In this document: positions 1 to 64,000 of the stretch, piece by piece | How positions within the stretch are numbered: position 1 is the first letter of the stretch | Layout of the letters: every line of letters starts with the position of its first letter | From: Deltaproteobacteria bacterium | GTDB lineage: Bacteria; Desulfobacterota; B13-G15; RBG-16-54-18 | NCBI GenBank assembly: GCA_016927065.1 | Contig: JAFGNJ010000005.1 | Location: forward strand, 239,564-303,563 | Length of the DNA stretch: 64,000 nucleotides | Direction of reading: 5' to 3' | Translations under genes and position numbers: made by a program | The notes under the pieces: generated by a model | Database searches by the model: none | What the model saw: only the letters and a program-made list of their open reading frames with translations | What the model was told of the DNA's origin: nothing

Positions 1-782
1 GTATAGCCGTCATGGTAAAACTCTCTGAGTATGACATCGTAAAATCGTTTCTCGCGGGAGTTATCCACTCTGTTGAACTTTCGCTCTAAGGCGTCTTTCT
101 TATGAGGGGAGGGCATAAGGGGATAGAACGTCGCCTGATCGACACCCAATTCCTTGAAGGCGGCTACGTCAGCTTCGAATTGCGCGACGGTCTGGCTGGG
201 AAAATTAAAGACGAAGTCGACGTTGAGGGTATCGAAGTGCCCCTCTGCCATAAGCAGGCGTTTCTTAACTTCATCGGCAGGACCGTTGTCCCGCCCCATG
301 GTTTTGAGCACCGACTCTTCGAAGCTCTGTACGCCGATGGAGAGACGGTTGATACCCGCCTTGTGCAAAAGCTCTCTGTTCTCCACGGTAAGTTCGCGGG
401 GAGTCGTCTCCAGCGATATTTCCCGGACGGGGCACCGTGAGCGCAGGTATTCGATAAAAGACAGGAGCTCGTCCATGAGTACGGTTGGGGTGCCCCCGCC
501 GAAGTAAATGCTGGAGAACGTAAAGCCGCGCTGGACATACAGTTCCAGCTCTTTTTTCAAGTCGATAAAGTAGCGACGCGCCAGATCTTCGCGGAAGAGG
601 TAGCGATTGAAACAGCAAAACGGGCACAACGAACGACAGAACGGGATGTGCACATAGAGCGAAGGACCCTGCCCACTACCTAACGTATCGCCATTTATTA
701 TGGACTCGTCAATGGTGGAGTTGAGACGGCGGAATTTACGCCCCTCGCGCCTGGTAATATAGCTGACCAGATCGGGTATCAT
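1..782 (-). CDS. HemN-like radical SAM protein (coproporphyrinogen III oxidase family), C-terminus off the window
   Basis: Read directly on the minus strand: MIPDLVSYITRREGRKFRRLNSTIDESIINGDTLGSGQGPSLYVHIPFCRSLCPFCCF... then YFGGGTPT, the HemN-type CxxxCxxC and GGGTP motifs. Absent from the ORF track because the frame has no stop inside the window. Confidence 0.85.
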   Translation of the reverse strand, partial: MIPDLVSYITRREGRKFRRLNSTIDESIINGDTLGSGQGPSLYVHIPFCRSLCPFCCFNRYLFREDLARRYFIDLKKELELYVQRGFTFSSIYFGGGTPTVLMDELLSFIEYLRSRCPVREISLETTPRELTVENRELLHKAGINRLSIGVQSFEESVLKTMGRDNGPADEVKKRLLMAEGHFDTLNVDFVFNFPSQTVAQFEADVAAFKELGVDQATFYPLMPSPHKKDALERKFNRVDNSREKRFYDVILREFYHDGY

Positions 783-1013
783 AACTTCTTAAAAAAATGA
801 TACCATACATGGACATTCTTGGCGAGCACTTTTGTGGTGCGGTGAACATGAATGATCTTTTCTGACAAGACGGAAAAAATACCTCTGGTCTTGCGTTGGA
901 GAGGTATGATATACTTTTTTTATGACACTCCATGATGATACCTTGAATTTCACCATCACGTATACCACAGCGTATACTACAAAGGATAAAACGCGGACAC
1001 CTTAGGAGGAAGA

Positions 1014-2441
1014 ATGCCCCAGAGGGAATCGAGCCAACTGCTCAGAAAGATCCCCAAGGTAGATGAACTCCTTATGGCTGCCGAGATCAAGGAGCTCCTG
1101 GATGTCCATCCCCCAGAGGTGGTGAGGGAGGGGATCCGCAACGGCCTACAGCGGCTTCGCCAGGCGATCCTGGGCGCCGAGAAGACCGAGGATATAACGG
1201 AGGAAAGTTTTTCTCTCTCGAACCTCCTCCCGCTCTTTAAAGAAGAGATCGCCAAACAGGTCAACCCCAATCTGCGGCGGGCCATCAACGCCACCGGCGT
1301 GGTGATCCACACCAATCTGGGACGCTCCCCTTTAAGTGAACGGGCCTTGAGAGAGATAGAAGAGGCCGCAAAAGGATATTCCAATCTGGAGTACGACCTT
1401 ATCAAGGGCGCACGCGGGTCTCGCTATGTCCATGTGGAGGAAATCCTCCTGCGCCTGAGCAAGGCCGAAGGGGGACTGGTGGTCAACAACAACGCCGGTG
1501 CCGTACTCCTCGCCCTCAATACCCTCGCAGTGGGGCGGGAGGTAATCGTCTCCCGTGGGGAGCTGGTGGAGATCGGCGGGGCCTTCAGGATACCCGATGT
1601 CATGGCCAAAAGCGGTGGCACCCTGAGGGAGGTGGGGACTACCAATAAGGTTCACTTGAAAGACTACGAAGAGGCCATCTCGGACAAGACCGGCCTCTTG
1701 CTCAAGGTGCACACCAGCAACTACCGGGTGGTCGGCTTTACCTCTGAGATCAGCCTAGAGGAACTGGTCCAACTGGGAGAAAAACACAATCTCCCCGTGA
1801 TGAATGATTTGGGAAGCGGCTGCCTCATCGATCTCTCCTCGTATGGCATGGAAAAGGAGCCGACGGTCCAAGAGGCCATCAAGACAGGGGTTGGCGTGGT
1901 AACTTTCTCCGGTGACAAGCTCCTTGGAGGACCCCAGGCGGGGATCATCCTGGGTAAAAAGGACCTGATCGACATGATCAAGGCCAACCCCCTGAACAGG
2001 GCGCTCAGGATCGATAAACTCACCTTGGCGGCCCTGGAATCCACCCTCATCGCATATTTGAGCGAGGCGGAGGCAATAAAAGAGATCCCCACCCTGCGCA
2101 TGCTGACCATTCCCCTGGATGAGCTGCAAAAGCGGGCGAAGCGCCTCCAGCAACTCTTGGCAAAAGAAACAGATGGGGCTGCTATCGAGGCCATCAAAAC
2201 GACCTCCCAGGTGGGAGGAGGTGCTCTCCCCCTGCATGACCTGCCCACCTGGGCAGTGGCCGTGAAGCCCACCACAGCATCCCTCGAGGCCCTGGAGGCA
2301 GCGCTGAGAAATCAAGCCCCGCCCATTATCGCCAGGATAACAGATGACCGGATCTGCCTGGACCTTAGAACCATTCTGGCAGATGAGTTCACTCTTATAG
2401 TTCACGGAATGGCCCAGGCCCTCCGAAAGATCAGCACGTAA
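1014..2441 (+). CDS. selA: L-seryl-tRNA(Sec) selenium transferase
   Basis: Full-length SelA-like protein (NATGVVIHTNLGRSPLS; SGDKLLGGPQAGIILG PLP-lysine region); SD aggagg upstream. Confidence 0.95.
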   Translation: MPQRESSQLLRKIPKVDELLMAAEIKELLDVHPPEVVREGIRNGLQRLRQAILGAEKTEDITEESFSLSNLLPLFKEEIAKQVNPNLRRAINATGVVIHTNLGRSPLSERALREIEEAAKGYSNLEYDLIKGARGSRYVHVEEILLRLSKAEGGLVVNNNAGAVLLALNTLAVGREVIVSRGELVEIGGAFRIPDVMAKSGGTLREVGTTNKVHLKDYEEAISDKTGLLLKVHTSNYRVVGFTSEISLEELVQLGEKHNLPVMNDLGSGCLIDLSSYGMEKEPTVQEAIKTGVGVVTFSGDKLLGGPQAGIILGKKDLIDMIKANPLNRALRIDKLTLAALESTLIAYLSEAEAIKEIPTLRMLTIPLDELQKRAKRLQQLLAKETDGAAIEAIKTTSQVGGGALPLHDLPTWAVAVKPTTASLEALEAALRNQAPPIIARITDDRICLDLRTILADEFTLIVHGMAQALRKIST

Positions 2442-2443
2442 CG

Positions 2444-3412
2444 ATGGCGCAATCCGGGGGAGAATTCACCCTGACGGTGGAGCGGGCGGGCCACAACAAG
2501 AGACTCGACCTCTTCCTGGCCGAACACCTTCCTGCGCAGTCCCGCGCCCAGATCCAGCGATACATCCGGGATGGGCATATTGTGCTCAACGCCGCACCCG
2601 CTAAGGCCAAGACCCAGGTAAAGGCGGGAGACCTCATCACGGGGCATCTGCCGGCACCCACGGTTTCGGAGGTCATTCCTGAGGAACTGCCTATACCGTT
2701 CATCTATCAAGACGAACATATCGTTGTGATAAATAAGCCTGCCGGCATGGTAGTCCACCCCGCCGGCAGGGTGCAATCGGGGACCGTGGTCAACGCCCTC
2801 CTCTTTCACGTGCGTGACCTCCAAGGGGTGGGAGGGGTGGTGCGCCCGGGCATCGTCCACCGCCTGGACAAGGGGACCTCAGGGGTTATGGTGGCGGCCA
2901 AGAGCGACCGGGCCCACGAGGCCCTGGTGAATCAATTTAAGGAGCGGGAGGTACAAAAGACCTACCTCGCCCTGGTCTATGGTAAGATAGAGGGAGCTGA
3001 GGGTGCCATCACCGCTCCCATGGGGAGGCACCCTACGGACCGCAAGCGGTTTTCCCTGCGCACTCGGCAACCCAAGGAGGCCCTGACTGAGTGGCTGGTG
3101 CAGGAACGGTTTGAGGGGATCACCTTCGTGCAGGTATCGCCAAAAACGGGCAGGACCCATCAGATCCGGGTCCACATGGCCTCCATCAACCACCCTTTGG
3201 TGGGGGACCCCCTCTACACTAAAACGAGGAGGTTCGCACAGATAGAGGATTCCGTGCTGAGGGAACGAATCGAGGCCCTGGGGAGGCAGGCCCTGCACGC
3301 CTCCCGCATCGCCTTCCGCCATCCCATCACGGGAAAGACCTTGGAGTTCACCGCCCCCCTGCCAGCGGACATAGAAAACATCCTGGAGGTATTGCGTGGC
3401 ACAAGAGCATAA
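2444..3412 (+). CDS. RluA/RluD family pseudouridine synthase with S4 domain
   Basis: GIVHRLDKGTSGVMVAAKS catalytic motif and N-terminal S4-like domain. Confidence 0.93.
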   Translation: MAQSGGEFTLTVERAGHNKRLDLFLAEHLPAQSRAQIQRYIRDGHIVLNAAPAKAKTQVKAGDLITGHLPAPTVSEVIPEELPIPFIYQDEHIVVINKPAGMVVHPAGRVQSGTVVNALLFHVRDLQGVGGVVRPGIVHRLDKGTSGVMVAAKSDRAHEALVNQFKEREVQKTYLALVYGKIEGAEGAITAPMGRHPTDRKRFSLRTRQPKEALTEWLVQERFEGITFVQVSPKTGRTHQIRVHMASINHPLVGDPLYTKTRRFAQIEDSVLRERIEALGRQALHASRIAFRHPITGKTLEFTAPLPADIENILEVLRGTRA

Positions 3413-4109
3413 CCTAAAGGTCAAGGAACAAAACGGCGCCACCTATCTTCAACTCCCCCTCTTTCGCACCAAAAAGCACGCCTTCTGCACCCGCACGGGA
3501 GAAAAAGGAGTCCTGGATATCCTCGGCGTCCCACAGGGGCGGCTCCTCACCTTGCGGCAGGTCCACGGGGCTGATGTTCTGGTGTTCGATGGGGACACGA
3601 GGATCCTGACTCACCCCCTCCCCTATGATGCCGTTATCACGAACAAAAAGAGGGTGGCACTAGGGATCTCGACGGCTGACTGCCTCCCCATCTTGATGAT
3701 CGATAAATCGAAGAAGATCATCGCCGCCGTCCATGCCGGCTGGCGGGGGTTATGGCGTGGGATCATAGAGAGAACCGTAGGCGAGATGATCAAGACCTTT
3801 GAAAGCTCACCTGCGGACATCGTGGCCGGGATCGGCCCGGGGATCGGCCCCTGCTGCTACGAGGTGGGGACGGATGTGACGAGTCTCTTTCAGGACTCCT
3901 ACAAGGACGCTCATCAGTTTATCCAGAAACGTGAGGGGCGGCAGTACCTTGACTTGAGCCGCGCCGCTCAGTTAGAATTAACTACGGTGGGAATCCCCCC
4001 AGAGAATATCGAAACTATCCCCCTCTGCACCGCCTGCAGGGAGGATCTTTTTTTCTCTTACCGGCGGGATAAAAAAGCGGGGAGACAGTTGAGTTTTATC
4101 ATGCTGTAA
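3396..4109 (+). CDS. pgeF: YfiH/LACC1-type (PgeF) purine nucleoside phosphorylase / peptidoglycan editing factor
   Basis: STADCLPILMID, AAVHAGWRG and GIGPGIGPCCYEVG motifs; GTG start overlapping the rluD-like gene. Confidence 0.9.
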   Translation: MAQEHNLKVKEQNGATYLQLPLFRTKKHAFCTRTGEKGVLDILGVPQGRLLTLRQVHGADVLVFDGDTRILTHPLPYDAVITNKKRVALGISTADCLPILMIDKSKKIIAAVHAGWRGLWRGIIERTVGEMIKTFESSPADIVAGIGPGIGPCCYEVGTDVTSLFQDSYKDAHQFIQKREGRQYLDLSRAAQLELTTVGIPPENIETIPLCTACREDLFFSYRRDKKAGRQLSFIML

Positions 4110-4121
4110 AAGGAGGCTGTT

Positions 4122-4430
4122 ATGTTTATTGAAAGTATTGAGGGCAAGCTCATCCTTTTCTTGGCCCAGGTGCTTAATCTTGGTCTTTTCATCTACATGT
4201 GGATCGTCATTATCAGGGCCCTCATCTCGTGGGTGAGCCCCAATCCTTACAACCCAATCGTCCAATTCCTCTACCGGGCAACCGAGCCGGTTCTCTGGCG
4301 GGTGCGCAGAATAATCCCCATCGGGGGTTTCGGGATCGATTTTTCCCCCCTCATCGTGATCCTCGTCATCATCTTTCTGAGAAGCTTCGTAGTCAAAACA
4401 CTTGTTCAGCTTGCCTATCGGCTCGGATGA
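4122..4430 (+). CDS. YggT family integral membrane protein
   Basis: Small hydrophobic protein with IRALISWVSPNPYNPIVQFLYRATEPVLWRVRRIIP. Confidence 0.85.
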   Translation: MFIESIEGKLILFLAQVLNLGLFIYMWIVIIRALISWVSPNPYNPIVQFLYRATEPVLWRVRRIIPIGGFGIDFSPLIVILVIIFLRSFVVKTLVQLAYRLG

Positions 4431-4431
4431 G

Positions 4432-4719
4432 ATGAAGGAAGTCTCAGTAACCCTCAAGATCCATCTCCAGCCCCGGGCCTCGCGCAATGGGATCGACGGG
4501 GTGCATGGAGACGCCCTTAAGGTAAAGGTAACCTCCCCTCCCCTGGAAGGAAGGGCGAACAAGGCCGTAAAGAAACTTTTAGCCGAACAACTGGGGCTTT
4601 CCCCATCTCAGGTCGAAATCATTGCCGGCCAGCGCTCTCGGGAAAAACTTGTGCGGGTCTCCGGCCTCTCCAGGACGGAGGTGGAAAGGGCCTTGGGTAC
4701 ACACCTCCCGGCCCCATGA
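4432..4719 (+). CDS. DUF167 (YggU) family protein
   Basis: LQPRASRNGIDGVHGDALKVKVTSPPLEGRANKAVKKLLA is the DUF167 signature; ATG at 4432 preferred over the track start. Confidence 0.88.
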   Translation: MKEVSVTLKIHLQPRASRNGIDGVHGDALKVKVTSPPLEGRANKAVKKLLAEQLGLSPSQVEIIAGQRSREKLVRVSGLSRTEVERALGTHLPAP

Positions 4720-5666
4720 AACGCGTATCCTTCTTTTTGCTCGTTTCTCTCATCCTCTCAGTACCAGCACTCCTCCCAGCCGCATCGTGGCTTGAGATCC
4801 GCTCAGCGCATTTCATCATGAAGTATCAGAAACCGGAGCACAAGATGGCCGCCTTCCTCTTGCAACGGGCCGAGGAGACCAGGAAAACAATCCTGAATGA
4901 TATCGGCCATGCACCCCCGCCCCCTACCGTGATCTATCTCGCCCCCACATGGAAGCAATTTCAGGAGGCTCAGCCCGGGGGTGATCCCCCCACCTGGGCA
5001 ACTGGAACGGCCTATCCCGCGCGCAATCTCATCTGCCTCAGGTCGCCCCGGGGGATGAAGGGAGGGAGGATAGACATCGAGGAGGTCCTTCGGCACGAAT
5101 ACACCCACCTCGTCTTAGCGAAGACCCTAAAAGGCAACGATGCCCCCCGGTGGCTCGATGAGGGGTTCACCATGCTCCAGAGCAGGGGGTGGAACTTTTC
5201 GTGGACCTATTGCCTGAGCAGGGGGGTCTTGAGGGATGCGCTCATCCCCCTGGAAGAATTGACATACGGCTTTCCGCTCGATCAGGACCAGGCCCGGCTC
5301 GCCTATGCCCAGAGCCTCAGCTTTGTGAGCTTTATCAAGACCGAGTACGGACCCGAAACACTCCCCCGTCTCATCACGGGACTCGCCCACGGCCTCGATG
5401 CGGAGACTGCCCTCAAACAGGCCACGGGATTAGGACTGAGAAATCTGGAGCGGCAGTGGAAGACGGAACTAAAAAAGAGATACAGCTGGATCCCCATCGT
5501 CACCAGCTTCTTTTCTCTGTGGTTTCTGGCAAGTCTCCTCTTTCTGCTCAGCTACTGGCTCAAGCGCAGGAGGGCGAAGAGAATTTTGGCAGAGTGGGAG
5601 CAGGAGGAGGCCCGCGCAGAATCTCAGCTTCTCCAAGGATCAACTGGCGAGAAGGATCGGGAATGA
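4716..5666 (+). CDS. Exported peptidase MA-like (HExxH gluzincin) protein with a C-terminal TM helix
   Basis: Signal peptide, RHEYTHLVLAKTLKGNDAPRWLDEGF (HExxH...E), C-terminal TM segment. Confidence 0.75.
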   Translation: MKRVSFFLLVSLILSVPALLPAASWLEIRSAHFIMKYQKPEHKMAAFLLQRAEETRKTILNDIGHAPPPPTVIYLAPTWKQFQEAQPGGDPPTWATGTAYPARNLICLRSPRGMKGGRIDIEEVLRHEYTHLVLAKTLKGNDAPRWLDEGFTMLQSRGWNFSWTYCLSRGVLRDALIPLEELTYGFPLDQDQARLAYAQSLSFVSFIKTEYGPETLPRLITGLAHGLDAETALKQATGLGLRNLERQWKTELKKRYSWIPIVTSFFSLWFLASLLFLLSYWLKRRRAKRILAEWEQEEARAESQLLQGSTGEKDRE

Positions 5667-5727
5667 GATGGGGTTCAAAGATTAATGAAGAAGTACGGTA
5701 TATAAATCAAACGCTATGCTTTCCTTA

Positions 5728-6285
5728 CTAGGCCCCATCCAACCCGTGATGTTCTATCTTACGGTACCATGACCCGGGGTCTGTTAAATACTCTTCGGTA
5801 TCCTTCAGCGTCAGGTAGTGCTCATTTTCGATCTGGGCAAGGAGCTTAAAAAACGCCTTTTCCTTGGGGTCAGAAACTTTCTCACTTAGTTCAGCGTAGT
5901 ACTTCGCACCCTTGGCCTCAAACGCAATGGCCGTTCGTATCGCCTTCAGGTCGTTGGCATTTTGCTCAGACACTTCTTCAGCCATTTTGGTAACTCTAAT
6001 CAGCATGTTTTTCACTCTAGTCCCATTAACTTCGAGGGGGACAGTGTCAGGCCATTTCGCCCCTTTTTTCCATTGTTCGTGGAGTTGCTTGAGACGTTCG
6101 TAGTGCTCCAATTCCTCTTCAGCGATCTGTTGGAACATAAGTTTACCGAGGGGATTTTTGGTCTTTTCAGCTTTTTTTAAATAGAACTCACGCTCTCTCA
6201 TCTCGTTATCGAGGGCTACCTCTAACGCATTCAGACGCTCCTTATCAACCATGATCACAACCTCCTTCTCATTAAACAAGTACAA
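5728..6285 (-). CDS. Ferritin-like/rubrerythrin-type diiron protein
   Basis: Two EE..H helices (DNEMREREFYLKKAEK, AEEELEHYERLK, AFEAKGAKYYAELS, IENEHYLTL). Confidence 0.8.
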   Translation of the reverse strand: MYLFNEKEVVIMVDKERLNALEVALDNEMREREFYLKKAEKTKNPLGKLMFQQIAEEELEHYERLKQLHEQWKKGAKWPDTVPLEVNGTRVKNMLIRVTKMAEEVSEQNANDLKAIRTAIAFEAKGAKYYAELSEKVSDPKEKAFFKLLAQIENEHYLTLKDTEEYLTDPGSWYRKIEHHGLDGA

Positions 6286-7501
6286 CTCTATGATAACGCT
6301 TCTTCCCCGCCCGTAAAATAACGACCCCCGCCTTAATATGTTCCTCAGTGATCAACTCATCAATCCCATTGAGGCGCATCCCATTAACATATCCGCCACC
6401 TTGCGAAATTAATCTTCTCGCCTCGCCCCGGGAAGAACATAATCCTGTCACAGCAAAGAGCTCAACAGCAGCCATCCCCTTCGTAAAATGTGCCTTTTCC
6501 AAAGAGGTGGTGGGCATGGCGTCTAAACTTCCTTCCTCGCCGCTGAAGGCCATCTTTGAGGCCTCACGGGCCTTTGTGGCTTCTTCCTTTCCATGGGTAA
6601 TCGCGGTGGCCTCAAAGGCCAGGGCTTCTTTAGCCTGTCGAAGATCAGATCCAGTAAGACGACCATATTCCTTAATCTCATTCATAGGCAGAAAAGTAAA
6701 AAGGGCCAGGAAACGCTCAACGTCCCGATCGTCGGTGTTTATCCAGTATTGATAGTACTCATAGGGGGAAGTTCGTTCAGAATCTAACCAGATAGCTCCC
6801 AGGGCCGTTTTCCCCATCTTATCCCCTGACGCTGTGGTAATCAAAGGAAAAGTCACGCCATATGACGCCCCGCTTGCTACCCTTCGGATAAGGTCAACAC
6901 CCGCCACGATGTTACCCCACTGATCACTCCCTCCCATCTGGAGACGACAATCATGTTCACGATACAGGTGGAGAAAGTCATACGCCTGTAAGAGCATATA
7001 ATTAAACTCCACGAAGTTCAGTCCGGTCTCCAAGCGTGTCCGATACGATTCAGCGGTTAACATACGATTGACGCTGAAATGTCTCCCAATGTCACGGAGG
7101 AATTCAATATATTTTAATTTTTTCAACCAATCTGCGTTGTTCAGGAGTAAGGCCTTCCCCTTGCCAAAATCAAGGTAGGTAGAAAGTTGCTCTTTGATGC
7201 CGCGGGCGTTCTCCTCCACTTCCTTATCTGTGAGGATCTGCCTCATTTCTGTCTTTCCACTTGGGTCTCCGATTAGGGCAGTCCCACCTCCTACCAAAGC
7301 GATAGGGCGGTGACCTGCCCGCTGCATGTGCATGAGAGACATGATCGGTATCAAGCTCCCTACATGGAGGCTCGGTGCCGTCGGGTCAAAGCCAATATAA
7401 CACGTGATTTTCTGAGAACCGAGGAGGTCTCTCAATCCATCCTCCTCGGTAACCCCTTCAATAAAACCTCTTTCCTGTAACGTATTATAGATATTGTGCA
7501 T
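6272..7501 (-). CDS. tyrS: Tyrosyl-tRNA synthetase
   Basis: GFDPTAPSLHVGSL, QMGGSDQWGNI, KMGKT class I motifs and a C-terminal S4 domain. Confidence 0.96.
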   Translation of the reverse strand: MHNIYNTLQERGFIEGVTEEDGLRDLLGSQKITCYIGFDPTAPSLHVGSLIPIMSLMHMQRAGHRPIALVGGGTALIGDPSGKTEMRQILTDKEVEENARGIKEQLSTYLDFGKGKALLLNNADWLKKLKYIEFLRDIGRHFSVNRMLTAESYRTRLETGLNFVEFNYMLLQAYDFLHLYREHDCRLQMGGSDQWGNIVAGVDLIRRVASGASYGVTFPLITTASGDKMGKTALGAIWLDSERTSPYEYYQYWINTDDRDVERFLALFTFLPMNEIKEYGRLTGSDLRQAKEALAFEATAITHGKEEATKAREASKMAFSGEEGSLDAMPTTSLEKAHFTKGMAAVELFAVTGLCSSRGEARRLISQGGGYVNGMRLNGIDELITEEHIKAGVVILRAGKKRYHRVVLV

Positions 7502-7509
7502 AATTTATT

Positions 7510-8289
7510 TCAATCCAGACCCATTTTAACCCTGCGGATACCGCGACTGAGGCCAGTCTTTTCATCTACGTCAACGATTACCCCCTGGAGTTCTATGTTA
7601 CCCGTAGCCGGCTCAAACTTGTTGGGAAGCATGGTAAGAAATCTTTCCAGGGCGATCTCCTTTTTTATACCAATGACAGAGTCGATGGGGCCGGTCATTC
7701 CTGCATCGGTGATATACGCCGTCCCGCCGGGTAACACCCTTTCGTCGGCCGTCTGGACATGCGTATGGGTCCCTAAAACAGCGCTCACCTCGCCGTCGAG
7801 AAACCAACCAAGGGCACACTTTTCAGAGGTGGCCTCTGCATGGAAGTCAACGATAATCACCTTCGTCTCCCTTCTTAAAACAGAGAGATGTTCCTCAGCG
7901 GTCTTAAAGGGCGATTCGAGGGCCCGCATGAAAACCTGCCCCTCCAGATTCAGGACTCCGATCTTCACCGCACTCGAGGTCGTATATATCCCGCTTCCCC
8001 TCCCTGGCGCGCCAGGAGGATAGTTGGCAGGACGCAGCAGACGAGGCTCCTCTTCGAGGAACGGTATAATCTCCTTTTTTCTCCAGATGTGGTTGCCAGA
8101 TGTTATGACGTTGACTCCGCCATCCAATAACATCTTTGCATTCTGAGGACTTATACCTATTCCCCCCGAGCTGTTCTCGCCATTGGCGATAACAAAATCA
8201 ACCCCTTCTTTCATCAGCTGGGGAAGGAGATCTACCACAGCCCGTCTTCCCCCTTTCCCCACGATATCCCCAATAAATAGTATCCGCAA
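7510..8289 (-). CDS. YmdB family metallophosphoesterase (TIGR00282 type)
   Basis: MRILFIGDIVGKGGRRAV, NGENSSGGIGI, TSGNHIW, GTHTHVQTAD; next to rny. Confidence 0.92.
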   Translation of the reverse strand: MRILFIGDIVGKGGRRAVVDLLPQLMKEGVDFVIANGENSSGGIGISPQNAKMLLDGGVNVITSGNHIWRKKEIIPFLEEEPRLLRPANYPPGAPGRGSGIYTTSSAVKIGVLNLEGQVFMRALESPFKTAEEHLSVLRRETKVIIVDFHAEATSEKCALGWFLDGEVSAVLGTHTHVQTADERVLPGGTAYITDAGMTGPIDSVIGIKKEIALERFLTMLPNKFEPATGNIELQGVIVDVDEKTGLSRGIRRVKMGLD

Positions 8290-8309
8290 TCCCGACCCTT
8301 TTCTCGTTA

Positions 8310-9878
8310 TTATTTTGCGTATTCTACCGCTCTTGTTTCTCGGATAACTGTTACCTTTATCTGCCCGGGATAGCTTAACTCTTTCTCAATCTTGCGTGCG
8401 ATATCTTTTGAAAGCACTACCGCCTCCTCATCGGAGATCTCCTCATTTTGTACAATAATACGCACCTCTCTGCCTGCTTGAATGGCATAGGATTTTTCCA
8501 CACCCGAGAAAGAACTTGCGATTTCTTCAAGGTCCTCAAGGCGCTTAACATAAGTTTCAAGCATCTCCCTGCGGGCTCCAGGCCGAGCACCGGAGAGGGC
8601 ATCTGCCGCTTGAAGTAAAACCGCCAAGATATTATTGGTATCGGCTTCATCATGGTGGGCGGCAATGGCATCTACCACCTCTGCAGATTCTCCATATTTT
8701 TTGGCAAGATCAGCGCCGATAGTTGCGTGAACCCCTTCTACTTCATGATCCACCGCCTTACCGATATCATGAAGAAGCCCGGCCCGTTTGGCGAGCTTCA
8801 CGTTGAGATTCAATTCAGATGCCATGATCCCACAGAGGAAGGCCACTTCTAGTGAATGCTGATAGACATTTTGGGCAAAGCTGGTTCTATACCGCAACTT
8901 GCCGACCAGCTTGGTCAATTCGGCGTGCAATCCATGTACCCCGACGTCCAAGGCAGCCCGTTCCCCTGCCTCTTTGATTTCGGTTTCTATCTCCTGTTCC
9001 ACCTTGGCAACAATCTCTTCAATACGAGTCGGGTGAATCCTCCCGTCACTGATCAATCGCTCGAGGGCTACCCGTGCGACCTCACGTCTCACGGGGTTAA
9101 ATCCCGAAATGATAACTGCTTCAGGGGTATCGTCGATGATAAGATCAACGCCGGTGGCCGCTTCTAAGGCCCGAATGTTCCTCCCTTCCCTTCCGATTAT
9201 CCTCCCTTTCATCTCTTCATTGGGGAGATTGACCAATGAAACCGTTTTCTCCATCACGTACTCGCCAGCATACCGCTGCACAGCTAAGCTAATAACTTCC
9301 TTTGCCTTCTTGGCCGACTGTTCCCGGAGTTCCTCCTCAATCTCCTTTATTTTCTTGGCAGCCTCGTGCCGTGCCTCGTTTTCCATCCTTTCCATCAACA
9401 ATTTTTTGGCATCTTCAGAGGTGATATGGGCGACCTTCTCCAAACGCCCTTTTTCTTCAGCCACAAGTTCTTGATACTTTTTCTCCTGCTCCTTCACCAA
9501 TTTTTCCTGCTCTCCGAGAGCGCTTTCTTTCTTGTTGATCTCGATCTCTTTTGAATCCAATATGTCAACCTTTTTGTCTATATTTTCCTCTCTTTGCAAA
9601 AGCCTTTTTTCTAACCTTTGAAGCTCAGACTTCTTATCGGCCATTTCCTTATCGAAATCGGCCTTAGCCTGATACAGGGTATCCTTGGCTTGAAGCTCTG
9701 CTTCCTTTTGTACCATCTCTGCCTTCTTCTTAGCCTCGGCTAACGTCCTTTCCGCAATCTTTTCTGCTGAATCTAATTGAGACTCTCCTAACTTCTTCCG
9801 TATAAAAAACCCTGCGGCAACCCCCAACGCACCAGCGAAGATAAAAGCAGCGGTAAAAATCAAGACGGACATCTGCAT
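8310..9878 (-). CDS. rny: Ribonuclease Y
   Basis: N-terminal TM helix, long coiled coil, KH domain ([15 protein letters not shown]), HD domain ([13 protein letters not shown]). Confidence 0.96.
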
Positions 9879-9904
9879 TGATGCACCTCCTTACTGGTAT
9901 TCAT

Positions 9905-10140
9905 ACAATACCTGGGGCTTAGCTCAAGAAAAAAGGGTGGGTTGTTAAAGCAGGGAATCCCTCAACTCAGGGAACATCCTCCTGTAACTGTTTGTTGCGT
10001 CTGTGAGCAATCACTATACAACTGCTGAAATGTCGCAATCAATTCCCTTACCTTATACACACTGCTTTTTATTCCATCAAAGGCCCAACGGCCTTTTTGG
10101 GGAGGCTAATCCTACTCGACAGCTTGGTACCCACTCACCT
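9905..10140 (-). ncRNA. Candidate 6S RNA (ssrS-like) between zapA and rny
   Basis: About 240 bp non-coding gap immediately downstream of zapA, the common ssrS locus. The minus-strand transcript can close with GUGGGU/ACCCAC and AGGGAA/UUCCCU stems. Boundaries and identity not verified. Confidence 0.4.
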
Positions 10141-10150
10141 TTTTCCCCGT

Positions 10151-10438
10151 TCACCCCATCTTTAAAGTAATAAACTCCTCCAATCGATCGGCTTTGTCCT
10201 GTATTCGCTGTAAGAGCTCTTCTTTGTTAACCTTCTCCTGCAAATATTGTTGGGCGATATTCAAGGCTGTCAGAATAGCTATATGTAGACTGTCCACCGA
10301 CTTCGTATTCTCTGCAACCTCTTGCATCTTACCGTCCACATAGGCAGCTACCTGTTTTACCTGCTCCTCAGAAAACTCACTCTTTATTGAATATCGTTGG
10401 CCAAAAATCTCAACTTCAATATTCCTCTTCACCATCAC
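10151..10438 (-). CDS. zapA: Cell division protein ZapA
   Basis: VEIFGQRYSIKSEFSEEQVKQVAAYVDGKM...LHIAILTALNIAQQYL pattern of ZapA. Confidence 0.88.
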   Translation of the reverse strand: MMVKRNIEVEIFGQRYSIKSEFSEEQVKQVAAYVDGKMQEVAENTKSVDSLHIAILTALNIAQQYLQEKVNKEELLQRIQDKADRLEEFITLKMG

Positions 10439-10467
10439 TGATCCCCTTCATGGCACTATAAACATCG

Positions 10468-10710
10468 TTATCTGTCTAAGGGGATCCCCTCCAGTCTTTC
10501 AATCAGCCGTTCTATTTTTGTTCGTACCTCCAACCGTTCATTCGTGAGTGTAGATATTTCCTCTCTTAAACCTGCTAGTTCCTTTTCTTTCTCTTGCATC
10601 TGAGAAATAAGTCCTTCTTTCTCTTCCTGTAATGCGGTGTAACTCTCTAGTATCGTGTTTAATCGATCCTCCAATATTGCAAATTTTTCTATGTCGTTCT
10701 CCTTTTCCAT
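10468..10710 (-). CDS. ZapB-like small coiled-coil protein
   Basis: 80 aa coiled coil directly upstream of zapA (LNTILESYTALQEEKEGLISQMQEKEKELAGLREE...ERLIERLE). Confidence 0.65.
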   Translation of the reverse strand: MEKENDIEKFAILEDRLNTILESYTALQEEKEGLISQMQEKEKELAGLREEISTLTNERLEVRTKIERLIERLEGIPLDR

Positions 10711-10993
10711 ATTAGAATGAAAATATAGTAGACTCCTTTCAATGCAAAGTCAAGCGCTTCGCACGTTAGGATCGCGCAGAGTATGTTAGAAGCTGACGAA
10801 CCAGAACAAGAGGAATGCCTGATAATCGCGCCGATTAAAAAGGTATTTGTCTGCCATTTTCAATGCTATAAAATCAGCGGTGGGCATCCAATATGGAAAT
10901 GGCACAAAAATATTGACTTAAAAACAAAATTTTTAATACAGAAGACTCGTAACCAAGGTGTCCTTCTTAATATTTAGAAGAAAAACTGGCCCT

Positions 10994-11020
10994 ATAAAAA
11001 GGGAGCGCCTTCACAGGCGT
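10994..11020 (-). terminator. Putative rho-independent terminator
   Basis: Minus strand: CGCCT-gtga-AGGCG followed by CTCCCTTTTTATAG, downstream of the ferritin-like pseudogene. Confidence 0.5.
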
Positions 11021-11137
11021 GGCTAGCCAGCTAATGCATTTTTTTGAGCATCGGCACCTTAATTTTAACGTGGTGCCGCCTTAAGCAGCTAAAATCATTA
11101 CAATAATGCCTTGCCGCACGGTCTGCTTTATGTATGA

Positions 11138-11599
11138 TCACATCCACTGCATGAAGTGCTCTTCATACTCTCGCTCAAGGGTCTCTTTATGGTTCAACTC
11201 CTCCTTGGCAAGTCTGGAGAATAATTCTCCAAGTTCCGACTTCTCGTAGTTTCCTTGAAGTATGTGGTAAAGGTTTTAGGCCTCCTGTTCTTTCTTAATT
11301 GCGAACAACATCACATCTTGAAGACTGCTGTCAGAATCAATATCTTCGGCGATTATATAGTCGCTGACGTGTAGGTCAGCGACCTTTTTTTCACCTCCGA
11401 TACGCTCTATCATTCCTCCCTTGAGCACATTCTCCAATAAGTTCTTGTGACCCAACTCCTGCTTGGCTAAATCTTCAAGAAGTGTCTTAGCACCGGCGTC
11501 TTTGACTCTGTCTTGAAACATAAGATAGAGCTCTCGGGCATCATGCTCTCTGCGAATGGCAAAAGTCAAAATATCCTGCAGGGTATCGAATTGCGATGT
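11138..11599 (-). pseudogene. Ferritin-like/rubrerythrin-type gene interrupted by an in-frame TAA and lacking an ATG/GTG start
   Basis: Frame reads (T)SQFDTLQDILTFAIRREHDARELYLMFQD...AIKKEQEA*NLYHILQGNYEKSELGELFSRLAKEELNHKETLEREYEEHFMQWM*. The TAA lies at 11276-11278. The codon after the SD is ACA and the first in-frame start-type codon is an internal TTG. Confidence 0.7.
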
Positions 11600-11780
11600 G
11601 TACCTCCTTTAATTGAAGTGTTTATCGGCTCGCTGATACTATTATTTATAGGAGGAGCCGTACTTATCAAGGTGTGATTCCCAACAAGGAACTCGCGGGA
11701 GCGGAACATAAGTTATGTATACCAAAGACTAAGCTCAATGAAGACGCAATCAAATCTTATCTGCTCATCTATTTTCCATC

Positions 11781-12695
11781 TCACGTTCCGATACCCTTCT
11801 CCTGTAAAAATACCAATCCATCCAGGACCTCTTGCCCTTGAGCCTGGGGGTGGATCTCCATGATCTTGATCGCCCCCTCCGGGATGTATTTTTTGATCAT
11901 CTCAAATGAGATTTCCCCTTTGCCTGGGGGGTTATGGTCGTCGAGCTTCAGGGCATCGTGGAGGTGTGTTCCTACCAAGTGAGGGGCATAGCGCTGCAAG
12001 AGTTCCTCATGCTTTAGGATCCCCAGGGTTTCGAAGACCGCGGCGTGGCCGGTGTCGTGCCAGTAGCCGATTGGGGCGCCACGGAACTGATCGAGGATGA
12101 TCCCGATCTCCTCCTTGTCGGGCATCTCCTGAAAGTAGTAGCGGTTTTCGATCCCCAGGATCACCCCCAATTGCTCCGCCCGCTTGAGGATACGATCAAG
12201 ACTGAACAACAGGGCATCCAAATGGGGACCTCGCTTTTGCGCCCGTGCCTCTCGTTCCCGCTGCAAGAGTTCTACGTCCTCCTTATTCCATGCCCCCTCT
12301 CGATAGAGCTGTTGCAACCCGTTCCTGGGCAGGTCCGTCTCCACCCTGCCCAGATGCAGGACCACGGCCCGCGCCCCCAGGTCATGGGCGTGCTCAATGG
12401 TGCGGGAGGTGTAGAAGACCCCTTTTGCACGTTCCTCACTGTCCAGCGATGAGAGGGAGAAACAATCACCGCTCGCCCGCTCAGGGGGGAGGATTGCGGG
12501 GACGGGGAAGTAATTATGGATGCTCAGGACCTGAATCTCGTTGGCCCGAATCCGGGGGAGGATCTCCTGGTAGATCTGTTCGGTGATACGATACTCCAGC
12601 TCGACAGCCGCAAACCCCAGATCGAGAATAGGGCCGAGCAGATCGTCGCCGGACCGGGCTGCCCTGGAGGTCCAGACCGTGGAGAGTCCGATCAC
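11781..12695 (-). CDS. Xylose isomerase-like TIM barrel (sugar phosphate isomerase/epimerase family)
   Basis: [34 protein letters not shown]... [12 protein letters not shown]... [15 protein letters not shown]... TIM-barrel pattern. Confidence 0.8.
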
Positions 12696-14002
12696 GCGAC
12701 GGCCTCCCGCCAGGTCTCCAGGTCCCGCAGGGCCCGCTCGCTCATGCGCCGCCGCTTCTCACGCTTGCCCCCACGTCCTTCTAAGGGAGGGAAGAGGCCG
12801 AAGTTGATGTTCATGGGCTGGAAGTCGCGGGCGTAGAGGTTGGTGATGTGTCCTATCAAGGCCCCCATGGCCGTGGTCCGGGGAGGGGAAATAATCTCCT
12901 TTCCCTGGATAGAACGTGCTGCATTGACCCCGGCCAAGAAGCCCATGGCCGTTGATTCCATGTACCCCTCCACCCCGGTGATCTGACCGGCAAAGAAGAT
13001 GCGCGGGTCACTCTTGAGTTGCAATGTGTTATTCAAGATTCGGGGGGCATCGATGAAGGTATTGCGGTGCAGGCTCCCGTGCCGGGCAAATTCCGCCCGC
13101 TCCAAGCCGGGTATGAGGCGGAAGATCCGCTCCTGCTCGGGATAGGTCAGCTTGGTCTGAAAACCCACGATGTTGAAGAGGGTCCCCTCCTTGTTCTCAT
13201 GGCGAAGCTGCACCACGGCAAAGGGTTGCTCTCCGGTGCGGGGGTCGAGCAGCCCCACCGGCTTCATGGGGCCGAAGGCGAGGGTGGCTTGGCCCCGCTC
13301 GGCCAGGTCCTCGATGGGGAGACACCCCTCAAAGGGCATGGCCTCCTCAAAGTCCCGTAAGGATACTTTGTCCCCCTCACGCACGGCCTTGACGAAGCGA
13401 TAGTACTCCTCTTTATTCATGGGGCAGTTGACGTAGTCTGCACCTCCCTTGCCGTATCTGGATCCCTTAAAGGCGATATCGAAGTTGATGGAGTCCGCCG
13501 TCACGATGGGGGAGATGGCATCGTAAAAGGCGAGCGAGCGGCGATAAGTCAGCTCTATGACGGCCTCGGCCAGGGCCTCGGAGGTCAGGGGACCGGTGGC
13601 GATGATCACGATCCCTTCTTCTGGAATGGAGGTTACTTCTTTCCTAACGATTTCGATCTCACCCTTGGCCTCCAGGGCCTCGGTGATGTGGCGGGAGAAG
13701 ACTTCTCGATCCACGGCCAAGGCGCTCCCGGCAGGGACTCGGCTCTGATCGGCTGTATGGATGATGAGGGAGCCCAATTGGCGCAGCTCCTCCTTGAGCA
13801 GGCCGGGGGCAGTCTCCGGGTCTTCGGACTTGAGGGAGTTGCTGCAGACCAACTCCCCCAACAGGGGTGACTGGTGGGCCTCTGAGAAGCGCTTCGGCTT
13901 CATCTCATAGAGGGTCACCGCTATCCCTCGCCGGACCGCCTGCCAGGCTGCCTCACTCCCAGCCAAACCACCGCCGATGATCAACAATCGCTTGTCATGC
14001 AT
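12692..14002 (-). CDS. trmFO: Methylenetetrahydrofolate--tRNA-(uracil-5-)-methyltransferase
   Basis: [19 protein letters not shown] motif, [29 protein letters not shown]. Start at 14002 (MHDKR) preferred over the longer track ORF. Confidence 0.95.
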
Positions 14003-14097
14003 TTTCCGCTTTCGAATACATTTCTTGTCATTACACTTACTCCTTTTCGGAAAAGGGGTTCTCTTCCTTATTTTGCCACAGCAACCTTCCTCAGACA

Positions 14098-14970
14098 ATG
14101 CAAAGGATCCGGCTGGGGGTTGATTTAAATCAATCTTGCAGTGTGGTGAACTGTGAACTATTACCCTGTATATATAACAAATCGGTAACGAGGTGTCAAA
14201 AAGGAGAAGATGTGTTGACTTGCAGGGGTTATGTCATTACCATTAGCTATAAAGAGGATTTAAGAGGTCAAACCCCTTTGTCTGTACCCCCTGCTGACTA
14301 CGAGAAAAAATGGCGCGTCCTGTACAAGGTCTCCGAGGCCTTGGAGAGCAAGTACGGTGTGCCGGACACAGGTGGTCTGGATGACCCCTTGGAGGTCTTG
14401 ATCCGCACCATCCTCTCTCAAAACACCAACGACAGAAACCGCGATCTGGCCTATGGGGAATTGCAGAGGAGGTTTCCCCGCTGGGAGGACATCATTGAGG
14501 CCGACACAGATGCAATCGCCGAGGCCATCAAGATTGGGGGACTGAATCAGCAGAAGGCGAAGAGGATCAAAGAGGTCCTGGGCTGGGTGCAGGTCCGATG
14601 GGGGGGGATGACCCTTTCCCCGCTCTGTAACATGGAGACAGAGGAGGCCATGGACATCCTGCTCGATTTAAAGGGGGTCGGCCCCAAGACCGCCAACTGT
14701 GTCTTGGCCTTCGGGTGCGGCAGGGATGTCTTCCCGGTGGACACCCATATCCTGAGGGTCACCAAACGGTTGGGCCTCATCCCCGCGCAGGTGACGACAG
14801 AGCAGGCCCATAAATCCCTGGCCCAGTTGGTCCCCCCTGGCAAGGCCATTCCCCTGCACCTCAACCTCATCAGATATGGGAGGGAGCAGTGCAAGGTCCG
14901 CCAGCCGCGCTGTGGGAGTTGTCTCTTCCCGGAATTGTGCACTCTCTCCTTGGAGCAGAGAGGTGAGTGA
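14098..14970 (+). CDS. nth: Endonuclease III family DNA glycosylase/AP lyase (start possibly around 14280)
   Basis: [47 protein letters not shown] HhH-GPD motif, C-terminal Cys cluster. Confidence 0.88.
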
Positions 14971-17900
14971 GGACCGGCTCAGGGATAAAGAAAATTTCTG
15001 CGGCATAGAGGAGCTCCTGCACCTGACTACGAGGGCGTGGGAGAAGGGGGAGGGGCTCGCCATTGCAGGGTTGGAGGGGGGGGGCAAGGGGTTTTTCATC
15101 AACCTCCTCGGGAGGGAGATTTCTCCACTCTTGGTCATCACCCCAGACCGGAATAGGGCCGAGGCCCTGTTCGAAGCAATCCTCTTTTTCACCCCCCCTG
15201 AGGAGCGCGAAGGAATCCTCCTTTTCCCCTCCGATGGCATCCCGTACGGAGATATCCCCTCGTTGGGTCTTATCGCCCAGCGGATGAAGGCTCTGCGGTT
15301 TCTTGCTGAAAGCAAAGCCTCTGTGGTCATCGCTCCCATCCAAGGTATCCAGGGCATGGTCATTCCCCAGCAGGTCCTTATTGAATCACTAATACGCATT
15401 GAAGTGGGGCACGAGCGGGATCGGGAGGCACTGGTGCAAGATTGCATTGCCCTCGGCTACAGCCGTGTCGAGATGGTGGAGGAGCGGGGGGAGATGAGCC
15501 TGCGGGGGGGGATCATGGATATCTATCCCCTCGATCAGGATCGCCCCCTCAGGCTGGAGTTCTTCGGCGACCAGGTGGCCTCTCTGCGCACCTTTGATGA
15601 GGAGACCCAGCGGTCAACGGAACAGGTCAGGGAGGCCGTCATCACCCCCATGGGGGGGGAGGAAAAGGGCGTCTTCTTCGAGTATCTCCCCGCTCAAACG
15701 CCCGTCCTCCTCGATACCCCCCTCGAGGTCGAACACGAGGCCCAGGAGTTTTGGGAGGGGTTGAGGAGAGGCGGCGGGGAGGATCGCTATCTCTCGCCTG
15801 ATACCGTGATGGCCATGATCAGGGAGAGACCCCTGGCCGAGATGGGAGGGTGGGTGCTTACCACCCAAAGCCCTCCCCGGGCCGCACTGCGCGCCTCCTC
15901 CAACGAGGGACTTTCCAGAGAGATCAGGGCATCGGGGCTCAAGGCCTTGTCCCAAGCGGTCCAGGGATGGCTGCACGAGAAATGGGCGGTCTATATTACT
16001 GCGCAGACCCCTGGGCAAGGGAAGCGCCTTGTGGAGCTCCTCGAGGACTTCGGGTTGAAAAAGGTGGGCATGCAGGGTACCTTTCCCCCTCATCCCTTGA
16101 AGAGTCGCGGCCGCCTCGTGATTGTGGTAGGGGACCTCAGGGTCGGTTTTTGTCTCCCCATCGAGGGGATCGCGGTGGTGACCGAGGAGGAGATCTTCGG
16201 CCTGAAGCAAAGGGTCGGCCACGGCAGGCGGGCTCAACCGACACCCTTTACCCCCTACGAGGACCTCAGGGGCGGAGATCATGTGGTCCATGTCGACTAC
16301 GGCATAGGGCTTTATCGAGGTTTAGTGAGACTGGAAGGAGAGGGGGTAGAGAACGACTACCTCTTCATAGAGTACGAGGGAGGGGATAAACTCTATGTGC
16401 CGGTGGATCGGTTCAATCTGGTCCACAAGTATATCGGGACGGGTGAGGGCACACCTCAACTCGATCGGTTGGGGGGGCAGGCCTGGCAAAAGACTAAAAA
16501 ACGGGTCAAGCGGGCGGTCGAGGAAGCGGCTAGAGAGCTCCTGGAGATCTACGCCGCCCGCAAGGCCTTTCAGGGCTTCGCATTCTCACCTCGCGATATC
16601 TACGTCAAGGAGTTTGAAGCGGGCTTTCAGTATGAAGAGACCCCCGATCAGGGGGAGGCCATCGAGCGGGTGATGGAGGATATGGAGGCACCAAGGCCTG
16701 CGGACCGGTTGGTGTGCGGGGATGTGGGATACGGGAAGACCGAGGTGGCCATCCGGGCGGCCTTCAAGGCGGCCCTGGACAACAAGCAGACGGCCGTGCT
16801 GGTCCCCACCACCGTCTTGGCCCAACAGCACCTCGCGACCTTTACTGCTCGACTCCGCGGCTATCCGATGGTGGTGGAGAGCCTGAGCAGGTTCAAGTCC
16901 CGTGCCGAACAGGGGGTGATCCTGCAACGCCTCAAAGAGGGGACGATCGATATCATCATCGCCACCCACCGCCTTCTCCGGCCCGACGTTTCGTTTCGTG
17001 ATTTGGGGCTCTTGATCATCGATGAAGAACATCGCTTCGGCGTCTCCCACAAAGAGCGATTAAAGGAGATGAAGAAATTGGTGGATTGCATCACCCTCAC
17101 CGCCACCCCCATCCCTCGTACCTTGCAGATGTCGCTCGTGGGGATCAGGGATCTGAGCTTGATCACCACCCCTCCCCCCAATCGCCAGTCCATCCGCACC
17201 CATCTCATCACCTTTGACCAGGAAGTGATCAAAGAGGCCATCCTCAGAGAGATCGACAGGGGCGGCCAAATCTTCTTCGTGCACAACCGGGTGCGGGATA
17301 TCGACGCCATGGCCTCCCTCGTGCAGGGGCTGGCCCCTGGAGTCCGTCTCGCCATCGCCCACGGGCAGATGCGGGAGCGGGCCTTGGAGGGGGTGATGAT
17401 GCAGTTTGTCCGCAATGAGGTCGACCTCCTGGTCTGCACCAGCATCATCGAATCGGGCTTGGACATCCCCAATGCCAATACGATCATCATTAACCACGCG
17501 GAGCGCTTTGGCCTGGCGGACCTCTACCAGCTCAGGGGAAGAGTAGGCAGATCCGCCGAGCGGGCCTACGCCTACTTGATCGTCCCCCCCCGCCAGCACC
17601 TTTCCCGAGAGGCTTTTAAGAGGTTGCGGGCCATTCAGGAATTGAGCGAATTGGGTTCAGGGTTTCGGCTGGCCATGCGGGATTTGGAGATCAGGGGGGC
17701 CGGAAACCTCTTGGGCCACGTCCAATCGGGGCACATCGCCGAGGTGGGGTTCGAGCTCTATAACAGCCTCTTGGAAAAGGCCATGAGGGAGCTCAAGGGT
17801 GAAGAGGTGCAAGAGCGGGTGACCCCTGAGATACATATCCCCATCGAGGCCTTCATCCCCGCCGAGTATATCACCAACGACAATCAACGTCTCCTCTTCT

Positions 17901-18253
17901 ACAAGAGGCTATCCGCCCTGCAAGACGAAGAAGAGATCGAGGAGATCACGGGAGAGCTGAGGGACCGCTTCGGCCCGCCCCCGGCACCTTTATTGAACCT
18001 CCTGGAGGTCATCAAATTAAAGATATGGCTAAGTCAGTTTTCAGTCCAGCGATTCGAGTTCAGGGATAACCGGGTGGTGTTGACCTTTGTCCCCGACGGA
18101 GCGATCTCCCCGGAAAAGGTGATAAATCTCATCCAACAGGGGGGCGGCACGTACCAATTGACCCCGGATATGAGGTTGCTCTATACACCCGCGGCAGGGG
18201 AGTGGAGGGGGGTGCTGGATGAAACAAGAAACATCTTGCAAGGGCTGGTGTGA
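14963..18253 (+). CDS. mfd: Transcription-repair coupling factor
   Basis: RecG-like helicase motifs (GDVGYGKTEVAIRAAFKA, DEEHRFGV, LTATPIPRTLQMSL), RID region (GDHVVHVDYGIGLYRGLV). GTG start overlapping nth. Confidence 0.96.
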   Translation: MSEDRLRDKENFCGIEELLHLTTRAWEKGEGLAIAGLEGGGKGFFINLLGREISPLLVITPDRNRAEALFEAILFFTPPEEREGILLFPSDGIPYGDIPSLGLIAQRMKALRFLAESKASVVIAPIQGIQGMVIPQQVLIESLIRIEVGHERDREALVQDCIALGYSRVEMVEERGEMSLRGGIMDIYPLDQDRPLRLEFFGDQVASLRTFDEETQRSTEQVREAVITPMGGEEKGVFFEYLPAQTPVLLDTPLEVEHEAQEFWEGLRRGGGEDRYLSPDTVMAMIRERPLAEMGGWVLTTQSPPRAALRASSNEGLSREIRASGLKALSQAVQGWLHEKWAVYITAQTPGQGKRLVELLEDFGLKKVGMQGTFPPHPLKSRGRLVIVVGDLRVGFCLPIEGIAVVTEEEIFGLKQRVGHGRRAQPTPFTPYEDLRGGDHVVHVDYGIGLYRGLVRLEGEGVENDYLFIEYEGGDKLYVPVDRFNLVHKYIGTGEGTPQLDRLGGQAWQKTKKRVKRAVEEAARELLEIYAARKAFQGFAFSPRDIYVKEFEAGFQYEETPDQGEAIERVMEDMEAPRPADRLVCGDVGYGKTEVAIRAAFKAALDNKQTAVLVPTTVLAQQHLATFTARLRGYPMVVESLSRFKSRAEQGVILQRLKEGTIDIIIATHRLLRPDVSFRDLGLLIIDEEHRFGVSHKERLKEMKKLVDCITLTATPIPRTLQMSLVGIRDLSLITTPPPNRQSIRTHLITFDQEVIKEAILREIDRGGQIFFVHNRVRDIDAMASLVQGLAPGVRLAIAHGQMRERALEGVMMQFVRNEVDLLVCTSIIESGLDIPNANTIIINHAERFGLADLYQLRGRVGRSAERAYAYLIVPPRQHLSREAFKRLRAIQELSELGSGFRLAMRDLEIRGAGNLLGHVQSGHIAEVGFELYNSLLEKAMRELKGEEVQERVTPEIHIPIEAFIPAEYITNDNQRLLFYKRLSALQDEEEIEEITGELRDRFGPPPAPLLNLLEVIKLKIWLSQFSVQRFEFRDNRVVLTFVPDGAISPEKVINLIQQGGGTYQLTPDMRLLYTPAAGEWRGVLDETRNILQGLV

Positions 18254-18288
18254 TATGATAGTTTTCTGAGCATATACGAGGTTATAAC

Positions 18289-19161
18289 ATGGTTGGTATT
18301 CAAAAACTATTTTTTATAGCGCTCTTTGTTTTATCCGTCCTTAGCCTCATGGCTTGTGATAAGACCACCCCCCACAACGGACAGGAACTAGCAAGGATAA
18401 ACGGTCACGTAATCACTCTGGAGGAGTTTGAACAGGAGATGGAACGGCTTTCGGAATCTGCTAAGCTACAAATGATCTCCGAAGAGGGAAGAAGAAAATT
18501 TTTGCAAGAACTTATAAGTCAAGAACTCCTCTTGCAGGAGGCAAAAAAGAAGGGATTGCACGAGAACAAAGAGATACTGGCCAATGTAGCGATGTTCAAA
18601 AAGGGATTAATCATCAATGCCCTTGGAGAAGAACTCTGTTTAGGCAAGGATGAGGTGAGCGACGAAGAGGTGGAGGCTTATTATCGTTCGAACAAAAAGG
18701 AGTTTGTTCTGGAGCAGGTGTGGATTAGACATATACTGCTGAAGACGCTCGAAGAGGCCAAGGAGATTAAAAAACGGTTGCTTCGAGGCGAGGACTTTAT
18801 CACGTTGACAAAACAATACTCTATTTGGATGCCTACTAAGATGAAGGGGGGAGACCTGGGCTATATCAAGCGGGGTATGGTGCATAAATCATTTGAAGAG
18901 GCCGCCTTCGCCTTGAAAAAACAAGGAGATTTGAGCGATATCGTTAAAACGGAGTTTGGTTATAATATCATTCGTCTTGAAGACAAGATAGGTCCCCGAC
19001 AGCTCACGTTTCCCGAGGTGCAAGAAGAGATTAGAAACAATCTCAGGAAAAAAAAGAGGGAGAAAATTCTCACTGCCTATCTGCAAAACCTACGTGAAAA
19101 AGCTCAAATCCACATTTATGAGGCACTGCTTGCCGCTGAGGAGGAAGAAGAGGTTCCATGA
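18289..19161 (+). CDS. Parvulin-type peptidyl-prolyl isomerase, predicted lipoprotein
   Basis: Lipobox-like LSLMAC; SurA-N domain; RHILLKTLEEAKEIKKRLLRGEDF...GGDLGYIKRG rotamase motif. Confidence 0.85.
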   Translation: MVGIQKLFFIALFVLSVLSLMACDKTTPHNGQELARINGHVITLEEFEQEMERLSESAKLQMISEEGRRKFLQELISQELLLQEAKKKGLHENKEILANVAMFKKGLIINALGEELCLGKDEVSDEEVEAYYRSNKKEFVLEQVWIRHILLKTLEEAKEIKKRLLRGEDFITLTKQYSIWMPTKMKGGDLGYIKRGMVHKSFEEAAFALKKQGDLSDIVKTEFGYNIIRLEDKIGPRQLTFPEVQEEIRNNLRKKKREKILTAYLQNLREKAQIHIYEALLAAEEEEEVP

Positions 19162-20147
19162 GAGATAACCTCAGCTTCAGATATTGCATATCAAGCCTCA
19201 TGATCTTGGCCGTTGCTGTTCTGAACTCATGCACGAACAAGATGCCATCCCATATAGTAGCGGAGGTTAACGGCGATTCTATCACGGTAGAAGAATTCAC
19301 AGCGGAATTCTTTCCATTAATTAAAGGATACCACACCACACTCTCCCCGCAAGAAGAAAAGTCCCTCTCAAATTTGAAAGAGGCCTTCTTGGATCAGCTC
19401 ATTGAAAAGAAGCTTATCCTGAGTAATGCCCAAACAATGGGGATAACGGTGAGCGAAGAAGAGGTGGAGGATGCCTTCTCCTATATTAAAAAGACCTATC
19501 CTGAAGGTGGGTTTGATGAAGTCGTGCACGATGAAGACTCTCTCAGTCAGTGGAAAGAAAAATTATACCAGCGCCTTGTGATCGAAAAGGTTATCAGCCG
19601 GGTCTCTCAGATTACCGCCCCCATTGATGAGGATGTCTTGCGGAAGTACTACCAGGAACATCAATCGGAGTTTACGGTACCTGATCAAGTAAGGGTGCGA
19701 CAGATCGTAGTAAAAGAGCGCAAAGACGCGGAAAATATTCTGAGGATGCTCAAGCAGGGGAAATCTTTTGAAGATCTGGCACGACGACATTCTATCGGGC
19801 CTGAGGCAGAGCAGGGAGGTGACCTTGAGTTTTTCGGCCGTGGGGATATGCCGGAAGAGTTTGACGTGGTATTTTCTCTTAAAGAAGGAGAGTTGAGCGA
19901 TATCGTGCAGAGCCCTTATGGCTATCACATTTTTCAGGTCGTCTCCAGGCGAGGACAATCGGAACCGCAATTTGCTGAAGTCAAGGATCAGATTAAGAAG
20001 AAGATCGTCCGAGAGGAGGAAGAAAAGGCATTTCAAGTGTGGTTGAAACAGGCCAAGAAAAAGGCCCATATTAGAATAAATAGAGGGGCCCTTGAGGCAA
20101 TAGGACTTCCTGCTGCTCAACAGGAGGAAGTACAGAAGAATCCATAA
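19158..20147 (+). CDS. Parvulin-type peptidyl-prolyl isomerase, predicted lipoprotein
   Basis: Signal plus Cys (AVLNSC); VRQIVVKERKDAENILRMLKQGKSFEDLARRHSIGPEAEQGGDLEFFGRG. Confidence 0.87.
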   Translation: MRDNLSFRYCISSLMILAVAVLNSCTNKMPSHIVAEVNGDSITVEEFTAEFFPLIKGYHTTLSPQEEKSLSNLKEAFLDQLIEKKLILSNAQTMGITVSEEEVEDAFSYIKKTYPEGGFDEVVHDEDSLSQWKEKLYQRLVIEKVISRVSQITAPIDEDVLRKYYQEHQSEFTVPDQVRVRQIVVKERKDAENILRMLKQGKSFEDLARRHSIGPEAEQGGDLEFFGRGDMPEEFDVVFSLKEGELSDIVQSPYGYHIFQVVSRRGQSEPQFAEVKDQIKKKIVREEEEKAFQVWLKQAKKKAHIRINRGALEAIGLPAAQQEEVQKNP

Positions 20148-20162
20148 AGGAGGTGAATTTAG

Positions 20163-21131
20163 GTGATAAAAAGAATAAGCCTTGTAATTTTTATTTTTTT
20201 CTTGTTGATCCCCTTTCCTTCGTCAGCGAAGGTGTTCGATCGAGTAGTTGGAGTTGTGGATGGTGAGGTGATAACCCTCGCCGACCTTGATGAAGCAATG
20301 CCGCAGTATGGGATGGTAAACATCCTTGATGCAGGGAACCCTTTAGACAAGGAAATGAGGCTAAACCAGGCGCGCAAGGCAGTCCTGCAATCGTTAATTG
20401 AAGAAAAAATGTTACAAAAGACGGCTAATCGCCTTGGAATCAAGGTTGGTACCGAAGAAGCGGATAATGCTTTCGCAAAGATGAAGGAGGATGGGAAAAT
20501 AGACGACGCCCAAGCAGAAAAGGAACTCATTAGACAGGGATTTAGCGTAGAAGGGTATCGACATTTTCTCACGGTACAAATCAGACGAGCCCGGATCATT
20601 GAGTCCCTCATCAAGCCTAACATATCAATGGCCGAAGAAAAGCTACGGGAATATTATCAAGCTAACATAAATAAGTATCAATCCCCCGAGTTGAGGGTGA
20701 GCCAGATAGTGATTCAGGTCCCCCCTGAACCTCAAGCCAAAGATTGGGAGGCCGCCAAAAAAAAGATGGACATGGTGTTGGAAAATCTGAAGAAGGGGGC
20801 GACATTTGAAGAGATGGCTCGCCAATACTCGGATGACTCGACATCGGCCAGTTCGGGAGGAGATCTCGGCTTCTTCGCAAAAGGAGAGATAATGCCGTTA
20901 CTTGAGGCGGTGGTTTTCAATATGAACGTGGGAGAGATAAGTGAAACCCTTCAATCCGCTCAAGCACTCCATATCTTCAAGGTGACGGACAAGAGAGAAG
21001 GAACATTGTACTCCTTTGACGAAATCAAAGAGCGGGTCATGGCAGATTACTACCGAGAAGAGGTGACAAAACACTATATCAAGTGGCTGGATGATTTAAA
21101 GGCACGTTCAAACGTGGAGGTAAAGCTTTAG
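20163..21131 (+). CDS. surA: SurA-like periplasmic peptidyl-prolyl isomerase
   Basis: Signal peptide then VFDRVVGVVDGEVITLADLDEAMP; parvulin domain YSDDSTSASSGGDLGFFAKGE. Confidence 0.85.
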   Translation: MIKRISLVIFIFFLLIPFPSSAKVFDRVVGVVDGEVITLADLDEAMPQYGMVNILDAGNPLDKEMRLNQARKAVLQSLIEEKMLQKTANRLGIKVGTEEADNAFAKMKEDGKIDDAQAEKELIRQGFSVEGYRHFLTVQIRRARIIESLIKPNISMAEEKLREYYQANINKYQSPELRVSQIVIQVPPEPQAKDWEAAKKKMDMVLENLKKGATFEEMARQYSDDSTSASSGGDLGFFAKGEIMPLLEAVVFNMNVGEISETLQSAQALHIFKVTDKREGTLYSFDEIKERVMADYYREEVTKHYIKWLDDLKARSNVEVKL

Positions 21132-21154
21132 CTCCTTTTTTTTAGTAGCTCGAT

Positions 21155-22162
21155 ATGCCTTTCCCCCTTATCGCCATAACTATGGGCGACCCTGCCGGTA
21201 TAGGACCGGAGATCATCGTCAAGGCCATAGGTGAGAAAACAATCTTTGCTCAGTGCCGGCCCGTGGTTTTAGGCGATAAGGGAATATTAATGTATACTGC
21301 TCAATGGTTGAAAAGTTCTGTTACAATCAAAAAAATCGAGGAACCTGCAAAAGGAGTTTTTAACCCGGGGATCTTGAACATTCTACCCCTCACTGATCTC
21401 CCCCCGGAGGAGGTTCCTCTCGGCACGCCCCAGCGGAAAGGAGGAGAAGCGACCTATCGCTATATCGAAAAGGGGGTAGCGCTGGCGCAGGAGGGTATCG
21501 TTGACGCCCTGGTAACGGCCCCTATCAGTAAAGAAGCCCTCAACGAGGCGGGATATCCCTTTCCCGGCCACACGGAATTCCTGGCACACCTGACTCGGGC
21601 GGAGGATCAGGTGATGATGTTGGCGGGTCCTAAACTGCGCGTAGCCCTGGTGACGACACATCTCCCTTTGCGTGAGGTCCCTGCCGCCCTAACCCACGTG
21701 CGGATCAAGAAGACCATCGTTACTACTTTTCAGGGGTTACAACAATACTTTGGTATCACAAATCCCCGCTTGGCTGTGGCAGGGCTCAACCCCCATGCCG
21801 GCGAGGGTGGCCTCTTCGGCTCAGAAGAAGAGGAAGTTATCGCACCTGCCGTAGCGGAGTGTCGTCACGAGGGTATGGCAGTTGATGGGCCCCTCCCTCC
21901 AGATTCCCTCTTTTTCAACGCTGCTTCGGGAAGATATGATGCCGTTGTAGCCATGTACCATGACCAGGGTTTGATCCCCCTGAAGCTCCTACACTTCAGA
22001 GATGGAGTGAACATCACCCTGGGATTGCCCATCATCAGGACCTCTGTCGGTCATGGGACAGGCTATGACATCGCAGGTCAAGGGGTGGCTGATCCCACGA
22101 GCCTCATTAATGCCATCCTGACGGCATCGCAGATGGTCGTGGCCACGAAAAGCAAGAATTAA
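21155..22162 (+). CDS. pdxA: 4-hydroxythreonine-4-phosphate dehydrogenase
   Basis: ITMGDPAGIGPEIIVKA, TAPISKEAL, GHTEFLA, AGLNPHAGEGGLFG, MYHDQGLIPLKLL. Confidence 0.96.
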   Translation: MPFPLIAITMGDPAGIGPEIIVKAIGEKTIFAQCRPVVLGDKGILMYTAQWLKSSVTIKKIEEPAKGVFNPGILNILPLTDLPPEEVPLGTPQRKGGEATYRYIEKGVALAQEGIVDALVTAPISKEALNEAGYPFPGHTEFLAHLTRAEDQVMMLAGPKLRVALVTTHLPLREVPAALTHVRIKKTIVTTFQGLQQYFGITNPRLAVAGLNPHAGEGGLFGSEEEEVIAPAVAECRHEGMAVDGPLPPDSLFFNAASGRYDAVVAMYHDQGLIPLKLLHFRDGVNITLGLPIIRTSVGHGTGYDIAGQGVADPTSLINAILTASQMVVATKSKN

Positions 22163-22197
22163 GGTGGATTGTCTTTCAGCGGCAGGGGACCGACCCC

Positions 22198-22716
22198 TCA
22201 CGGCTTCAAAAGATCCCACGTTGCTGGAGTTACAACCCCATTAGGCTGTAACCCATTGGCCCGCTTGAACTCAATGATAGCAATCCACGTCTCTTTATTC
22301 CAGACGCCGTCAACCGGCCCGTTATAATACCCCTTCACCTTTAATGCCCGTTGAATATCTATAAGAGGGACATCCACCTCTATCATGGAACATGCGCCAG
22401 CTGGAGGACACGTGGGGTTACAGTACGGTGCGCACGAGGGTGAACAGGTGGGACTGCAATTGGGTGCGCAGGGGTAACACGTGGGGCTACAGGAAGGGGT
22501 GCAAGAGGGCGTACACGTGGGGGTGCAGGTTGGGCTACACGCAGGGGCGCACAGATGACGAGGGGAACATCGCCACGCCACGTCAGTGCCGTTAGCGGCC
22601 TTGATCTCAGGGGGATCAAAGATACCCTTGATGCCAAACAACAATCCCATGTAGAGACCGGCGAGGTACTTCAACGAGTTCTTGATAAAACCCCTTCTGC
22701 TCTCTTTGCGAGCCAT
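22198..22716 (-). CDS. Tat-signal, Cys-rich (CxPx repeat) protein with a C-terminal peptidoglycan-binding domain; candidate modified substrate of the adjacent radical SAM enzyme
   Basis: MARKESRRGFIKNSLKYLAGLYMGLLFG (Tat motif SRRGFIK), CAPACSPTCTPTCTPSCTPSCSPTCYPCAPNCSPTCSPSCAPYCNPTC tract, then PG_binding_1-like IDIQRALKVKGYYNGPVDGVWNKETWIAIIEFKRANGLQPNGVVTPATWDLL. SD taaggaggtgaca ATG at 22716. Confidence 0.9.
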   Translation of the reverse strand: MARKESRRGFIKNSLKYLAGLYMGLLFGIKGIFDPPEIKAANGTDVAWRCSPRHLCAPACSPTCTPTCTPSCTPSCSPTCYPCAPNCSPTCSPSCAPYCNPTCPPAGACSMIEVDVPLIDIQRALKVKGYYNGPVDGVWNKETWIAIIEFKRANGLQPNGVVTPATWDLLKP

Positions 22717-22784
22717 TGTCACCTCCTTAGTTCTGTCTCTACACTATAAGTTTAGCGAATGATTACAAAAAAACAAGCACAATA

Positions 22785-24080
22785 TCACTTTTTTTGCCAC
22801 CGTCCACGATAGGGGTCATAGAGGCAACGGGGGGACTTGTCATAGAGGTTTCCCCTTTGGGCATAGGCCAGTGGGCGGCAATCATGGCAGGCGTATCGAT
22901 ACTCGCAATCCTGACATACCTCCACCTGGTCCTTGGTTAACCCCCAAAGCTCTTGCAACCTTTTTTTTTGCAGTGAATCCTTCAAGTTCTCCTCACAGAC
23001 ATTACCGACTATGAGGTCACGTGCGAATATACAGGGCATCACCTCTCCCGTTGCGGTGACGGCCACTTTCCCGGCCCAACAGCTATTGTATCGTTTATTG
23101 TAAAAAAAGGAGTGCCTGTCGGTCCAGAAATTGGCCGCCGTCATGTGGCCGGAAAACTCGCGGGGAAGATCGTGGGGTTGTATCTCCTGAGAACACCCTC
23201 TCCCCGTGGGTCTGACAGGGTCTGGCAACTTATACTCTACCCCCATTTCGTGAAGGAATTCCACCGTCGCGGAGAGATCATGCTGGTTTCGTTTCATGGC
23301 AATGACGGCCACCCGCACCGGAACATTGTTATCCTTAATAAGGGTAATGGCTTTTACTGTCTTGGCATGACTTCCCTGAACCCCTGTAATGCTATCGTGG
23401 GTTTTCGGATCGGCGGAATAGAGGGTAGTGGCGATATGCACGCCGTTATCCCTCAAAAAAGGGATACGTTTTTGGGTGAAGAGGGTAAGGTTAGAGAAGA
23501 TCTCAACAAAAGTGTATCCTGTGCTCCGGGCAAAGCCGACCAATGGAAAAAGGTCTTTTTGCAGGAGTGGTTCACCACCGATAAACTGGACCTGGGAGCA
23601 ACCGAGATCTCGTGCCTGTCGCAATATGAGCTTCCACCCTTCAGCATTCACCCTGTCAGGTCCGGATGAGGAGAGGCAGTCACCGTAGCAATGGATGCAC
23701 CTGAGATTGCAGGTGGAGGTCACCTCCAACCAGATAAACTCCAGGGTGGCCTCAGGAATAGCTTCCTGAGATACGTTTCGGGGCGGAAAAGGGGTATCGG
23801 AGCTCTCCACAATTCCCATATCGATCAATTGATCCACGAACGTCCGGCGCCGTTCCTTGAATATGTTATGCTGAATGGCGGCCACTACGTTGTGGGCAGA
23901 GCGGTTAAGAGAGTAAACCGTCCCTTCCGAAAGGTCATACAAGGCGCTTCTGGCCACACCCTGTATTAAGACGCATCCTTCCTTTAAACGAATATAGTGG
24001 AGACGTTTGCTCTTATCTCCTGAGGTCAGCCTTTGTTTGCCGTATGATTGTCTTGTGGACAATGATAAATCTCTTTCCAC
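22785..24080 (-). CDS. Radical SAM/SPASM domain protein, peptide-maturase-like
   Basis: STCNLRCIHCYGDC (CxxxCxxC), GGEPLLQKDL, C-terminal SPASM-type Cys set (SCWAGKVAVTATGEVMPC...CQDCEYRYACHDC...C), N-terminal domain (CVLIQGVARSALYDLSEGTVYSLN) resembling SPASM peptide maturases. Confidence 0.9.
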   Translation of the reverse strand: MERDLSLSTRQSYGKQRLTSGDKSKRLHYIRLKEGCVLIQGVARSALYDLSEGTVYSLNRSAHNVVAAIQHNIFKERRRTFVDQLIDMGIVESSDTPFPPRNVSQEAIPEATLEFIWLEVTSTCNLRCIHCYGDCLSSSGPDRVNAEGWKLILRQARDLGCSQVQFIGGEPLLQKDLFPLVGFARSTGYTFVEIFSNLTLFTQKRIPFLRDNGVHIATTLYSADPKTHDSITGVQGSHAKTVKAITLIKDNNVPVRVAVIAMKRNQHDLSATVEFLHEMGVEYKLPDPVRPTGRGCSQEIQPHDLPREFSGHMTAANFWTDRHSFFYNKRYNSCWAGKVAVTATGEVMPCIFARDLIVGNVCEENLKDSLQKKRLQELWGLTKDQVEVCQDCEYRYACHDCRPLAYAQRGNLYDKSPRCLYDPYRGRWQKK

Positions 24081-24143
24081 GACGTATTATACAGCCCCTC
24101 CATCTCCCCGGCAACTGCCGTACGAGGGTCTGTAGAAAGAGTG

Positions 24144-25466
24144 CTACGAGGGCGATGGAATCAACGACTCATGGATCTTTCCGATCCCCCGCTCCCCTTC
24201 GATAGTAAGGAGTTCCGCCTGCATCTCGTGTCCCATCAATTCATCTCCGCCGTCCAAAAGACAAAAGACGTAGTTCCGTGAAAGCCCCCGAAGTCTCCCG
24301 TTTTCTCGACGGTGCTCGATCAAAAAAATGAGTTCCTGCTTAAGAAAGGATGAGTAAAAAGCCCTCTTTTTCTCCCTGCTCAGGGAGCGCAGGGCCTGTA
24401 CCCGCTCCCGCTTCTCCCCCTCCCCTACCTGTCTGGCAAACCCTGCCGCTCTGGTCCTCGGACGGGGAGAGAAGGGAAAGACGTGGAGGTAGCTTATGGG
24501 GAGGGATTGCAGGAGGTCGTAGGTGTAAGCGAAGGCCTGCGCATCCTCACCCGGAAAGCCCACCATAACGTCTGCGCCGATGGCCGCACGGGGCATCCGC
24601 TCGGCGATGCGAAGTACCAACTCTCGGAAAACTGCGCTAGTATAGGGGCGGTTCATCATCCGAAGGATATCATCTGATCCGCTCTGTAAGGAGAGGTGAA
24701 CGTGGGAGCATATCTTGCTGGACGCGATCCAATCGATCAACGCAGGGGTCGTCTCCTGAGGCTCCATGGAGCTGAGGCGAATGCGCGAAGGGGTCTCTGC
24801 TTCTTCGAGTTGCTGCAAAAGGTCTAGGAGGGTAATCTTGGGCTTGAGGTCCGAACCATAGGCGCTGAGGTGGATACCAGCGAGGACGACCTCCCGGTAG
24901 CCCGCCGCTTTAAACTGCCGGAGGGAAGCGGCGACATGCGAGGGGGGGACACTTCGGCTCCTCCCCCGGGCTAGGGGGATGATGCAGTAACTGCACCGGG
25001 CGTTGCACCCATCCTGGATCTTCAGAAAGGCCCGCGTGTGGTTGCGGAAACGTCGGCAATGCAGGTCAGGGGGGGCTTTGGCCTCGCTGATTGTCCCTAC
25101 CTTGATAACACCTCCTCTACCCTGTTGTATCTCCTCCACGATGGCGGGGATGGCCTCTTTTTCCTGGTTGCCTACTACACCATCTGCCCCCAGGGAGAGC
25201 ACTTCCTCGGGGTTGATCTGCGGATAACACCCCGCCGCCAGGAGGATGCCTCGAGGGCTTGACCTCCTGGCCCGGTAAATCCATCGGCGGGACTCGGCTT
25301 GGGCACGGGCGGTAACCATACAGGTGTTAATAATGGTACAATCGGCGCCCGTGCCAAAGGGAATCACCTCCCACCCCTGCATCTCCATGGCCTCCCCCAT
25401 GGCCTCACCCTCGAACTGGTTCACCTTACACCCGAGGGACACAATGCATACCCTACCCCTGTCCAC
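24144..25466 (-). CDS. mtaB: tRNA (t6A37) methylthiotransferase MtaB
   Basis: VCIVSLGCKVNQFEGEAM, KIQDGCNARCSYCIIPLARGRSRS, HLSLQSGSDDILRMMNR, TRAM-like C-terminus. GTG start overlapping mnmA. Confidence 0.9.
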   Translation of the reverse strand: MDRGRVCIVSLGCKVNQFEGEAMGEAMEMQGWEVIPFGTGADCTIINTCMVTARAQAESRRWIYRARRSSPRGILLAAGCYPQINPEEVLSLGADGVVGNQEKEAIPAIVEEIQQGRGGVIKVGTISEAKAPPDLHCRRFRNHTRAFLKIQDGCNARCSYCIIPLARGRSRSVPPSHVAASLRQFKAAGYREVVLAGIHLSAYGSDLKPKITLLDLLQQLEEAETPSRIRLSSMEPQETTPALIDWIASSKICSHVHLSLQSGSDDILRMMNRPYTSAVFRELVLRIAERMPRAAIGADVMVGFPGEDAQAFAYTYDLLQSLPISYLHVFPFSPRPRTRAAGFARQVGEGEKRERVQALRSLSREKKRAFYSSFLKQELIFLIEHRRENGRLRGLSRNYVFCLLDGGDELMGHEMQAELLTIEGERGIGKIHESLIPSPS

Positions 25467-26535
25467 CCTCAACCTCCCGTATCCACCCCCCCCCCAGCAC
25501 ACGATCATCCTGGTACAAAACCAAGGCCTGCCCGGGCGTGATGGCTTCTTGAGGTTCATCGAAGCGGACAACAACAGTATCCTCTGCGCGGGGGATCACC
25601 TGACAGGGCGCTGCAGCATGGCGATATCTGATCTGCCCGACGGCCCGGAACTCCTCATGAGGCGGCGGTATGGAGATCCAGTGCATCCCCTGGGCCACCA
25701 GGCCCCGTGCCAAAAGGTCCTCCTTGTCTCCCACCACCACGCGATCGAAAGCCGGCTCTATTCTCAAAACGTAGTAGGGCCGGCGTGCCGGGACTCCAAT
25801 CCGCCGCCGCTGTCCGATGGTGAAACCAAATATCCCCTCATGCTTTCCCAGAACCTGGCCTGCTGTATCAACAATCTCCCCCTTCACGCCGATCCGATCC
25901 GCAAGCCTTCTTTGCAGAAAAGCCCGATAATCTCCGTGGGGAATAAAACATATCTCCTGGCTCTCTCCTTCTTCGGTCAGGGGAACCCCCCCTTTCTGCG
26001 CTATCCTCCGAACCTCCGCTTTCGTCAACTCCCCGTTGGGAAAGCGACTGTGGGCAAGCTGTTCCTGGGAAAGCCCCCACAGAAAATAAGACTGGTCCTT
26101 CCTTCTGTCCACACCCCGCAGCAGTACCAACCGCTCCCGTAAGGGATCACTATCAATCCGTGCATAGTGACCCGTCGCGAAAAGCTCCGCCCCCATTTGC
26201 AGGGCATTTTCCAACAGGAGTCCAAATTTGAACCGGGGATTGCAGAGAGCGCAGGGATTAGGGGTCTTGCCGTTGAGGTATTCCCGCAGGAAATACTCGA
26301 CGACCTCCACCTCAAAAAGAGATCGCAGGTCGATGGGGGTAAGGGGAATATTCAGGTATTGGGCTATCCGGAGGGCCTGGCGGAAAGCCGGTTCTTCTGC
26401 AGCGGGGCCTTCCCCCTGCACCTGCATCCACAGGCCGATGACCTCATGCCCCGCTTCTTGTAACCGGAGGGCGGCCACAGAGCTATCCACCCCCCCGCTC
26501 ATGGCTATCACAACTTTTTGATTTGTGGAATGCAT
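25453..26535 (-). CDS. mnmA: tRNA-specific 2-thiouridylase MnmA
   Basis: VVIAMSGGVDSSVAALRLQEAGHEVIGLWMQ, NPCALCNPRFKFG, TGHYARI, CFIPHGDYRAFL. Confidence 0.94.
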   Translation of the reverse strand: MHSTNQKVVIAMSGGVDSSVAALRLQEAGHEVIGLWMQVQGEGPAAEEPAFRQALRIAQYLNIPLTPIDLRSLFEVEVVEYFLREYLNGKTPNPCALCNPRFKFGLLLENALQMGAELFATGHYARIDSDPLRERLVLLRGVDRRKDQSYFLWGLSQEQLAHSRFPNGELTKAEVRRIAQKGGVPLTEEGESQEICFIPHGDYRAFLQRRLADRIGVKGEIVDTAGQVLGKHEGIFGFTIGQRRRIGVPARRPYYVLRIEPAFDRVVVGDKEDLLARGLVAQGMHWISIPPPHEEFRAVGQIRYRHAAAPCQVIPRAEDTVVVRFDEPQEAITPGQALVLYQDDRVLGGGWIREVEGGQG

Positions 26536-26701
26536 ATGAGAGTCGTAACCAAGTAAGGGCCTAAGAATTCTATCCCGCTTCCATAAATCTACAATGTGTG
26601 TCGCATCTCGACGAATCTGGCCAAAGGGCCACCTCCGGCTGTTTTCCTTAAACTTGAATTTAAGGGGCAGGGAGGTGCGGGACTCAAACTCTCTTTTCTG
26701 G

Positions 26702-27424
26702 TCATAATTTTACCAACTCATACCCCCCCCAAGCCCCCAGGGCATCTGCCACGATGATCACTATCCCCTCCACGCCGGGGATGGTGCGTCCCCATTCCAA
26801 TGCCTGCTCGATATCACCCTTGCCCTGCACCAGGTTTCCCACGGCCGTGGCCGCCGCATCGGCCAATGCTGTCGAGGAAGAGATCACGCAGACCGCGTCC
26901 GCCTTGCCGAAGCTTGTGGAGTGCCCTACCGTACCCGATGAGGTACAGATCCCCACTGGCGTTCGTTCCGGTGGGACGCGTATCCCCACCCGCATGTTCA
27001 GGGGGGAGCGGTCGGCAAAAATTCCGATCTTCCGCTCGGTACTGCTCTGAAGAAAGATATCACCCCCGTTCTCCACTACCACCTCGGGGGTCTCGGAAAG
27101 AAGTGTCTTCCCCACGAACTCCGCCATGGCGCCGGCTACCCCGGCCATAGGTCCCACCCCGGCCTTTTGGGAGGCGGTCAGCATCTCCCGCACGATCTCC
27201 GGCGCTCGGGGATCAAGCGGAAGGGGAACGAGGCTTTCCACAAAGAGGGGGTTTTCTGTGAGGTAGGACTCAAGCTGGTGTCGAAATGTGATGATCGCCT
27301 CTTCGGCCTCCTGCTCCAAGGGGGTCCGGGCGAGGATATAGAGATCGGTCTCCTTTACCTGGACCCGAAAGGGAACCAGCCCCTCACGTGCCAGCCAACT
27401 CCGGTAGTGACGCTGCCGCCTCAC
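26702..27424 (-). CDS. UPF0280 (ApbE-like) family protein
   Basis: VGPMAGVAGAMAEFVGKTLL, VENGGDIFL, GICTSSGTVGHSTSFGKADAVCVIS. Confidence 0.85.
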   Translation of the reverse strand: MRRQRHYRSWLAREGLVPFRVQVKETDLYILARTPLEQEAEEAIITFRHQLESYLTENPLFVESLVPLPLDPRAPEIVREMLTASQKAGVGPMAGVAGAMAEFVGKTLLSETPEVVVENGGDIFLQSSTERKIGIFADRSPLNMRVGIRVPPERTPVGICTSSGTVGHSTSFGKADAVCVISSSTALADAAATAVGNLVQGKGDIEQALEWGRTIPGVEGIVIIVADALGAWGGYELVKL

Positions 27425-27924
27425 CCCTGCTCTTTAAGCCGCTTGGCGACGTGTCCCAGCAACCCGCTGTCTCTGATTAACTCCTGCATGAAGGGGGGTA
27501 TGGGCTGCGCCGTAAACGTCGTGCCTCGGGTCACATTGCTGATCCGCCCCGAGGCCAGGTCCACCTCCACCTCATCACCCTCCTGGCTCCCCTGGACCGC
27601 CTCGGGGGACTCCACTATCGGCAAGCCGATATTGAAGGCGTTGCGGTAGAATATCCTGGCAAACCCCTCGGCAATGACACACGACACCCCGGCGGCCTTG
27701 ATGGCGAGGGGGGCATGTTCGCGGGAGGAACCGCATCCAAAGTTCTTCCCGGCCATGATAATGTCCCCCGGTTGGACCCGTTCGACAAAGGCGGCATCGG
27801 CGTCCTCCATACAGTGCCGCGCCAACTCCTGGGGATCCGAGGTGTTCAAGTACCTCGCCGGAATAATAGCATCGGTATCCACGTCGTGCCCGAACCGCCA
27901 GAGCCTTCCTCTAATCTTCATCAT
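27421..27924 (-). CDS. leuD: 3-isopropylmalate dehydratase small subunit/LeuD-family protein
   Basis: GRLWRFGHDVDTDAIIPARYLN, GKNFGCGSSREHAPLAIKAAG, RIFYRNAFNIGLP. Confidence 0.9.
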   Translation of the reverse strand: MMKIRGRLWRFGHDVDTDAIIPARYLNTSDPQELARHCMEDADAAFVERVQPGDIIMAGKNFGCGSSREHAPLAIKAAGVSCVIAEGFARIFYRNAFNIGLPIVESPEAVQGSQEGDEVEVDLASGRISNVTRGTTFTAQPIPPFMQELIRDSGLLGHVAKRLKEQG

Positions 27925-28159
27925 CGCCCCTCTGTCGTCAAGAAATACTCCTTCTGTTTCTGAATACTGTCAATTTTTCAGAATCCGTTCAAACCCGCAC
28001 GATCGGTATTATCCGGTAAATTACCCCGGCGTGTCAACCTGCATGGGAGATATGGCCGACAGGGGTGTCCGGGAAGAAAAGGGGGTGTTAGGACAAAAGT
28101 TAAAAAAGGGGGAAGGGATATCATCCCTTCCCCCGCAGGTTCTGTCTGATCTGTGATCC

Positions 28160-29566
28160 TTAGAACCGATACATCAAAGCACTTCTGAAGGCCCAGGGAT
28201 CATCAGGCGTTACACCACCATTAAGGCTGAGCCCCTTGTGGGCGAACAGATACCCAAAAGCGGTGTTCCAACTCAGGTTCTTGTAGAGCTTCACTTCGGT
28301 GCCGAAGCAGAACTCCCAGCCGATGCTCTGATCGTCGTCCGCATCGCCGTTATTCTGACTCAACCTGTCTATGGCGTCGCCATCCTCTTCGGTATCACCG
28401 ATGTAGCTGACAGCACCGCCGACCTTGAGCCAGTCGAAGATCTGGTATTCGACATACGCGCCTAACCACCACGCACCGACTAAGTAGGTGGCCGGTAAGT
28501 TACCGGTCATTGGACCACCCACGCCGCCGCTACTCATGAAATAGCCACCTGCACGCCACACGTTATGAATACTCGTCATACCCGCTAAGCCACTGGAGTT
28601 GGGACGGGGGCGCTGGAAGGTGCTGTCACGATTGTCGGCAGTAAAATCATCCCAGTCCCTTCCCATGCAGTAGTACGCCTGCATGCCGACCGTAAGCTTA
28701 TTAATCAGCGCGGCCAAGTCGAACCTCGTGAGCCAGGAACCGTAATTGACATCATTGCCACCGGAAACAGTCCCCGTGCCGTCTGACCAGACAAGGTCTA
28801 ACTCAGGCCTAATGGTTACTGAACCCATGCCGATCTTCCCTTTCAGGTTCAAGCCGAGCCACCACAGCTGCTCATAATCAAGGTTACCCGCAACGAGGTT
28901 ATTAGCACCATATCTCACATTGTTGTACATAAAGTACACCTGCGGTGTAACCGGACCGAGAGGCATGTCGACTGCAAACTGATATATCTCAGTACCGTCG
29001 GCCGCTGTAAATTCATCTGAGTCTGCCGGCTTGGCATATCTAAACATGACGTTCATCTTGATGGGCTCGACCTTGAGGGTCGCTGTTACAGCAGCGCCGT
29101 CATTTGACAGCAAGACCTTGCTGGCAAGACTCACGTCCTGCACACCGATCCGAAACCATAAAGGCAGGTTGGGAGGCATGCGGAAATCGACGTAGCAGTG
29201 CTTTATTTCCACCGCGACTGCATCCGCGCCCCATCTGCCCATGAAGCCACTCCCGCCTGCGCGTGTCGTGGTCCCCTCACCCCAAAAATTGGAGTCCATC
29301 TCGAAGTAAAAGACCCCATACAGGTCAGGGCTGGCCTGCGCCTTGATCAGGAGTCGACCCCTCATGAACATCCAGGAGCTCATCTCATCAAGGTATGCAT
29401 TGTTAGCAGCAAACGGGTTATTCCCTGGAACAGCACCGTTCCTGGCCGCCGCATACATCACGTTGATATACCCGCTGCCGGACCAATCAATGGCCATGGC
29501 AGGTATTGACCACGCAGCCAATATTCCTACTACCAATCCTATTAGTAGTGCCTTTTTCATCAGCAT
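28160..29566 (-). CDS. Outer-membrane beta-barrel porin-like protein
   Basis: Signal peptide (LLIGLVVGILAAWSIPAMA), alternating strands, C-terminal aromatic (ALMYRF). Confidence 0.75.
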   Translation of the reverse strand: MLMKKALLIGLVVGILAAWSIPAMAIDWSGSGYINVMYAAARNGAVPGNNPFAANNAYLDEMSSWMFMRGRLLIKAQASPDLYGVFYFEMDSNFWGEGTTTRAGGSGFMGRWGADAVAVEIKHCYVDFRMPPNLPLWFRIGVQDVSLASKVLLSNDGAAVTATLKVEPIKMNVMFRYAKPADSDEFTAADGTEIYQFAVDMPLGPVTPQVYFMYNNVRYGANNLVAGNLDYEQLWWLGLNLKGKIGMGSVTIRPELDLVWSDGTGTVSGGNDVNYGSWLTRFDLAALINKLTVGMQAYYCMGRDWDDFTADNRDSTFQRPRPNSSGLAGMTSIHNVWRAGGYFMSSGGVGGPMTGNLPATYLVGAWWLGAYVEYQIFDWLKVGGAVSYIGDTEEDGDAIDRLSQNNGDADDDQSIGWEFCFGTEVKLYKNLSWNTAFGYLFAHKGLSLNGGVTPDDPWAFRSALMYRF

Positions 29567-30029
29567 CTACCTCCTTGTTAAGCTTTTTTAGTGTACTCTT
29601 TTCTCTGATATTCTCTCAATTTCAATCCAACTTTTTTCATATTCCTTAGCTTTTCTCTTAAAAACACTCAATAAAGCTTATTCCTTAGCTACTACTTATA
29701 AGAATTTCTGTTTTCTCACCTCCTTTCAAGTCTTATCCGCTGTATGTATCACCCCCTTTCTTTGTACCTTATGTCCTAATTCCTAGAACTCCATCTCCTC
29801 CGTGCTACTTCACTCTTTAAACCAGTACACCTTAATCTGTCTTCGTACTGGTTAGAGAGTTCTTACCATTACCCTCTCGGTCTGTCAAGCATTTTTTTGT
29901 TATCCTTGGAACTCACACGACTATGCTCTGGGCCCTTATCTTCTCAGAGGACCACCAGCTATCGCGAAACTCTAATCCATGCTTAACCACACAGAACAGT
30001 AGTATTATCAATGTCTTACCGCTGCCTTG

Positions 30030-31604
30030 TTACTCATATAACTCAAAAACCATGAGGAGGCCCCTGGTGTCCGACTTCAAAAAGTGAGACGACACGGACA
30101 CGGCCACCAATTCATCCCGGCCGTCGTTGTCCACGTCCCTGACCTGAAAGTCGGAAACGTAGCCGGGTATGTCCTGGGTGCGCCAGGCGTTGGTCAGGGC
30201 TATCCCGTCCCAGCTGAGGCCGACAACATAGCCCTTGTCGTATTCCCGGACCCGCTCGATGTGCTTGCCGGTAAGAAATTTATTCACGACGGCAACGACA
30301 TCATCCACCCCGTCGCCGTCCAGGTCTTTGACAAACATCCGCAGGGGGATATAGAGGCGGCGGGAAAAAGGATTAGGGTTACCCCTGCTATCGGCAAGCA
30401 CGGTGGGCCGATCAATGTAGTTGTCGGAACCGCCCATGTCATCTCCCGACTTCCACAGGAAATCGCCCTTCTCGTCGAGCAGCCGCACCGTGTCCATCTC
30501 GTCCGCCACAAGGAATGCCGTGGCCTCGGGATCGGTCAGTCGTCCTGAGGTAAAAGCGTAGATCCATTCAACCTCTTTGGGGAGCGGCCCCTTATCGCCT
30601 GTCTTGAGCCGCTTGCCGACCTTAACCTTCTTATCACCCTTCGCTTCGACTACCCTGATCGGACCGTCAAAGTCCTTCCTGGCCCCCATCCGCTGGGCCA
30701 CCAGGACCTCCCCTCTGTCCGGAACCTTCACAACCCGCAGGTACCAGGCAAGCCCTCTCGCGAGGTAGCGAAAGGCGCCATCCTCGTAATTGAGGACAAA
30801 GGACTGGAGGCTGTCCCCAATGGCGTTGGTGACACAGATCTCCGCCCGCTTGTCCCCGTTGATATCGATCACATCGAGGGTGAGGAAGTTGTGGGCGAAC
30901 GATTCCTGAAACTCACCCACGAGCTTGAGCTCTTTGCCGTCATCACGGTAAATCCAGAGATGGTCGTCGCTTATGACGACGAGCTCGTTCTTGCCGTCAC
31001 CGTCCACGTCGCCGGCATCAACTCCTTTCAAAAACTTCTTGGGGAAAGCCAGCATTTTGGTGTAGCCTACCGCCTGAAACATCAGATGCTCACGCAACTG
31101 ACCGGGCCTCCCTCGCTCATAGGAGGTGGTACGCCCCTGGATGCGGCTGGCGATATCCTGGGCAAAGGTGCCCACTTTGGTCATTACCTCATCTATCCCC
31201 TTGTGCTGGGCGAAGGCGCTGGTGGTGGGACGCGTACCGGGCACATGGACTACCTTGGCGTCGAGACTGATATAATCACCCACCTTGGTGATGCTGCCGT
31301 AGACCACATACTCGGCCCCTACCCTGGCGCCCAGCCAGCGGGCCTGCTGATCGCTGACATCGCCGCCCCGCAGGTCGGCATAGAAACGTTCAACGAGGGG
31401 TTTTTCTACCGCCTCGATCTCACCCTCGACGATAATACGGCTGGAGATGATGTCCCAGATACCATCCCTGAGATAGGAGAGATCCTCTGCGCTGTGGACG
31501 GTGAAGGGGAGAACCGCCACTCGCAGGGGTTGCTGGGCGGTGCTCCAGACGGGGAGGAACATCAGGAGGGCTGCTACCAGTATAATCACCCTCAAAAATC
31601 TCAT
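30030..31604 (-). CDS. Exported protein with a TolB/CsgG-like N-terminal domain and FG-GAP/VCBS-type repeats
   Basis: Signal peptide; VAVLPFTVHSAEDLSYLRDGIWDIISSRI; Ca-binding DVDGDGKNELVVIS, DLDGDGVDDVVAVV, DVDNDGRDELVAVS repeats. Confidence 0.8.
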   Translation of the reverse strand: MRFLRVIILVAALLMFLPVWSTAQQPLRVAVLPFTVHSAEDLSYLRDGIWDIISSRIIVEGEIEAVEKPLVERFYADLRGGDVSDQQARWLGARVGAEYVVYGSITKVGDYISLDAKVVHVPGTRPTTSAFAQHKGIDEVMTKVGTFAQDIASRIQGRTTSYERGRPGQLREHLMFQAVGYTKMLAFPKKFLKGVDAGDVDGDGKNELVVISDDHLWIYRDDGKELKLVGEFQESFAHNFLTLDVIDINGDKRAEICVTNAIGDSLQSFVLNYEDGAFRYLARGLAWYLRVVKVPDRGEVLVAQRMGARKDFDGPIRVVEAKGDKKVKVGKRLKTGDKGPLPKEVEWIYAFTSGRLTDPEATAFLVADEMDTVRLLDEKGDFLWKSGDDMGGSDNYIDRPTVLADSRGNPNPFSRRLYIPLRMFVKDLDGDGVDDVVAVVNKFLTGKHIERVREYDKGYVVGLSWDGIALTNAWRTQDIPGYVSDFQVRDVDNDGRDELVAVSVSSHFLKSDTRGLLMVFELYE

Positions 31605-31763
31605 AATAACCTCTTTCCGGGATCAAACCTCCGCACAGACATAACACCCTCTCTCTTGCGGGACATGGCACATCGCAGGTGAGAAAACACCATTCATGCC
31701 ACGGAGGTGACCCCCCTATTGAATTTACCTCATAATAGCCGTTTCATTTGTTTTGTCAATTAA

Positions 31764-31790
31764 AAAGGCGGTGCGTGAAGCACCGCCTTC
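31764..31790 (-). terminator. Rho-independent terminator
   Basis: Perfect 10-bp stem AAGGCGGTGC-ttcac-GCACCGCCTT followed by TTT on the minus strand, downstream of the enoyl-CoA hydratase gene. Confidence 0.75.
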
Positions 31791-31888
31791 ACAAAGACCA
31801 TATATTCCCCATCTACCCACAGGTACACAAGACCTCATTCCCGAAAAACCTGCGCCATACTGATCCGGGCGCCTGATCCAACTCTGTC

Positions 31889-32668
31889 CTACCGATCTTT
31901 AAAAACGGGGGAGCGTTTCTCAACAAAGGCCCGTAATCCCTCCCGGCCATCCTCGGAGGTATAGGAAAGGACAAAGCACTCCCCTTCGTAGACGAGGGCG
32001 GAGTGGAGGTCCATATTGATGCCGTGGTTTACGGCGAGTTTGATCATCTTGAGGGCCACGGCGGGCTTTTCAGCGATGGCGGATGCCAAAGCCATGACCT
32101 CTTCCATCAGCTTATCGGCGGGGCAAACCTTGCTCACGACGCCCAACTGAAGCGCTGTTTGCGCATCAAACATATCACCGGTAAACAAGAGTTCCTTGGC
32201 CCGAGCGGTCCCGATCAATCGGGAAAGCCTTTGGGTAGCCCCTCCGCCGGGGATGATCCCCAGCGTAATCTCCGGCTGGCCGAAGCGCGCCCCCTCTGAG
32301 GCTATGCGCAGATCACAACAGAGGGCAAGCTCCAGCGCGCCCCCCAGGGCGAGCCCGTTGATGACGGCGATGACCGGTTTCTCAATGGCCGCCACCCGCT
32401 CAGAGGCATCCCGGGAACAGGCCCAGAAATCCCTGATCTCAGCCACCGACTTCCCCTCCACCTCCTTGACGTCGAGACCGGCGGCAAAGGCCTTCTCCCC
32501 GGCCCCGGTTATAATTACCACCTTCACCTCGGGATCGGCGTTGAGTTCCCCCGTAACCTGGGTGAGTTCCTCGTACATCCGGCGGTTCAAGGGGTTCATG
32601 GGTGGGCGGTTGAGGGTAACGGTGGCAATCCGCTCCTTCTTCTCAAGGATGATAGTTTCGTACGCCAT
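31889..32668 (-). CDS. Enoyl-CoA hydratase/isomerase family protein
   Basis: AFAAGLDVKEVE, ALGGALELALCCDLRIASEGARFGQPEITLGIIPGGGATQRL crotonase motifs. Confidence 0.93.
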   Translation of the reverse strand: MAYETIILEKKERIATVTLNRPPMNPLNRRMYEELTQVTGELNADPEVKVVIITGAGEKAFAAGLDVKEVEGKSVAEIRDFWACSRDASERVAAIEKPVIAVINGLALGGALELALCCDLRIASEGARFGQPEITLGIIPGGGATQRLSRLIGTARAKELLFTGDMFDAQTALQLGVVSKVCPADKLMEEVMALASAIAEKPAVALKMIKLAVNHGINMDLHSALVYEGECFVLSYTSEDGREGLRAFVEKRSPVFKDR

Positions 32669-32680
32669 GGATCGCTCCTT

Positions 32681-33544
32681 CTACTTTTTATCGTACTTGT
32701 ACCAGCCTTCTTTGGTCTTTCTTCCCAGCTTGCCGGCACGGATCATGTTCTTCAGGGTTATGGGAGTCACGTGCTTCAGTTCCTGGTTGAGCTCCCGGTG
32801 AAAGTACTCATTGACGTGATAATTGATGTCGAGGCCGGTCAGATCCATCAGCTCAAAGGGCCCCATGGGGTGATTCAGTCCCCCCTTAACCGAGGTGTCA
32901 ATATCCTCAATCGATGCCACCCCCTCTTCGTAGAGCCGAATGGCCTCCATCACCTGGACGATCATGAGCCGGTTGACGATAAAACCCGGCACATCCTTTT
33001 TTACGATGACAGGCAATTTGCCTAATTTCTCCGACAACTCCTTTGTTGCGGCAACCGTCTCATCGCTGGTGTCCATACCTTTGATGACCTCGACGAGCTT
33101 CATCATCGGGACCGGATTGAAAAAGTGCATCCCCACCACCTTGGCCGTGCGCTTGGTGGCCGCCCCGATCTCGGTAATGGACATGGAGGAGGTATTGGTG
33201 GCCAAGATGACCTCCGGACGGGTGATACTCTCCACCTCCTGAAAAACCTTCTTCTTCAGCTCCAAGTCCTCCAGGACGGCCTCGATGACGAAATCGGCAT
33301 CCTTCATGTCCGCGACGTTCGTGGTACCTGTGATTCTCCCGAGGATCTTCTTCTTGTCATCCTCGGAGAGCTTCCCCTTCTCCACGCTTTTGGAAAGGAA
33401 ACCCTCGATGGTCTTGAACCCCCGCTGGACAAACTCATCGGCTATATCCCGCATGACCACCTCAAAACCCGCTTGGGCACAGACCTGGGCAATGCCATTA
33501 CCCATGGCACCGGTCCCCAACACCCCTATCTTTTTAATCTCCAT
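32681..33544 (-). CDS. 3-hydroxybutyryl-CoA dehydrogenase
   Basis: IGVLGTGAMGNGIAQVCAQAGFEV, FFNPVPMMKLVEVI, PGFIVNRLM, GLNHPMGPFELMDLTGLD. Confidence 0.95.
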   Translation of the reverse strand: MEIKKIGVLGTGAMGNGIAQVCAQAGFEVVMRDIADEFVQRGFKTIEGFLSKSVEKGKLSEDDKKKILGRITGTTNVADMKDADFVIEAVLEDLELKKKVFQEVESITRPEVILATNTSSMSITEIGAATKRTAKVVGMHFFNPVPMMKLVEVIKGMDTSDETVAATKELSEKLGKLPVIVKKDVPGFIVNRLMIVQVMEAIRLYEEGVASIEDIDTSVKGGLNHPMGPFELMDLTGLDINYHVNEYFHRELNQELKHVTPITLKNMIRAGKLGRKTKEGWYKYDKK

Positions 33545-33910
33545 CCTTAGTTACCCTCCCTTATGTAGGTATATAAAATCGTAAAAAACAAGATCTTACT
33601 CGTGCTCATCACTGAACCGCACAGTACGTATTTGCTTAGTATAATTGCCCTAGAATGTCAAGCTCCTTTTGCGAAACTTTTCATAAAATCTCCCTCTTAT
33701 CCTTGAATTCCTTGCAAAGATTACCCAAAAGCGACTGACCAAAGGCCCCTCCTCCTTGACAGGAAAGAAGCTTCGATCTATCTTACCGCAAGATACCTTA
33801 CATCACATCCGGGGCAAGGAGAAGCGGGGCACGTCTTGTCTATGGCGGGATTGAATTCCTCTCCGGTAAATGATATGTTCACAAGCAGTGTCGCGGACTT
33901 ACTCCCATAA

Positions 33911-35038
33911 TTGAGGTATAGGGACAAACGGGTGAAGCAAAACAAAAAAAGGTCTAAACAAAGGGAAAAAAGAGGAAACTTTTTTTCTTTCATCATTAAC
34001 TTCCTCTCCTCCCTCAAATTGACCATCCCACTCCTGATCATACTGGCGGGGTTATCCATCATCGGGACCGTGATCACCCAAAACGCCTCCGAGGCCGAGT
34101 ACCTCCAGCGTTACAGCAAAGAGACCTATTATTTTATGAAAGGACTCGGCCTCTTTAATATGTATCACTCGTTGTGGTTCATGGGGGTGCTGGTCCTCTT
34201 GGTGATCAACTTAATCGCCTGTTCCTGGAAGCGCCTCCCCGGTGTATGGCGGCAGGTGCGCAAGACCAAGAGCGGCTACGCCCGCTTGGGGACCTACCTC
34301 ACCCACCTGAGCGTCCTCCTCATCTTGGCTGGGGGCCTCATCGGCGCGATTTGGGGGGCGAAGGGGTACGTGGAAATTGTGGAGGGGGAGACCGTAGCAC
34401 GGATCTTACTCAGAAAACTTCAATGGATGATGCGGCCGTTGAGTTTTGTGGTGCGCTGCGACGCCTTTCGAGTCGATTTTTACCCAGACGGTTCCCCCAA
34501 AGAATATATCAGTACCCTCACCTTTTTTGAGGGAGAGCAGGTAGTACTGGACCATGTGCCACTGCGGGTAAACCAGCCCATATCATATAAGGGACTCAAC
34601 TTTTATCAGAGCGATTATGGGATAATAAGCGTTTCCCCCATCGTGGAGGTGAGGGGGAAAGGGGCTTTTCACACCATGCAACTCAAACAAGGGGAGCCAC
34701 AGCCCATTCCCGGGACCGAGGTCTATCTCGGCTTTATGCAATATCGGGGGGCGGTTCACGGCCATGGAGAAGCAATCCTGCTGGTCCTCTTTCCCCCCGA
34801 CTCAGAGCCGGAAGGGTTTTGGCTCTTCAAGGGCAATCCAGGCATGGAAGGCCTGCAGGTCGGTGATTTTTCCTTTATTTTTGAAGATTTAGAACAGAGG
34901 TATTATACGGGGATACAGGTCGCCCACAACCCTGGGGTGTCCGTCGTCTGGGTGGGGTGCTCCCTGTTGGTGATCGGGATGATGGTGACCTTTACCCTTC
35001 GCCGACCGCCGAAGGGCACGCCATCGCAGGACACCTAA
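33911..35038 (+). CDS. ResB-like cytochrome c biogenesis protein
   Basis: FLSSLKLTIPLLIILAGLSIIGTVI, SLWFMGVLVLLVINLIACSWKR, YKGLNFYQSDYG. Confidence 0.88.
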   Translation: MRYRDKRVKQNKKRSKQREKRGNFFSFIINFLSSLKLTIPLLIILAGLSIIGTVITQNASEAEYLQRYSKETYYFMKGLGLFNMYHSLWFMGVLVLLVINLIACSWKRLPGVWRQVRKTKSGYARLGTYLTHLSVLLILAGGLIGAIWGAKGYVEIVEGETVARILLRKLQWMMRPLSFVVRCDAFRVDFYPDGSPKEYISTLTFFEGEQVVLDHVPLRVNQPISYKGLNFYQSDYGIISVSPIVEVRGKGAFHTMQLKQGEPQPIPGTEVYLGFMQYRGAVHGHGEAILLVLFPPDSEPEGFWLFKGNPGMEGLQVGDFSFIFEDLEQRYYTGIQVAHNPGVSVVWVGCSLLVIGMMVTFTLRRPPKGTPSQDT

Positions 35039-35142
35039 GCGGACACGGAAGCCGGCGTTATGGCGCCTCGCCAGAACAATAAGATGACCGGAAGGGTTAC
35101 TGATGAATCCTGCCAAAGGCAAGGCATCTGAAGAGAACGAGA

Positions 35143-35970
35143 ATGCCAGGTAAGGTAAAAGTCATCGTGCTGGCGGGCAACGGTATTAACTGCGAATATG
35201 AAACCGCCTATGCCTGCACGGCGGCGGGGGCGAATACAGTCGACACCGTCCACATCAATGAACTCCTCAGAGGAGAATATGCCGTGGGCAACTATCACCT
35301 CCTGTGCCTGCCGGGGGGATTCCTGGATGGAGATGATCTGGGGGCGGCCAAGGCCTGCGCCAATCGCTTCCGCCATGCCACCATTGCTAACACGGGGGAG
35401 CGGTTTTGGGATCAGATGTTGCACTATATTGAGCGCGGAGGGCTGATCTTCGGGATCTGCAACGGGTTCCAGCTCATGGCTAAACTGGGCCTCGTACCCG
35501 CTCTGGAGGGCGGGTACGGTGAGCAAAAGATAACGTTGACCTTTAACGATTCTGGCCGCTTTGAGGACCGATGGGTACACCTAAAAGTCAACACGGCATC
35601 CCCCTGCGTCTTTACCAAGGGTATGGAGAAGGTCTATCTTCCGGTAAGACACGGCGAAGGGAAATTCGTCGCCGCGGATCATTCGATCACCTCGCAGCTT
35701 AAAAAGAAGGGATTGATCTGCCTCCAATACAGCGACGAAGCCTGCCGAGAGGCAACTATGGAGTACTCCTTAAACCCCAATGGATCTTTCAACGGGGTGG
35801 CGGGGATATGTGATGAGACAGGCAGGATCTTTGGGCTCATGCCCCATCCCGAGGCCTACCTCCACCGGACCAATCATCCTCGATGGACCAGGGAGGAGCT
35901 TCCCGAAGAGGGGGCGGGGCTCGCCTTTTTTAAAAATGCTATAACGTATATCAGGGAGCACCTATGCTGA
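35143..35970 (+). CDS. purQ: Phosphoribosylformylglycinamidine synthase glutaminase subunit (PurQ-like)
   Basis: VIVLAGNGINCEYETAYA, LPGGFLDGDDLGAAKA, GGLIFGICNGFQLMAKLGL, GLMPHPEAY. Confidence 0.88.
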   Translation: MPGKVKVIVLAGNGINCEYETAYACTAAGANTVDTVHINELLRGEYAVGNYHLLCLPGGFLDGDDLGAAKACANRFRHATIANTGERFWDQMLHYIERGGLIFGICNGFQLMAKLGLVPALEGGYGEQKITLTFNDSGRFEDRWVHLKVNTASPCVFTKGMEKVYLPVRHGEGKFVAADHSITSQLKKKGLICLQYSDEACREATMEYSLNPNGSFNGVAGICDETGRIFGLMPHPEAYLHRTNHPRWTREELPEEGAGLAFFKNAITYIREHLC

Positions 35971-36009
35971 ACATAAATAAAATACTTTTGGCGCAAAGGG
36001 GGTGAAACG

Positions 36010-36291
36010 GTGAACAAGGCGGAACTCACTGAGGAAGTAACCAAGAGGGTGAAGGTAAGTCAAAAGGTAGCCAAGGTGGTGGTCGATGCCGTCTTTGAAG
36101 AGATGGTGAATGCCTTACGAAGGGGAGATCGGGTCGAGATCAGAGGCTTCGGCAGCTTTGCGATCAGAAACTATGGAAGTTATCAAGGAAGGAACCCCAA
36201 GACGGGAGTAACGGTTAACGTCCTCCCCAAAAAACTCCCCTTCTTCAAAGTAGGCAAGGAACTCAAAGAACGGGTGGATTTAAAAGAATAA
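36010..36291 (+). CDS. HU/IHF family DNA-binding protein
   Basis: MNKAELTEEVTKRVKVSQKVAKVVVDAVFEEMVNALRRGDRVEIRGFGSFAIRNYGSYQGRNPKTG. Confidence 0.95.
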   Translation: MNKAELTEEVTKRVKVSQKVAKVVVDAVFEEMVNALRRGDRVEIRGFGSFAIRNYGSYQGRNPKTGVTVNVLPKKLPFFKVGKELKERVDLKE

Positions 36292-36335
36292 GGCACTGAG
36301 TGAGAATACCAGGGTAGCGATAGTTCCAGCTATCG

Positions 36336-37382
36336 CTACCCATCCCACTGCCAGAAACCTTGCAGGTTCTCTTTGACCGCGGACACGACCCCCCGGACTT
36401 GAGCATACGCCGTGTCTTCCTGCGCCTCCCACACGCCGCTATCCCACGCCCCTGCGCCGGCCAGCCTCCGGACCACCTCTCTGACGGAGAGGGCCTGACC
36501 TTCAAGATTGTACCCCCCCTCTAACGTAATGACTATTCTCCCCTGGCATACCGCTTGGGCTATATCCATAATGATGTCGGTGAGTCGGGCAAAGCCCTCC
36601 GGGGTAACCGCCATCCCTCCAAGGGGGTCTCGGTTATAGATATCAAATCCGGCCGATACCAGGATCAGCTGCGGTTGATACGCCAGGGCAATGGGCCGGA
36701 GGATATGCCGGAAGATATTGGCATAATCGGAGTCCCCATAGCCAGTGGTGAGAGGTACATTGACCGTATATCCTCTGCCGTCACCCTCCCCGACTTCGGT
36801 ATAGTGACCGGTGCCGGGATAGTAGGGATACTGGTGGGTAGAGAAATAGAGGACGTGGGGATCGGAGTAGAAGGTGTGTTGCGTACCGTTGCCGTGGTGC
36901 AGGTCCCAGTCCACAATGAGGACACGCTCCAGACCGTGCTTTGACAAGGCGTATTTGGCGCCAATAGCGATGTTGTTGAAAATGCAAAACCCCATGGCCC
37001 GGTCCCGCTCGGCGTGGTGTCCCGGAGGCCGCACCAGGGCAAAGGCATTTGCCAGGTCACCCATCACCGCATCGATGGCCGCCAACATGCCGCCTGCTGC
37101 CAACAGGGATACCTCATAGCTCCGGGCAGAGGTTGAGGTATCGGCATCGAGATGCACCGCGCCCTTCCCGGCAGTCGCGGCGATGCGATCGACATATTTA
37201 GAGTCGTGAACCGCGGTGATCTCCTCACGCGTCGCGGCCCGCGGGGCGATCTCCTGCAGAGGAATATCTATCTCATCCAAGGCCTTGTAGATATGGACCA
37301 ATCGCTCCGGGTTCTCCACGTGATACGATCCCATATCATGCTCCAGATACCGCTCATCTCTTACAATGCCTGTCTGTGCCAT
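36336..37382 (-). CDS. Histone deacetylase/acetoin utilization AcuC family deacetylase
   Basis: RPPGHHAERDRAMGFCIFNNIAIGAKYAL, IVDWDLHHGNGTQHTFYSDPHVLYFSTHQYPYYPGTG. Confidence 0.93.
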   Translation of the reverse strand: MAQTGIVRDERYLEHDMGSYHVENPERLVHIYKALDEIDIPLQEIAPRAATREEITAVHDSKYVDRIAATAGKGAVHLDADTSTSARSYEVSLLAAGGMLAAIDAVMGDLANAFALVRPPGHHAERDRAMGFCIFNNIAIGAKYALSKHGLERVLIVDWDLHHGNGTQHTFYSDPHVLYFSTHQYPYYPGTGHYTEVGEGDGRGYTVNVPLTTGYGDSDYANIFRHILRPIALAYQPQLILVSAGFDIYNRDPLGGMAVTPEGFARLTDIIMDIAQAVCQGRIVITLEGGYNLEGQALSVREVVRRLAGAGAWDSGVWEAQEDTAYAQVRGVVSAVKENLQGFWQWDG

Positions 37383-37469
37383 GGAAAGCTCCTTAAAAAA
37401 GGATTCTATCCCGCTCCGCTAATATATATTTATGAAAGCGGGATGCCGCAAGCGGCAGGGCTCAAGGGT

Positions 37470-37841
37470 TCAAGGATTCGAGTATTTATTATGTAAAGAT
37501 TTAATGAGCGCCTTGAGCATCCTCTCAACCTCCCCTATGTTTTGCTGAAGAGGCCCAAACTCATCCGGCTTAATATAGCCCAAATCCTTTGATAACATGA
37601 TCTGGGTCTCCAACTCGCAATGAGAACCATACGCTATGTATAACGAATGCATGTACTCCTGTGTCGTCTTCCTGCCATACCCCTCTGCAATGTTCGATGG
37701 CACTGATACGGCAGACCTCCTAATCTGGGATGTCAAACCATATTGTTCTTCTTTCGGAAAATATTTTGTAAGCTTATAAATCGTAATACAAAGCTCGTAT
37801 GCCTTCTGCCAAACTTTTAAGTCTTTATAGTTCTTGAGCAT
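37470..37841 (-). CDS. Four-helix bundle protein (23S rRNA-intervening-sequence/S23 type, TIGR02436-like)
   Basis: DLKVWQKAYELCITIYKLTKYFPKEEQYGLTSQIRRSAVSVPSNIAEGYGR is the family signature. Confidence 0.9.
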   Translation of the reverse strand: MLKNYKDLKVWQKAYELCITIYKLTKYFPKEEQYGLTSQIRRSAVSVPSNIAEGYGRKTTQEYMHSLYIAYGSHCELETQIMLSKDLGYIKPDEFGPLQQNIGEVERMLKALIKSLHNKYSNP

Positions 37842-38005
37842 CTCACTTGACCACTGGAACCCTCGAACCCTCGTATTTAAGAATTGCCCATGAGTTTCCT
37901 CAATATGTCAATCAAAGACCCGATCCCTTGAGTGCGCTGAAACAAGAATTATTTGTCCTCAGTCAAGACCTTACCCCGATTCTTTGTCTTTTCCTGTGAT
38001 GTCCA

Positions 38006-38284
38006 CTAGTTAATCTCGAATTTTTCAAGTTTTTTTTGACAATATTCATTAGCAAATTTTCTAAGTTTTTTATCTATTTCATGTATATCTTCTTCACTAT
38101 ATTCTTTGTCCTTTTTCATATTTTCTACAGCATCACTAAAAAGTCTATCCAAAGCTGTTTTAATCAGTCTATTGCGTCGATCAACATTATAAGCCTTATA
38201 TAATTCAATGCCTTTTTTAATCAAAGCATCAATTGCTTCTTTCATTTCATCATCGAAAATTTCATCATCTTCATATTTCTTCAT
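38006..38284 (-). CDS. Small charged hypothetical protein
   Basis: Low-GC 92 aa ORF, helical/charged; no recognisable family. Confidence 0.4.
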   Translation of the reverse strand: MKKYEDDEIFDDEMKEAIDALIKKGIELYKAYNVDRRNRLIKTALDRLFSDAVENMKKDKEYSEEDIHEIDKKLRKFANEYCQKKLEKFEIN

Positions 38285-38598
38285 TTAATGATTATCTCCT
38301 TTGATCCTATTTTTAATTAATCCTCTTACAGACCACTTGCCCCCTGTATGTTTTCCTTTCCTCGACCCCTCGGACCCTCCCGCTTTGCGGGACCCTCCCA
38401 TTCGGATATTTTAATGCTGGGGTGCCGCAGGGTGGCAGACCCCGCTGTCCATAAAATCTGAATAAGTCCCGCCCTACTTTATATAACAATCTGAATGGCG
38501 GGATGTCGTGAGGCGACAGAGCAGGGTAGAACCCTCGACCCTCCCGCTTCGCGGGATCCCCCTTTTATAAATCCACATTGCGGGAGGGGACTTTTCTT

Positions 38599-39339
38599 TC
38601 AAACTATCCCCCCATCCACCACAATGGTCTGCCCAGTAATGTAGTCTGATTGCGGAGAGGCGAGGAAGAGCACTGCCCAGGCCGCCTCCTCGGGCTTCCC
38701 CATCCGGCCCAAGGCGGTTGACTTGATGATGGCCTCTCTCTGTTCAGGGGGCAGCTGATCGGCCATATCCGTCTCGATGAGACCAGGGGCCACGCAATTG
38801 ACCTGGATGTTGAAAGGACCGAGCTCCCTGGCCAGGGACTTAGTAAAGGCGATGACCCCTCCTTTGGCCGCGGCGTAGTTGACCTGTCCGGCGGTCCCAA
38901 TAATACCGCTGACCGATGAGATGTTGATGATCTTTCCCTGCTTGTTCGGTATCATCTTACGCACCGCTGCCCGACAGCAGTGATAGACGGAGGTGAGGTT
39001 GACCTTCAGCACCTCCCCCCAATCACCTTCCCCCATCAACATGAGAAATCCGTCCTTGTTGATCCCCACGTTGTTCACCAGAATATCAATGCGCCCGCCT
39101 TCCTTCTCCACCTGGTCCAACATCTGGGCGACCTGAGCCGGGTCGGTGACATCCGCCTGACGGGGGATTATCTCTCCTGAGAACCCCTCGGCTGCCTTGA
39201 CTACCGCCTGGGCGGCCTTTTCATCGCGGGCGTAGTTCATAAAGACCCGACACCCGCGCTCGGCCAGCAGGAGGGAAATGGCCCTCCCGATCCCCTTGGA
39301 ACCTCCGGTGACAATAGCGACCTTATTTTTAAAATCCAT
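38599..39339 (-). CDS. 3-oxoacyl-ACP reductase FabG-like SDR
   Basis: [47 protein letters not shown]. Confidence 0.92.
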
Positions 39340-39351
39340 GTTTCTCTCTCC

Positions 39352-40752
39352 TTAACGCAGGGGCCTCACCCGCGGCCGCTTCATCCGGCCCGCCAACTCC
39401 CAGAGGGGCCCCCGGTAACCAAACTTGCGGATCACCTCCATGAGCGGGGGTGAGATGTTGATCTCCAACCCCGGCACGATCCACCCCCTGCGCTCCATAG
39501 CCGCCTCGGTGACGATCTCGATGAGCCGCTCAGGACCGCCAGGTCCGAGCAGGGGGGAGATATAAAACCTGGGCTCTAAGAGATCATCGTCCTTGCTGAT
39601 TACTTTCTCACGCACGGCCATTTCCTGCAAGGGGGTATGGGGGTAAATCCTGATCCCCTGCATAATGATCACCGCCGTGGGATTCAGGCGGTCCATCAGA
39701 TCGAAGGTATCCCCCAGGGTGGCCTCATCTTCCCCCGGACCCCCCAGCAGCAGATAAAGGGCAAAGTTCAGATTGGCCTTCCGGCAGTGCTGGGAGGCGT
39801 TTATGATATCCTGTACTTCAAACCCCTTACGGTAAGTATTTAATATCTTTGTTGATCCCGAATCAACCCCCAACTCAACCCCCTGACACCCCGCTTGTGC
39901 CATCAGTGCGGTGATCTCAGGGGTCAGAAATCGAGGGTTGACAAAGGCCGTCCATTGCATCCGCACCCCCTGGGCGATCATCTCGCGCAAGAGGGCCTCG
40001 GTATAGTCCGGGGGATAGTTGAAGATGTCATCGACGAAGTATATATAGTCCACTCCGTGCTCCGCCTGAAGGACCTTCAGCTCCCGCACTACCTCGCCGA
40101 CCTCTCTCACCCTGACCCGCTTTCCTTCCAACAGGGGATAGGTGCAGTAGATGCAGTTGAATGGGCACCCCCGCTTGGTCTGGATGTTGGCCATCCCCCC
40201 ATCCCTTAAATAAGCGGCGGTATCCAATACGCCCCTGTCCGGGGCACCGAATGGTTCCAGGGGTTGGTGCGGGGGAAACTCGTCTTTCCCCTTGATCAAG
40301 ACTCCGGGGATTTTGTGAGGGGGAGCGCCCTGCTCTAAACGCTGTACCAGTTCCGCCATACTTTTCTCTCCCTCTCCTACCACCCCGAAGTCCACATCCA
40401 AACGTTGCATCAAGGGGAGAGGCGCCACGGAAAAACCGGAGCCGCCCATGACGATAGGCGCAGCAGTATGCTGACGTACAATCTTTATAGTCTCCTCCAA
40501 CTCCGGCAGGTAGGAAATAGATGGGGGGTAGGTAAGGTTATCCAGATTTCTCAGAGAAATGCCGATTACATCGGGAGAAAAATCATCAATGATTTTAGTG
40601 AGATCGTGTTCGATTGCCTCGGAGAAACAGAGGTCTATGGCGCGGACATCATGCCCCCCTGACCTGAGGCCCCCCGCGATATAGGCGAGACCCAGCGGGG
40701 CGACGGGATAGGGCATCCGTTCCCGGTTGGCCGAGATCAACAGGATCCGCAT
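39352..40752 (-). CDS. B12-binding domain/radical SAM protein
   Basis: N-terminal cobalamin-binding-like fold (PVAPLGLAYIAGGLRSGGHDV), TKRGCPFNCIYCTYP CxxxCxxC. Confidence 0.9.
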   Translation of the reverse strand: MRILLISANRERMPYPVAPLGLAYIAGGLRSGGHDVRAIDLCFSEAIEHDLTKIIDDFSPDVIGISLRNLDNLTYPPSISYLPELEETIKIVRQHTAAPIVMGGSGFSVAPLPLMQRLDVDFGVVGEGEKSMAELVQRLEQGAPPHKIPGVLIKGKDEFPPHQPLEPFGAPDRGVLDTAAYLRDGGMANIQTKRGCPFNCIYCTYPLLEGKRVRVREVGEVVRELKVLQAEHGVDYIYFVDDIFNYPPDYTEALLREMIAQGVRMQWTAFVNPRFLTPEITALMAQAGCQGVELGVDSGSTKILNTYRKGFEVQDIINASQHCRKANLNFALYLLLGGPGEDEATLGDTFDLMDRLNPTAVIIMQGIRIYPHTPLQEMAVREKVISKDDDLLEPRFYISPLLGPGGPERLIEIVTEAAMERRGWIVPGLEINISPPLMEVIRKFGYRGPLWELAGRMKRPRVRPLR

Positions 40753-40794
40753 ATGCTAAACCTCAAGGAGATCTCTTTTTAAGAAAATTAATTC

Positions 40795-40911
40795 ATATCC
40801 CCCTCTCCCGTGTCGCTGTGCGACATCCCCACCGCCGTATTTGTGATAAAGGGGAGGGGGACAGCGGGAGAGGGGATATATCGGATTAATCCCGCCAGTG
40901 GCGGGATTAAT
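40795..40911. repeat. Composite palindromic element (REP/MITE-like) with nested hairpins
   Basis: Outer arms ATATCCCCCTCTCCCG / CGGGAGAGGGGATAT, inner TGTCGC-tgt-GCGACA, then perfect ATTAATCCCGCC-agt-GGCGGGATTAAT. Confidence 0.65.
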
Positions 40912-41045
40912 GAGCGGTAAAAATGTCATGAGTAATTACCCTAACGAATCAGTTGTTGATATGCAATAAATTCACAATACAGAAAAACACAAACAAGGGG
41001 TTTAGTCAAGAAAGGCCAGCCTAGACCAGCAGTGTAATTGGCCCC

Positions 41046-42320
41046 TTACACAGCTTCAGCCTCCCTCCTCTGGAGGGTCTCCAAAAAGGCCTCGATACGG
41101 GTCCTGATCTGGGTCTCTGAGTAAAACCTCGGATCCCCCATGTCCGATTCAAAAATGAGGGCAGGATACCCAGTCTTCTCGCTGAGGATGTCCTTGAGAG
41201 TATACACCGCAAAGGAGACGGCCTTGCAGCTACGGTTGACGAACATGAGGCTCCCGTTCAGGGCATACCGTTGGAAAAGATCCAGGGCCATTTCAGCCCG
41301 CTCCTCTAAGGTAACATTGGAAAAGACCGAGACATAATTCTCCGCCAAGGTCTCCAGGGGATCCTTGGAGGTGTCAAATTCATAACTCCAGGAGTGGACA
41401 TACAGAGAGGTGAGAATATTGGCGCCGTAGGACTTCAAGAGGTTGAAGTGATCCCGGAATTTAAACCAGACCGGGAGGTTCTCCCAGTAGAGTCGAAAGC
41501 GTTCGTCCTCCACTACGCCGATACCATTATCAGCTTTTGCCTGTACCTCATCGCACAGGGTCTGGTAATAGTCCACACACTGCGGGGTACCCCGCAGGTA
41601 AACGGTGATGGCCATATGGATGAGGGCATCGAAAATGCTGATAGGAGAGGGTTTGTACGCGGCCATATCGAGGAAGCGCCGGTACAGGAGGCTGGCGTCC
41701 CGGGAGTACGCCATCACCTCTGCCAGTCGGTCATAATCGTACTTTTTGCCGGTGAGCTCTTCGAGGCTCGCGATCATCTCTTTCAGCTGCCTGACGCAGT
41801 ACTTGACGATCTCCTTGCGCGCCCCTGGATCACGGATCCATTGGGGGGTGTCGAAGACGAAGAGGGGAACCTGGTATTGGCGAGCAAGGACCTCAAACCA
41901 CTTAGTAAGGGTGAAGCACTGGGCGTTGCAGGCCAGGAGGAAATCCGGATCAGGTATCCCCCCCATGGCGCTCTTACCGGTGATCCGATATCCCATGTCT
42001 GAGCGGGCATAGGCGCAGAGGTGGCTGGTGTACCCTCGCTTCTCCATGGCCAGGGAAAGTTCCGTCCCCATCTGTTTGGTAAGGCAGGCCACGGCATGGT
42101 TCTCCGGGTAGATGGGGATGATATCATGGGCCACAAAAAGCTCCACCGGTGATACCGCCGTGGTATAGGCCACGTACTTTCCGTGGTCATGGGCCGTGCG
42201 GGCATCTTCCAGATATGCAGCGGTCAACTGTTTTGAGAGCTCTTTGGCCGATGGTTTCTCTCGCGTTTCCCCTGCCTCTTTGTTCATGTTACGACAACCC
42301 CTTCCTGATAACGGACTCAC
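41046..42320 (-). CDS. 2-hydroxyacyl-CoA dehydratase family subunit (HgdA/B, BcrB/C-like)
   Basis: LLACNAQCFTLTKWFEVLARQYQVPLFVFDTP...KEIVKYCVRQLKEMIASLEELTGKK pattern of the D-component family. Confidence 0.85.
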   Translation of the reverse strand: MSPLSGRGCRNMNKEAGETREKPSAKELSKQLTAAYLEDARTAHDHGKYVAYTTAVSPVELFVAHDIIPIYPENHAVACLTKQMGTELSLAMEKRGYTSHLCAYARSDMGYRITGKSAMGGIPDPDFLLACNAQCFTLTKWFEVLARQYQVPLFVFDTPQWIRDPGARKEIVKYCVRQLKEMIASLEELTGKKYDYDRLAEVMAYSRDASLLYRRFLDMAAYKPSPISIFDALIHMAITVYLRGTPQCVDYYQTLCDEVQAKADNGIGVVEDERFRLYWENLPVWFKFRDHFNLLKSYGANILTSLYVHSWSYEFDTSKDPLETLAENYVSVFSNVTLEERAEMALDLFQRYALNGSLMFVNRSCKAVSFAVYTLKDILSEKTGYPALIFESDMGDPRFYSETQIRTRIEAFLETLQRREAEAV

Positions 42321-43449
42321 AAAAGGCCTGTAGCCGCGTCTTCATTTGAGCGAGGTGTGTGGTCTGATATTCCGTCTCCAATTCCAGAAAGGGTATCCCC
42401 TCCGCCCTCATCTGGGCCTTGATATCCGGCAGATCGTAATCTTGTGATTCGCAATACTTGATGTGCACGTAGAAGATTGCCTCCGCTTTTCTTTCGCGGT
42501 ACAAGGAGACGAGGTCGGTGTATATCCTGCGCACGTCCTCGTTGATGGGCGTAAAGTAGGGCTTGCGCAGGTGCCGGTCGGCCAAGGCCTCGGCGGGATC
42601 ACCTTCCACCTCAACATCGTGATAGATATAACGCGAGGCGGTACAGAGATTGTCCCCTACAATGCCTCCCTTCACCTCGTCGAGCATATCGTATAGATGA
42701 GGGGGTTCCACCACGATCCCCACCATGATCGCCTTGAAATATCCGTCCTGCTCCGTAACGTGGTGCTTCTCCTGATCGGCCCAATGCAATACTTCCTGAA
42801 TGAGACGGCTATGCTCTTGCTTATCCATGAAGAAGGTTGCCTTGACAGCGTCGAAAAACTCCCTGTTGGTCATAAGGGCAGGGACATCTCGCTTGATATC
42901 GTAGAGCCGCCGCAGTAACGAGCGGTTTTCATTGTAGAGGCCAAAGCTTTGTCGAAGGTCCTCATCACTGATCTTCCGGCCGGTGTAGTTTTCCAATGCT
43001 GCCCGTAATCTCCGGCACTCCTGCGCATACCAGTCACGGGCGCTGGGACGGGCTACCTGTCGGGGGGCCAAGAAATTTTCAAAGTAATGATCCGGAAACT
43101 TCCTCTTCCAGATATCACAGAGGTGCTGGGTGGTATCACAAACCTGAGACAGGACAAATCCATCGAAGAAGGCACCCTGATAGCCGACGACCAACTCCAA
43201 ATTGCTCCTGGCCAAGGAACATGAATTATCGGGAAGCATGGCGGTGGAATGGCGGATAGGATCGTTCGTTCCCAGGATCAAAAAGGGGTGCAGTCCTGCT
43301 GCATGGATCAGCTCTTCTGGGACATCCGCCAACGTACTCCCGATGATCCGTTTCTTTTTTCTCAGATCTGCCAAACAACCGTAGGGATCATTCGCAATCT
43401 CTAACAGTTTCTTCAGGGCATCCGGCCTTATTTTCTGCTTCTCAATCAT
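42289..43449 (-). CDS. 2-hydroxyacyl-CoA dehydratase family subunit (HgdA/B, BcrB/C-like)
   Basis: DVPEELIHAAGLHPFLILG, CSLARSNLELV, KYCESQDYDLPDIKAQMRAEGIPFLELETEY; overlaps the next subunit. Confidence 0.85.
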   Translation of the reverse strand: MIEKQKIRPDALKKLLEIANDPYGCLADLRKKKRIIGSTLADVPEELIHAAGLHPFLILGTNDPIRHSTAMLPDNSCSLARSNLELVVGYQGAFFDGFVLSQVCDTTQHLCDIWKRKFPDHYFENFLAPRQVARPSARDWYAQECRRLRAALENYTGRKISDEDLRQSFGLYNENRSLLRRLYDIKRDVPALMTNREFFDAVKATFFMDKQEHSRLIQEVLHWADQEKHHVTEQDGYFKAIMVGIVVEPPHLYDMLDEVKGGIVGDNLCTASRYIYHDVEVEGDPAEALADRHLRKPYFTPINEDVRRIYTDLVSLYRERKAEAIFYVHIKYCESQDYDLPDIKAQMRAEGIPFLELETEYQTTHLAQMKTRLQAFCESVIRKGLS

Positions 43450-43739
43450 GCACCGTTTCCGTTAAGCCTACTTCAAAAATGGTAGGGAAACTTCATAATT
43501 GTAAAGGTTAACAGTACCATATTGTGCACATATATTGTAAAAACTAAGGGCCCTCATACCTCATAACATGGAGTCTTCTGCCCGTAAGACAATCCACTTC
43601 TACCGTGCATCGTTACGACACAATGGGGTATTCTCGCTGATTTCAGTATTGTATACTCCACATAAAAGTAATACTATGATATACACATATTTAAAACGAT
43701 AACAAAAACATCAACCTAAAGCAAGGAGGAGAAAAAAAG

Positions 43740-45317
43740 ATGGGTATTGATGTCCACATAGGGGAGATGCTCGCAAGAAATGCCCGTTTATACCCAACTG
43801 ATATCGCCCTCGTTGAACGCACCCCAGCAGAAAATCAGAGAAGGGAAATCACGTGGAAACAATTCGATGATGCGGCAAATCGTTTTGCCAATGCCTTGAT
43901 CAAGAGAGGGATCAACAAAGGGGACAAAGTCATGCACCTCATGATGAACTCCATAGATTGGCTGATAGCCTACTTTGGGGTGGTACGAACCGGGGCATGG
44001 ATCGTTCCCTTGAACTTTCGGTTTACCAGTGATGATATTAAATACTGCGTTGATACGGCCGAACCCAAGGCCATGATCTTCGGCGAAGAATTCACCGAGC
44101 GAATCGATGCAATACAGGATGCAATGCCCACGATAGAACACTACTGCTTCGTGGGGAAAGATGTGCCGTCCTATAGTGAACTCTTTGAAAAAGTACTCGA
44201 AACCTCCTCATCCAATCCGCCGGAACGCGAAATCACGCATGCCGATCCCTGCGGCTTGTACTTCACGTCAGGGACCACGGGCAAACCCAAGCCGATCCTC
44301 CTCACTCATAAAAATATGGTCTGCGCCTGTATAACGGAAAACATGCACCACCATCAGACAAGACAGGATAACTTTATCCTCATCCCCCCCCTGTACCACA
44401 CAGGGGCCAAAATGCATTGGTTCGGAAGCTTCATCGTTGGGGGGCGCGCGGTTATCTTGAAGGGTGCAACTCCTGAATATGTATTAGAGGCCGTCAGCGA
44501 GGAAAAGGGGACCATCGTTTGGTTACTCGTCCCATGGGCCCAGGATATCCTTGTGAAGTTTGATAGCGGTGAATTGAAACCCGATGATTATGACCTTAGC
44601 CAGTGGCGACTCATGCATATCGGTGCCCAGCCTGTGCCGCCGGCTCTCGTAAAACATTGGAAAGAATATTTCCCCGCGATGGCCTATGACACGACGTATG
44701 GCCTGAGCGAATCGACCGGACCGGGGTGCGTCCATCTCGGCATAGAGAATGAGCATAAGGTCGGTGCTATCGGTCTGCCCGGATTTAACTGGGAGACGCA
44801 AATTGTCGATCCTGATGGCAATCCCGTCCCACACGGAGACGTCGGTGAACTAGCCGTTAAGGGTGAGGGGGTAATGAAAGAATACTACAAGAACCCGGAA
44901 GCAACTGCACAGGCCCTCAGAAACGGCTGGCTGTATACAGGTGACATGGCCAGACAGGACGATGATGGATTTATCTTTCTGGTTGACAGAAAAAAAGATG
45001 TCATCATCTGCGGTGGCGAAAATGTCTTCCCGGTCGAGATAGAGGACTTTTTACACACCAACGCAAAGGTAAAAGATGCCGCAGCAATCGGTTGCCCGGA
45101 TGAACGGTTAGGCGAAATCGTAACCGTCGTCATTGATGTAGTGCCGGGCCAAACCTTGACCGAGGAGGAAGTCCTCGTATTCTGTGAAAAGCTGCCTAAA
45201 TACAAAAGGCCGAGAAAGGTCTTTTTTGGCGAGGTCCCGCGCAACCCTACGGGCAAAATCGAAAAGCCAAAATTAAGAAAAACGTATATCGGCATTGAAG
45301 GAGCATTTAAAGTCTAA
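43740..45317 (+). CDS. AMP-dependent acyl-CoA synthetase/ligase
   Basis: LYFTSGTTGKPKPILLTHKN, TTYGLSESTG, GWLYTGDMARQDDDGFIFLVDRKKDVIICGGENVFPVEIE. Confidence 0.95.
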   Translation: MGIDVHIGEMLARNARLYPTDIALVERTPAENQRREITWKQFDDAANRFANALIKRGINKGDKVMHLMMNSIDWLIAYFGVVRTGAWIVPLNFRFTSDDIKYCVDTAEPKAMIFGEEFTERIDAIQDAMPTIEHYCFVGKDVPSYSELFEKVLETSSSNPPEREITHADPCGLYFTSGTTGKPKPILLTHKNMVCACITENMHHHQTRQDNFILIPPLYHTGAKMHWFGSFIVGGRAVILKGATPEYVLEAVSEEKGTIVWLLVPWAQDILVKFDSGELKPDDYDLSQWRLMHIGAQPVPPALVKHWKEYFPAMAYDTTYGLSESTGPGCVHLGIENEHKVGAIGLPGFNWETQIVDPDGNPVPHGDVGELAVKGEGVMKEYYKNPEATAQALRNGWLYTGDMARQDDDGFIFLVDRKKDVIICGGENVFPVEIEDFLHTNAKVKDAAAIGCPDERLGEIVTVVIDVVPGQTLTEEEVLVFCEKLPKYKRPRKVFFGEVPRNPTGKIEKPKLRKTYIGIEGAFKV

Positions 45318-45460
45318 CACAGACGGAGCATAAGAGATTCACACAGACGAGATACATCGATCCTACACACCTAATTCGCACGCGCAAGGAAAAAAGAGAC
45401 TGAGCAGACTCAAGAGGCCCACTCACAAGGTGGGCCTCGGTATATAATAAATAGAGGGCG

Positions 45461-46117
45461 ATGCAGAGTATCAGGGACATATTAGTCAGAGGATCTGAAC
45501 AGATCGGGCTAACAGTAAGCAACCATGCGGTGGAGAGTTTTCTCTTTTACATCACGGAACTAAAAAAATGGAATAGAAAAATCAACCTCACCTCCCTTGA
45601 GGACGATCTGGAGATAGGAGCGAAACACTTTCTCGATTCCCTCACGGTCGCACCGTATGTACACGACACGCAACACGTCTTGGATATCGGAACGGGGGCA
45701 GGATTCCCCGGATTACCTCTAAAGATCATATTTCCCGCTATGGAATTAGTTCTGCTGGAATCTTCCCAAAAAAAAGTCTTCTTTCTGCGCCATATAGTGC
45801 GGGGGCTGAAGCTTGAAGGGATAGAAATTGTCCATGGCCGGGCGGAAGACCGAGCGATCAAAGTGAGATATGCCAGGAGTTTTGATTTAGTACTCGCTCG
45901 GGCCCTGGCAGACCTGCCGACCGCTTTACGCCTTGCCCTTCCGTATATCAAAAGGGGAGGCTGTGTCGTGGGGATGCGGGGGAAGAGGGGTGAGGAAGAA
46001 GTGCGCGAAGTGGATTGGAATGCTTTGGGTCTGCGGTTAATTGAGATGCGGAAGTTGACCCTCCCCTTTGTAGAAGAAAACAGGGTTCTGCTCCTCTTGG
46101 AATTCACCGAGATATAA
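45461..46117 (+). CDS. rsmG: 16S rRNA (guanine527-N7)-methyltransferase
   Basis: KWNRKINLTSLEDDLEIGAKHFLDSL, DIGTGAGFPGLPLKIIFP. Confidence 0.93.
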   Translation: MQSIRDILVRGSEQIGLTVSNHAVESFLFYITELKKWNRKINLTSLEDDLEIGAKHFLDSLTVAPYVHDTQHVLDIGTGAGFPGLPLKIIFPAMELVLLESSQKKVFFLRHIVRGLKLEGIEIVHGRAEDRAIKVRYARSFDLVLARALADLPTALRLALPYIKRGGCVVGMRGKRGEEEVREVDWNALGLRLIEMRKLTLPFVEENRVLLLLEFTEI

Positions 46118-46232
46118 TTTCGATAAAACCAACATTCGCACATCACACTTAAGAAAATACCTCTTTTCAAAGGGGTGCGTTTGTGATAATTAACGAAGGA
46201 ACACAATTTTGCTATTGAGTGAGGTTTTGGGT

Positions 46233-47009
46233 ATGGGCAGGGTCATCAGCATCGCCAATCAAAAAGGCGGAGTTGGGAAGACGACCACGGCGGTAAACCT
46301 CTCCGCCTCATTTGCCATGTCCGACATAAAGACTCTCTTGGTAGACGCCGATCCTCAGGGAAATTCGTCCAGCGGGGTTGGTTACAATAAGGAAGATATC
46401 CAGAAAAATCTCTATCATGCCATTATAGAAGAAGTGAATATCAGAGAGGTTATCAATGATACCGATATCCCTCATCTTAAGATCATTACTGCCAACACAG
46501 ACCTGATCGGAGCGGAGATCGAATTGATAAACGAAATCGCCAGGGAGAAAAAATTAAAGGACGTCCTGCAGGAGGTGATACCCGACTACGACTATATCTT
46601 TATCGACTGTCCACCCTCATTGGGACTCCTCACGGTCAATTCCTTGACCGCTGCCCACTCCGTTCTTATACCCTTGCAATGTGAATACTACGCCATGGAG
46701 GGATTAACACAACTGTTGAAAACCATCAGAATTGTCAAGGAAAATCTTAATCCCCCCCTGCAAATTGAGGGGATATTATTGACCATGTACGATCTAAGAA
46801 ACAATCTCTCACAGCAGGTGGCCGATGAGGTACGGTCCCATTTCAAGGGAAAGGTCTTCTCTACTATCATACCGAGAAATGTCAAGTTGAGCGAAGCACC
46901 CAGTTTCGGAAAACCGTGTATTCTCTACGACGCCGAGTCAAGGGGGGCACAGAGTTACGTTGAATTGGCCCAGGAGATCCTTAAAAACGGGAAGCGGAAT
47001 TATGGCTAA
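46233..47009 (+). CDS. parA: Chromosome partitioning ATPase ParA/Soj
   Basis: MGRVISIANQKGGVGKTTTAVNLSASFA deviant Walker A; follows rsmG. Confidence 0.95.
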   Translation: MGRVISIANQKGGVGKTTTAVNLSASFAMSDIKTLLVDADPQGNSSSGVGYNKEDIQKNLYHAIIEEVNIREVINDTDIPHLKIITANTDLIGAEIELINEIAREKKLKDVLQEVIPDYDYIFIDCPPSLGLLTVNSLTAAHSVLIPLQCEYYAMEGLTQLLKTIRIVKENLNPPLQIEGILLTMYDLRNNLSQQVADEVRSHFKGKVFSTIIPRNVKLSEAPSFGKPCILYDAESRGAQSYVELAQEILKNGKRNYG

Positions 47010-47850
47010 GCGAGCCGCCTTAGGCAAAGGATTAGGTGCTCTTCTTCCTGAGTTGGGAAAGGGAGAACAAGGGAATCTCATCCTCAGCGACATTCATGAA
47101 ATTCATCCCAGCCCTTTGCAACCGAGGAGGTCGATCCCAGACGACGGCAGTTTTGCGGAACTTGCTCAGTCTATACGGGAGAAAGGGATACTGCAGCCGT
47201 TGGTGGTCCGTAAAAGGGGGGAAGGATACGAAATTATTGCGGGAGAACGTAGATGGCGGGCGGCCCAACGGGCAGGCCTTGAGAAAGTCCCCATCCTCCT
47301 CAAAGAGGCCACCGATCAGGAAGTTATTGAATTGGCCCTCATAGAAAATCTGCAACGGGAAGACCTCAATCCTCTGGAGGAGGCAGAGGCCTATCAGCGG
47401 CTGATTGCTGAATTCGCTTACACACAAGAGGCCTTGGCCCAACGGATCGGCAAAGACAGGTCTTCCGTAGCAAACATCCTGCGTTTAATGAAGCTCCCCC
47501 TCGAGGTGAAAAACGCCTTGCAACAAAACGCAATCAGCATGGGGCACGCCCGCGCCCTCCTCGCCTTGAGAAACGAAAGGGAACAAACCTCTTTCTGCCG
47601 GAGGATCGTAAGCAAGGGTCTCTCGGTTCGAGAGGCCGAGGAAGGCATACGGCACCTTCTTGAGCCCAAAACGAGTGCCCCTCGCCGAGACGTGGCCATG
47701 CCGGAGATAGAATCCCTTCGTGCAGAGTTGCGTCATATCCTCAAGACCCAGGTAAAAATAAAGATGAGAGGGAAAAAGGGGGCCATCGAGATCGAATTTT
47801 ACTCCCTGGACGACCTGGAAAGGATCTTAGAGCTCATACGCCGGACATAA
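47002..47850 (+). CDS. parB: Chromosome partitioning protein ParB/Spo0J
   Basis: [51 protein letters not shown]. Confidence 0.95.
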
Positions 47851-47949
47851 AAACTATAAGGCAACATAGCGACCGGACGATTTCGTTACAAGAACACCGC
47901 AATGTAACACGATGCCATATTTATCATAATGCGAAGAGGAGGAATTTCT

Positions 47950-48432
47950 ATGTTGGAAAAGAAGCGGAAGGAGGACAAGGAAATGGATGCCAAAGAGCGA
48001 ACAGAGGTGAATGCCTTCATGGGGCCAGAAACCTCCTTCGAAGGCAAACTGAACTACACAGGGGCTGTAAGGTTAGACGGCCGTTTCAAAGGAGAAATCC
48101 GTAGTGATGATACATTGATCATTGGTGAAACAGGGAGGTTCGAGGGGGAGATTCACGTGGGGTCCGTCATTATCCAGGGGGAGATAACCGGTAATGTCTA
48201 CGCCAAGGAAAAGGTACAACTCCACCACCCCGGGAGGGTGGTCGGGAATATGACCGCCCCTACTGTCGTGATGGATGAGGGGGCAGTCTTCGAGGGAAAC
48301 TGCAAGATGAAAGAGAAAAAAAAGGATGATAAAAAAGGCGAGCCCAAAGAAGAAAAAGGGGTAGGCATATTCGCACGAAAAAAAGAGACGGAGGGGAAGA
48401 TAGAAGAAAAAACAAAAGAGGCGGGCGACTAA
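47950..48432 (+). CDS. Bactofilin (polymer-forming cytoskeletal protein)
   Basis: MGPETSFEGKLNYTGAVRLDGRFKGEI...GRFEGEIHVGSVIIQGEITGNVYAKEKVQLHHPGRVVGNM; Lys/Glu-rich tail. Confidence 0.92.
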   Translation: MLEKKRKEDKEMDAKERTEVNAFMGPETSFEGKLNYTGAVRLDGRFKGEIRSDDTLIIGETGRFEGEIHVGSVIIQGEITGNVYAKEKVQLHHPGRVVGNMTAPTVVMDEGAVFEGNCKMKEKKKDDKKGEPKEEKGVGIFARKKETEGKIEEKTKEAGD

Positions 48433-48763
48433 CCTAAGAAGCATTCTTAGAATAACACCCAGAGGTAATGCCGAAATCAAAACAGAACAGAGAGATTCAT
48501 GAGGGAACATCTTTGTGGGGTGAGTCTAAAGTGTGCTCGCATACGAACCTTGAGCAAGGTATAAGATAAGGTATAAGAGAAAATTTGCGATGATAGTCTT
48601 AGAGAAGGCCACCGATGTTCCTGAGACCGGTGCCGAGACCTTCATCAACACATTCCAAAACAAGGCTGCTTTCAACTGCTCCAGGAATCCTTTAAAATAG
48701 TTCTTGCGGGATACCGATTATTGCGTTAAAAAAGGTTTTTAACCGCTTCCGGAAAAGAATAGT

Positions 48764-49243
48764 ATGGCTTTTCTCGTAACATTTTTGATTCTTTTTGCCT
48801 TTTGGATTTTTATGTCCGGCCAGCTCGACTGGTGGCATCTCTCGTGGGGTGTTCTCTCCTGCACCCTCGTGGCCGTTATCTCGCATGATTTTCTCTTTAA
48901 GGACATTAAGTCAAAAGGGAGGGTCAAAGAAACCACGCTTTTTTTCGCCTATGTGCCGTGGCTCATATATGAAATCATTCTCGCCAATATCTATGTTGCC
49001 TATCTTGCCCTCCACCCCAAGATGTTAGATTTAATCGACCCTCACATTATCAAGTTTAAGACCAGATTAAAAAATGATTTCGCACGCGTGACCTTTGCCA
49101 ATTCCATAACCCTTACACCGGGGACCATTACCGTCTTGATCAAAGACGACTACTTTTTTGTGCATGCCATAAACAAGAGTGCGGCGAAGTCCCTTCCGGG
49201 GAATATGGAACGCCGTATTACGAAAGTATTTATGGAGGAGTAA
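48764..49243 (+). CDS. Na+/H+ antiporter subunit E (MnhE/MrpE)
   Basis: MrpE pattern; RVTFANSITLTPGTITVLI. Confidence 0.9.
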   Translation: MAFLVTFLILFAFWIFMSGQLDWWHLSWGVLSCTLVAVISHDFLFKDIKSKGRVKETTLFFAYVPWLIYEIILANIYVAYLALHPKMLDLIDPHIIKFKTRLKNDFARVTFANSITLTPGTITVLIKDDYFFVHAINKSAAKSLPGNMERRITKVFMEE

Positions 49244-49509
49244 TGGAAGGGTTCTTCCTCGCCGTCACCCTCGCCCTCTGTGCTACCATTTTACTTTCTC
49301 TCTATCGAGGGGTGTTTGGACCAACGGTATTTGACAGAATCATCGGCGCCGGTTTCATCGGTACCAAGACGATCATTTTGCTTCTCCTGATGGGATTGAT
49401 CTACGACCGCATTGAGATGTTAATCGATCTGGCGCTGGCTTATTCCATTCTGAACTTCATCGGTACGCTGATCATCTCGAAGTACTTTATTCGGAAAGGG
49501 GCGAGGTAA
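49243..49509 (+). CDS. Antiporter subunit F (MnhF/MrpF)
   Basis: LYRGVFGPTVFDRIIGAGFIGTKTIILLLLMG...DLALAYSILNFIGTL. Confidence 0.88.
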   Translation: MEGFFLAVTLALCATILLSLYRGVFGPTVFDRIIGAGFIGTKTIILLLLMGLIYDRIEMLIDLALAYSILNFIGTLIISKYFIRKGAR

Positions 49510-49863
49510 GTGATCATCGGGGCAAAAATATTTATGATAGCGGGGCTGTTCTTTTTTACGACAGCCGCTATCGGTTTTTTACGTTTTCCCGATTTTTATA
49601 CGAGGATGCATGCCACGGCAAAGGGCGATACCCTCGGGACTTTGTTTTTCGTTATCGGACTCGCCTTATACACGCTGCACCATGGTTTTCACTGGTTCAG
49701 TATCGTTAACTCTATCAAACTAATATCCATTGCCGTCTTCTGGTTTTTAGCAAGTCCTACGGCCACTCATGCATTGCTGAGGTCTGCCCTTGAATCGGAC
49801 CTGGTGCCGTGGACCAAGGATAAAAAAGTCATAGTAGCCTGGCCACCCAAGAGGAGGAAATAG
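49510..49863 (+). CDS. Antiporter subunit G (MnhG/MrpG)
   Basis: FFFTTAAIGFLRFPDFYTRMHATAKGDTLGT. Confidence 0.9.
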   Translation: MIIGAKIFMIAGLFFFTTAAIGFLRFPDFYTRMHATAKGDTLGTLFFVIGLALYTLHHGFHWFSIVNSIKLISIAVFWFLASPTATHALLRSALESDLVPWTKDKKVIVAWPPKRRK

Positions 49864-50109
49864 ATGATCTTGCCATTAGACTTGATACTGTTGGGATTCG
49901 CCCTGATCGCCGCCGTAACGGCTACCTGGGTAAAGGATCTTTTGAGTGCCGTTGTACTCCTCGGCGCCTTCAGTTTTTTTATGTGTCTGATCTGGACGGA
50001 AATGGGGGCAGTAGATGTCGCCTTTACCGAGGCCGCGGTAGGAGCGGGAGTCAGCACCACCTTTTTTGTTGCCGCCGTCTATAACACAACGAGGAGGACA
50101 AAGGATTGA
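49864..50109 (+). CDS. DUF4040/MbhD-like subunit (MrpA C-terminal module)
   Basis: WVKDLLSAVVLLGAFSFFMCLIWTEMGAVDVAFTEAAVGAG. Confidence 0.85.
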   Translation: MILPLDLILLGFALIAAVTATWVKDLLSAVVLLGAFSFFMCLIWTEMGAVDVAFTEAAVGAGVSTTFFVAAVYNTTRRTKD

Positions 50110-50384
50110 TGAAAAAGCTTCTCGGTATCGCTCTTGCGATCGCTGCCCTGTTGGTACTGCTGTACGGGATTGAGGATCTGCCTCCGTGGGGAGTTTCGGA
50201 TCAACCGGCCAGCCTCCATGTCTCACCCCGGTACATTGAAAAGAGTCTCGCGGAGACGGGCGTCCCCAACATGGTCACGGCGGTGCTCGCCGATTACCGA
50301 GGGTGCGATACCCTCTTTGAGACCGCTGTCATATTTACCGCGGGCATTGCGGTCCTTATGCTGTTGCGGAGGGCGATGCCATGA
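50106..50384 (+). CDS. MbhE-like antiporter subunit
   Basis: Overlaps the MbhD-like gene; GVPNMVTAVLADYRGCDTLFETAVIFTAGIAVLMLLR. Confidence 0.82.
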   Translation: MMKKLLGIALAIAALLVLLYGIEDLPPWGVSDQPASLHVSPRYIEKSLAETGVPNMVTAVLADYRGCDTLFETAVIFTAGIAVLMLLRRAMP

Positions 50385-50848
50385 TACAACACCAGGAAGA
50401 TATTATCATCCAAACCGTTTGCAGGATCTTGATTCCTTTTATGCAGGTCTATGGCCTTTACGTCCTTGCCCACGGTCATGGTAGTCCCGGCGGAGGCTTT
50501 CAAGGGGGGTGTATATTTGCCGCAAGTTTCATCCTGATGCCAATTGCATTTGATCTCGCTGCGTTCAAGAAGCGTTTTGCCGAGAAACGCATAATCCTCT
50601 TGTGTAGTCTCGGCGTATTCATCTATGCGGGAATAGGATGGCTCTGCCTTCTTCTCGGTGGCAATTTCCTGGATTACGGGGAATTGAGCGCAATCCTCCC
50701 CGTCGATCCCGTCATGGCACGCTATTACGGCATCGCTATTATAGAAACAGGGGTTCAGATTACGGTCATGGCGGTCATGGTCTCTATCTTCATCAATCTG
50801 ATAACCGGCGGAAGACACAAAGAAGAAACGCAGGAAAACTATGATTGA
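50381..50848 (+). CDS. Antiporter subunit B (MnhB/MrpB)
   Basis: ILIPFMQVYGLYVLAHGHGSPGGGFQGGCIFAASFIL. Confidence 0.9.
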   Translation: MIQHQEDIIIQTVCRILIPFMQVYGLYVLAHGHGSPGGGFQGGCIFAASFILMPIAFDLAAFKKRFAEKRIILLCSLGVFIYAGIGWLCLLLGGNFLDYGELSAILPVDPVMARYYGIAIIETGVQITVMAVMVSIFINLITGGRHKEETQENYD

Positions 50849-51227
50849 CACCCTATCCACGCACTATAATTATTGGGTTTTTGCCTTCCTCCTCGTGGTC
50901 GGCTTGTATAGCATGATGGCAAAAAACAATCTTATGAAGAAGCTCATAGGCATGAATATCTTCCAATGGGCCATCATTCTCTATTTTATTTCCATCGGTG
51001 CTAAACGAGGTGCGCAAATACCTATCGTTGCCGGAGCCCATGGGCAGGGGGAAGAACTTGCTATCCATGCCGCAGAGTACATCAATCCCTTACCCCACGT
51101 TCTCATGCTGACCGCTATCGTCGTCGGGGTAGCGACAACGGGGATCTCCCTTGCCCTCCTCATCGCCATCTATAAAAAATATGACACCATAGAAGAAGAC
51201 GAAATAATACAACGGCTGCAGCAGTAA
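50841..51227 (+). CDS. Antiporter subunit C (MnhC/NuoK-like)
   Basis: LVVGLYSMMAKNNLMKKLIGMNIFQWAIILYFI...DPLPHVLMLTAIVVGVATTG-like segment (NPLPHVLMLTAIVVGVATTGISLALLIAIYKKY). Confidence 0.9.
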   Translation: MIDTLSTHYNYWVFAFLLVVGLYSMMAKNNLMKKLIGMNIFQWAIILYFISIGAKRGAQIPIVAGAHGQGEELAIHAAEYINPLPHVLMLTAIVVGVATTGISLALLIAIYKKYDTIEEDEIIQRLQQ

Positions 51228-52729
51228 TGATCGAACAATTCCCAGCTCTCATCGTCGTCACCCCGCTGATCTTTGCTTTTCTCGTGACCATGGCGGGGTT
51301 GTGGAACAGAAAGCTCTGCTTCCCGCTTGTCTTGATCGCCCTGTCGGCGAGTGTGGTCTTCGCCGGGGGCATGCTTGCGGTGGTCATATCAGGGGATAAG
51401 CCCATTCACTATTATCTGGGAGGGTGGGCGCCTCCTTGGGGTATTGAATATGTCATAGATCACTTGAACGCCCTGATATTGGTGAGCGTTGCTGTTATCT
51501 CTCTGCTTGTGGCCGTGTATGCACAAAAGACGCTCGAGCAGGAGATCCATGAATCAAAGTTGCCGCAGTTTTACACCCTCTTCCTCCTTCAGATAACAGG
51601 TCTCTTCGGTATCACCGCTACGGGTGATATGTTCAATCTCTATGTGCTGTTAGAAATTGCCTCGTTCTCTGCCTATGCCATCATTGCCATGGGGGAACGG
51701 GGCGCCGATTTCGCCGCCTTTCGGTATGTCCTCTTTGGTACCATTGGTGCCTGCGCATACCTCCTGGGAACAGGATATCTCTATATCATAACCGGCTCTC
51801 TCAATATGGCTGACCTAACGCCCCTCTTGCCTCACTTATTCTATTCTAAGGCATTGCTCGTTGGCTTCGCCTTTTTGATAGTGGGGATAGGCATCAAAAT
51901 GGGCATATTCCCGCTACATATCTGGTTGCCTGATGCCTATACCCTCGCCCCCTCAGCAGTAAGCGCCCTCCTCGCGCCGTTGTTCACTAAAGTGGGGGCG
52001 TATGTCATTATCAGGATCATGTTTACCGTCTTTGATCCCTCGTTTGCTATAAAGCTTTATCCGGTAACGGACGTTCTGGGATGGCTAGCGGCAATCGGTA
52101 TACTGTTCGCCTGCGTGATGGCCCTTGCCCAGTCCGACTTTAAACGGATGCTCTGCTACGTAATTGTGGCTGAAATGGGCTATATCCTCATTGGCCTTGC
52201 TTCGGCCAACCGCTTCGGTCTCACCGGTGCTATCCTACACATTGTCAACGATATGTTCATGATGGCCTGTCTGTTCACCGTAGCCGGTGCGATTTTCTAC
52301 CAGACCGGCACTCGAAACATCTATCAATTCCGTTACCTGCATCGCACCATGCCGATAATCTCCGCTCTCTTTATCGTGGGTGCCCTATCTGTGGTGGGGA
52401 TACCTCCCCTGTGTGGTTTTTTCAGCAAATGGTATCTGATCCTCGGAGCCATACAGGCAAAACAATGGGGGCTGGTGGTGGTAATGCTACTCAGCAGTCT
52501 TCTGATGGCTATCCTGTTCTTTCGCGTCATTGAGATCGTCTACTTCGCGCCCCCCACCGATCAGAGGCATGCCCATCACAAGCACGGCAAAACAGGAATT
52601 GTTATGGACAACGTACCGCTCAGCATGGTCATACCTATGGTACTAATAGGAATAGGAATCATTCTGCTCGGCATATTCAGCGGAGTGATTATTAAACACG
52701 TTATCGCATTTGCTATTCCATCAATGTAA
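51227..52729 (+). CDS. Antiporter subunit D (MnhD/NuoN-like)
   Basis: Proton-antiporter family: ITATGDMFNLYVLLEIASFSAYAI, GIFPLHIWLPDAYTLAPSAVSALLAPLFTKVGAYVIIRI. Confidence 0.92.
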   Translation: MIEQFPALIVVTPLIFAFLVTMAGLWNRKLCFPLVLIALSASVVFAGGMLAVVISGDKPIHYYLGGWAPPWGIEYVIDHLNALILVSVAVISLLVAVYAQKTLEQEIHESKLPQFYTLFLLQITGLFGITATGDMFNLYVLLEIASFSAYAIIAMGERGADFAAFRYVLFGTIGACAYLLGTGYLYIITGSLNMADLTPLLPHLFYSKALLVGFAFLIVGIGIKMGIFPLHIWLPDAYTLAPSAVSALLAPLFTKVGAYVIIRIMFTVFDPSFAIKLYPVTDVLGWLAAIGILFACVMALAQSDFKRMLCYVIVAEMGYILIGLASANRFGLTGAILHIVNDMFMMACLFTVAGAIFYQTGTRNIYQFRYLHRTMPIISALFIVGALSVVGIPPLCGFFSKWYLILGAIQAKQWGLVVVMLLSSLLMAILFFRVIEIVYFAPPTDQRHAHHKHGKTGIVMDNVPLSMVIPMVLIGIGIILLGIFSGVIIKHVIAFAIPSM

Positions 52730-52738
52730 TAAGAAGAT

Positions 52739-54229
52739 ATGGAGATCGTACACTCTGCAACGCCCCTTGTGGCCCTTATAGCTTCCCTTCTCGGTGCCGT
52801 CCTTATCTTGCTGGCCGGAGCAAAGCGGCCTAATCTCCGCGAGTTTTGGACCATGGCGGCGGCTGTGACACAATTTTCCCTTATCTATTCAATGCTCCCC
52901 CACATCATGCAGGGTAAAATCGTTGTGTTTACCATCATTGAACTCTACCAGGGGATCAGTCTTCAGCTCACAGTCGATTCCTTCGGGATGCTCTTCGCCC
53001 TGCTTGCTTCTTTCCTCTGGATCATCGTATCGGTATATTCAATCGGGTATATGCGGACTCTCAACGAGCATGCGCAAACCCGCTATTTTTTCTGTTTTGC
53101 CATGGCACTATTTGGGGCAATTGGGGTGGCCATGGCGGGCAATGTGCTTACCCTCTATATGTTTTACGAAATTTTAACCATCGCCACTTTTCCCTTGGTC
53201 ATCCATAAAGAGACCACCGAGGCCCTACGGGCGGGCAGGAAGTATCTCGCCTATCTCTTGACTGGTGCTGCTTTCGTCCTGTTCTCGATGGGTTTGACGT
53301 ATTATCTAACCGGCAGCCTAGACTTTATCGCCGGTGGTTTTGTCGCTGGTAGCGGTTCACAGGATCTCCTGCGTCTTCTTTTTGTGGCCTTTATTATCGG
53401 ATTCGGCTCCAAGGCAGCTATTATGCCCCTCCATGAGTGGCTGCCGTCGGCTATGGTCGCTCCGACTCCGGTAAGCGCCTTACTGCACGCCGTTGCGGTT
53501 GTCAAGGCAGGTGTATTTTGTTGCTTACGAGTCATCCTCTATATCTTCGGTCCGGAGCTTCTTATGAATTTGGGTTTGTGGATACTGCTGGCCTGTTTCG
53601 TCTCCATTACCATAATCGTAGCTAACCTTATCGCCCTGACCCAAGACAATTTAAAAAAAAGGCTGGCATTTTCTACGATTAATAATCTCTCCATTATCAT
53701 CCTGGGGGCGGCGCTGCTGTCTCCTGACGGCATCAGGGGTGCAATGCTCCATATCTCATTCCACGGTTTTATGAAGATCACGCTCTTTATGTGTGCCGGA
53801 GCCATCTACGTAGCGACCCGCAAAGAAAATATAAGCGAAATGGGCGGCATCGGAAGGCAGATGCCGTTTACCATGGCTGCTTTTGCAATCGGAGCTGCAG
53901 GTCTTACCGGCATACCACCGGTCTGCGGGTTTATCAGCAAGTGGTACCTCTGTCTCGGAACCTTGGAAGCGGGGCAGATCATCTTTCTCTTTGTTATCAT
54001 CGCGAGTGCATTGCTGGATGCTGCGTACTTCTTCCCCGTTATCTATAACGCGTTCTTTAAAAAAACCGCGGGAAAAACCCCTCGGATAAAAGAAGCGCCC
54101 GTGTTACTAGTTGCTCCCTTAATAGTCACTACAGCCTTTTCGATACTCTTCTGTATGTTCCCCGATGCATTTTTGCATTTCTTCTCGCTCGCAACCAGGA
54201 GCGTACAAACAATCATGGGGGTACTGTAA
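52739..54229 (+). CDS. Complex I subunit 5/MrpA-like proton antiporter subunit
   Basis: AIMPLHEWLPSAMVAPTPVSALLHAVAVVKAGVFCCLRV, MAGNVLTLYMFYEILTIATFPLV. Confidence 0.9.
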   Translation: MEIVHSATPLVALIASLLGAVLILLAGAKRPNLREFWTMAAAVTQFSLIYSMLPHIMQGKIVVFTIIELYQGISLQLTVDSFGMLFALLASFLWIIVSVYSIGYMRTLNEHAQTRYFFCFAMALFGAIGVAMAGNVLTLYMFYEILTIATFPLVIHKETTEALRAGRKYLAYLLTGAAFVLFSMGLTYYLTGSLDFIAGGFVAGSGSQDLLRLLFVAFIIGFGSKAAIMPLHEWLPSAMVAPTPVSALLHAVAVVKAGVFCCLRVILYIFGPELLMNLGLWILLACFVSITIIVANLIALTQDNLKKRLAFSTINNLSIIILGAALLSPDGIRGAMLHISFHGFMKITLFMCAGAIYVATRKENISEMGGIGRQMPFTMAAFAIGAAGLTGIPPVCGFISKWYLCLGTLEAGQIIFLFVIIASALLDAAYFFPVIYNAFFKKTAGKTPRIKEAPVLLVAPLIVTTAFSILFCMFPDAFLHFFSLATRSVQTIMGVL

Positions 54230-54445
54230 ATGCCGAGGATCTTACGATATCTCTTTCTGCTTGCGTGCGGTGTGGCTGTGGTGCTGGGATTCCTGATCCA
54301 TGCAAAACACCCGCTCTTCCGGTGGGAGATTATCCCTGCCTTTGATGCGGCATTCGGGTTCCTCGGCTGTATCCTCATCGTGCTGATTTCTAAAATGCTC
54401 GGGAAATACTGGCTCCAAAAGGACGAAGATTACTATGATGATTAG
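54230..54445 (+). CDS. Small membrane protein of the antiporter operon
   Basis: 71 aa, two hydrophobic segments, tightly packed between the flanking antiporter genes. Confidence 0.65.
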   Translation: MPRILRYLFLLACGVAVVLGFLIHAKHPLFRWEIIPAFDAAFGFLGCILIVLISKMLGKYWLQKDEDYYDD

Positions 54446-56195
54446 CACAGCACCACCCGCCTTTATATTTATCCTCGGGGGTCTTCTCCTCCCTTTGCTC
54501 AGAGCACGCAGACTGAAACAGGCATGGCTGCTCTTTATCCCCGCTCTCGCCTTCGTAGACCTCATCGCTCTGCAGAGCAGTGGCACGTGCTGGACCTACC
54601 ATTTTTTGGGATATAACCTTGTCTTCGGCAGGATCGATACGCTCAGCCTGTGCTTCGGCTACGTCTTTTGTATTATGGCCTTTTTGGGAATGGTCTATGC
54701 CCTCCATGTAAAGGAGGACGGTCAGCATCTGGCCGCAATGTTCTACATAGGGAGTGCGCTGGGGGTTACCTTTGCCGGTGATCTTTTGACGCTGTTTGTC
54801 TTTTGGGAAATCATGGCCGCCTCATCGGTATTCCTCATCTGGTATCAGCGAGACAAGGCCGCCCTCGGTGCGGGATTTAGATACCTCATGGTGCACCTCT
54901 TTGGCGGAAGTCTTCTGTTAGCCGGGATCATCATCCACGTATCGACAACAGGATCCACGCAGTTTGGTGTGATCGATTACGGAAGCCTCAGCTCCCTGCT
55001 CATACTCCTCGGTTTTATCATCAACGCCGCGGTACCGCCGTTTCACGCGTGGCTCTCGGACGCCTACCCCGAGGCCACCGTTACCGGCAGCGTCTTTCTG
55101 ACCGCCTTTACCACCAAGAGCGCCGTCTACGTCCTCATACGGGCCTTTCCCGGCGTTGAGCTGCTGGTCTGGATGGGGGCCATTATGGCGGTCTACGGCG
55201 TTGTCTACGCAGTGCTCGAAAACGACATCAGAAGACTCCTTGCCTACCATATCATCAGCCAGGTGGGATATATGGTATGCGGAGTGGGGTTGGGGACCGA
55301 GATGGCGATCAATGGTTCCACCGTCCACGCCTTTTGCCACATTCTTTATAAGGCCCTGCTCTTTATGGGTGCCGCCTCAATAATCCATGTAACCGGCAAA
55401 CGGAAGCTTACCGAGCTCCAGGGGAGGAATTTGTACAAAAAGATGCCTATTTGTCTTTCTCTCTACATGGTGGGTGCCTTCTCCATCTCCGCGGTCCCGC
55501 TCTTCAACGGCTTTATCAGCAAAACGATGGTGGTGGCTGCGGCAGGTGAATTACATCGGCCGATTATCTATCTTCTCTTGCACCTTGCCTCTATCGGTAC
55601 ATTCCTCCATACCGGCTTAAAACTACCATACGGCATATGGTTCGGGAAAACACCTGAAGGCACAACACGAAGAGAAATAGAGGCCAAGGAGCCGCCCCTC
55701 CATATGCTGATCGCCATGGGAATGACCGCCTTTCTCTGTATCGTTACCGGTGTGTTCCCTCAGATACTCTACAACCTCCTCCCCTATCCGGTTCACTATC
55801 AGCCATATACACCATACCACATCGTCGGCATGTTACAGCTTCTGTTACTGACCGCAACTGCTTTTTGGCTCTTTGCAAATAAGCTTGGCGGCGAACCAAC
55901 TATTAGTATTGACACCGACTGGTTCTATCGCAAGGGTGCCGGCTTGTTGATGAGGTATTGCTACCGGCTGGATGAGGCGAGAACCGGCATACAGGTATTC
56001 GCCTCACGGGTGGTGGCGGGCGTCGTCGTCGTCAGTAAAAATCCGATCCAATCGGTTCAATCACTCTTTTCCCGCGAGAAATCGGTTCTATTGCCCTATA
56101 ATGCCGACACCTATCGTCCAGCTATCGGCGTGGGGGTGATGGTTTTGCTCGTCTTGTTCTGTATCTTTTGTGTTATCCTTTTTTTCCGTTTTTGA
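54435..56195 (+). CDS. Third Mrp/complex I-type proton antiporter subunit
   Basis: DLLTLFVFWEIMAASSVFLIWYQ, NAAVPPFHAWLSDAYPEATVTGSVFLTAFTTKSAVYVLIR. Confidence 0.9.
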   Translation: MMISTAPPAFIFILGGLLLPLLRARRLKQAWLLFIPALAFVDLIALQSSGTCWTYHFLGYNLVFGRIDTLSLCFGYVFCIMAFLGMVYALHVKEDGQHLAAMFYIGSALGVTFAGDLLTLFVFWEIMAASSVFLIWYQRDKAALGAGFRYLMVHLFGGSLLLAGIIIHVSTTGSTQFGVIDYGSLSSLLILLGFIINAAVPPFHAWLSDAYPEATVTGSVFLTAFTTKSAVYVLIRAFPGVELLVWMGAIMAVYGVVYAVLENDIRRLLAYHIISQVGYMVCGVGLGTEMAINGSTVHAFCHILYKALLFMGAASIIHVTGKRKLTELQGRNLYKKMPICLSLYMVGAFSISAVPLFNGFISKTMVVAAAGELHRPIIYLLLHLASIGTFLHTGLKLPYGIWFGKTPEGTTRREIEAKEPPLHMLIAMGMTAFLCIVTGVFPQILYNLLPYPVHYQPYTPYHIVGMLQLLLLTATAFWLFANKLGGEPTISIDTDWFYRKGAGLLMRYCYRLDEARTGIQVFASRVVAGVVVVSKNPIQSVQSLFSREKSVLLPYNADTYRPAIGVGVMVLLVLFCIFCVILFFRF

Positions 56196-56325
56196 AAACT
56201 TTTCATGTGAAATACCTTCTCCTTCTTTTGTCACCATAATGTCTTAAGACAACCAAGAGCAAAAACTTTGTAACATAACACCGCATGCATGATTGTATGC
56301 CTTCTCGGAGACCTCCTGATTGAGG

Positions 56326-56354
56326 TTGACATCCCCCTGGGTAGGGGTTATAAA
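56326..56354 (+). promoter_or_regulatory. Sigma70-type promoter upstream of the nifU-like gene
   Basis: TTGACA (56326-56331), 17-nt spacer, TATAAA (56349-56354). Confidence 0.65.
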
Positions 56355-56385
56355 AAGAAAGTACGCTTATCAAAAGGAGCTGACC

Positions 56386-56604
56386 ATGCGTGAAAAAGTA
56401 GAAGCAGCATTGGCAAAGATCAGACCAACCCTACAAGCAGACGGTGGGAATGTGGAATTGGTTGACGTAACCGATGGGGTGGTCAAGGTCAGGCTCACCG
56501 GGGCCTGTGCCGGTTGTCCCATGTCCACCATGACCCTCAAGTCGGGTGTTGAACGCATCTTGAAGGAAGAGGTCCCCGAGATAAAGGAAGTGCAGGCCTT
56601 GTAG
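56386..56604 (+). CDS. NifU C-terminal domain Fe-S scaffold protein
   Basis: IRPTLQADGGNVELVDVTDGVVKVRLTGACAGCPMSTMTLKSGVERILKEEVPE. Confidence 0.95.
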   Translation: MREKVEAALAKIRPTLQADGGNVELVDVTDGVVKVRLTGACAGCPMSTMTLKSGVERILKEEVPEIKEVQAL

Positions 56605-56632
56605 CCTTTCCTTCCGAGATTCTCCCCTGCAT

Positions 56633-57493
56633 ATGACGGAGAGAATATCCCTTCATGCTCCAGCCAAGGTAAATCTCAGATTAGATGTCCTGGGTAAGAG
56701 GCCCGATGGCTATCACGAGATCAGGACGTGGATCTATCCGACAAGCCTCACGGATGAGCTACATATAACAAAGGTTAACACGGCGAAAATAACCATCACA
56801 TCCGACCATCCCGATCTCCCCCGGGGAGAAGGGAATTTGGCCCATCGTGCCGCCGCCCTCTTTTTGAAAGAGCACGCCCTTGCAGGAGGGGTACAGATTG
56901 AGATCATCAAGCGAATCCCGGTGGCCGCCGGGTTGGGCGGCGGGAGCAGCGACGCCGCTGCTGTCCTAAAGGCCATAAACATCCTGTGGGGGGCCGACGT
57001 CCCCCAGGAGGGATTGATGGAGATGGGCGCCAAGTTAGGAATGGATGTCCCTTTCTTTATTGTCGGCAAGAGTGCAATGATGGGGGGAAAGGGAGAGCAA
57101 CTGATAACAGCGCTCCCCCCGCTGAAATTGTCGATGCTCTTGATCAACCCTGGACACCCCCTCTCCACACAGCAGGTATACGAACAGGGGAAATGGGGGT
57201 TGACAAAGAAGCAAGGGGATAATAAAATCCTTATGCCTCCACAAGACCCTGAAAAGATGGGCAAATTCCTCCATAATGACCTGGAAGAACCGGCTCAGGA
57301 GTTTATGCCTATCATTGATATTATTAAAGGAAAACTGCTCGATGTTGGGGCACGTGGGGTCTTAATGACAGGGAGTGGGCCCACGGTCTTTGGCCTCTTT
57401 GGAGAGGAAGCCGAGGCACGGCGTGCGGCGGCTGATCTAACGATGGAAGACAAGTGGGTATCCTTTGTCGCCCATACCCTTGTCGATGTATAG
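56633..57493 (+). CDS. ispE: 4-diphosphocytidyl-2-C-methyl-D-erythritol kinase
   Basis: APAKVNLRLDVLGKRPDGYHEI, IPVAAGLGGGSSDAAAVL, MTGSGPTVFGLF. Confidence 0.95.
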   Translation: MTERISLHAPAKVNLRLDVLGKRPDGYHEIRTWIYPTSLTDELHITKVNTAKITITSDHPDLPRGEGNLAHRAAALFLKEHALAGGVQIEIIKRIPVAAGLGGGSSDAAAVLKAINILWGADVPQEGLMEMGAKLGMDVPFFIVGKSAMMGGKGEQLITALPPLKLSMLLINPGHPLSTQQVYEQGKWGLTKKQGDNKILMPPQDPEKMGKFLHNDLEEPAQEFMPIIDIIKGKLLDVGARGVLMTGSGPTVFGLFGEEAEARRAAADLTMEDKWVSFVAHTLVDV

Positions 57494-57495
57494 GT

Positions 57496-57570
57496 TGGGG
57501 TGTCGTCAAGTGGCAAGACACGGGGTTTTGGACCCCGCATTCGGAGGTTCGAATCCTCCCACCCCAGCCA
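57496..57570 (+). tRNA. tRNA-Gln (anticodon UUG), CCA encoded
   Basis: Cloverleaf: acceptor TGGGGTG/CACCCCA, anticodon arm CGGGG-TTTTGGA-CCCCG, T arm GGAGG-TTCGAAT-CCTCC, GCCA 3' end. Confidence 0.96.
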
Positions 57571-57604
57571 ACTTACTTAGTATGAGAAAGGTACGATTCT
57601 AACA

Positions 57605-58555
57605 ATGCCATCGCCCGATAGTCCCATAAAGATATTTTCGGGAAATTCCAATCCCGGTCTTGCAGAGAAGATCTGCAACTATGTGGGCGTCCCCCTCGGC
57701 AAGGCCCAGGTGAAGACCTTTAGCGACGGGGAAATAGCGGTGGAGATCCATGAGAGTGTGCGGGGTCTCGACACCTTCGTCGTGCAATCTACCTGTCCCC
57801 CTGTTAACAACAATCTCATGGAACTCCTTATTATGATCGATGCCCTCAGAAGGGCCTCAGCAGAACGGATAAACGCCATCATACCCTACTATGGATATGC
57901 CAGACAGGACCGCAAGGTAGCCCCCCGACAACCTATATCAGCCAAGTTGGTGGCCAATTTGATTGTGATGGCTGGTGCCTCCCGTGTACTCACCATGGAC
58001 CTCCATGCCGGGCAGATTCAGGGGTTCTTTGATATCCCCGTTGACAACCTCTACGCCTCTCCCATCGTCCTCGATTATCTGCGCAACAAGTTCAAAGATG
58101 ATCTGGTGCTTATATCCCCAGACGCCGGCGGGGTAGAGCGAACCAGGGCCTTTGCCAAGCGGTTGGATGCCTCTCTGGCCATCATCGATAAGCGGCGAGA
58201 GACCGCCAATGTCGCCCAGGTCATGCACATCGTCGGTGAGGTCAAGGGGAAGGTTGCGGTGATCCTCGACGACATGGTAGACACAGCCGGAACACTGACC
58301 CAGGCAGCGAAGGCACTCAAGGAACACGGTGCCACGGCCATCTATGCCTGTTGTACCCATCCGGTTCTGTCTGGCAGCGCCATTCAAAAGATAAACGATT
58401 CTCCCCTAGCCGAATTGATCGTGACTGACACAATACCTATCAATCACGAGGGGAGCACCTGTAAAAAGATAAAGGTACTCTCTGTTGCCGAACTGTTTGG
58501 TGAGGCGATACAGAGAATCCATGACAATGAATCGGTCAGTTCCCTGTTTTTATAA
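57605..58555 (+). CDS. prs: Ribose-phosphate pyrophosphokinase
   Basis: [62 protein letters not shown]. Confidence 0.97.
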
Positions 58556-58577
58556 ATGACATAAAAAGGAGCAATAG

Positions 58578-59252
58578 ATGGACGAAAGATCGTTAGTAGC
58601 TCAACTGAGAACGGAAAAAGGGAAAGAGAAGGCACGAAATTTAAGACGCCAAGGGTTGATACCTGCCGTTGTCTATGGGCAACGTGAGGAGACTATTCCT
58701 GTAACCCTTAATCCACAGGAGTTATTCAAAGTCATGCATGAAGGGGCGGGAGAACGCACTCTTATCAATCTTACTATTGAGGGATTACAAGATGGGCCTG
58801 TTACCAAGACCGTCATCCTTAAAGAGAAACAGATCGAGCCGTTAAAGAGGACCCTCTTGCACGTAGACTTGTACACAATAACCATGGATGAGGAAATTCA
58901 CGTCAGTATCCCGGTCCATATCGTGGGTAAGGCTCAAGGGGTAGAGTTGGGTGGAGTGATGGAACAGGTTCTCAGGGAGATTGAGATAGAGTGTTTCCCA
59001 GGTGATATCCCCCCCCGGATAGATATCGATGTCTCCTCACTCGACATCGGCGACTCTATCCATGTATCGGATATCACCTTAGAAAAGGCCAAAATACTGA
59101 TCGACCCTGGTCAAACTATCGTAACGGTTGTGCCACCGGTTAAGGAAGAGGTCGTTGAAGTAGTAGAGGAAATAACTGAAGAAGAGGCTGCGGAGGAAGA
59201 AAAAGAAGAAAAGGCTGCGGAGGAAGAAAAAGAAGAAAAGACAGAGGAATAA
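58578..59252 (+). CDS. rplY: 50S ribosomal protein L25/general stress protein Ctc
   Basis: ARNLRRQGLIPAVVYGQ...; TL5/L25 beta domain; acidic repeat tail. Confidence 0.93.
   Translation: MDERSLVAQLRTEKGKEKARNLRRQGLIPAVVYGQREETIPVTLNPQELFKVMHEGAGERTLINLTIEGLQDGPVTKTVILKEKQIEPLKRTLLHVDLYTITMDEEIHVSIPVHIVGKAQGVELGGVMEQVLREIEIECFPGDIPPRIDIDVSSLDIGDSIHVSDITLEKAKILIDPGQTIVTVVPPVKEEVVEVVEEITEEEAAEEEKEEKAAEEEKEEKTEE
59185..59238 (+). repeat. 27-bp tandem direct repeat (2 copies) in the rplY tail
   Basis: aggctgcggaggaagaaaaagaagaaa occurs twice head to tail. Confidence 0.9.
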
Positions 59253-59277
59253 GGAATCATCACAAAAAAACGGGACT

Positions 59278-59388
59278 GGAATCCCCGGCCACTGAAACTC
59301 CTTCGAGGCAGGCACAATATAATTGTAGGCAAGGGCTTCTCACCTAATTCCCCGATGGGGATGATAGTAAATTTGAAGGATATAGACA
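59278..59388 (+). pseudogene. Possible remnant of a 6-pyruvoyl-tetrahydropterin synthase/QueD-like gene
   Basis: One frame reads ...LKLLRGRHNIIVGKGFSPNSPMGMIVNLKDID, resembling the PTPS pattern HGHNY...GMVxNLxDL; no flanking gene body. Confidence 0.35.
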
Positions 59389-59389
59389 C

Positions 59390-60355
59390 GTGCGCTCGGC
59401 GATCTTAGTCAGCTTTCTCGCTGTCCTCGTTGCCTCAACAGTGGTCCTGGCCCAACCGCCAGCCAGGAAGCTGACCCGCATCACGGAAACTCATAGTAAT
59501 GAACTGTCGGTCTTGATCCTAGGCTCCGGCGCTCCTCCGTTCAACCCCAATCGCTCTCGTCCAAGCGCCCTCGTTCAATATGGCACCAGCAACATCCTCG
59601 TCGACATGGGGCTCGGAACAGAGCGGCGACTGCGCGAAGAAAATATCCAGCTTGGCCAAATCACGGCTTTTTTCCTCACGCATCACCATATCGATCATAA
59701 CGCAGAACTCCCTGCTCTCCTTGTGGCGTCAAAGGTGCGCGGCGGAGAAATAAAAATCTTTGGCCCGCCGGGTACAGAACGCTACGTGCGTTTCCTTCTC
59801 GACTTTTACACCGAGGACATAGCGTACCGCACACAAAAGAAGGGGCAAGCGCTCAAGACACTCTTGCAGGTCAGCGTAAGAGATCTTGTGGGCGGCGAAA
59901 GTTTTTCGTTAGAAGGTCTCACTGTCCGTACGACGCAAGTTCCACATTCAATTCACACCATCGCGTATCGGTTCGATACTCCAGAGGGGAGCATCGTGAT
60001 CTCAGGAGATCTGACCTACTCGGAAAACTTGATCGAGCTCGCTCAGGGCGCGGATCTGCTCGTCATCGACTCCGGGAATCTTCCCACTGCCGGCGCCAAA
60101 GAAGCGACATCCAGGGAACAGACGCAACGTCAAGAGTCACGCCGCCGAGCCGATCCGGATCGCGAGCAGGCACATGCGACGTTGGAACAAGTGGCGGAAA
60201 TGGGGCAGCGGGCTGGCGTGTCGTGTTTGGTACTCACACACATCACTGTTCCGAATGTTGACGAGGGTGCGGTACGCAAGCGTGTCGGCAAGATATTCAA
60301 GGGCAACGTGGTTCTGGCCGCAGACGGTTTAAAACTTACCGCGCGCGAGAAATAA
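59390..60355 (+). CDS. Exported MBL-fold (RNase Z-like) metallohydrolase
   Basis: Signal peptide; LILGSGAPPFNPNRSRPSALVQYG, THHHIDHNAELPALL, SGDLTYSENLIELAQGADLLVID, CLVLTHI. Confidence 0.88.
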   Translation: MRSAILVSFLAVLVASTVVLAQPPARKLTRITETHSNELSVLILGSGAPPFNPNRSRPSALVQYGTSNILVDMGLGTERRLREENIQLGQITAFFLTHHHIDHNAELPALLVASKVRGGEIKIFGPPGTERYVRFLLDFYTEDIAYRTQKKGQALKTLLQVSVRDLVGGESFSLEGLTVRTTQVPHSIHTIAYRFDTPEGSIVISGDLTYSENLIELAQGADLLVIDSGNLPTAGAKEATSREQTQRQESRRRADPDREQAHATLEQVAEMGQRAGVSCLVLTHITVPNVDEGAVRKRVGKIFKGNVVLAADGLKLTAREK

Positions 60356-60408
60356 GTTGCACCCGTACAAGGAGGACCTGTTGGGACGAATAGATAAGAG
60401 ATAAGGCA

Positions 60409-61515
60409 ATGGGTTTCACTAATTATAAAACGCGCGCAAAAAAATTCTTGAGTACTGTGTTGAAAATAAAGGGTTGGTTGTTTATTGGCGGAGTGATTAT
60501 TGCCTTGATTATTCTGTTCGTATATACTACTCAACCCCCAGAAAGACCGGACAAAACCGATCCCGAATACAAACAGATGAAAGAATCACTCGATAGGGTG
60601 CGCGAATGGCTCTGGAACCATCCTCCAGATGGAACAAATAGAGCAGAACGTCGTCAGCGGATGCACGTCCTTCAGAACGCCTGCGACCAAATTCCTGCCT
60701 CAGTCTATCTAAAATATAGGGACACCTGGGATGACGCAGAAGAAACAGCAGCGGCTCTTGAAGAAGAATATCTGGCGCTGTCATATTTGCGTACTGCTAC
60801 ACACCATACCATACAGGACATTCGAAAGACGCGTGTCAAACAGGGGACTGTTGCCTGGCATCTGTATAATATGGGGTACGTCTTTAAAACGCCGGACGCC
60901 TGTTTTGGAATCGATCTGCACTTCCGCGATGCCGAAGACTTGACAGATGATCTTGATTTCTTGCTGATTACCCATAGCCACCCAGATCATTATACAAAAT
61001 TGCTCCTCGACGCCATGATTGATGCAGGCAAACCGGTCATTACGCGATGGTATCCCGGCAGTGTTATTGTGAAACAACCCAGGGAATTTATGTTTGGCAC
61101 CGTCCGTGTAAAAATCGATATTGGCGACCACCACTATCATATTCCTATTATAGGTTGGAATAATATGCTCATGTTTCAAATAGACTGTGGTGAGGCTAAC
61201 CATACTTGTACGATCTATCATGGCGGCGATGGAAATCGCTTTAAAAAAATGCGGCCGGACAAACCAGTAGATCTCTTTATTGTACATGACCAGTTCCCGA
61301 TGGACGTCACCAATGCAATATACTATCTTCAGCCACGCATCACCATCGTGTCCCATCTGATGGAACTGGGGCATAGCACGCGATTACCATTCCCTTTACG
61401 TTTGTCATTTGATGATGCGTTCAAGGAATTACGTGATATTGATCAGAACAAGGCTATAGTTCTCACGTGGGGAGAACGATGGCTCTTTCCAAACACAATC
61501 CTTGAAAAGGACTGA
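60409..61515 (+). CDS. Membrane-anchored MBL-fold hydrolase
   Basis: N-terminal TM helix; DFLLITHSHPDHYTKLLLDAMIDAGKPVI; IYHGGDGNRFKKM; divergent MBL-fold. Confidence 0.75.
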   Translation: MGFTNYKTRAKKFLSTVLKIKGWLFIGGVIIALIILFVYTTQPPERPDKTDPEYKQMKESLDRVREWLWNHPPDGTNRAERRQRMHVLQNACDQIPASVYLKYRDTWDDAEETAAALEEEYLALSYLRTATHHTIQDIRKTRVKQGTVAWHLYNMGYVFKTPDACFGIDLHFRDAEDLTDDLDFLLITHSHPDHYTKLLLDAMIDAGKPVITRWYPGSVIVKQPREFMFGTVRVKIDIGDHHYHIPIIGWNNMLMFQIDCGEANHTCTIYHGGDGNRFKKMRPDKPVDLFIVHDQFPMDVTNAIYYLQPRITIVSHLMELGHSTRLPFPLRLSFDDAFKELRDIDQNKAIVLTWGERWLFPNTILEKD

Positions 61516-61592
61516 ACGCTTTTCTGGGAATAATGAATGATATGTGCCTTTAATACTAATGAGGCAGATACGAGAAGATTTGTTCCACGTCG

Positions 61593-62120
61593 CTAATCAT
61601 CCGCACGGCTTCTTGAGTCGGCTGAAATAGTCGTATTATACGGCCGTTTTAGCCAACCAAATGGAAAAACACAGGGAATTCTTCTTTGATACTCACGATA
61701 ATCGGACCCAAATACATGTTCTAAATATACTTCTTCTTTTTTTACCAGTTTGCGCAATAAAAAATACATAAAGAGCGATGTGCTCATTACAATCCAACTC
61801 TTTAACAAGAGGGCTATTCCAGGTACGATGAAAACAACCCATGACCCGTATAAGAGATGCCGACAGCATCTAAAAATGCCGTCCGTTACAAGCTTATCAG
61901 AATTGTAGGCACGCGAAACAGTTCTTGCAGAAATAATGAAAAATGGCAATCCAATAAGTATGAGGGCAATTCCAAGAATCGACAAAAGCCGATAAGGTAG
62001 AAATTCGATCTGGAACCCTGGATGGAAATAGTAGCTGATTGTAAGGGTAATTAAACCATAGCCGATTGAAAGAGCGGCAAAAGCAGGACCAACACCCCAT
62101 CTGCTCATCTTTTCTTCCAT
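61593..62120 (-). CDS. Isoprenylcysteine carboxyl methyltransferase (ICMT)/phospholipid methyltransferase-like membrane protein; putative cassette
   Basis: GIFRCCRHLLYGSWVVFIVPGIALLL...YLEHVFGSDYREYQRRIPCVFPF pattern; start at 62120 with SD aaggaag just after an attC-like site. Confidence 0.75.
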   Translation of the reverse strand: MEEKMSRWGVGPAFAALSIGYGLITLTISYYFHPGFQIEFLPYRLLSILGIALILIGLPFFIISARTVSRAYNSDKLVTDGIFRCCRHLLYGSWVVFIVPGIALLLKSWIVMSTSLFMYFLLRKLVKKEEVYLEHVFGSDYREYQRRIPCVFPFGWLKRPYNTTISADSRSRADD

Positions 62121-62140
62121 GAGATCTTCCTTTAAATGTC

Positions 62141-62218
62141 GCATAACACCTGAAAGCACCCGCCTGACCTGGCGCCGGAAGACGGCGGAGAGGGTCGGGT
62201 GGATTGAGTTGTTATAGG
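62141..62218 (-). other. attC-like recombination site (candidate)
   Basis: Imperfect inverted repeat GCATAACACCTGAAAGCACCCG.../...CGGGTGGATTGAGTTGTTATAGG, directly after a stop codon and just before the next ORF. Confidence 0.6.
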
Positions 62219-62220
62219 TT

Positions 62221-62793
62221 TTAAAATTTGCTAAATATAAAAAATAAGGCTATCAGACCAATATAGCTAACCATATTAAAAAAAATACAATGTTTTAAAA
62301 GATTATTGCCAAATTCTATTTGTCTTTTCTTGGATAGTCGGTTTAGATATTTATATTCAATCCATACCGTCAATATATAAGTAATAATAAGCCCTGTTAT
62401 TGTAGCTCCTATTGCAACTTTAGGATAAGGAGAATCGTCTCCGGCAACCCATGTCCCAAGAGCCATGAGTAAACCGCCCCATTTCGTATTCATATAAAAT
62501 GTTCCTGGTAGAGTTACAAGAGCCAATAGAAAAGGGAAAAGAAGCGCGCCGACGATAGTTGATAAAAGATTCATTATGAATGTAATTTTGAATATTTTTC
62601 CTTTTGGCAAAGATATAGGTCTTAACAAAATAATTAAGTAGATAAACTCAGACAATAATATCCATGCTTGACCCACTATGAATGCATAGGAATTAACAAT
62701 TAATAATATAGGGCCGCCGCCGTCAGCAAAACAAAGTGTAGGAATCGATATAATTATAAATAGAAATGGCAAGATTTTTTGTATTTTCTTCAT
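62221..62793 (-). CDS. Hypothetical multi-pass membrane protein; putative cassette
   Basis: Signal/TM-rich 190 aa ORF; stop abuts the attC-like site at 62141-62218. Confidence 0.6.
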   Translation of the reverse strand: MKKIQKILPFLFIIISIPTLCFADGGGPILLIVNSYAFIVGQAWILLSEFIYLIILLRPISLPKGKIFKITFIMNLLSTIVGALLFPFLLALVTLPGTFYMNTKWGGLLMALGTWVAGDDSPYPKVAIGATITGLIITYILTVWIEYKYLNRLSKKRQIEFGNNLLKHCIFFNMVSYIGLIALFFIFSKF

Positions 62794-62814
62794 TTTTTCC
62801 TTTTTTATTGTTTC

Positions 62815-62930
62815 ATCTAATGGCCGAACTGAGCGGAATCTGCGTTCTGTTAATTTGAGAATTATAGGTCACTCAGATTTACGCTCTAGTCTCGCCTTTG
62901 ACGGGATTCGCGCCGGCGGAGGCGTGGCAT
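62815..62930 (-). other. attC-like site, copy of the repeat at 63895-64000
   Basis: Shares tggccgaRctgagcggaatc and ttcgcgccgg..aggcg.ggca with the second copy; arms GAGCGGAATCT / AGATTTACGCTC. Confidence 0.5.
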
Positions 62931-62961
62931 AATAACTGAGCGTTCGCCAACACTACTTCGG

Positions 62962-63228
62962 TTATTCGTAATGTGTCCACATCCGGATGACTTTCACTGT
63001 TTTGATATCATCCAGAATTTGGTAAACCAGCCGATGCTGGATATTAATCCTTCTGGAACATGCGCCGGATAAATCTCCCAGCAGCTTCTCGTATGGTGGA
63101 GGACTCTGGTACGGATTTTCTCTGAGGATTTCAAGAAGATGCTCGACTTGTGGTTTCAATCCTGATCGCACGATCTTCTTTGCATCTTTCTTAGCCAATT
63201 TGGTAAAAACCAGCCGCCAGGTCACCAA
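62962..63228 (-). CDS. Txe/YoeB family toxin
   Basis: WRLVFTKLAKKDAKKIVRSGLKPQVEHLLEILRENPYQSPPPYEKLLGDLSGACSRRINIQHRLVYQI. Confidence 0.93.
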   Translation of the reverse strand: MVTWRLVFTKLAKKDAKKIVRSGLKPQVEHLLEILRENPYQSPPPYEKLLGDLSGACSRRINIQHRLVYQILDDIKTVKVIRMWTHYE

Positions 63229-63464
63229 TCAGGTTTCTCATCACATTCTTCGACAGGGGTTTTAAGTCCATCTTGAATAGACGTGCGCATACCTGGTATT
63301 GAGGTAAGGTATAAGGTCTCTTGGACTGCTCGCCAGTCCTCCTCCGAAACAAGGACCGCGGAGCTCCTTTTACCCACAATCTGAACCGGTTCGTGGGATT
63401 CCTTCACCTCGTCCACAAGGCTATACAAGCGTTTTCTAGCTTCAGTTGCTGAAAGTGTCGTCAT
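63222..63464 (-). CDS. Phd/YefM family antitoxin
   Basis: MTTLSATEARKRLYSLVDEVKESHEPVQIVGKRSSAVLVSEEDWRAVQETLYL; overlaps the toxin by 7 bp. Confidence 0.93.
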   Translation of the reverse strand: MTTLSATEARKRLYSLVDEVKESHEPVQIVGKRSSAVLVSEEDWRAVQETLYLTSIPGMRTSIQDGLKTPVEECDEKPDW

Positions 63465-63478
63465 TCTTATGAACCTCC

Positions 63479-63508
63479 TTATATCGTACGTTATATCGTA
63501 CGATATAA
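63479..63508. promoter_or_regulatory. Putative autoregulatory operator of the yefM/yoeB-like pair
   Basis: Tandem TTATATCGTACG x2, the second forming the perfect 18-bp palindrome TTATATCGTACGATATAA, 15 bp or more upstream of the antitoxin ATG. Confidence 0.7.
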
Positions 63509-63556
63509 GGAGGCCAAAGTCAAGTTATTTAACGACACCCCCTCATGTATTTTTCT

Positions 63557-63625
63557 CCTTATGACCGGCTACACTGTGCGGCCCGGCCGCTTTTTGGCCG
63601 GGTCAGCACCAGTGATTTGTTAAGC
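63557..63625 (-). other. attC-like site (candidate)
   Basis: Minus strand: GCTTAAC-AAATCACTGGTGC-tga-CCCGGCC-aaaaagc-GGCCGGG-ccGCACAGTG...GGTCATAAGG; one terminus fits RYYYAAC; sits directly after an ORF. Confidence 0.5.
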
Positions 63626-63634
63626 AGCTCGCTG

Positions 63635-63877
63635 CTACCTGCGGGACGTACCTATTCGCACATCATCAGGTCCGGACAATAATGCCTCTACCTGTTCTTT
63701 AGCAGAGGGATATAGATCTGAATACTCATCAGACAAATACTGAATAACCTCATCGTCTTCCCATGAACCAAGCGATGCCTTGTAATTCTCGAACTCCTCT
63801 TGGATTTCTCGCCATGCGCCATATGAGCGCTTTGAAAGCAGCATGTATGTTTCGGTGTAGATAATATGCAATTGCAT
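63635..63877 (-). CDS. Small hypothetical protein; putative cassette
   Basis: 80 aa ORF bracketed by attC-like sites, SD cagggag upstream. Confidence 0.55.
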   Translation of the reverse strand: MQLHIIYTETYMLLSKRSYGAWREIQEEFENYKASLGSWEDDEVIQYLSDEYSDLYPSAKEQVEALLSGPDDVRIGTSRR

Positions 63878-63894
63878 CGCTACTGCTCCCTGCT

Positions 63895-64000
63895 ACTCAA
63901 TGGCCGAGCTGAGCGGAATCCGGTTAACTGAGAAATGTTTATATTTTGGAGGTAGGCGGATTTCCGCTCCAGTGCCTTGTTCGCGCCGGAGGCGCGGCAA
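63895..64000 (-). other. attC-like site (candidate), may extend past the window
   Basis: Minus strand GCGCGAACAAGGCACTGGAGCGGA...TCCGCTCAGCTCGGCCATTGAGT; arm spacing resembles attC (AACAAGGC.CTGGAGCGGA / TCCGCTCAGCTCGG). Confidence 0.55.

Follow-up and report, generated by a model that had tools for sequence, protein, structure and literature searches.

Two adjacent genes on the minus strand of the window (the whole stretch of 64,000 nucleotides that was analysed) probably form a RiPP-like maturation unit, at a rough probability of 0.6. In such a unit, the cysteines of a precursor protein would be modified in the cytoplasm, after which the protein would be exported by the Tat system and bound to the cell wall. 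The original prediction had described two consecutive minus-strand genes, a radical SAM enzyme followed by a Cys-rich protein, 68 bp apart between pdxA and mtaB, and the open reading frames confirm this arrangement in position and strand. The features of the locus are as follows.

22785 to 24080, minus strand: radical SAM/SPASM enzyme (P0002, 431 aa), with a putative RRE-like N-terminal segment at about residues 29-95, a radical SAM core at about 117-282 and a SPASM region at about 334-419.
22198 to 22716, minus strand: precursor protein and candidate substrate (P0001, 172 aa), made up of a Tat signal, a CxP(x) Cys tract and a PG_binding_1 domain.
22570 to 22716, minus strand: Tat signal region of the precursor (residues 1-49), with SRRGFIK, a hydrophobic stretch and a small-residue site near KAANG.
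22390 to 22569, minus strand: Cys tract of the precursor (residues 50-109), with 15 Cys and 15 Pro in CxPxC/CxPC repeats.
22207 to 22362, minus strand: PG_binding_1 domain of the precursor (residues 119-170), 51.7 bits against a cut-off of 23.
22717 to 22784, minus strand: intergenic region of 68 bp, with a strong Shine-Dalgarno sequence, AAGGAGG, just 5' of the precursor ATG.
24086 to 24114, minus strand: putative sigma70-like promoter, TTGCCG-17-TATAAT, upstream of the enzyme gene, a consensus match only.

The GGAGG of the precursor's Shine-Dalgarno sequence is kept in the orthologues, and the enzyme gene has a weak start with a ribosome-binding site poorer than the strong one of the precursor. 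This difference is what would be expected of a substrate and its catalyst. The TATAAT within 24086-24114 lies very near the annotated GTG of the enzyme gene, and the true start may be further in, for example at the TTG at 24062; the enzyme orthologue in a related genome, G010, likewise has a later start. Besides pdxA and mtaB, an mnmA/trmU-like gene is also nearby as read by eye, and none of these three neighbours looks, by eye, like an ATP-grasp gene. Additionally, two adjoining SurA/PpiC-like periplasmic foldase genes were read by eye upstream of pdxA (window positions 19158-21131), and this couple is retained also in the related genomes G114, G239 and G143.

By its domains and by the positions of its cysteines, the enzyme belongs to the radical SAM/SPASM class. 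The radical SAM motif CX3CX2C is formed by C124, C128 and C131, and all seven SPASM cysteines are present (C334, C350, C389, C392, C398, C401 and C419). Scores of 61.9 bits against Pfam Radical_SAM (cut-off 29.5), 33.7 bits against Pfam SPASM (cut-off 21.5) and 35.8 bits against the SPASM model TIGR04085 (cut-off 27) were obtained. The best solved relative in a PDB search is SkfB (76.5 bits, E 1.8e-20), a thioether-forming sactipeptide maturase (PMC8326336), and this similarity falls mostly within the common radical SAM core. For the SPASM region, the best family is TIGR04193 at 96.7 bits, the next family reaching 36.6. No PqqD/RRE match to the N-terminal segment was found by profile with Pfam, the family models or a thin-profile PqqD comparison. 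AlphaFold models of the enzyme (from a two-row alignment) and of the N-terminal segment were too poor for a structure search, with mean pLDDT of 40 and 62, respectively. A defence role was also considered and rejected, the enzyme having only a weak generic similarity to the viperin core (43.6-51.9 bits).

The precursor carries a Tat motif at its N-terminus (...KESRRGFIK). Its tract of 60 residues holds 15 Cys separated by gaps of 5, 3, 3, 3, 3, 3, 3, 2, 3, 3, 3, 3, 3 and 5 residues, and the second residue of every gap is Pro. Within the 2.48-Mb genome, this gene is the only place where five Cys codons follow each other at a spacing of four codons, and the reversed pattern, used as a control, has no match; therefore, the tract is not a product of chance. 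SRRxFI is conserved in four precursor orthologues, whose tracts hold 15 to 20 Cys, keep to the CxP(x) rule and retain a CYPC...NPTCPP ending on the C-terminal side. With a twin-Arg signal in the protein and TatC in the genome, the precursor is a predicted Tat substrate. The Tat route that had been proposed for it is supported by the conservation of this signal and by the presence of TatC in all 6 of the genomes tested. Retention at the cell wall, proposed at the same time, would have a concrete basis in the C-terminal PG_binding_1 domain, which the original prediction had not named. The density of Cys in the tract would also fit metal binding, and Tat is a route for proteins that are folded and already carry their cofactors. 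It could thus be supposed that the enzyme installs or uses an Fe-S or other metal centre and that the tract, loaded with metal, serves as an electron conduit at the cell wall. Such a conduit is highly improbable, since we know of no SPASM enzyme that inserts clusters into client proteins, and the Pro-rich tract appears to hold no recognised cluster motif.

The distribution of the pair was followed in eight genomes of the host family and in about 396 genomes of the phylum. The two genes are adjacent and in the same order in 4 of the 8 family genomes, each of a different genus, one of the four enzyme copies being cut by a contig end. The outer neighbours vary, with a transposase-like gene in G239 and TauE-like and DedA-like genes in G010 (read by eye), and the pair stays. 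A fifth family genome, G143, known from one draft assembly, carries a fossil of the pair at the orthologous site near pdxA (L025:6420-7000, G143:C36). There, a deletion of about 1.33 kb relative to G010 fuses the CLHCYG region of the enzyme to the middle of the PG domain of the precursor. Because this single deletion joins both broken genes, enzyme and precursor appear to have been lost together; an additional frameshift and stop codons make a mere joining error of the assembly less likely. Neither gene was found in the other 3 family genomes (G048, G084 and G169), and pdxA was not found there either. In the signal, the tract, the PG domain and the enzyme, dN is about 0.09-0.26 against dS of about 0.6-2.0, the larger dS values being near saturation; both genes are thus under purifying selection throughout.

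Among the roughly 396 phylum genomes, no intact family precursor was found that lacked the enzyme, and no enzyme of the subfamily that lacked a Cys precursor; the widespread occurrence of one gene without the other, which the original prediction had named as an argument against itself, was thus not observed in this sample. The precursor matches outside the family that were inspected in the phylum search are ordinary PG_binding_1 proteins or reading frames without Cys repeats. A search of plasmids gave distant generic radical SAM matches only, and one scan of wider genome contigs gave two matches, a close homologue that seems to be identical with the G239 record and a distant enzyme from an archaeon.

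A single clear relative outside the family was found by enzyme profile among the 396 phylum genomes, in G346, a member of another family (203 bits, the next match reaching 119). The G346 enzyme is 32% identical to the window enzyme across 405 aa, and just upstream of it lies the gene of a protein of 84 aa, which carries a Tat signal (ISRRKFVKK) and has eight Cys at an exact spacing of four residues. The tract of this protein has no Pro, and the protein has no PG domain. The G346 enzyme carries a C-terminal PqqD domain (41.5 bits), and an HprK-related protein (37.3 bits, under the cut-off) is encoded downstream. The locus can be described as a three-gene unit (L036:1897-4536, G346:C13) of a Tat CXXX precursor, a radical SAM/SPASM-PqqD enzyme and an HprK-related protein. 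Other distant enzyme matches, in G022, G212, G119, G061 and G262, lack a Cys-repeat neighbour within the stretch that was read and resemble other radical SAM families. As a separate observation, a Cys/Gly repeat protein with CxxxC spacing and no evident Tat signal adjoins an enzyme that is radical SAM-like but of a different type in G395:C1 (L048:183-2229).

Given the housekeeping neighbours of the pair, the Cys protein could be a wall protein that stays unmodified and forms disulfides or binds metal, with the enzyme acting on something else and the adjacency being incidental. This is quite unlikely in view of the conserved adjacency, the joint loss in G143, the second divergent pair in another family and the lack of any related precursor without the enzyme among the 396 genomes. 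Chance co-location is likewise rejected, on the conserved pairing, the joint loss and the G346 pair. Adjacency in four genera, apparent joint loss in G143 and the independent, divergent pair of G346 also support the candidate functional enzyme/precursor pair of the original prediction, for which gene-pair conservation had been suggested as a check.

Comparison of the window and G346 pairs bears on the residue that would be modified. Both have the same type of enzyme, a Tat signal and Cys at a period of four, and this shared set provides the best evidence for Cys as the target. A point against the maturation model preferred here is that no acceptor residue besides Cys is common to the two tracts. 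The precursor could instead be modified at other residues, by cyclophane formation, epimerisation or a C-C bond at Pro, Ser, Thr or Tyr, while its Cys form periplasmic disulfides or bind metal. Many such reactions are carried out by SPASM enzymes, for example the formation of cyclopropylglycine within a TVGG repeat (PMC9062424), and the window tract has conserved Pro and ends in a conserved CYPC ... PYCNPTC. Modification at residues other than Cys is nevertheless unlikely, since the G346 precursor has only the Cys spacing and the Tat signal in common with that of the window.

The Pro of the repeats also suggests a reaction like that of the anaerobic sulfatase maturase anSME, in which the CxPx Cys would be oxidised to formylglycine (or thioaldehyde), giving an exported, wall-bound poly-aldehyde protein. 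The CxPx unit is the sulfatase-maturation consensus, (C/S)xPxR, minus its Arg (PMC8746622). CTPS units occur within the tract. Moreover, anSME is also a SPASM enzyme. Against this reaction stand the missing Arg at the motif position, the lack of Pro in the G346 tract and the scores of the SPASM region, which reaches 18.7 bits with the sulfatase_rSAM model TIGR03942 (cut-off 349.45) compared to 96.7 with TIGR04193. TIGR03942 is also not among the top 25 families for the whole enzyme, and none of the PDB matches up to E 1 is named as an anSME structure. Formylglycine formation is therefore very unlikely.

For the maturation unit that is preferred here, the following course can be proposed. The SPASM radical SAM enzyme would bind the precursor in the cytoplasm, the presumed site of action, where its oxygen-sensitive clusters can work. 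It would modify many Cys of the CxP(x) tract, most likely by forming a thioether between the sulfur of Cys and a carbon of the backbone or of a side chain. Once modified, and perhaps made rigid and freed of its thiols, the protein would leave by Tat and be held in the periplasm on peptidoglycan through its C-terminal PG_binding_1 domain. The similarities to SkfB and TIGR04193 and the QhpD precedent described below speak for this course; the position of the SkfB similarity mostly in the common core, the negative PqqD/RRE comparison and the small number of intact family members (four) speak against it. The parts of this course differ in strength: the Cys protein is very probably the substrate of the enzyme, Cys is the modified residue with moderate confidence, and both a thioether as the bond formed and a structural or cell-wall role of the product are weakly suggested. 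It is also possible, although doubtful, that a single radical SAM enzyme turns the tract into an extended series of uniform Cys modifications that resist reduction (serial thioether staples or, with lower likelihood, formylglycines), and that the exported, peptidoglycan-bound protein functions as a structural or reactive element of the wall, built after translation, and not as a diffusible peptide.

The radical SAM RiPPs characterised so far are mostly small peptides that are secreted. The candidate substrate described here is of full protein size and has a Tat signal, a cell-wall anchor and, among the orthologues, up to 20 candidate sites. If its Cys are modified, radical chemistry would be used for building a periplasmic or wall component, and a function would be suggested for two families of repeat targets, TIGR04117 and HxsA, whose products are to our knowledge uncharacterised.

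Neither gene reached an equivalog cut-off of a named NCBIfam system, including grasp-with-spasm, Syntroph_Cxxx, HxsA, the SCIFF maturase, AlbA, SkfB and anSME, which agrees with the earlier statement that the pair could not be assigned to a named RiPP family. Among the open-access papers searched, none was found on CXXX repeats with radical SAM, grasp-with-spasm, or RiPPs combining Tat and SPASM. The closest SPASM region is that of the grasp-with-spasm maturases (TIGR04193), 60 bits ahead of the next family. However, the match spans only the C-terminal 115 residues or so of the window enzyme, the whole enzyme scores 103.4 bits (below the cut-off of 175), and the window locus has no recognised ATP-grasp partner. 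In addition, CX3CX2C is intact in the window enzyme, and TIGR04193 members are not known to carry this radical SAM Cys motif. SkfB is the best solved relative, but the sactipeptide maturases SkfB and AlbA act on short secreted peptides, and the window enzyme is far under both family cut-offs.

A substrate of protein size is found in the QhpD-QhpC system, where the radical SAM enzyme QhpD forms Cys-to-Asp/Glu thioethers within an entire protein while this is still in the cytoplasm, ahead of its export to the periplasm (PMC7876137). It is a proven precedent for such cross-linking of a protein that is later exported. That system differs in its export by an ABC transporter, its need for the protease QhpE and the flavoprotein QhpG, and its lack of a repeat tract.

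The repeat tract itself has two curated counterparts. Syntroph_Cxxx (TIGR04117) is likewise a CXXX repeat target of a radical SAM enzyme, and the G346 precursor aligns with it over both signal and repeats. Scores against this model (cut-off 50) are 23.9 bits for the G346 precursor and 12.7 bits for the window precursor, which differs in its CxP(x) units and its PG-binding domain; across the phylum nothing exceeded the cut-off, and G346 was the top match. HxsA (TIGR03979) resembles the window precursor in having a repeat tract followed by a peptidoglycan-binding domain and in being matured by radical SAM enzymes. The score of 37.7 bits (cut-off 121.65) matches the PG domain only, and the window differs in its Cys-Xaa-Pro repeats, its one radical SAM gene and the lack of recognised HxsB, HxsC or HxsD genes beside it. 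The pair had originally been put forward as a candidate new system. This wording was somewhat strong, as targets of the TIGR04117 and HxsA kinds are already curated. Radical SAM targets with Cys-x-x-x repeats and those with repeats and a peptidoglycan-binding domain have been curated separately, and the window pair joins both with Tat export.

Follow-up and report, generated by a model that had tools for sequence, protein, structure and literature searches.

The window, meaning the whole stretch of 64,000 nucleotides analysed here, carries on its minus strand an ORF for a protein of 172 amino acids (ATG at 22716, stop codon ending at 22198), of which its own genome holds a single copy. A first-pass annotation had described this protein as a three-part combination of a twin-arginine signal, a run of Cys- and Pro-containing units and a peptidoglycan-binding end. 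This description was correct, and the Tat motif, the Cys-x-Pro array and the peptidoglycan-binding domain are all kept in relatives. A radical SAM (rSAM) gene lies directly upstream on the same strand, and, judged by the gap of 68 bp, the two genes probably form one operon. This operon contains no gene for a protease, an exporter or a second maturase. The features of the locus are collected in Table 1.

Table 1 Features of the array gene and of the rSAM gene beside it, with their positions in the window and the evidence for each.
Feature	Position	Strand	Evidence
Array protein: Tat-type N-terminus, Cys-x-Pro array and PG_binding_1	22198..22716	-	ORF, Pfam, relatives, selection
Residues 1-31: twin-arginine N-terminus MARKESRRGFIK and hydrophobic stretch	22624..22716	-	motif in relatives, model
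Residues 50-109: Cys array CSPRHLCAPACSPTCTPTCTPSCTPSCSPTCYPCAPNCSPTCSPSCAPYCNPTCPPAGAC, 15 Cys, 12 CxP(x)C units	22390..22569	-	sequence, shuffles, selection
Residues 119-170: peptidoglycan-binding domain PF01471	22207..22362	-	Pfam, E=1e-13
Radical SAM/SPASM enzyme, candidate maturase	22785..24080	-	Pfam, NCBIfam, conserved Cys in alignment A3
PqqD/RRE-like region, rSAM residues ~28-97, candidate precursor-recognition element	23790..23999	-	hhalign
Promoter-like site TTGCCG-17-TATAAT upstream of the rSAM gene	24086..24114	-	consensus match only

The array protein and its radical SAM neighbour

The Tat motif that had been read in the N-terminus, SRRGFIK, occupies residues 6-12 and is kept in the relatives. 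Together with the hydrophobic stretch and a TatC encoded in the same genome (228 bits), this S/T-R-R-x-F-L-K-like motif makes the protein a predicted Tat substrate. A helix spans residues 7-30 in a predicted model, with a pLDDT of 80 in the block 11-20 and 69 in the block 21-30; the single-sequence structure models are of poor quality (mean pLDDT 46 and 32). The C-terminal end was likewise identified properly, as PG_binding_1 is matched with 51.7 bits against a gathering cut-off of 23. In Pfam searches up to E=1, no metallothionein family matched the protein, and the only matches were peptidoglycan-binding domains and C_tripleX.

The array itself holds the 15 Cys counted initially, in exactly 60 rather than about 64 residues. 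Pro stands at position +2 of 14 of these 15 Cys. The Cys-to-Cys spacings are 6,4,4,4,4,4,4,3,4,4,4,4,4,6, and 12 of the 14 steps have the form C-x-P-x-C or C-x-P-C; arrays of identical composition that were shuffled 20,000 times contained a mean of 1.2 such units and a maximum of 6. Asp, Glu and the heme motif CxxCH are absent from the array, and the protein has no H-x-S repeats. Tandem repetition in the DNA of the array is weak (70% matches), and its codons are heterogeneous.

The neighbouring enzyme matches PF04055 (61.9 bits) and PF13186 (33.7 bits), both over the cut-off. Its motif CNLRCIHC, a CX3CX2C motif, and seven SPASM-type Cys (334, 350, 389, 392, 398, 401 and 419) are invariant across the relatives in alignment A3. 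It passes no cut-off among the best 25 NCBIfam models, the nearest of which are AhbD, TIGR04053, NirJ2 and a grasp-with-spasm maturase. The closest solved chains are those of SkfB and then PqqE, two peptide-modifying enzymes. Pfam gives no PqqD match; with hhalign, the N-terminal ~70 residues align to a PqqD profile built from 21 phylum sequences with a probability of 87.8%, an E-value of 3.3e-6 and a score of 33.8, compared to a best score of 19.0 among 60 column-shuffled controls. Since PqqD-like regions are the precursor-recognition elements of many RiPP enzymes (PMC8326336), the rSAM likely binds a peptide. Because the promoter-like site ends at 24086, 6 bases ahead of GTG 24080, the true start of the rSAM may lie further downstream, e.g. 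at TTG 24062.

Conservation, variation and loss in related genomes

By alignment, full-length relatives of the array protein occur in three other genera of the family, with 68-79% identity. All four family members carry SRR.FI[KT], in the variants SRRGFIK, SRRSFIK and SRRSFIT, and have the C-terminal units CYPC... and the peptidoglycan-binding domain in common. Their arrays contain 15, 16, 20 and 19 Cys and 12, 13, 17 and 15 C-x-P units, respectively, the last array including 8 masked residues. Because the relatives mix CxPC with CxPxC, so that the Cys spacing is 3 or 4, the conserved feature is Cys-x-Pro and not a strict 4-residue register. The strict register proposed at first is found in the window genome, apart from one unit and the two ends, and is not kept in the relatives. 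The comparison of homologues that had been named beforehand as a refuting test did not refute the architecture: the number of repeats varies, and the Tat motif, the pairing of Cys with Pro and the peptidoglycan-binding domain persist. The claim of a strict register was too strong.

Within the half of the array that the four genera share without gaps, every Cys and every Pro is invariant. Here pS is 0.52-0.74 and pN 0.03-0.11, resulting in pN/pS ratios of 0.06-0.20. The array is therefore under purifying selection, which acts on the protein. As the codons are heterogeneous and synonymous sites have diverged where the protein has not, the array gene is real and not a chance DNA repeat.

Among 395 genomes of the phylum, rSAM orthologues (E<=1e-35) were found only in the window genome itself, in G002, G005 and G006, and in the distant G345. 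The four family genomes among these, each from a different genus, are also the ones that encode a full array protein, and in each the two genes are adjacent. The four paired genomes are related, and their co-occurrence does not amount to four independent events. A further family genome, G007, from a fifth genus, contains a remnant at the site next to pdxA (L005 1501-1760, G007:C36), in which the N-terminal part of the rSAM (...LQFVWLEVTSK..., to about CX3CX2C) is joined directly to the peptidoglycan-binding tail of the target. Both the catalytic core of the enzyme and the Cys array are missing. The remnant is flanked by a TauE-like membrane-protein ORF and pdxA, as in G006. Read from the sequence, it appears to be a deletion fusion, as expected if neither gene is kept without the other; it could also be an assembly error of a draft genome.

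The rSAM of G345, the sole more distant relative in this set, is 36% identical over the alignment. Upstream of it, at a distance of ~100 bp, is an ORF of ~83 amino acids with an SRRKFVK Tat motif and an array of 8 Cys in perfect Cxxx order (C-SAD-C-SIL-C-RYQ-C-MEQ-C-VNR-C-KEQ-C-VNR-C). This array has no Pro and the protein no peptidoglycan-binding domain. The enzyme has a C-terminal PqqD domain of its own (41.5 bits). G345 represents an independent, distant pairing of such an rSAM with a Tat and Cxxx protein. On the same contig (G345:C13, L149 / L246), a gene for an HprK-related kinase stands beside the rSAM gene (37 bits, below the cut-off) and a response-regulator-like ORF upstream, and the whole has the look of a small RiPP-like cluster. 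Outside the phylum, a relative of the window rSAM in Phocaeicola intestinalis (Bacteroidota) matches over positions 18-423, the N-terminal region included, and is located near a short Cys-containing peptide ORF. Other A3 matches in the class of G345 (E<=1e-30) were set aside as a group as general SPASM paralogues; they have E-values of 1e-31 to 1e-39, start near position 78-107 and do not contain the N-terminal region. Viral contigs gave no matches. On plasmids, the target was matched in its peptidoglycan-binding domain only, and the rSAM matches were general SPASM enzymes with <37% identity.

The CxPx run alone was uninformative as a family marker. A codon pattern of four CxPx units plus a further Cys, run over all GTDB genomes, gave >119 matches, most of which were short tandem repeats read out of frame or on the antisense strand, and gained no new family members. 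In-frame Cys-Pro-rich arrays do occur in putative envelope or secreted proteins of Parachlamydiaceae (L029, L044) and Planctomycetota (L053, L090), which are apparently unrelated to the window protein. A seven-Cys Cxxx pattern, applied to 331 phylum genomes, likewise returned mostly simple repeats and matched a backward control too; the genuine arrays that it detected are in proteins without this rSAM. An example is a secreted-looking ORF of 393 codons (L243 2139-3318, G211:C121) with an acidic C-D-D-x array of ~12 Cys; no related rSAM is present within the 8 kb examined.

Proposed maturation of the array protein

The data in support of a maturation system are the same-strand adjacency of the two genes, their joint occurrence, the G345 pairing, the decay in G007, the conserved Cys, the RRE-like region, the kinship with SkfB and PqqE and the selection on the array. 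We consider it probable, though well short of certain, that the pair makes up a maturation system of minimal size, with a dedicated radical SAM maturase whose target, the array protein, is exported by Tat and tethered to peptidoglycan. In the course of events that we infer, from the action of the rSAM on the array protein and the bond made to the use of Tat, the attachment to the wall in vivo and the final role, the substrate would be bound by the enzyme, probably via its PqqD/RRE-like N-terminal region, and the Cys-x-Pro units would be modified repeatedly in the cytoplasm. Most likely, Cys would be made into a thioether, or else Cys, the x residue or Pro would be altered in some other way. 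The finished protein would then leave via Tat, a route that suits cargo matured before export, and the PG_binding_1 domain would hold it in the wall or periplasm with a rigid Cys/Pro strip displayed. This may serve as a structural strip or as a metal- or redox-active surface.

The variation of the array (CxPC or CxPxC, 15 to 20 Cys) narrows the possible modification site. CxPC units have no +3 residue, and a uniform modification would therefore be placed on Cys, x or Pro. Asp and Glu are the thioether acceptors of freyrasin- and Qhp-type systems (PMC8326336); because the window array contains neither, acceptors of these types are absent. A more far-reaching version, which we put forward tentatively and regard as somewhat doubtful, is that every Cys-x-Pro unit is processively turned into a cross-linked or rigid thioether/proline strip, so that the product would be a permanent modified envelope polymer of variable length and not a released peptide. 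The rSAM/SPASM gene, which is adjacent and apparently co-inherited and co-lost, lends strong circumstantial support to the earlier suggestion of a modified polymer displayed at the surface. As in RiPP systems, an enzyme of a modifying type stands next to the substrate, namely in each of the 4 family genomes that have the two genes and in the G345 analogue. The short precursor with a leader and a C-terminal core was not found: at 172 amino acids, with a central core and a C-terminal wall domain, the substrate greatly exceeds the usual RiPP precursor in size, which speaks against maturation, as does the lack of a protease, exporter or second maturase gene beside it.

The best-scoring named families of the enzyme are a further point against maturation, as they include non-peptide enzymes such as AhbD and NirJ2, all below their cut-offs. 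With AhbD, TIGR04053 and NirJ2 as the top NCBIfam scores, the rSAM might perform cofactor- or heme-type chemistry, the array being a scaffold or carrier for the product or a site of Fe-S or heme attachment at the wall. We regard this as highly improbable. The scores are far under the cut-offs (124 of 500 bits for the AhbD heme b synthase model), and both the PqqD/RRE-like N-terminal region and the full SPASM domain are features that peptide maturases typically have. The Phocaeicola enzyme, which shares this N-terminal region, is encoded close to an ORF for a short peptide with Cys, and the array has no CxxCH. It is unlikely, but less so, that the array protein is an unmodified wall-anchored thiol protein, whose strip binds soft metals or forms periplasmic disulfide cross-links, and that the rSAM acts elsewhere. 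An array of 15-20 Cys, without an acidic thioether acceptor in the window protein and with CxPC units resembling thiol-redox motifs, would suit such a function. Arguments against it are that the rSAM gene is conserved next to the array gene and decays together with it, that the distant G345 enzyme is likewise beside a Tat and Cxxx protein and that Pfam gives no metallothionein match. A finished strip that binds metals or has a redox function would in any case be compatible with maturation.

The pair might also form the proposed system with an enzyme whose effect on the array is epimerisation, methylation or C-C cross-linking instead of thioether formation. Changes of the C-C, C-O and cyclopropyl kinds are also made by SPASM enzymes, TvgB acts on a repeated TVGG core (PMC9062424), and in CxPC the Pro directly precedes the next Cys, which argues against any chemistry needing the +3 position. 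The x residues vary and Cys is conserved together with Pro, however, which points to sulfur chemistry and leaves this alternative with a rather low probability.

Relation to known systems

By analogy, the window pair would work most like the TIGR04117 and HxsA systems, in which the gene of a SPASM radical SAM enzyme adjoins that of a target with repeats. TIGR04117 (Syntroph_Cxxx, Cys-Xaa-Xaa-Xaa repeat radical SAM target) shares the N-terminal signal region, the 4-residue Cys repeat that follows and the adjoining rSAM gene. The window protein is not a member by score (12.7 bits, cut-off 50) and differs in the Pro fixed at +2, the mixed 3/4 spacing in its relatives and the C-terminal peptidoglycan-binding domain. 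The ~83-amino-acid ORF of G345 matches this model with E=3.5e-5, below the cut-off, over model positions 16-89 of 98. Across 297 genomes no protein exceeded the TIGR04117 cut-off, and only weak matches such as ferredoxin-like proteins were obtained.

HxsA (TIGR03979), of the His-Xaa-Ser system, is also a repeat protein encoded with rSAM maturase genes, HxsB and HxsC being its putative maturases (PMC9062424). Region 129-182 of the 190 positions of the HxsA model aligns to the window peptidoglycan-binding domain (E=2e-9), and only this domain aligns. At 37.7 bits against a cut-off of 121.65 the window protein is not a member by score; its repeat is Cys-x-Pro and not His-x-Ser, and it is paired with one rSAM, whereas the HxsA system has two. 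Because of this alignment, there is some precedent for a repeat with a peptidoglycan-binding domain next to rSAM genes, and the first impression of an unprecedented fusion of repeat core and wall domain is weakened by this analogous layout. No functional study of HxsA was found in the literature searched.

On the enzyme side, the grasp-with-spasm maturase TIGR04193, SkfB and StsB are SPASM radical SAM peptide maturases like the window enzyme. The SPASM part aligns to TIGR04193, but with 103.4 bits against a cut-off of 175 the window enzyme is not a member, and it is also below the StsB cut-off of 625 bits. In contrast to these systems, the window substrate is a long protein with Tat signal and peptidoglycan-binding domain. 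QhpD likewise acts on a protein and not on a released peptide, and installs several thioethers; mature quinohemoprotein amine dehydrogenase is periplasmic. The window array has none of the Asp/Glu acceptors, and no homology between the targets was found. The QhpD thioethers link S to Cbeta of Asp and to Cgamma of Glu (PMC8326336).

The new elements are the Cys-x-Pro array, the combination of a Tat signal with a peptidoglycan-binding domain and the evolutionary evidence linking the array to one rSAM. In the literature searched, mostly without subscription papers, there was no paper on this system, none joining rSAM, twin-arginine, precursor peptide and thioether, and none joining rSAM, peptidoglycan-binding, precursor peptide, repeat and RiPP. 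Research on rSAM-modified peptides has mostly dealt with short, released natural products. If the proposed maturation is true, the chemistry of such peptides would yield a structural or functional envelope component with its own Tat signal and wall domain. The parallel with the HxsA layout could turn wall-tethered rSAM-repeat proteins into a testable question, and, with only two genes, the unit is compact enough for tests in E. coli.

Elsewhere in the window, a 468-amino-acid ORF (28160-29566, minus strand) with a signal-like N-terminus and a porin-like look is matched by no Pfam family at E-values up to 1. Three tandem ORFs on the plus strand (18289-21131), upstream of pdxA, appear on reading to encode SurA/PpiC-like peptidyl-prolyl isomerases.

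Follow-up and report, generated by a model that had tools for sequence, protein, structure and literature searches.

A radical SAM/SPASM enzyme encoded beside a Tat-exported Cys-X-Pro repeat protein: a candidate peptide maturase pair in Desulfobacterota

The window analysed here, 64,000 nucleotides of contig JAFGNJ010000005.1 from a Deltaproteobacteria bacterium (assembly GCA_016927065.1, positions 239,564 to 303,563), carries a two-gene cassette in which the product of one gene, a radical SAM/SPASM enzyme, quite probably modifies the Cys-X-Pro units of the product of the other; this second protein would then be exported by the Tat pathway and bind peptidoglycan. Judged from sequence, the enzyme most likely represents a new family of radical SAM peptide maturases that acts on Cys-X-Pro units before Tat export. 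If this is correct, the cassette provides a defined pair, one enzyme and one repeat substrate, for a reaction outside every curated family searched, and its product would be a wall-anchored modified repeat protein, not a secreted antibiotic. Cys-X-Pro would also serve as a simple sequence rule for finding further members.

The maturase and its partner protein

The maturase gene (22785..24080, minus strand) is an intact open reading frame of 431 aa as called from a GTG start, with no internal stop codons. The annotated GTG is probably the wrong start, since a sigma-70-like promoter, TTGCCG-17-TATAAT (24086..24114, minus strand; recognised by its match to the consensus), ends at 24086, and since the orthologue in Deltaproteobacteria bacterium RBG_13_52_11 begins at the equivalent of residue 7; the true start is probably the TTG at this residue (24062). 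The original prediction of a maturase with an additional N-terminal domain, which quoted positions 32-70 of the 431-aa protein, is borne out by a CNLRCIHC motif, seven SPASM cysteines and an N-terminal domain of approximately 110 aa. The radical SAM core (23253..23729, minus strand; about residues 118-276) contains the CX3CX2C motif as C124/C128/C131 within CNLRCIHC (residues 124-131), and the enzyme matches the Pfam Radical_SAM model PF04055 at 61.9 bits (cut-off 29.5). In the SPASM domain (22785..23150, minus strand; residues 311-431) the cysteines are C334, C350 (as G345-X4-C350), C389-X2-C392-X5-C398-X2-C401 and C419, and the scores against the SPASM models PF13186 (33.7 bits) and TIGR04085 (35.2 bits) exceed the cut-offs of 21.5 and 27, respectively. 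No equivalog cut-off was reached among the NCBIfam families listed. A whole-enzyme AlphaFold model (pLDDT 43.9, three sequences) was set aside as poor.

The partner protein (22198..22716, minus strand) comprises 172 aa from an ATG, which is directly preceded by the ribosome-binding site AAGGAGGTG (22717..22732, minus strand); it had been called from a GTG at 22722, giving 174 aa. Fourteen of its 15 cysteines lie in Cys-X-Pro, and the repeat block, presumed to be the modified core, spans residues 52-111 (22390..22569, minus strand). The protein has the properties of a Tat-exported protein, with the signal SRRGFIK and with TatC found in all four carrier genomes, and it ends in a PG_binding_1 domain (51.6 bits, Pfam cut-off 23). 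The maturase and partner genes share a strand and are separated by 62 nt, both in the window and in the genomes G005 (RBG_13_52_11), G006 and G002. From this gene order and from the recurrence of the motif, we infer that the partner is the substrate of the maturase. Peptide modification had been predicted from the enzyme, with the adjacent Tat protein mentioned only in passing, and it is this protein that supports the prediction best.

Likeness to grasp-with-spasm proteins and the N-terminal domain

The closest model to the SPASM domain is the grasp-with-spasm protein GwsS, TIGR04193, which scores 96.4 bits against residues 284-431, compared with 36.6 bits for the next-best NCBIfam model. Over the whole maturase the score is 103.4 bits, confined to the C-terminal part and below the equivalog cut-off of 175. 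Direct alignment of the SPASM domain with GwsS from Elizabethkingia gave 39% identity over 107 aa. The N-terminal domain (23741..24005, minus strand; about residues 26-113) is predicted to form four strands followed by two helices, and residues 1-114 match no family in NCBIfam or Pfam. In a profile comparison with two plasmid-borne Elizabethkingia GwsS proteins, the maturase N-terminus was co-linear with their start over 35 residues, with an invariant G and R in common (P 0.0037, at an HH probability of only 9%). The resemblance to the start of GwsS is thus real but weak, and extends over the first 35 or so residues. The previously proposed likeness to grasp-with-spasm proteins therefore holds as a likeness, strongest in the C-terminal SPASM domain; in the N-terminus, where it had been placed, it is marginal.

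RRE or PqqD-like domains have been assigned by homology to PqqD at an HHpred probability of at least 80% (PMC7470986). With hhalign, the probability for the maturase N-terminus against PqqD was 1.1%, from shallow profiles. When a predicted model of the domain (pLDDT 66.5) was used in a Foldseek search, the first three rows were the lasso-peptide RRE TbiB1 with its leader peptide (E 0.15) and the CteB maturase appeared lower in the same list, no E-value being significant; VIA-align gave Z scores of up to 4.2, and no family stood out. The predicted strands and helices are compatible with an RRE, and modelling suggests an RRE-like, leader-binding fold. PqqD was not found in genomes G005 and G006, two of the four carriers, so the system appears to be independent of a detectable stand-alone chaperone, and for the same reason the precursor is probably held with the help of the N-terminal domain.

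Conservation in the GTDB family and phylum

The enzyme-partner cassette is present in four of the eight genomes of the GTDB family, one of them RBG_13_52_11, and the two genes are adjacent in all four; pdxA lies near the cassette in each carrier. The other four genomes, some of them incomplete, are without the cassette, which counts against the preferred explanation. Across the partner proteins the cysteines, prolines and domain order are kept, with 15 to 20 cysteines and 14-19 Cys-X-Pro units per protein. In the family cores 93% of cysteines have a proline at +2, and the middle residue and the Cys-Cys spacing vary. A DNA scan of 390 genomes of the phylum for four successive cysteines, the first three each in Cys-X-Pro-X, gave matches in 33 genomes. 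When the open reading frames were read at the loci returned for these genomes, convincing Cys-X-Pro proteins occurred only in the four that carry the enzyme. Matches outside the GTDB family were mostly low-complexity or non-coding repeats.

Several other features were seen in these genomes. In RBG_13_52_11, mtaB and the maturase gene are separated by a transposase-like gene whose sequence is of the REP-associated type (L014:3976-4926). A second cassette in G000, the genome from which the window comes (contig C25, about 226400-230100; L002, L003 and L036) encodes several radical SAM proteins with a PqqD-like and a signal-peptidase-like protein, and resembles GeoRSP-type systems at scores below the curated cut-offs. 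Elsewhere in the phylum, at about 48500 on contig C1 of genome G394 (L026), a Cys-rich, Gly-rich CXXX-type repeat protein is encoded beside a different radical SAM enzyme.

Cys-X-Pro in distant relatives

Beyond the phylum, the motif recurs beside or inside related enzymes, each of which was found by similarity of the enzyme and not by the motif; this recurrence also favours the predicted peptide modification. An Ardenticatenia enzyme has about 40% identity to the window enzyme, and a 66-aa open reading frame with a strong AAGGAGG ribosome-binding site starts three nucleotides downstream of it, all seven cysteines of which are in Cys-X-Pro. No other member was found in a search of 300 Chloroflexota genomes. 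On a plasmid of Photobacterium toruni, an enzyme with a GwsS-like start is preceded by a 33-aa open reading frame ending in SCAPGDCNPVN, and the two genes are separated by a stem-loop and a T-run; a search of viral contigs with this enzyme gave no match.

A further 20 short radical SAM enzymes (L016, L017, L039-L051, L082-L085 and L090) are without the second SPASM half and have instead a C-terminal tail of about 60 aa rich in Cys-X-Pro, for example CDPKCGPACGPACNPSCWP. They derive from Streptomyces, Embleya, Amycolatopsis, Paraburkholderia, Rhizobium and viral contigs, and include sequences from actinobacterial and proteobacterial plasmids; those scanned with the NCBIfam equivalogs stayed below every cut-off. 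All 20 have 2-8 Cys-X-Pro units in the last 90 aa, compared with 0-1 in 18 other enzymes, and the tails together hold 91 units compared with 16 in shuffled sequences. Proline is at +2 of 90% of the cysteines in these cis tails, with varying middle residue and spacing, and overall of 90-100% of cysteines, again at variable Cys-Cys spacing. Instead of being substrate, the tails may serve as ligands of iron-sulfur clusters. If they are substrates, fusion to the enzyme would provide a self-contained enzyme-substrate construct for testing. A tail-type enzyme gene is also present next to the integrase of the Mycobacterium prophage prophi68-1 (L094:2071-2862); beyond its stop codon, the reading frame continues into a stretch rich in Cys-X-Pro.

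In a tree built from 34 radical SAM cores, for which every reference was found by similarity to the window enzyme, the latter groups with the Ardenticatenia, G345 and Photobacterium enzymes and those with Cys-X-Pro tails (support 83/80); the window family and the tail enzymes join at moderate support (86/77). Three rows have long branches, that of Photobacterium among them, and the trans enzymes fall into more than one group. The distant relative in G345 (L013:390-3029) carries an additional PqqD domain at its C-terminus. Its locus also encodes an HprK-like kinase and its partner, an 84-aa Tat protein with CXXX repeats but without Cys-X-Pro, and the motif is therefore not universal in the group. 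The presence of Cys-X-Pro in a neighbouring peptide or in the tail of related enzymes from other phyla suggests an undescribed peptide modification. It is possible, as a tentative extension, that Cys-X-Pro marks a so far undescribed class of peptide modification by radical SAM enzymes, spread over several phyla in three layouts: many units on a cell-wall protein exported by Tat, separately encoded short precursors, and an enzyme-fused tail modified in cis.

Proposed mechanism and alternative explanations

In the cytoplasm, the enzyme would bind the precursor, perhaps by means of its N-terminal domain, for which a leader-binding role is presumed, and would perform radical chemistry on the Cys-X-Pro units. 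The finished protein would leave by the Tat pathway, in a presumed order of modification, Tat export and cell wall, and its C-terminal domain would attach it to peptidoglycan. HxsA and TvgA/TvgB (PMC9062424) offer analogies for this mechanism. Cysteine and the proline at +2 are the sole constants of the units, suggesting that both take part; on this basis a cross-link or oxidation between or at the sulfur of each cysteine and the unit to which it belongs, recurring from unit to unit, may be guessed at as the product, doubtful as the guess is.

The enzyme might instead belong to the heme or heme d1 group (AhbC/AhbD/NirJ) or the TIGR04053 group of SPASM proteins and act on a tetrapyrrole, its neighbour being unrelated. 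The best whole-protein NCBIfam matches do point in this direction (AhbD 124 bits, TIGR04053 121 bits and NirJ2 110 bits), but they amount to about a quarter to a third of the cut-offs of 395-500, and against the AhbC, AhbD and NirJ equivalogs the maturase scores 73-124 bits, below cut-offs of 500-650. The CX2CX5CX2C arrangement, correctly described in the original prediction and taken there to indicate a peptide substrate, also occurs in an AhbD-like protein of L010 (CGICEYKKVCLGC) and is not diagnostic. Placement with heme d1/NirJ, the outcome named there as incompatible with peptide modification, was not supported: the AhbD-like and TIGR04053 rows are united in a separate clade (100/99) that excludes the window enzyme, the SPASM domain prefers the GwsS model, and the Cys-X-Pro neighbour is kept in every carrier, all of which makes a tetrapyrrole substrate very improbable. 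Membership of the described CXXX-repeat peptide system (maturase TIGR04115, targets TIGR04117) is only slightly less so. Many partner cysteines are four residues apart and the TIGR04117 model aligns weakly with the partner, as it does at 23.8 bits with the Tat CXXX protein of L013; the partner score of 12.9 bits, however, is far under the cut-off of 50, TIGR04115 (cut-off 350) gave no match at the maturase locus, the best in the genome being another protein at 38.2 bits, and the Cys spacing varies in the partner while Cys-X-Pro is constant.

Proteins that acquire a cofactor and fold in the cytoplasm usually leave it by the Tat pathway, and the partner could be a wall-attached metal-binding or redox protein, with the enzyme inserting or preparing its metal centre, or altering a few residues, without acting on every repeat. 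High cysteine density, Tat export and the peptidoglycan-binding anchor would fit such a protein. Proline at +2 is nevertheless as constant as cysteine and the Cys spacing is variable, which is unusual for fixed metal sites, and the 66-aa and 33-aa Cys-X-Pro peptides beside related enzymes look like RiPP precursors. We consider this explanation unlikely, and modification of the Cys-X-Pro units by a peptide maturase remains the preferred reading.

Comparison with known systems

No curated family fits the enzyme-partner pair among the families searched, and a literature search on the Cys-X-Pro motif and the named systems, with a scope largely outside subscription journals, returned no matching paper. 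GwsS resembles the maturase in its C-terminal SPASM domain and in the short co-linear N-terminal stretch, but it is without CX3CX2C, whereas the window maturase has an intact radical SAM core; the likeness therefore lies in the two termini, outside the catalytic core. GwsS also works with an ATP-grasp ligase, the model of which, TIGR04192, had no match in G000, G002, G005, G006 or G395. Upstream of gwsG/gwsS on an Elizabethkingia plasmid there is an 81-aa open reading frame without Cys-X-Pro (L030:972-1217), which is likely to be a grasp-with-spasm precursor.

Ranthipeptide and sactipeptide maturases (CteB, SkfB and AlbA) combine a radical SAM/SPASM architecture with Cys-rich peptide substrates, and the window enzyme has the same architecture and a Cys-rich partner. 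Those classes are defined by a thioether from cysteine to the alpha, beta or gamma carbon of a residue; the NCBIfam AlbA and SkfB models score about 60 bits against the maturase, with cut-offs of 850 and 300. The CXXX-repeat system is similar in that a Cys-rich repeat target adjoins a radical SAM enzyme, but the present repeats are Cys-X-Pro units at varying intervals, and the enzyme is not matched by TIGR04115. Most TIGR04117 matches in other genomes of the phylum were ferredoxin-like proteins or unrelated proteins rich in cysteine.

The His-Xaa-Ser system (HxsA with HxsB/HxsC) likewise pairs radical SAM enzymes with a repeat protein that has a C-terminal peptidoglycan-binding domain of the same kind. 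The present cassette differs in having Cys-X-Pro rather than His-X-Ser repeats, one enzyme and a Tat signal, and its partner matches the HxsA model TIGR03979 at 37.6 bits, in the peptidoglycan-binding part only and below the cut-off of 121.65. In the TvgA/TvgB system, which yields poly-cyclopropylglycine, each repeat can be modified (PMC9062424). The motif is different there, with TVGG repeats and modification of valine, but as in the cassette described here one radical SAM enzyme is paired with many short repeats of one precursor.
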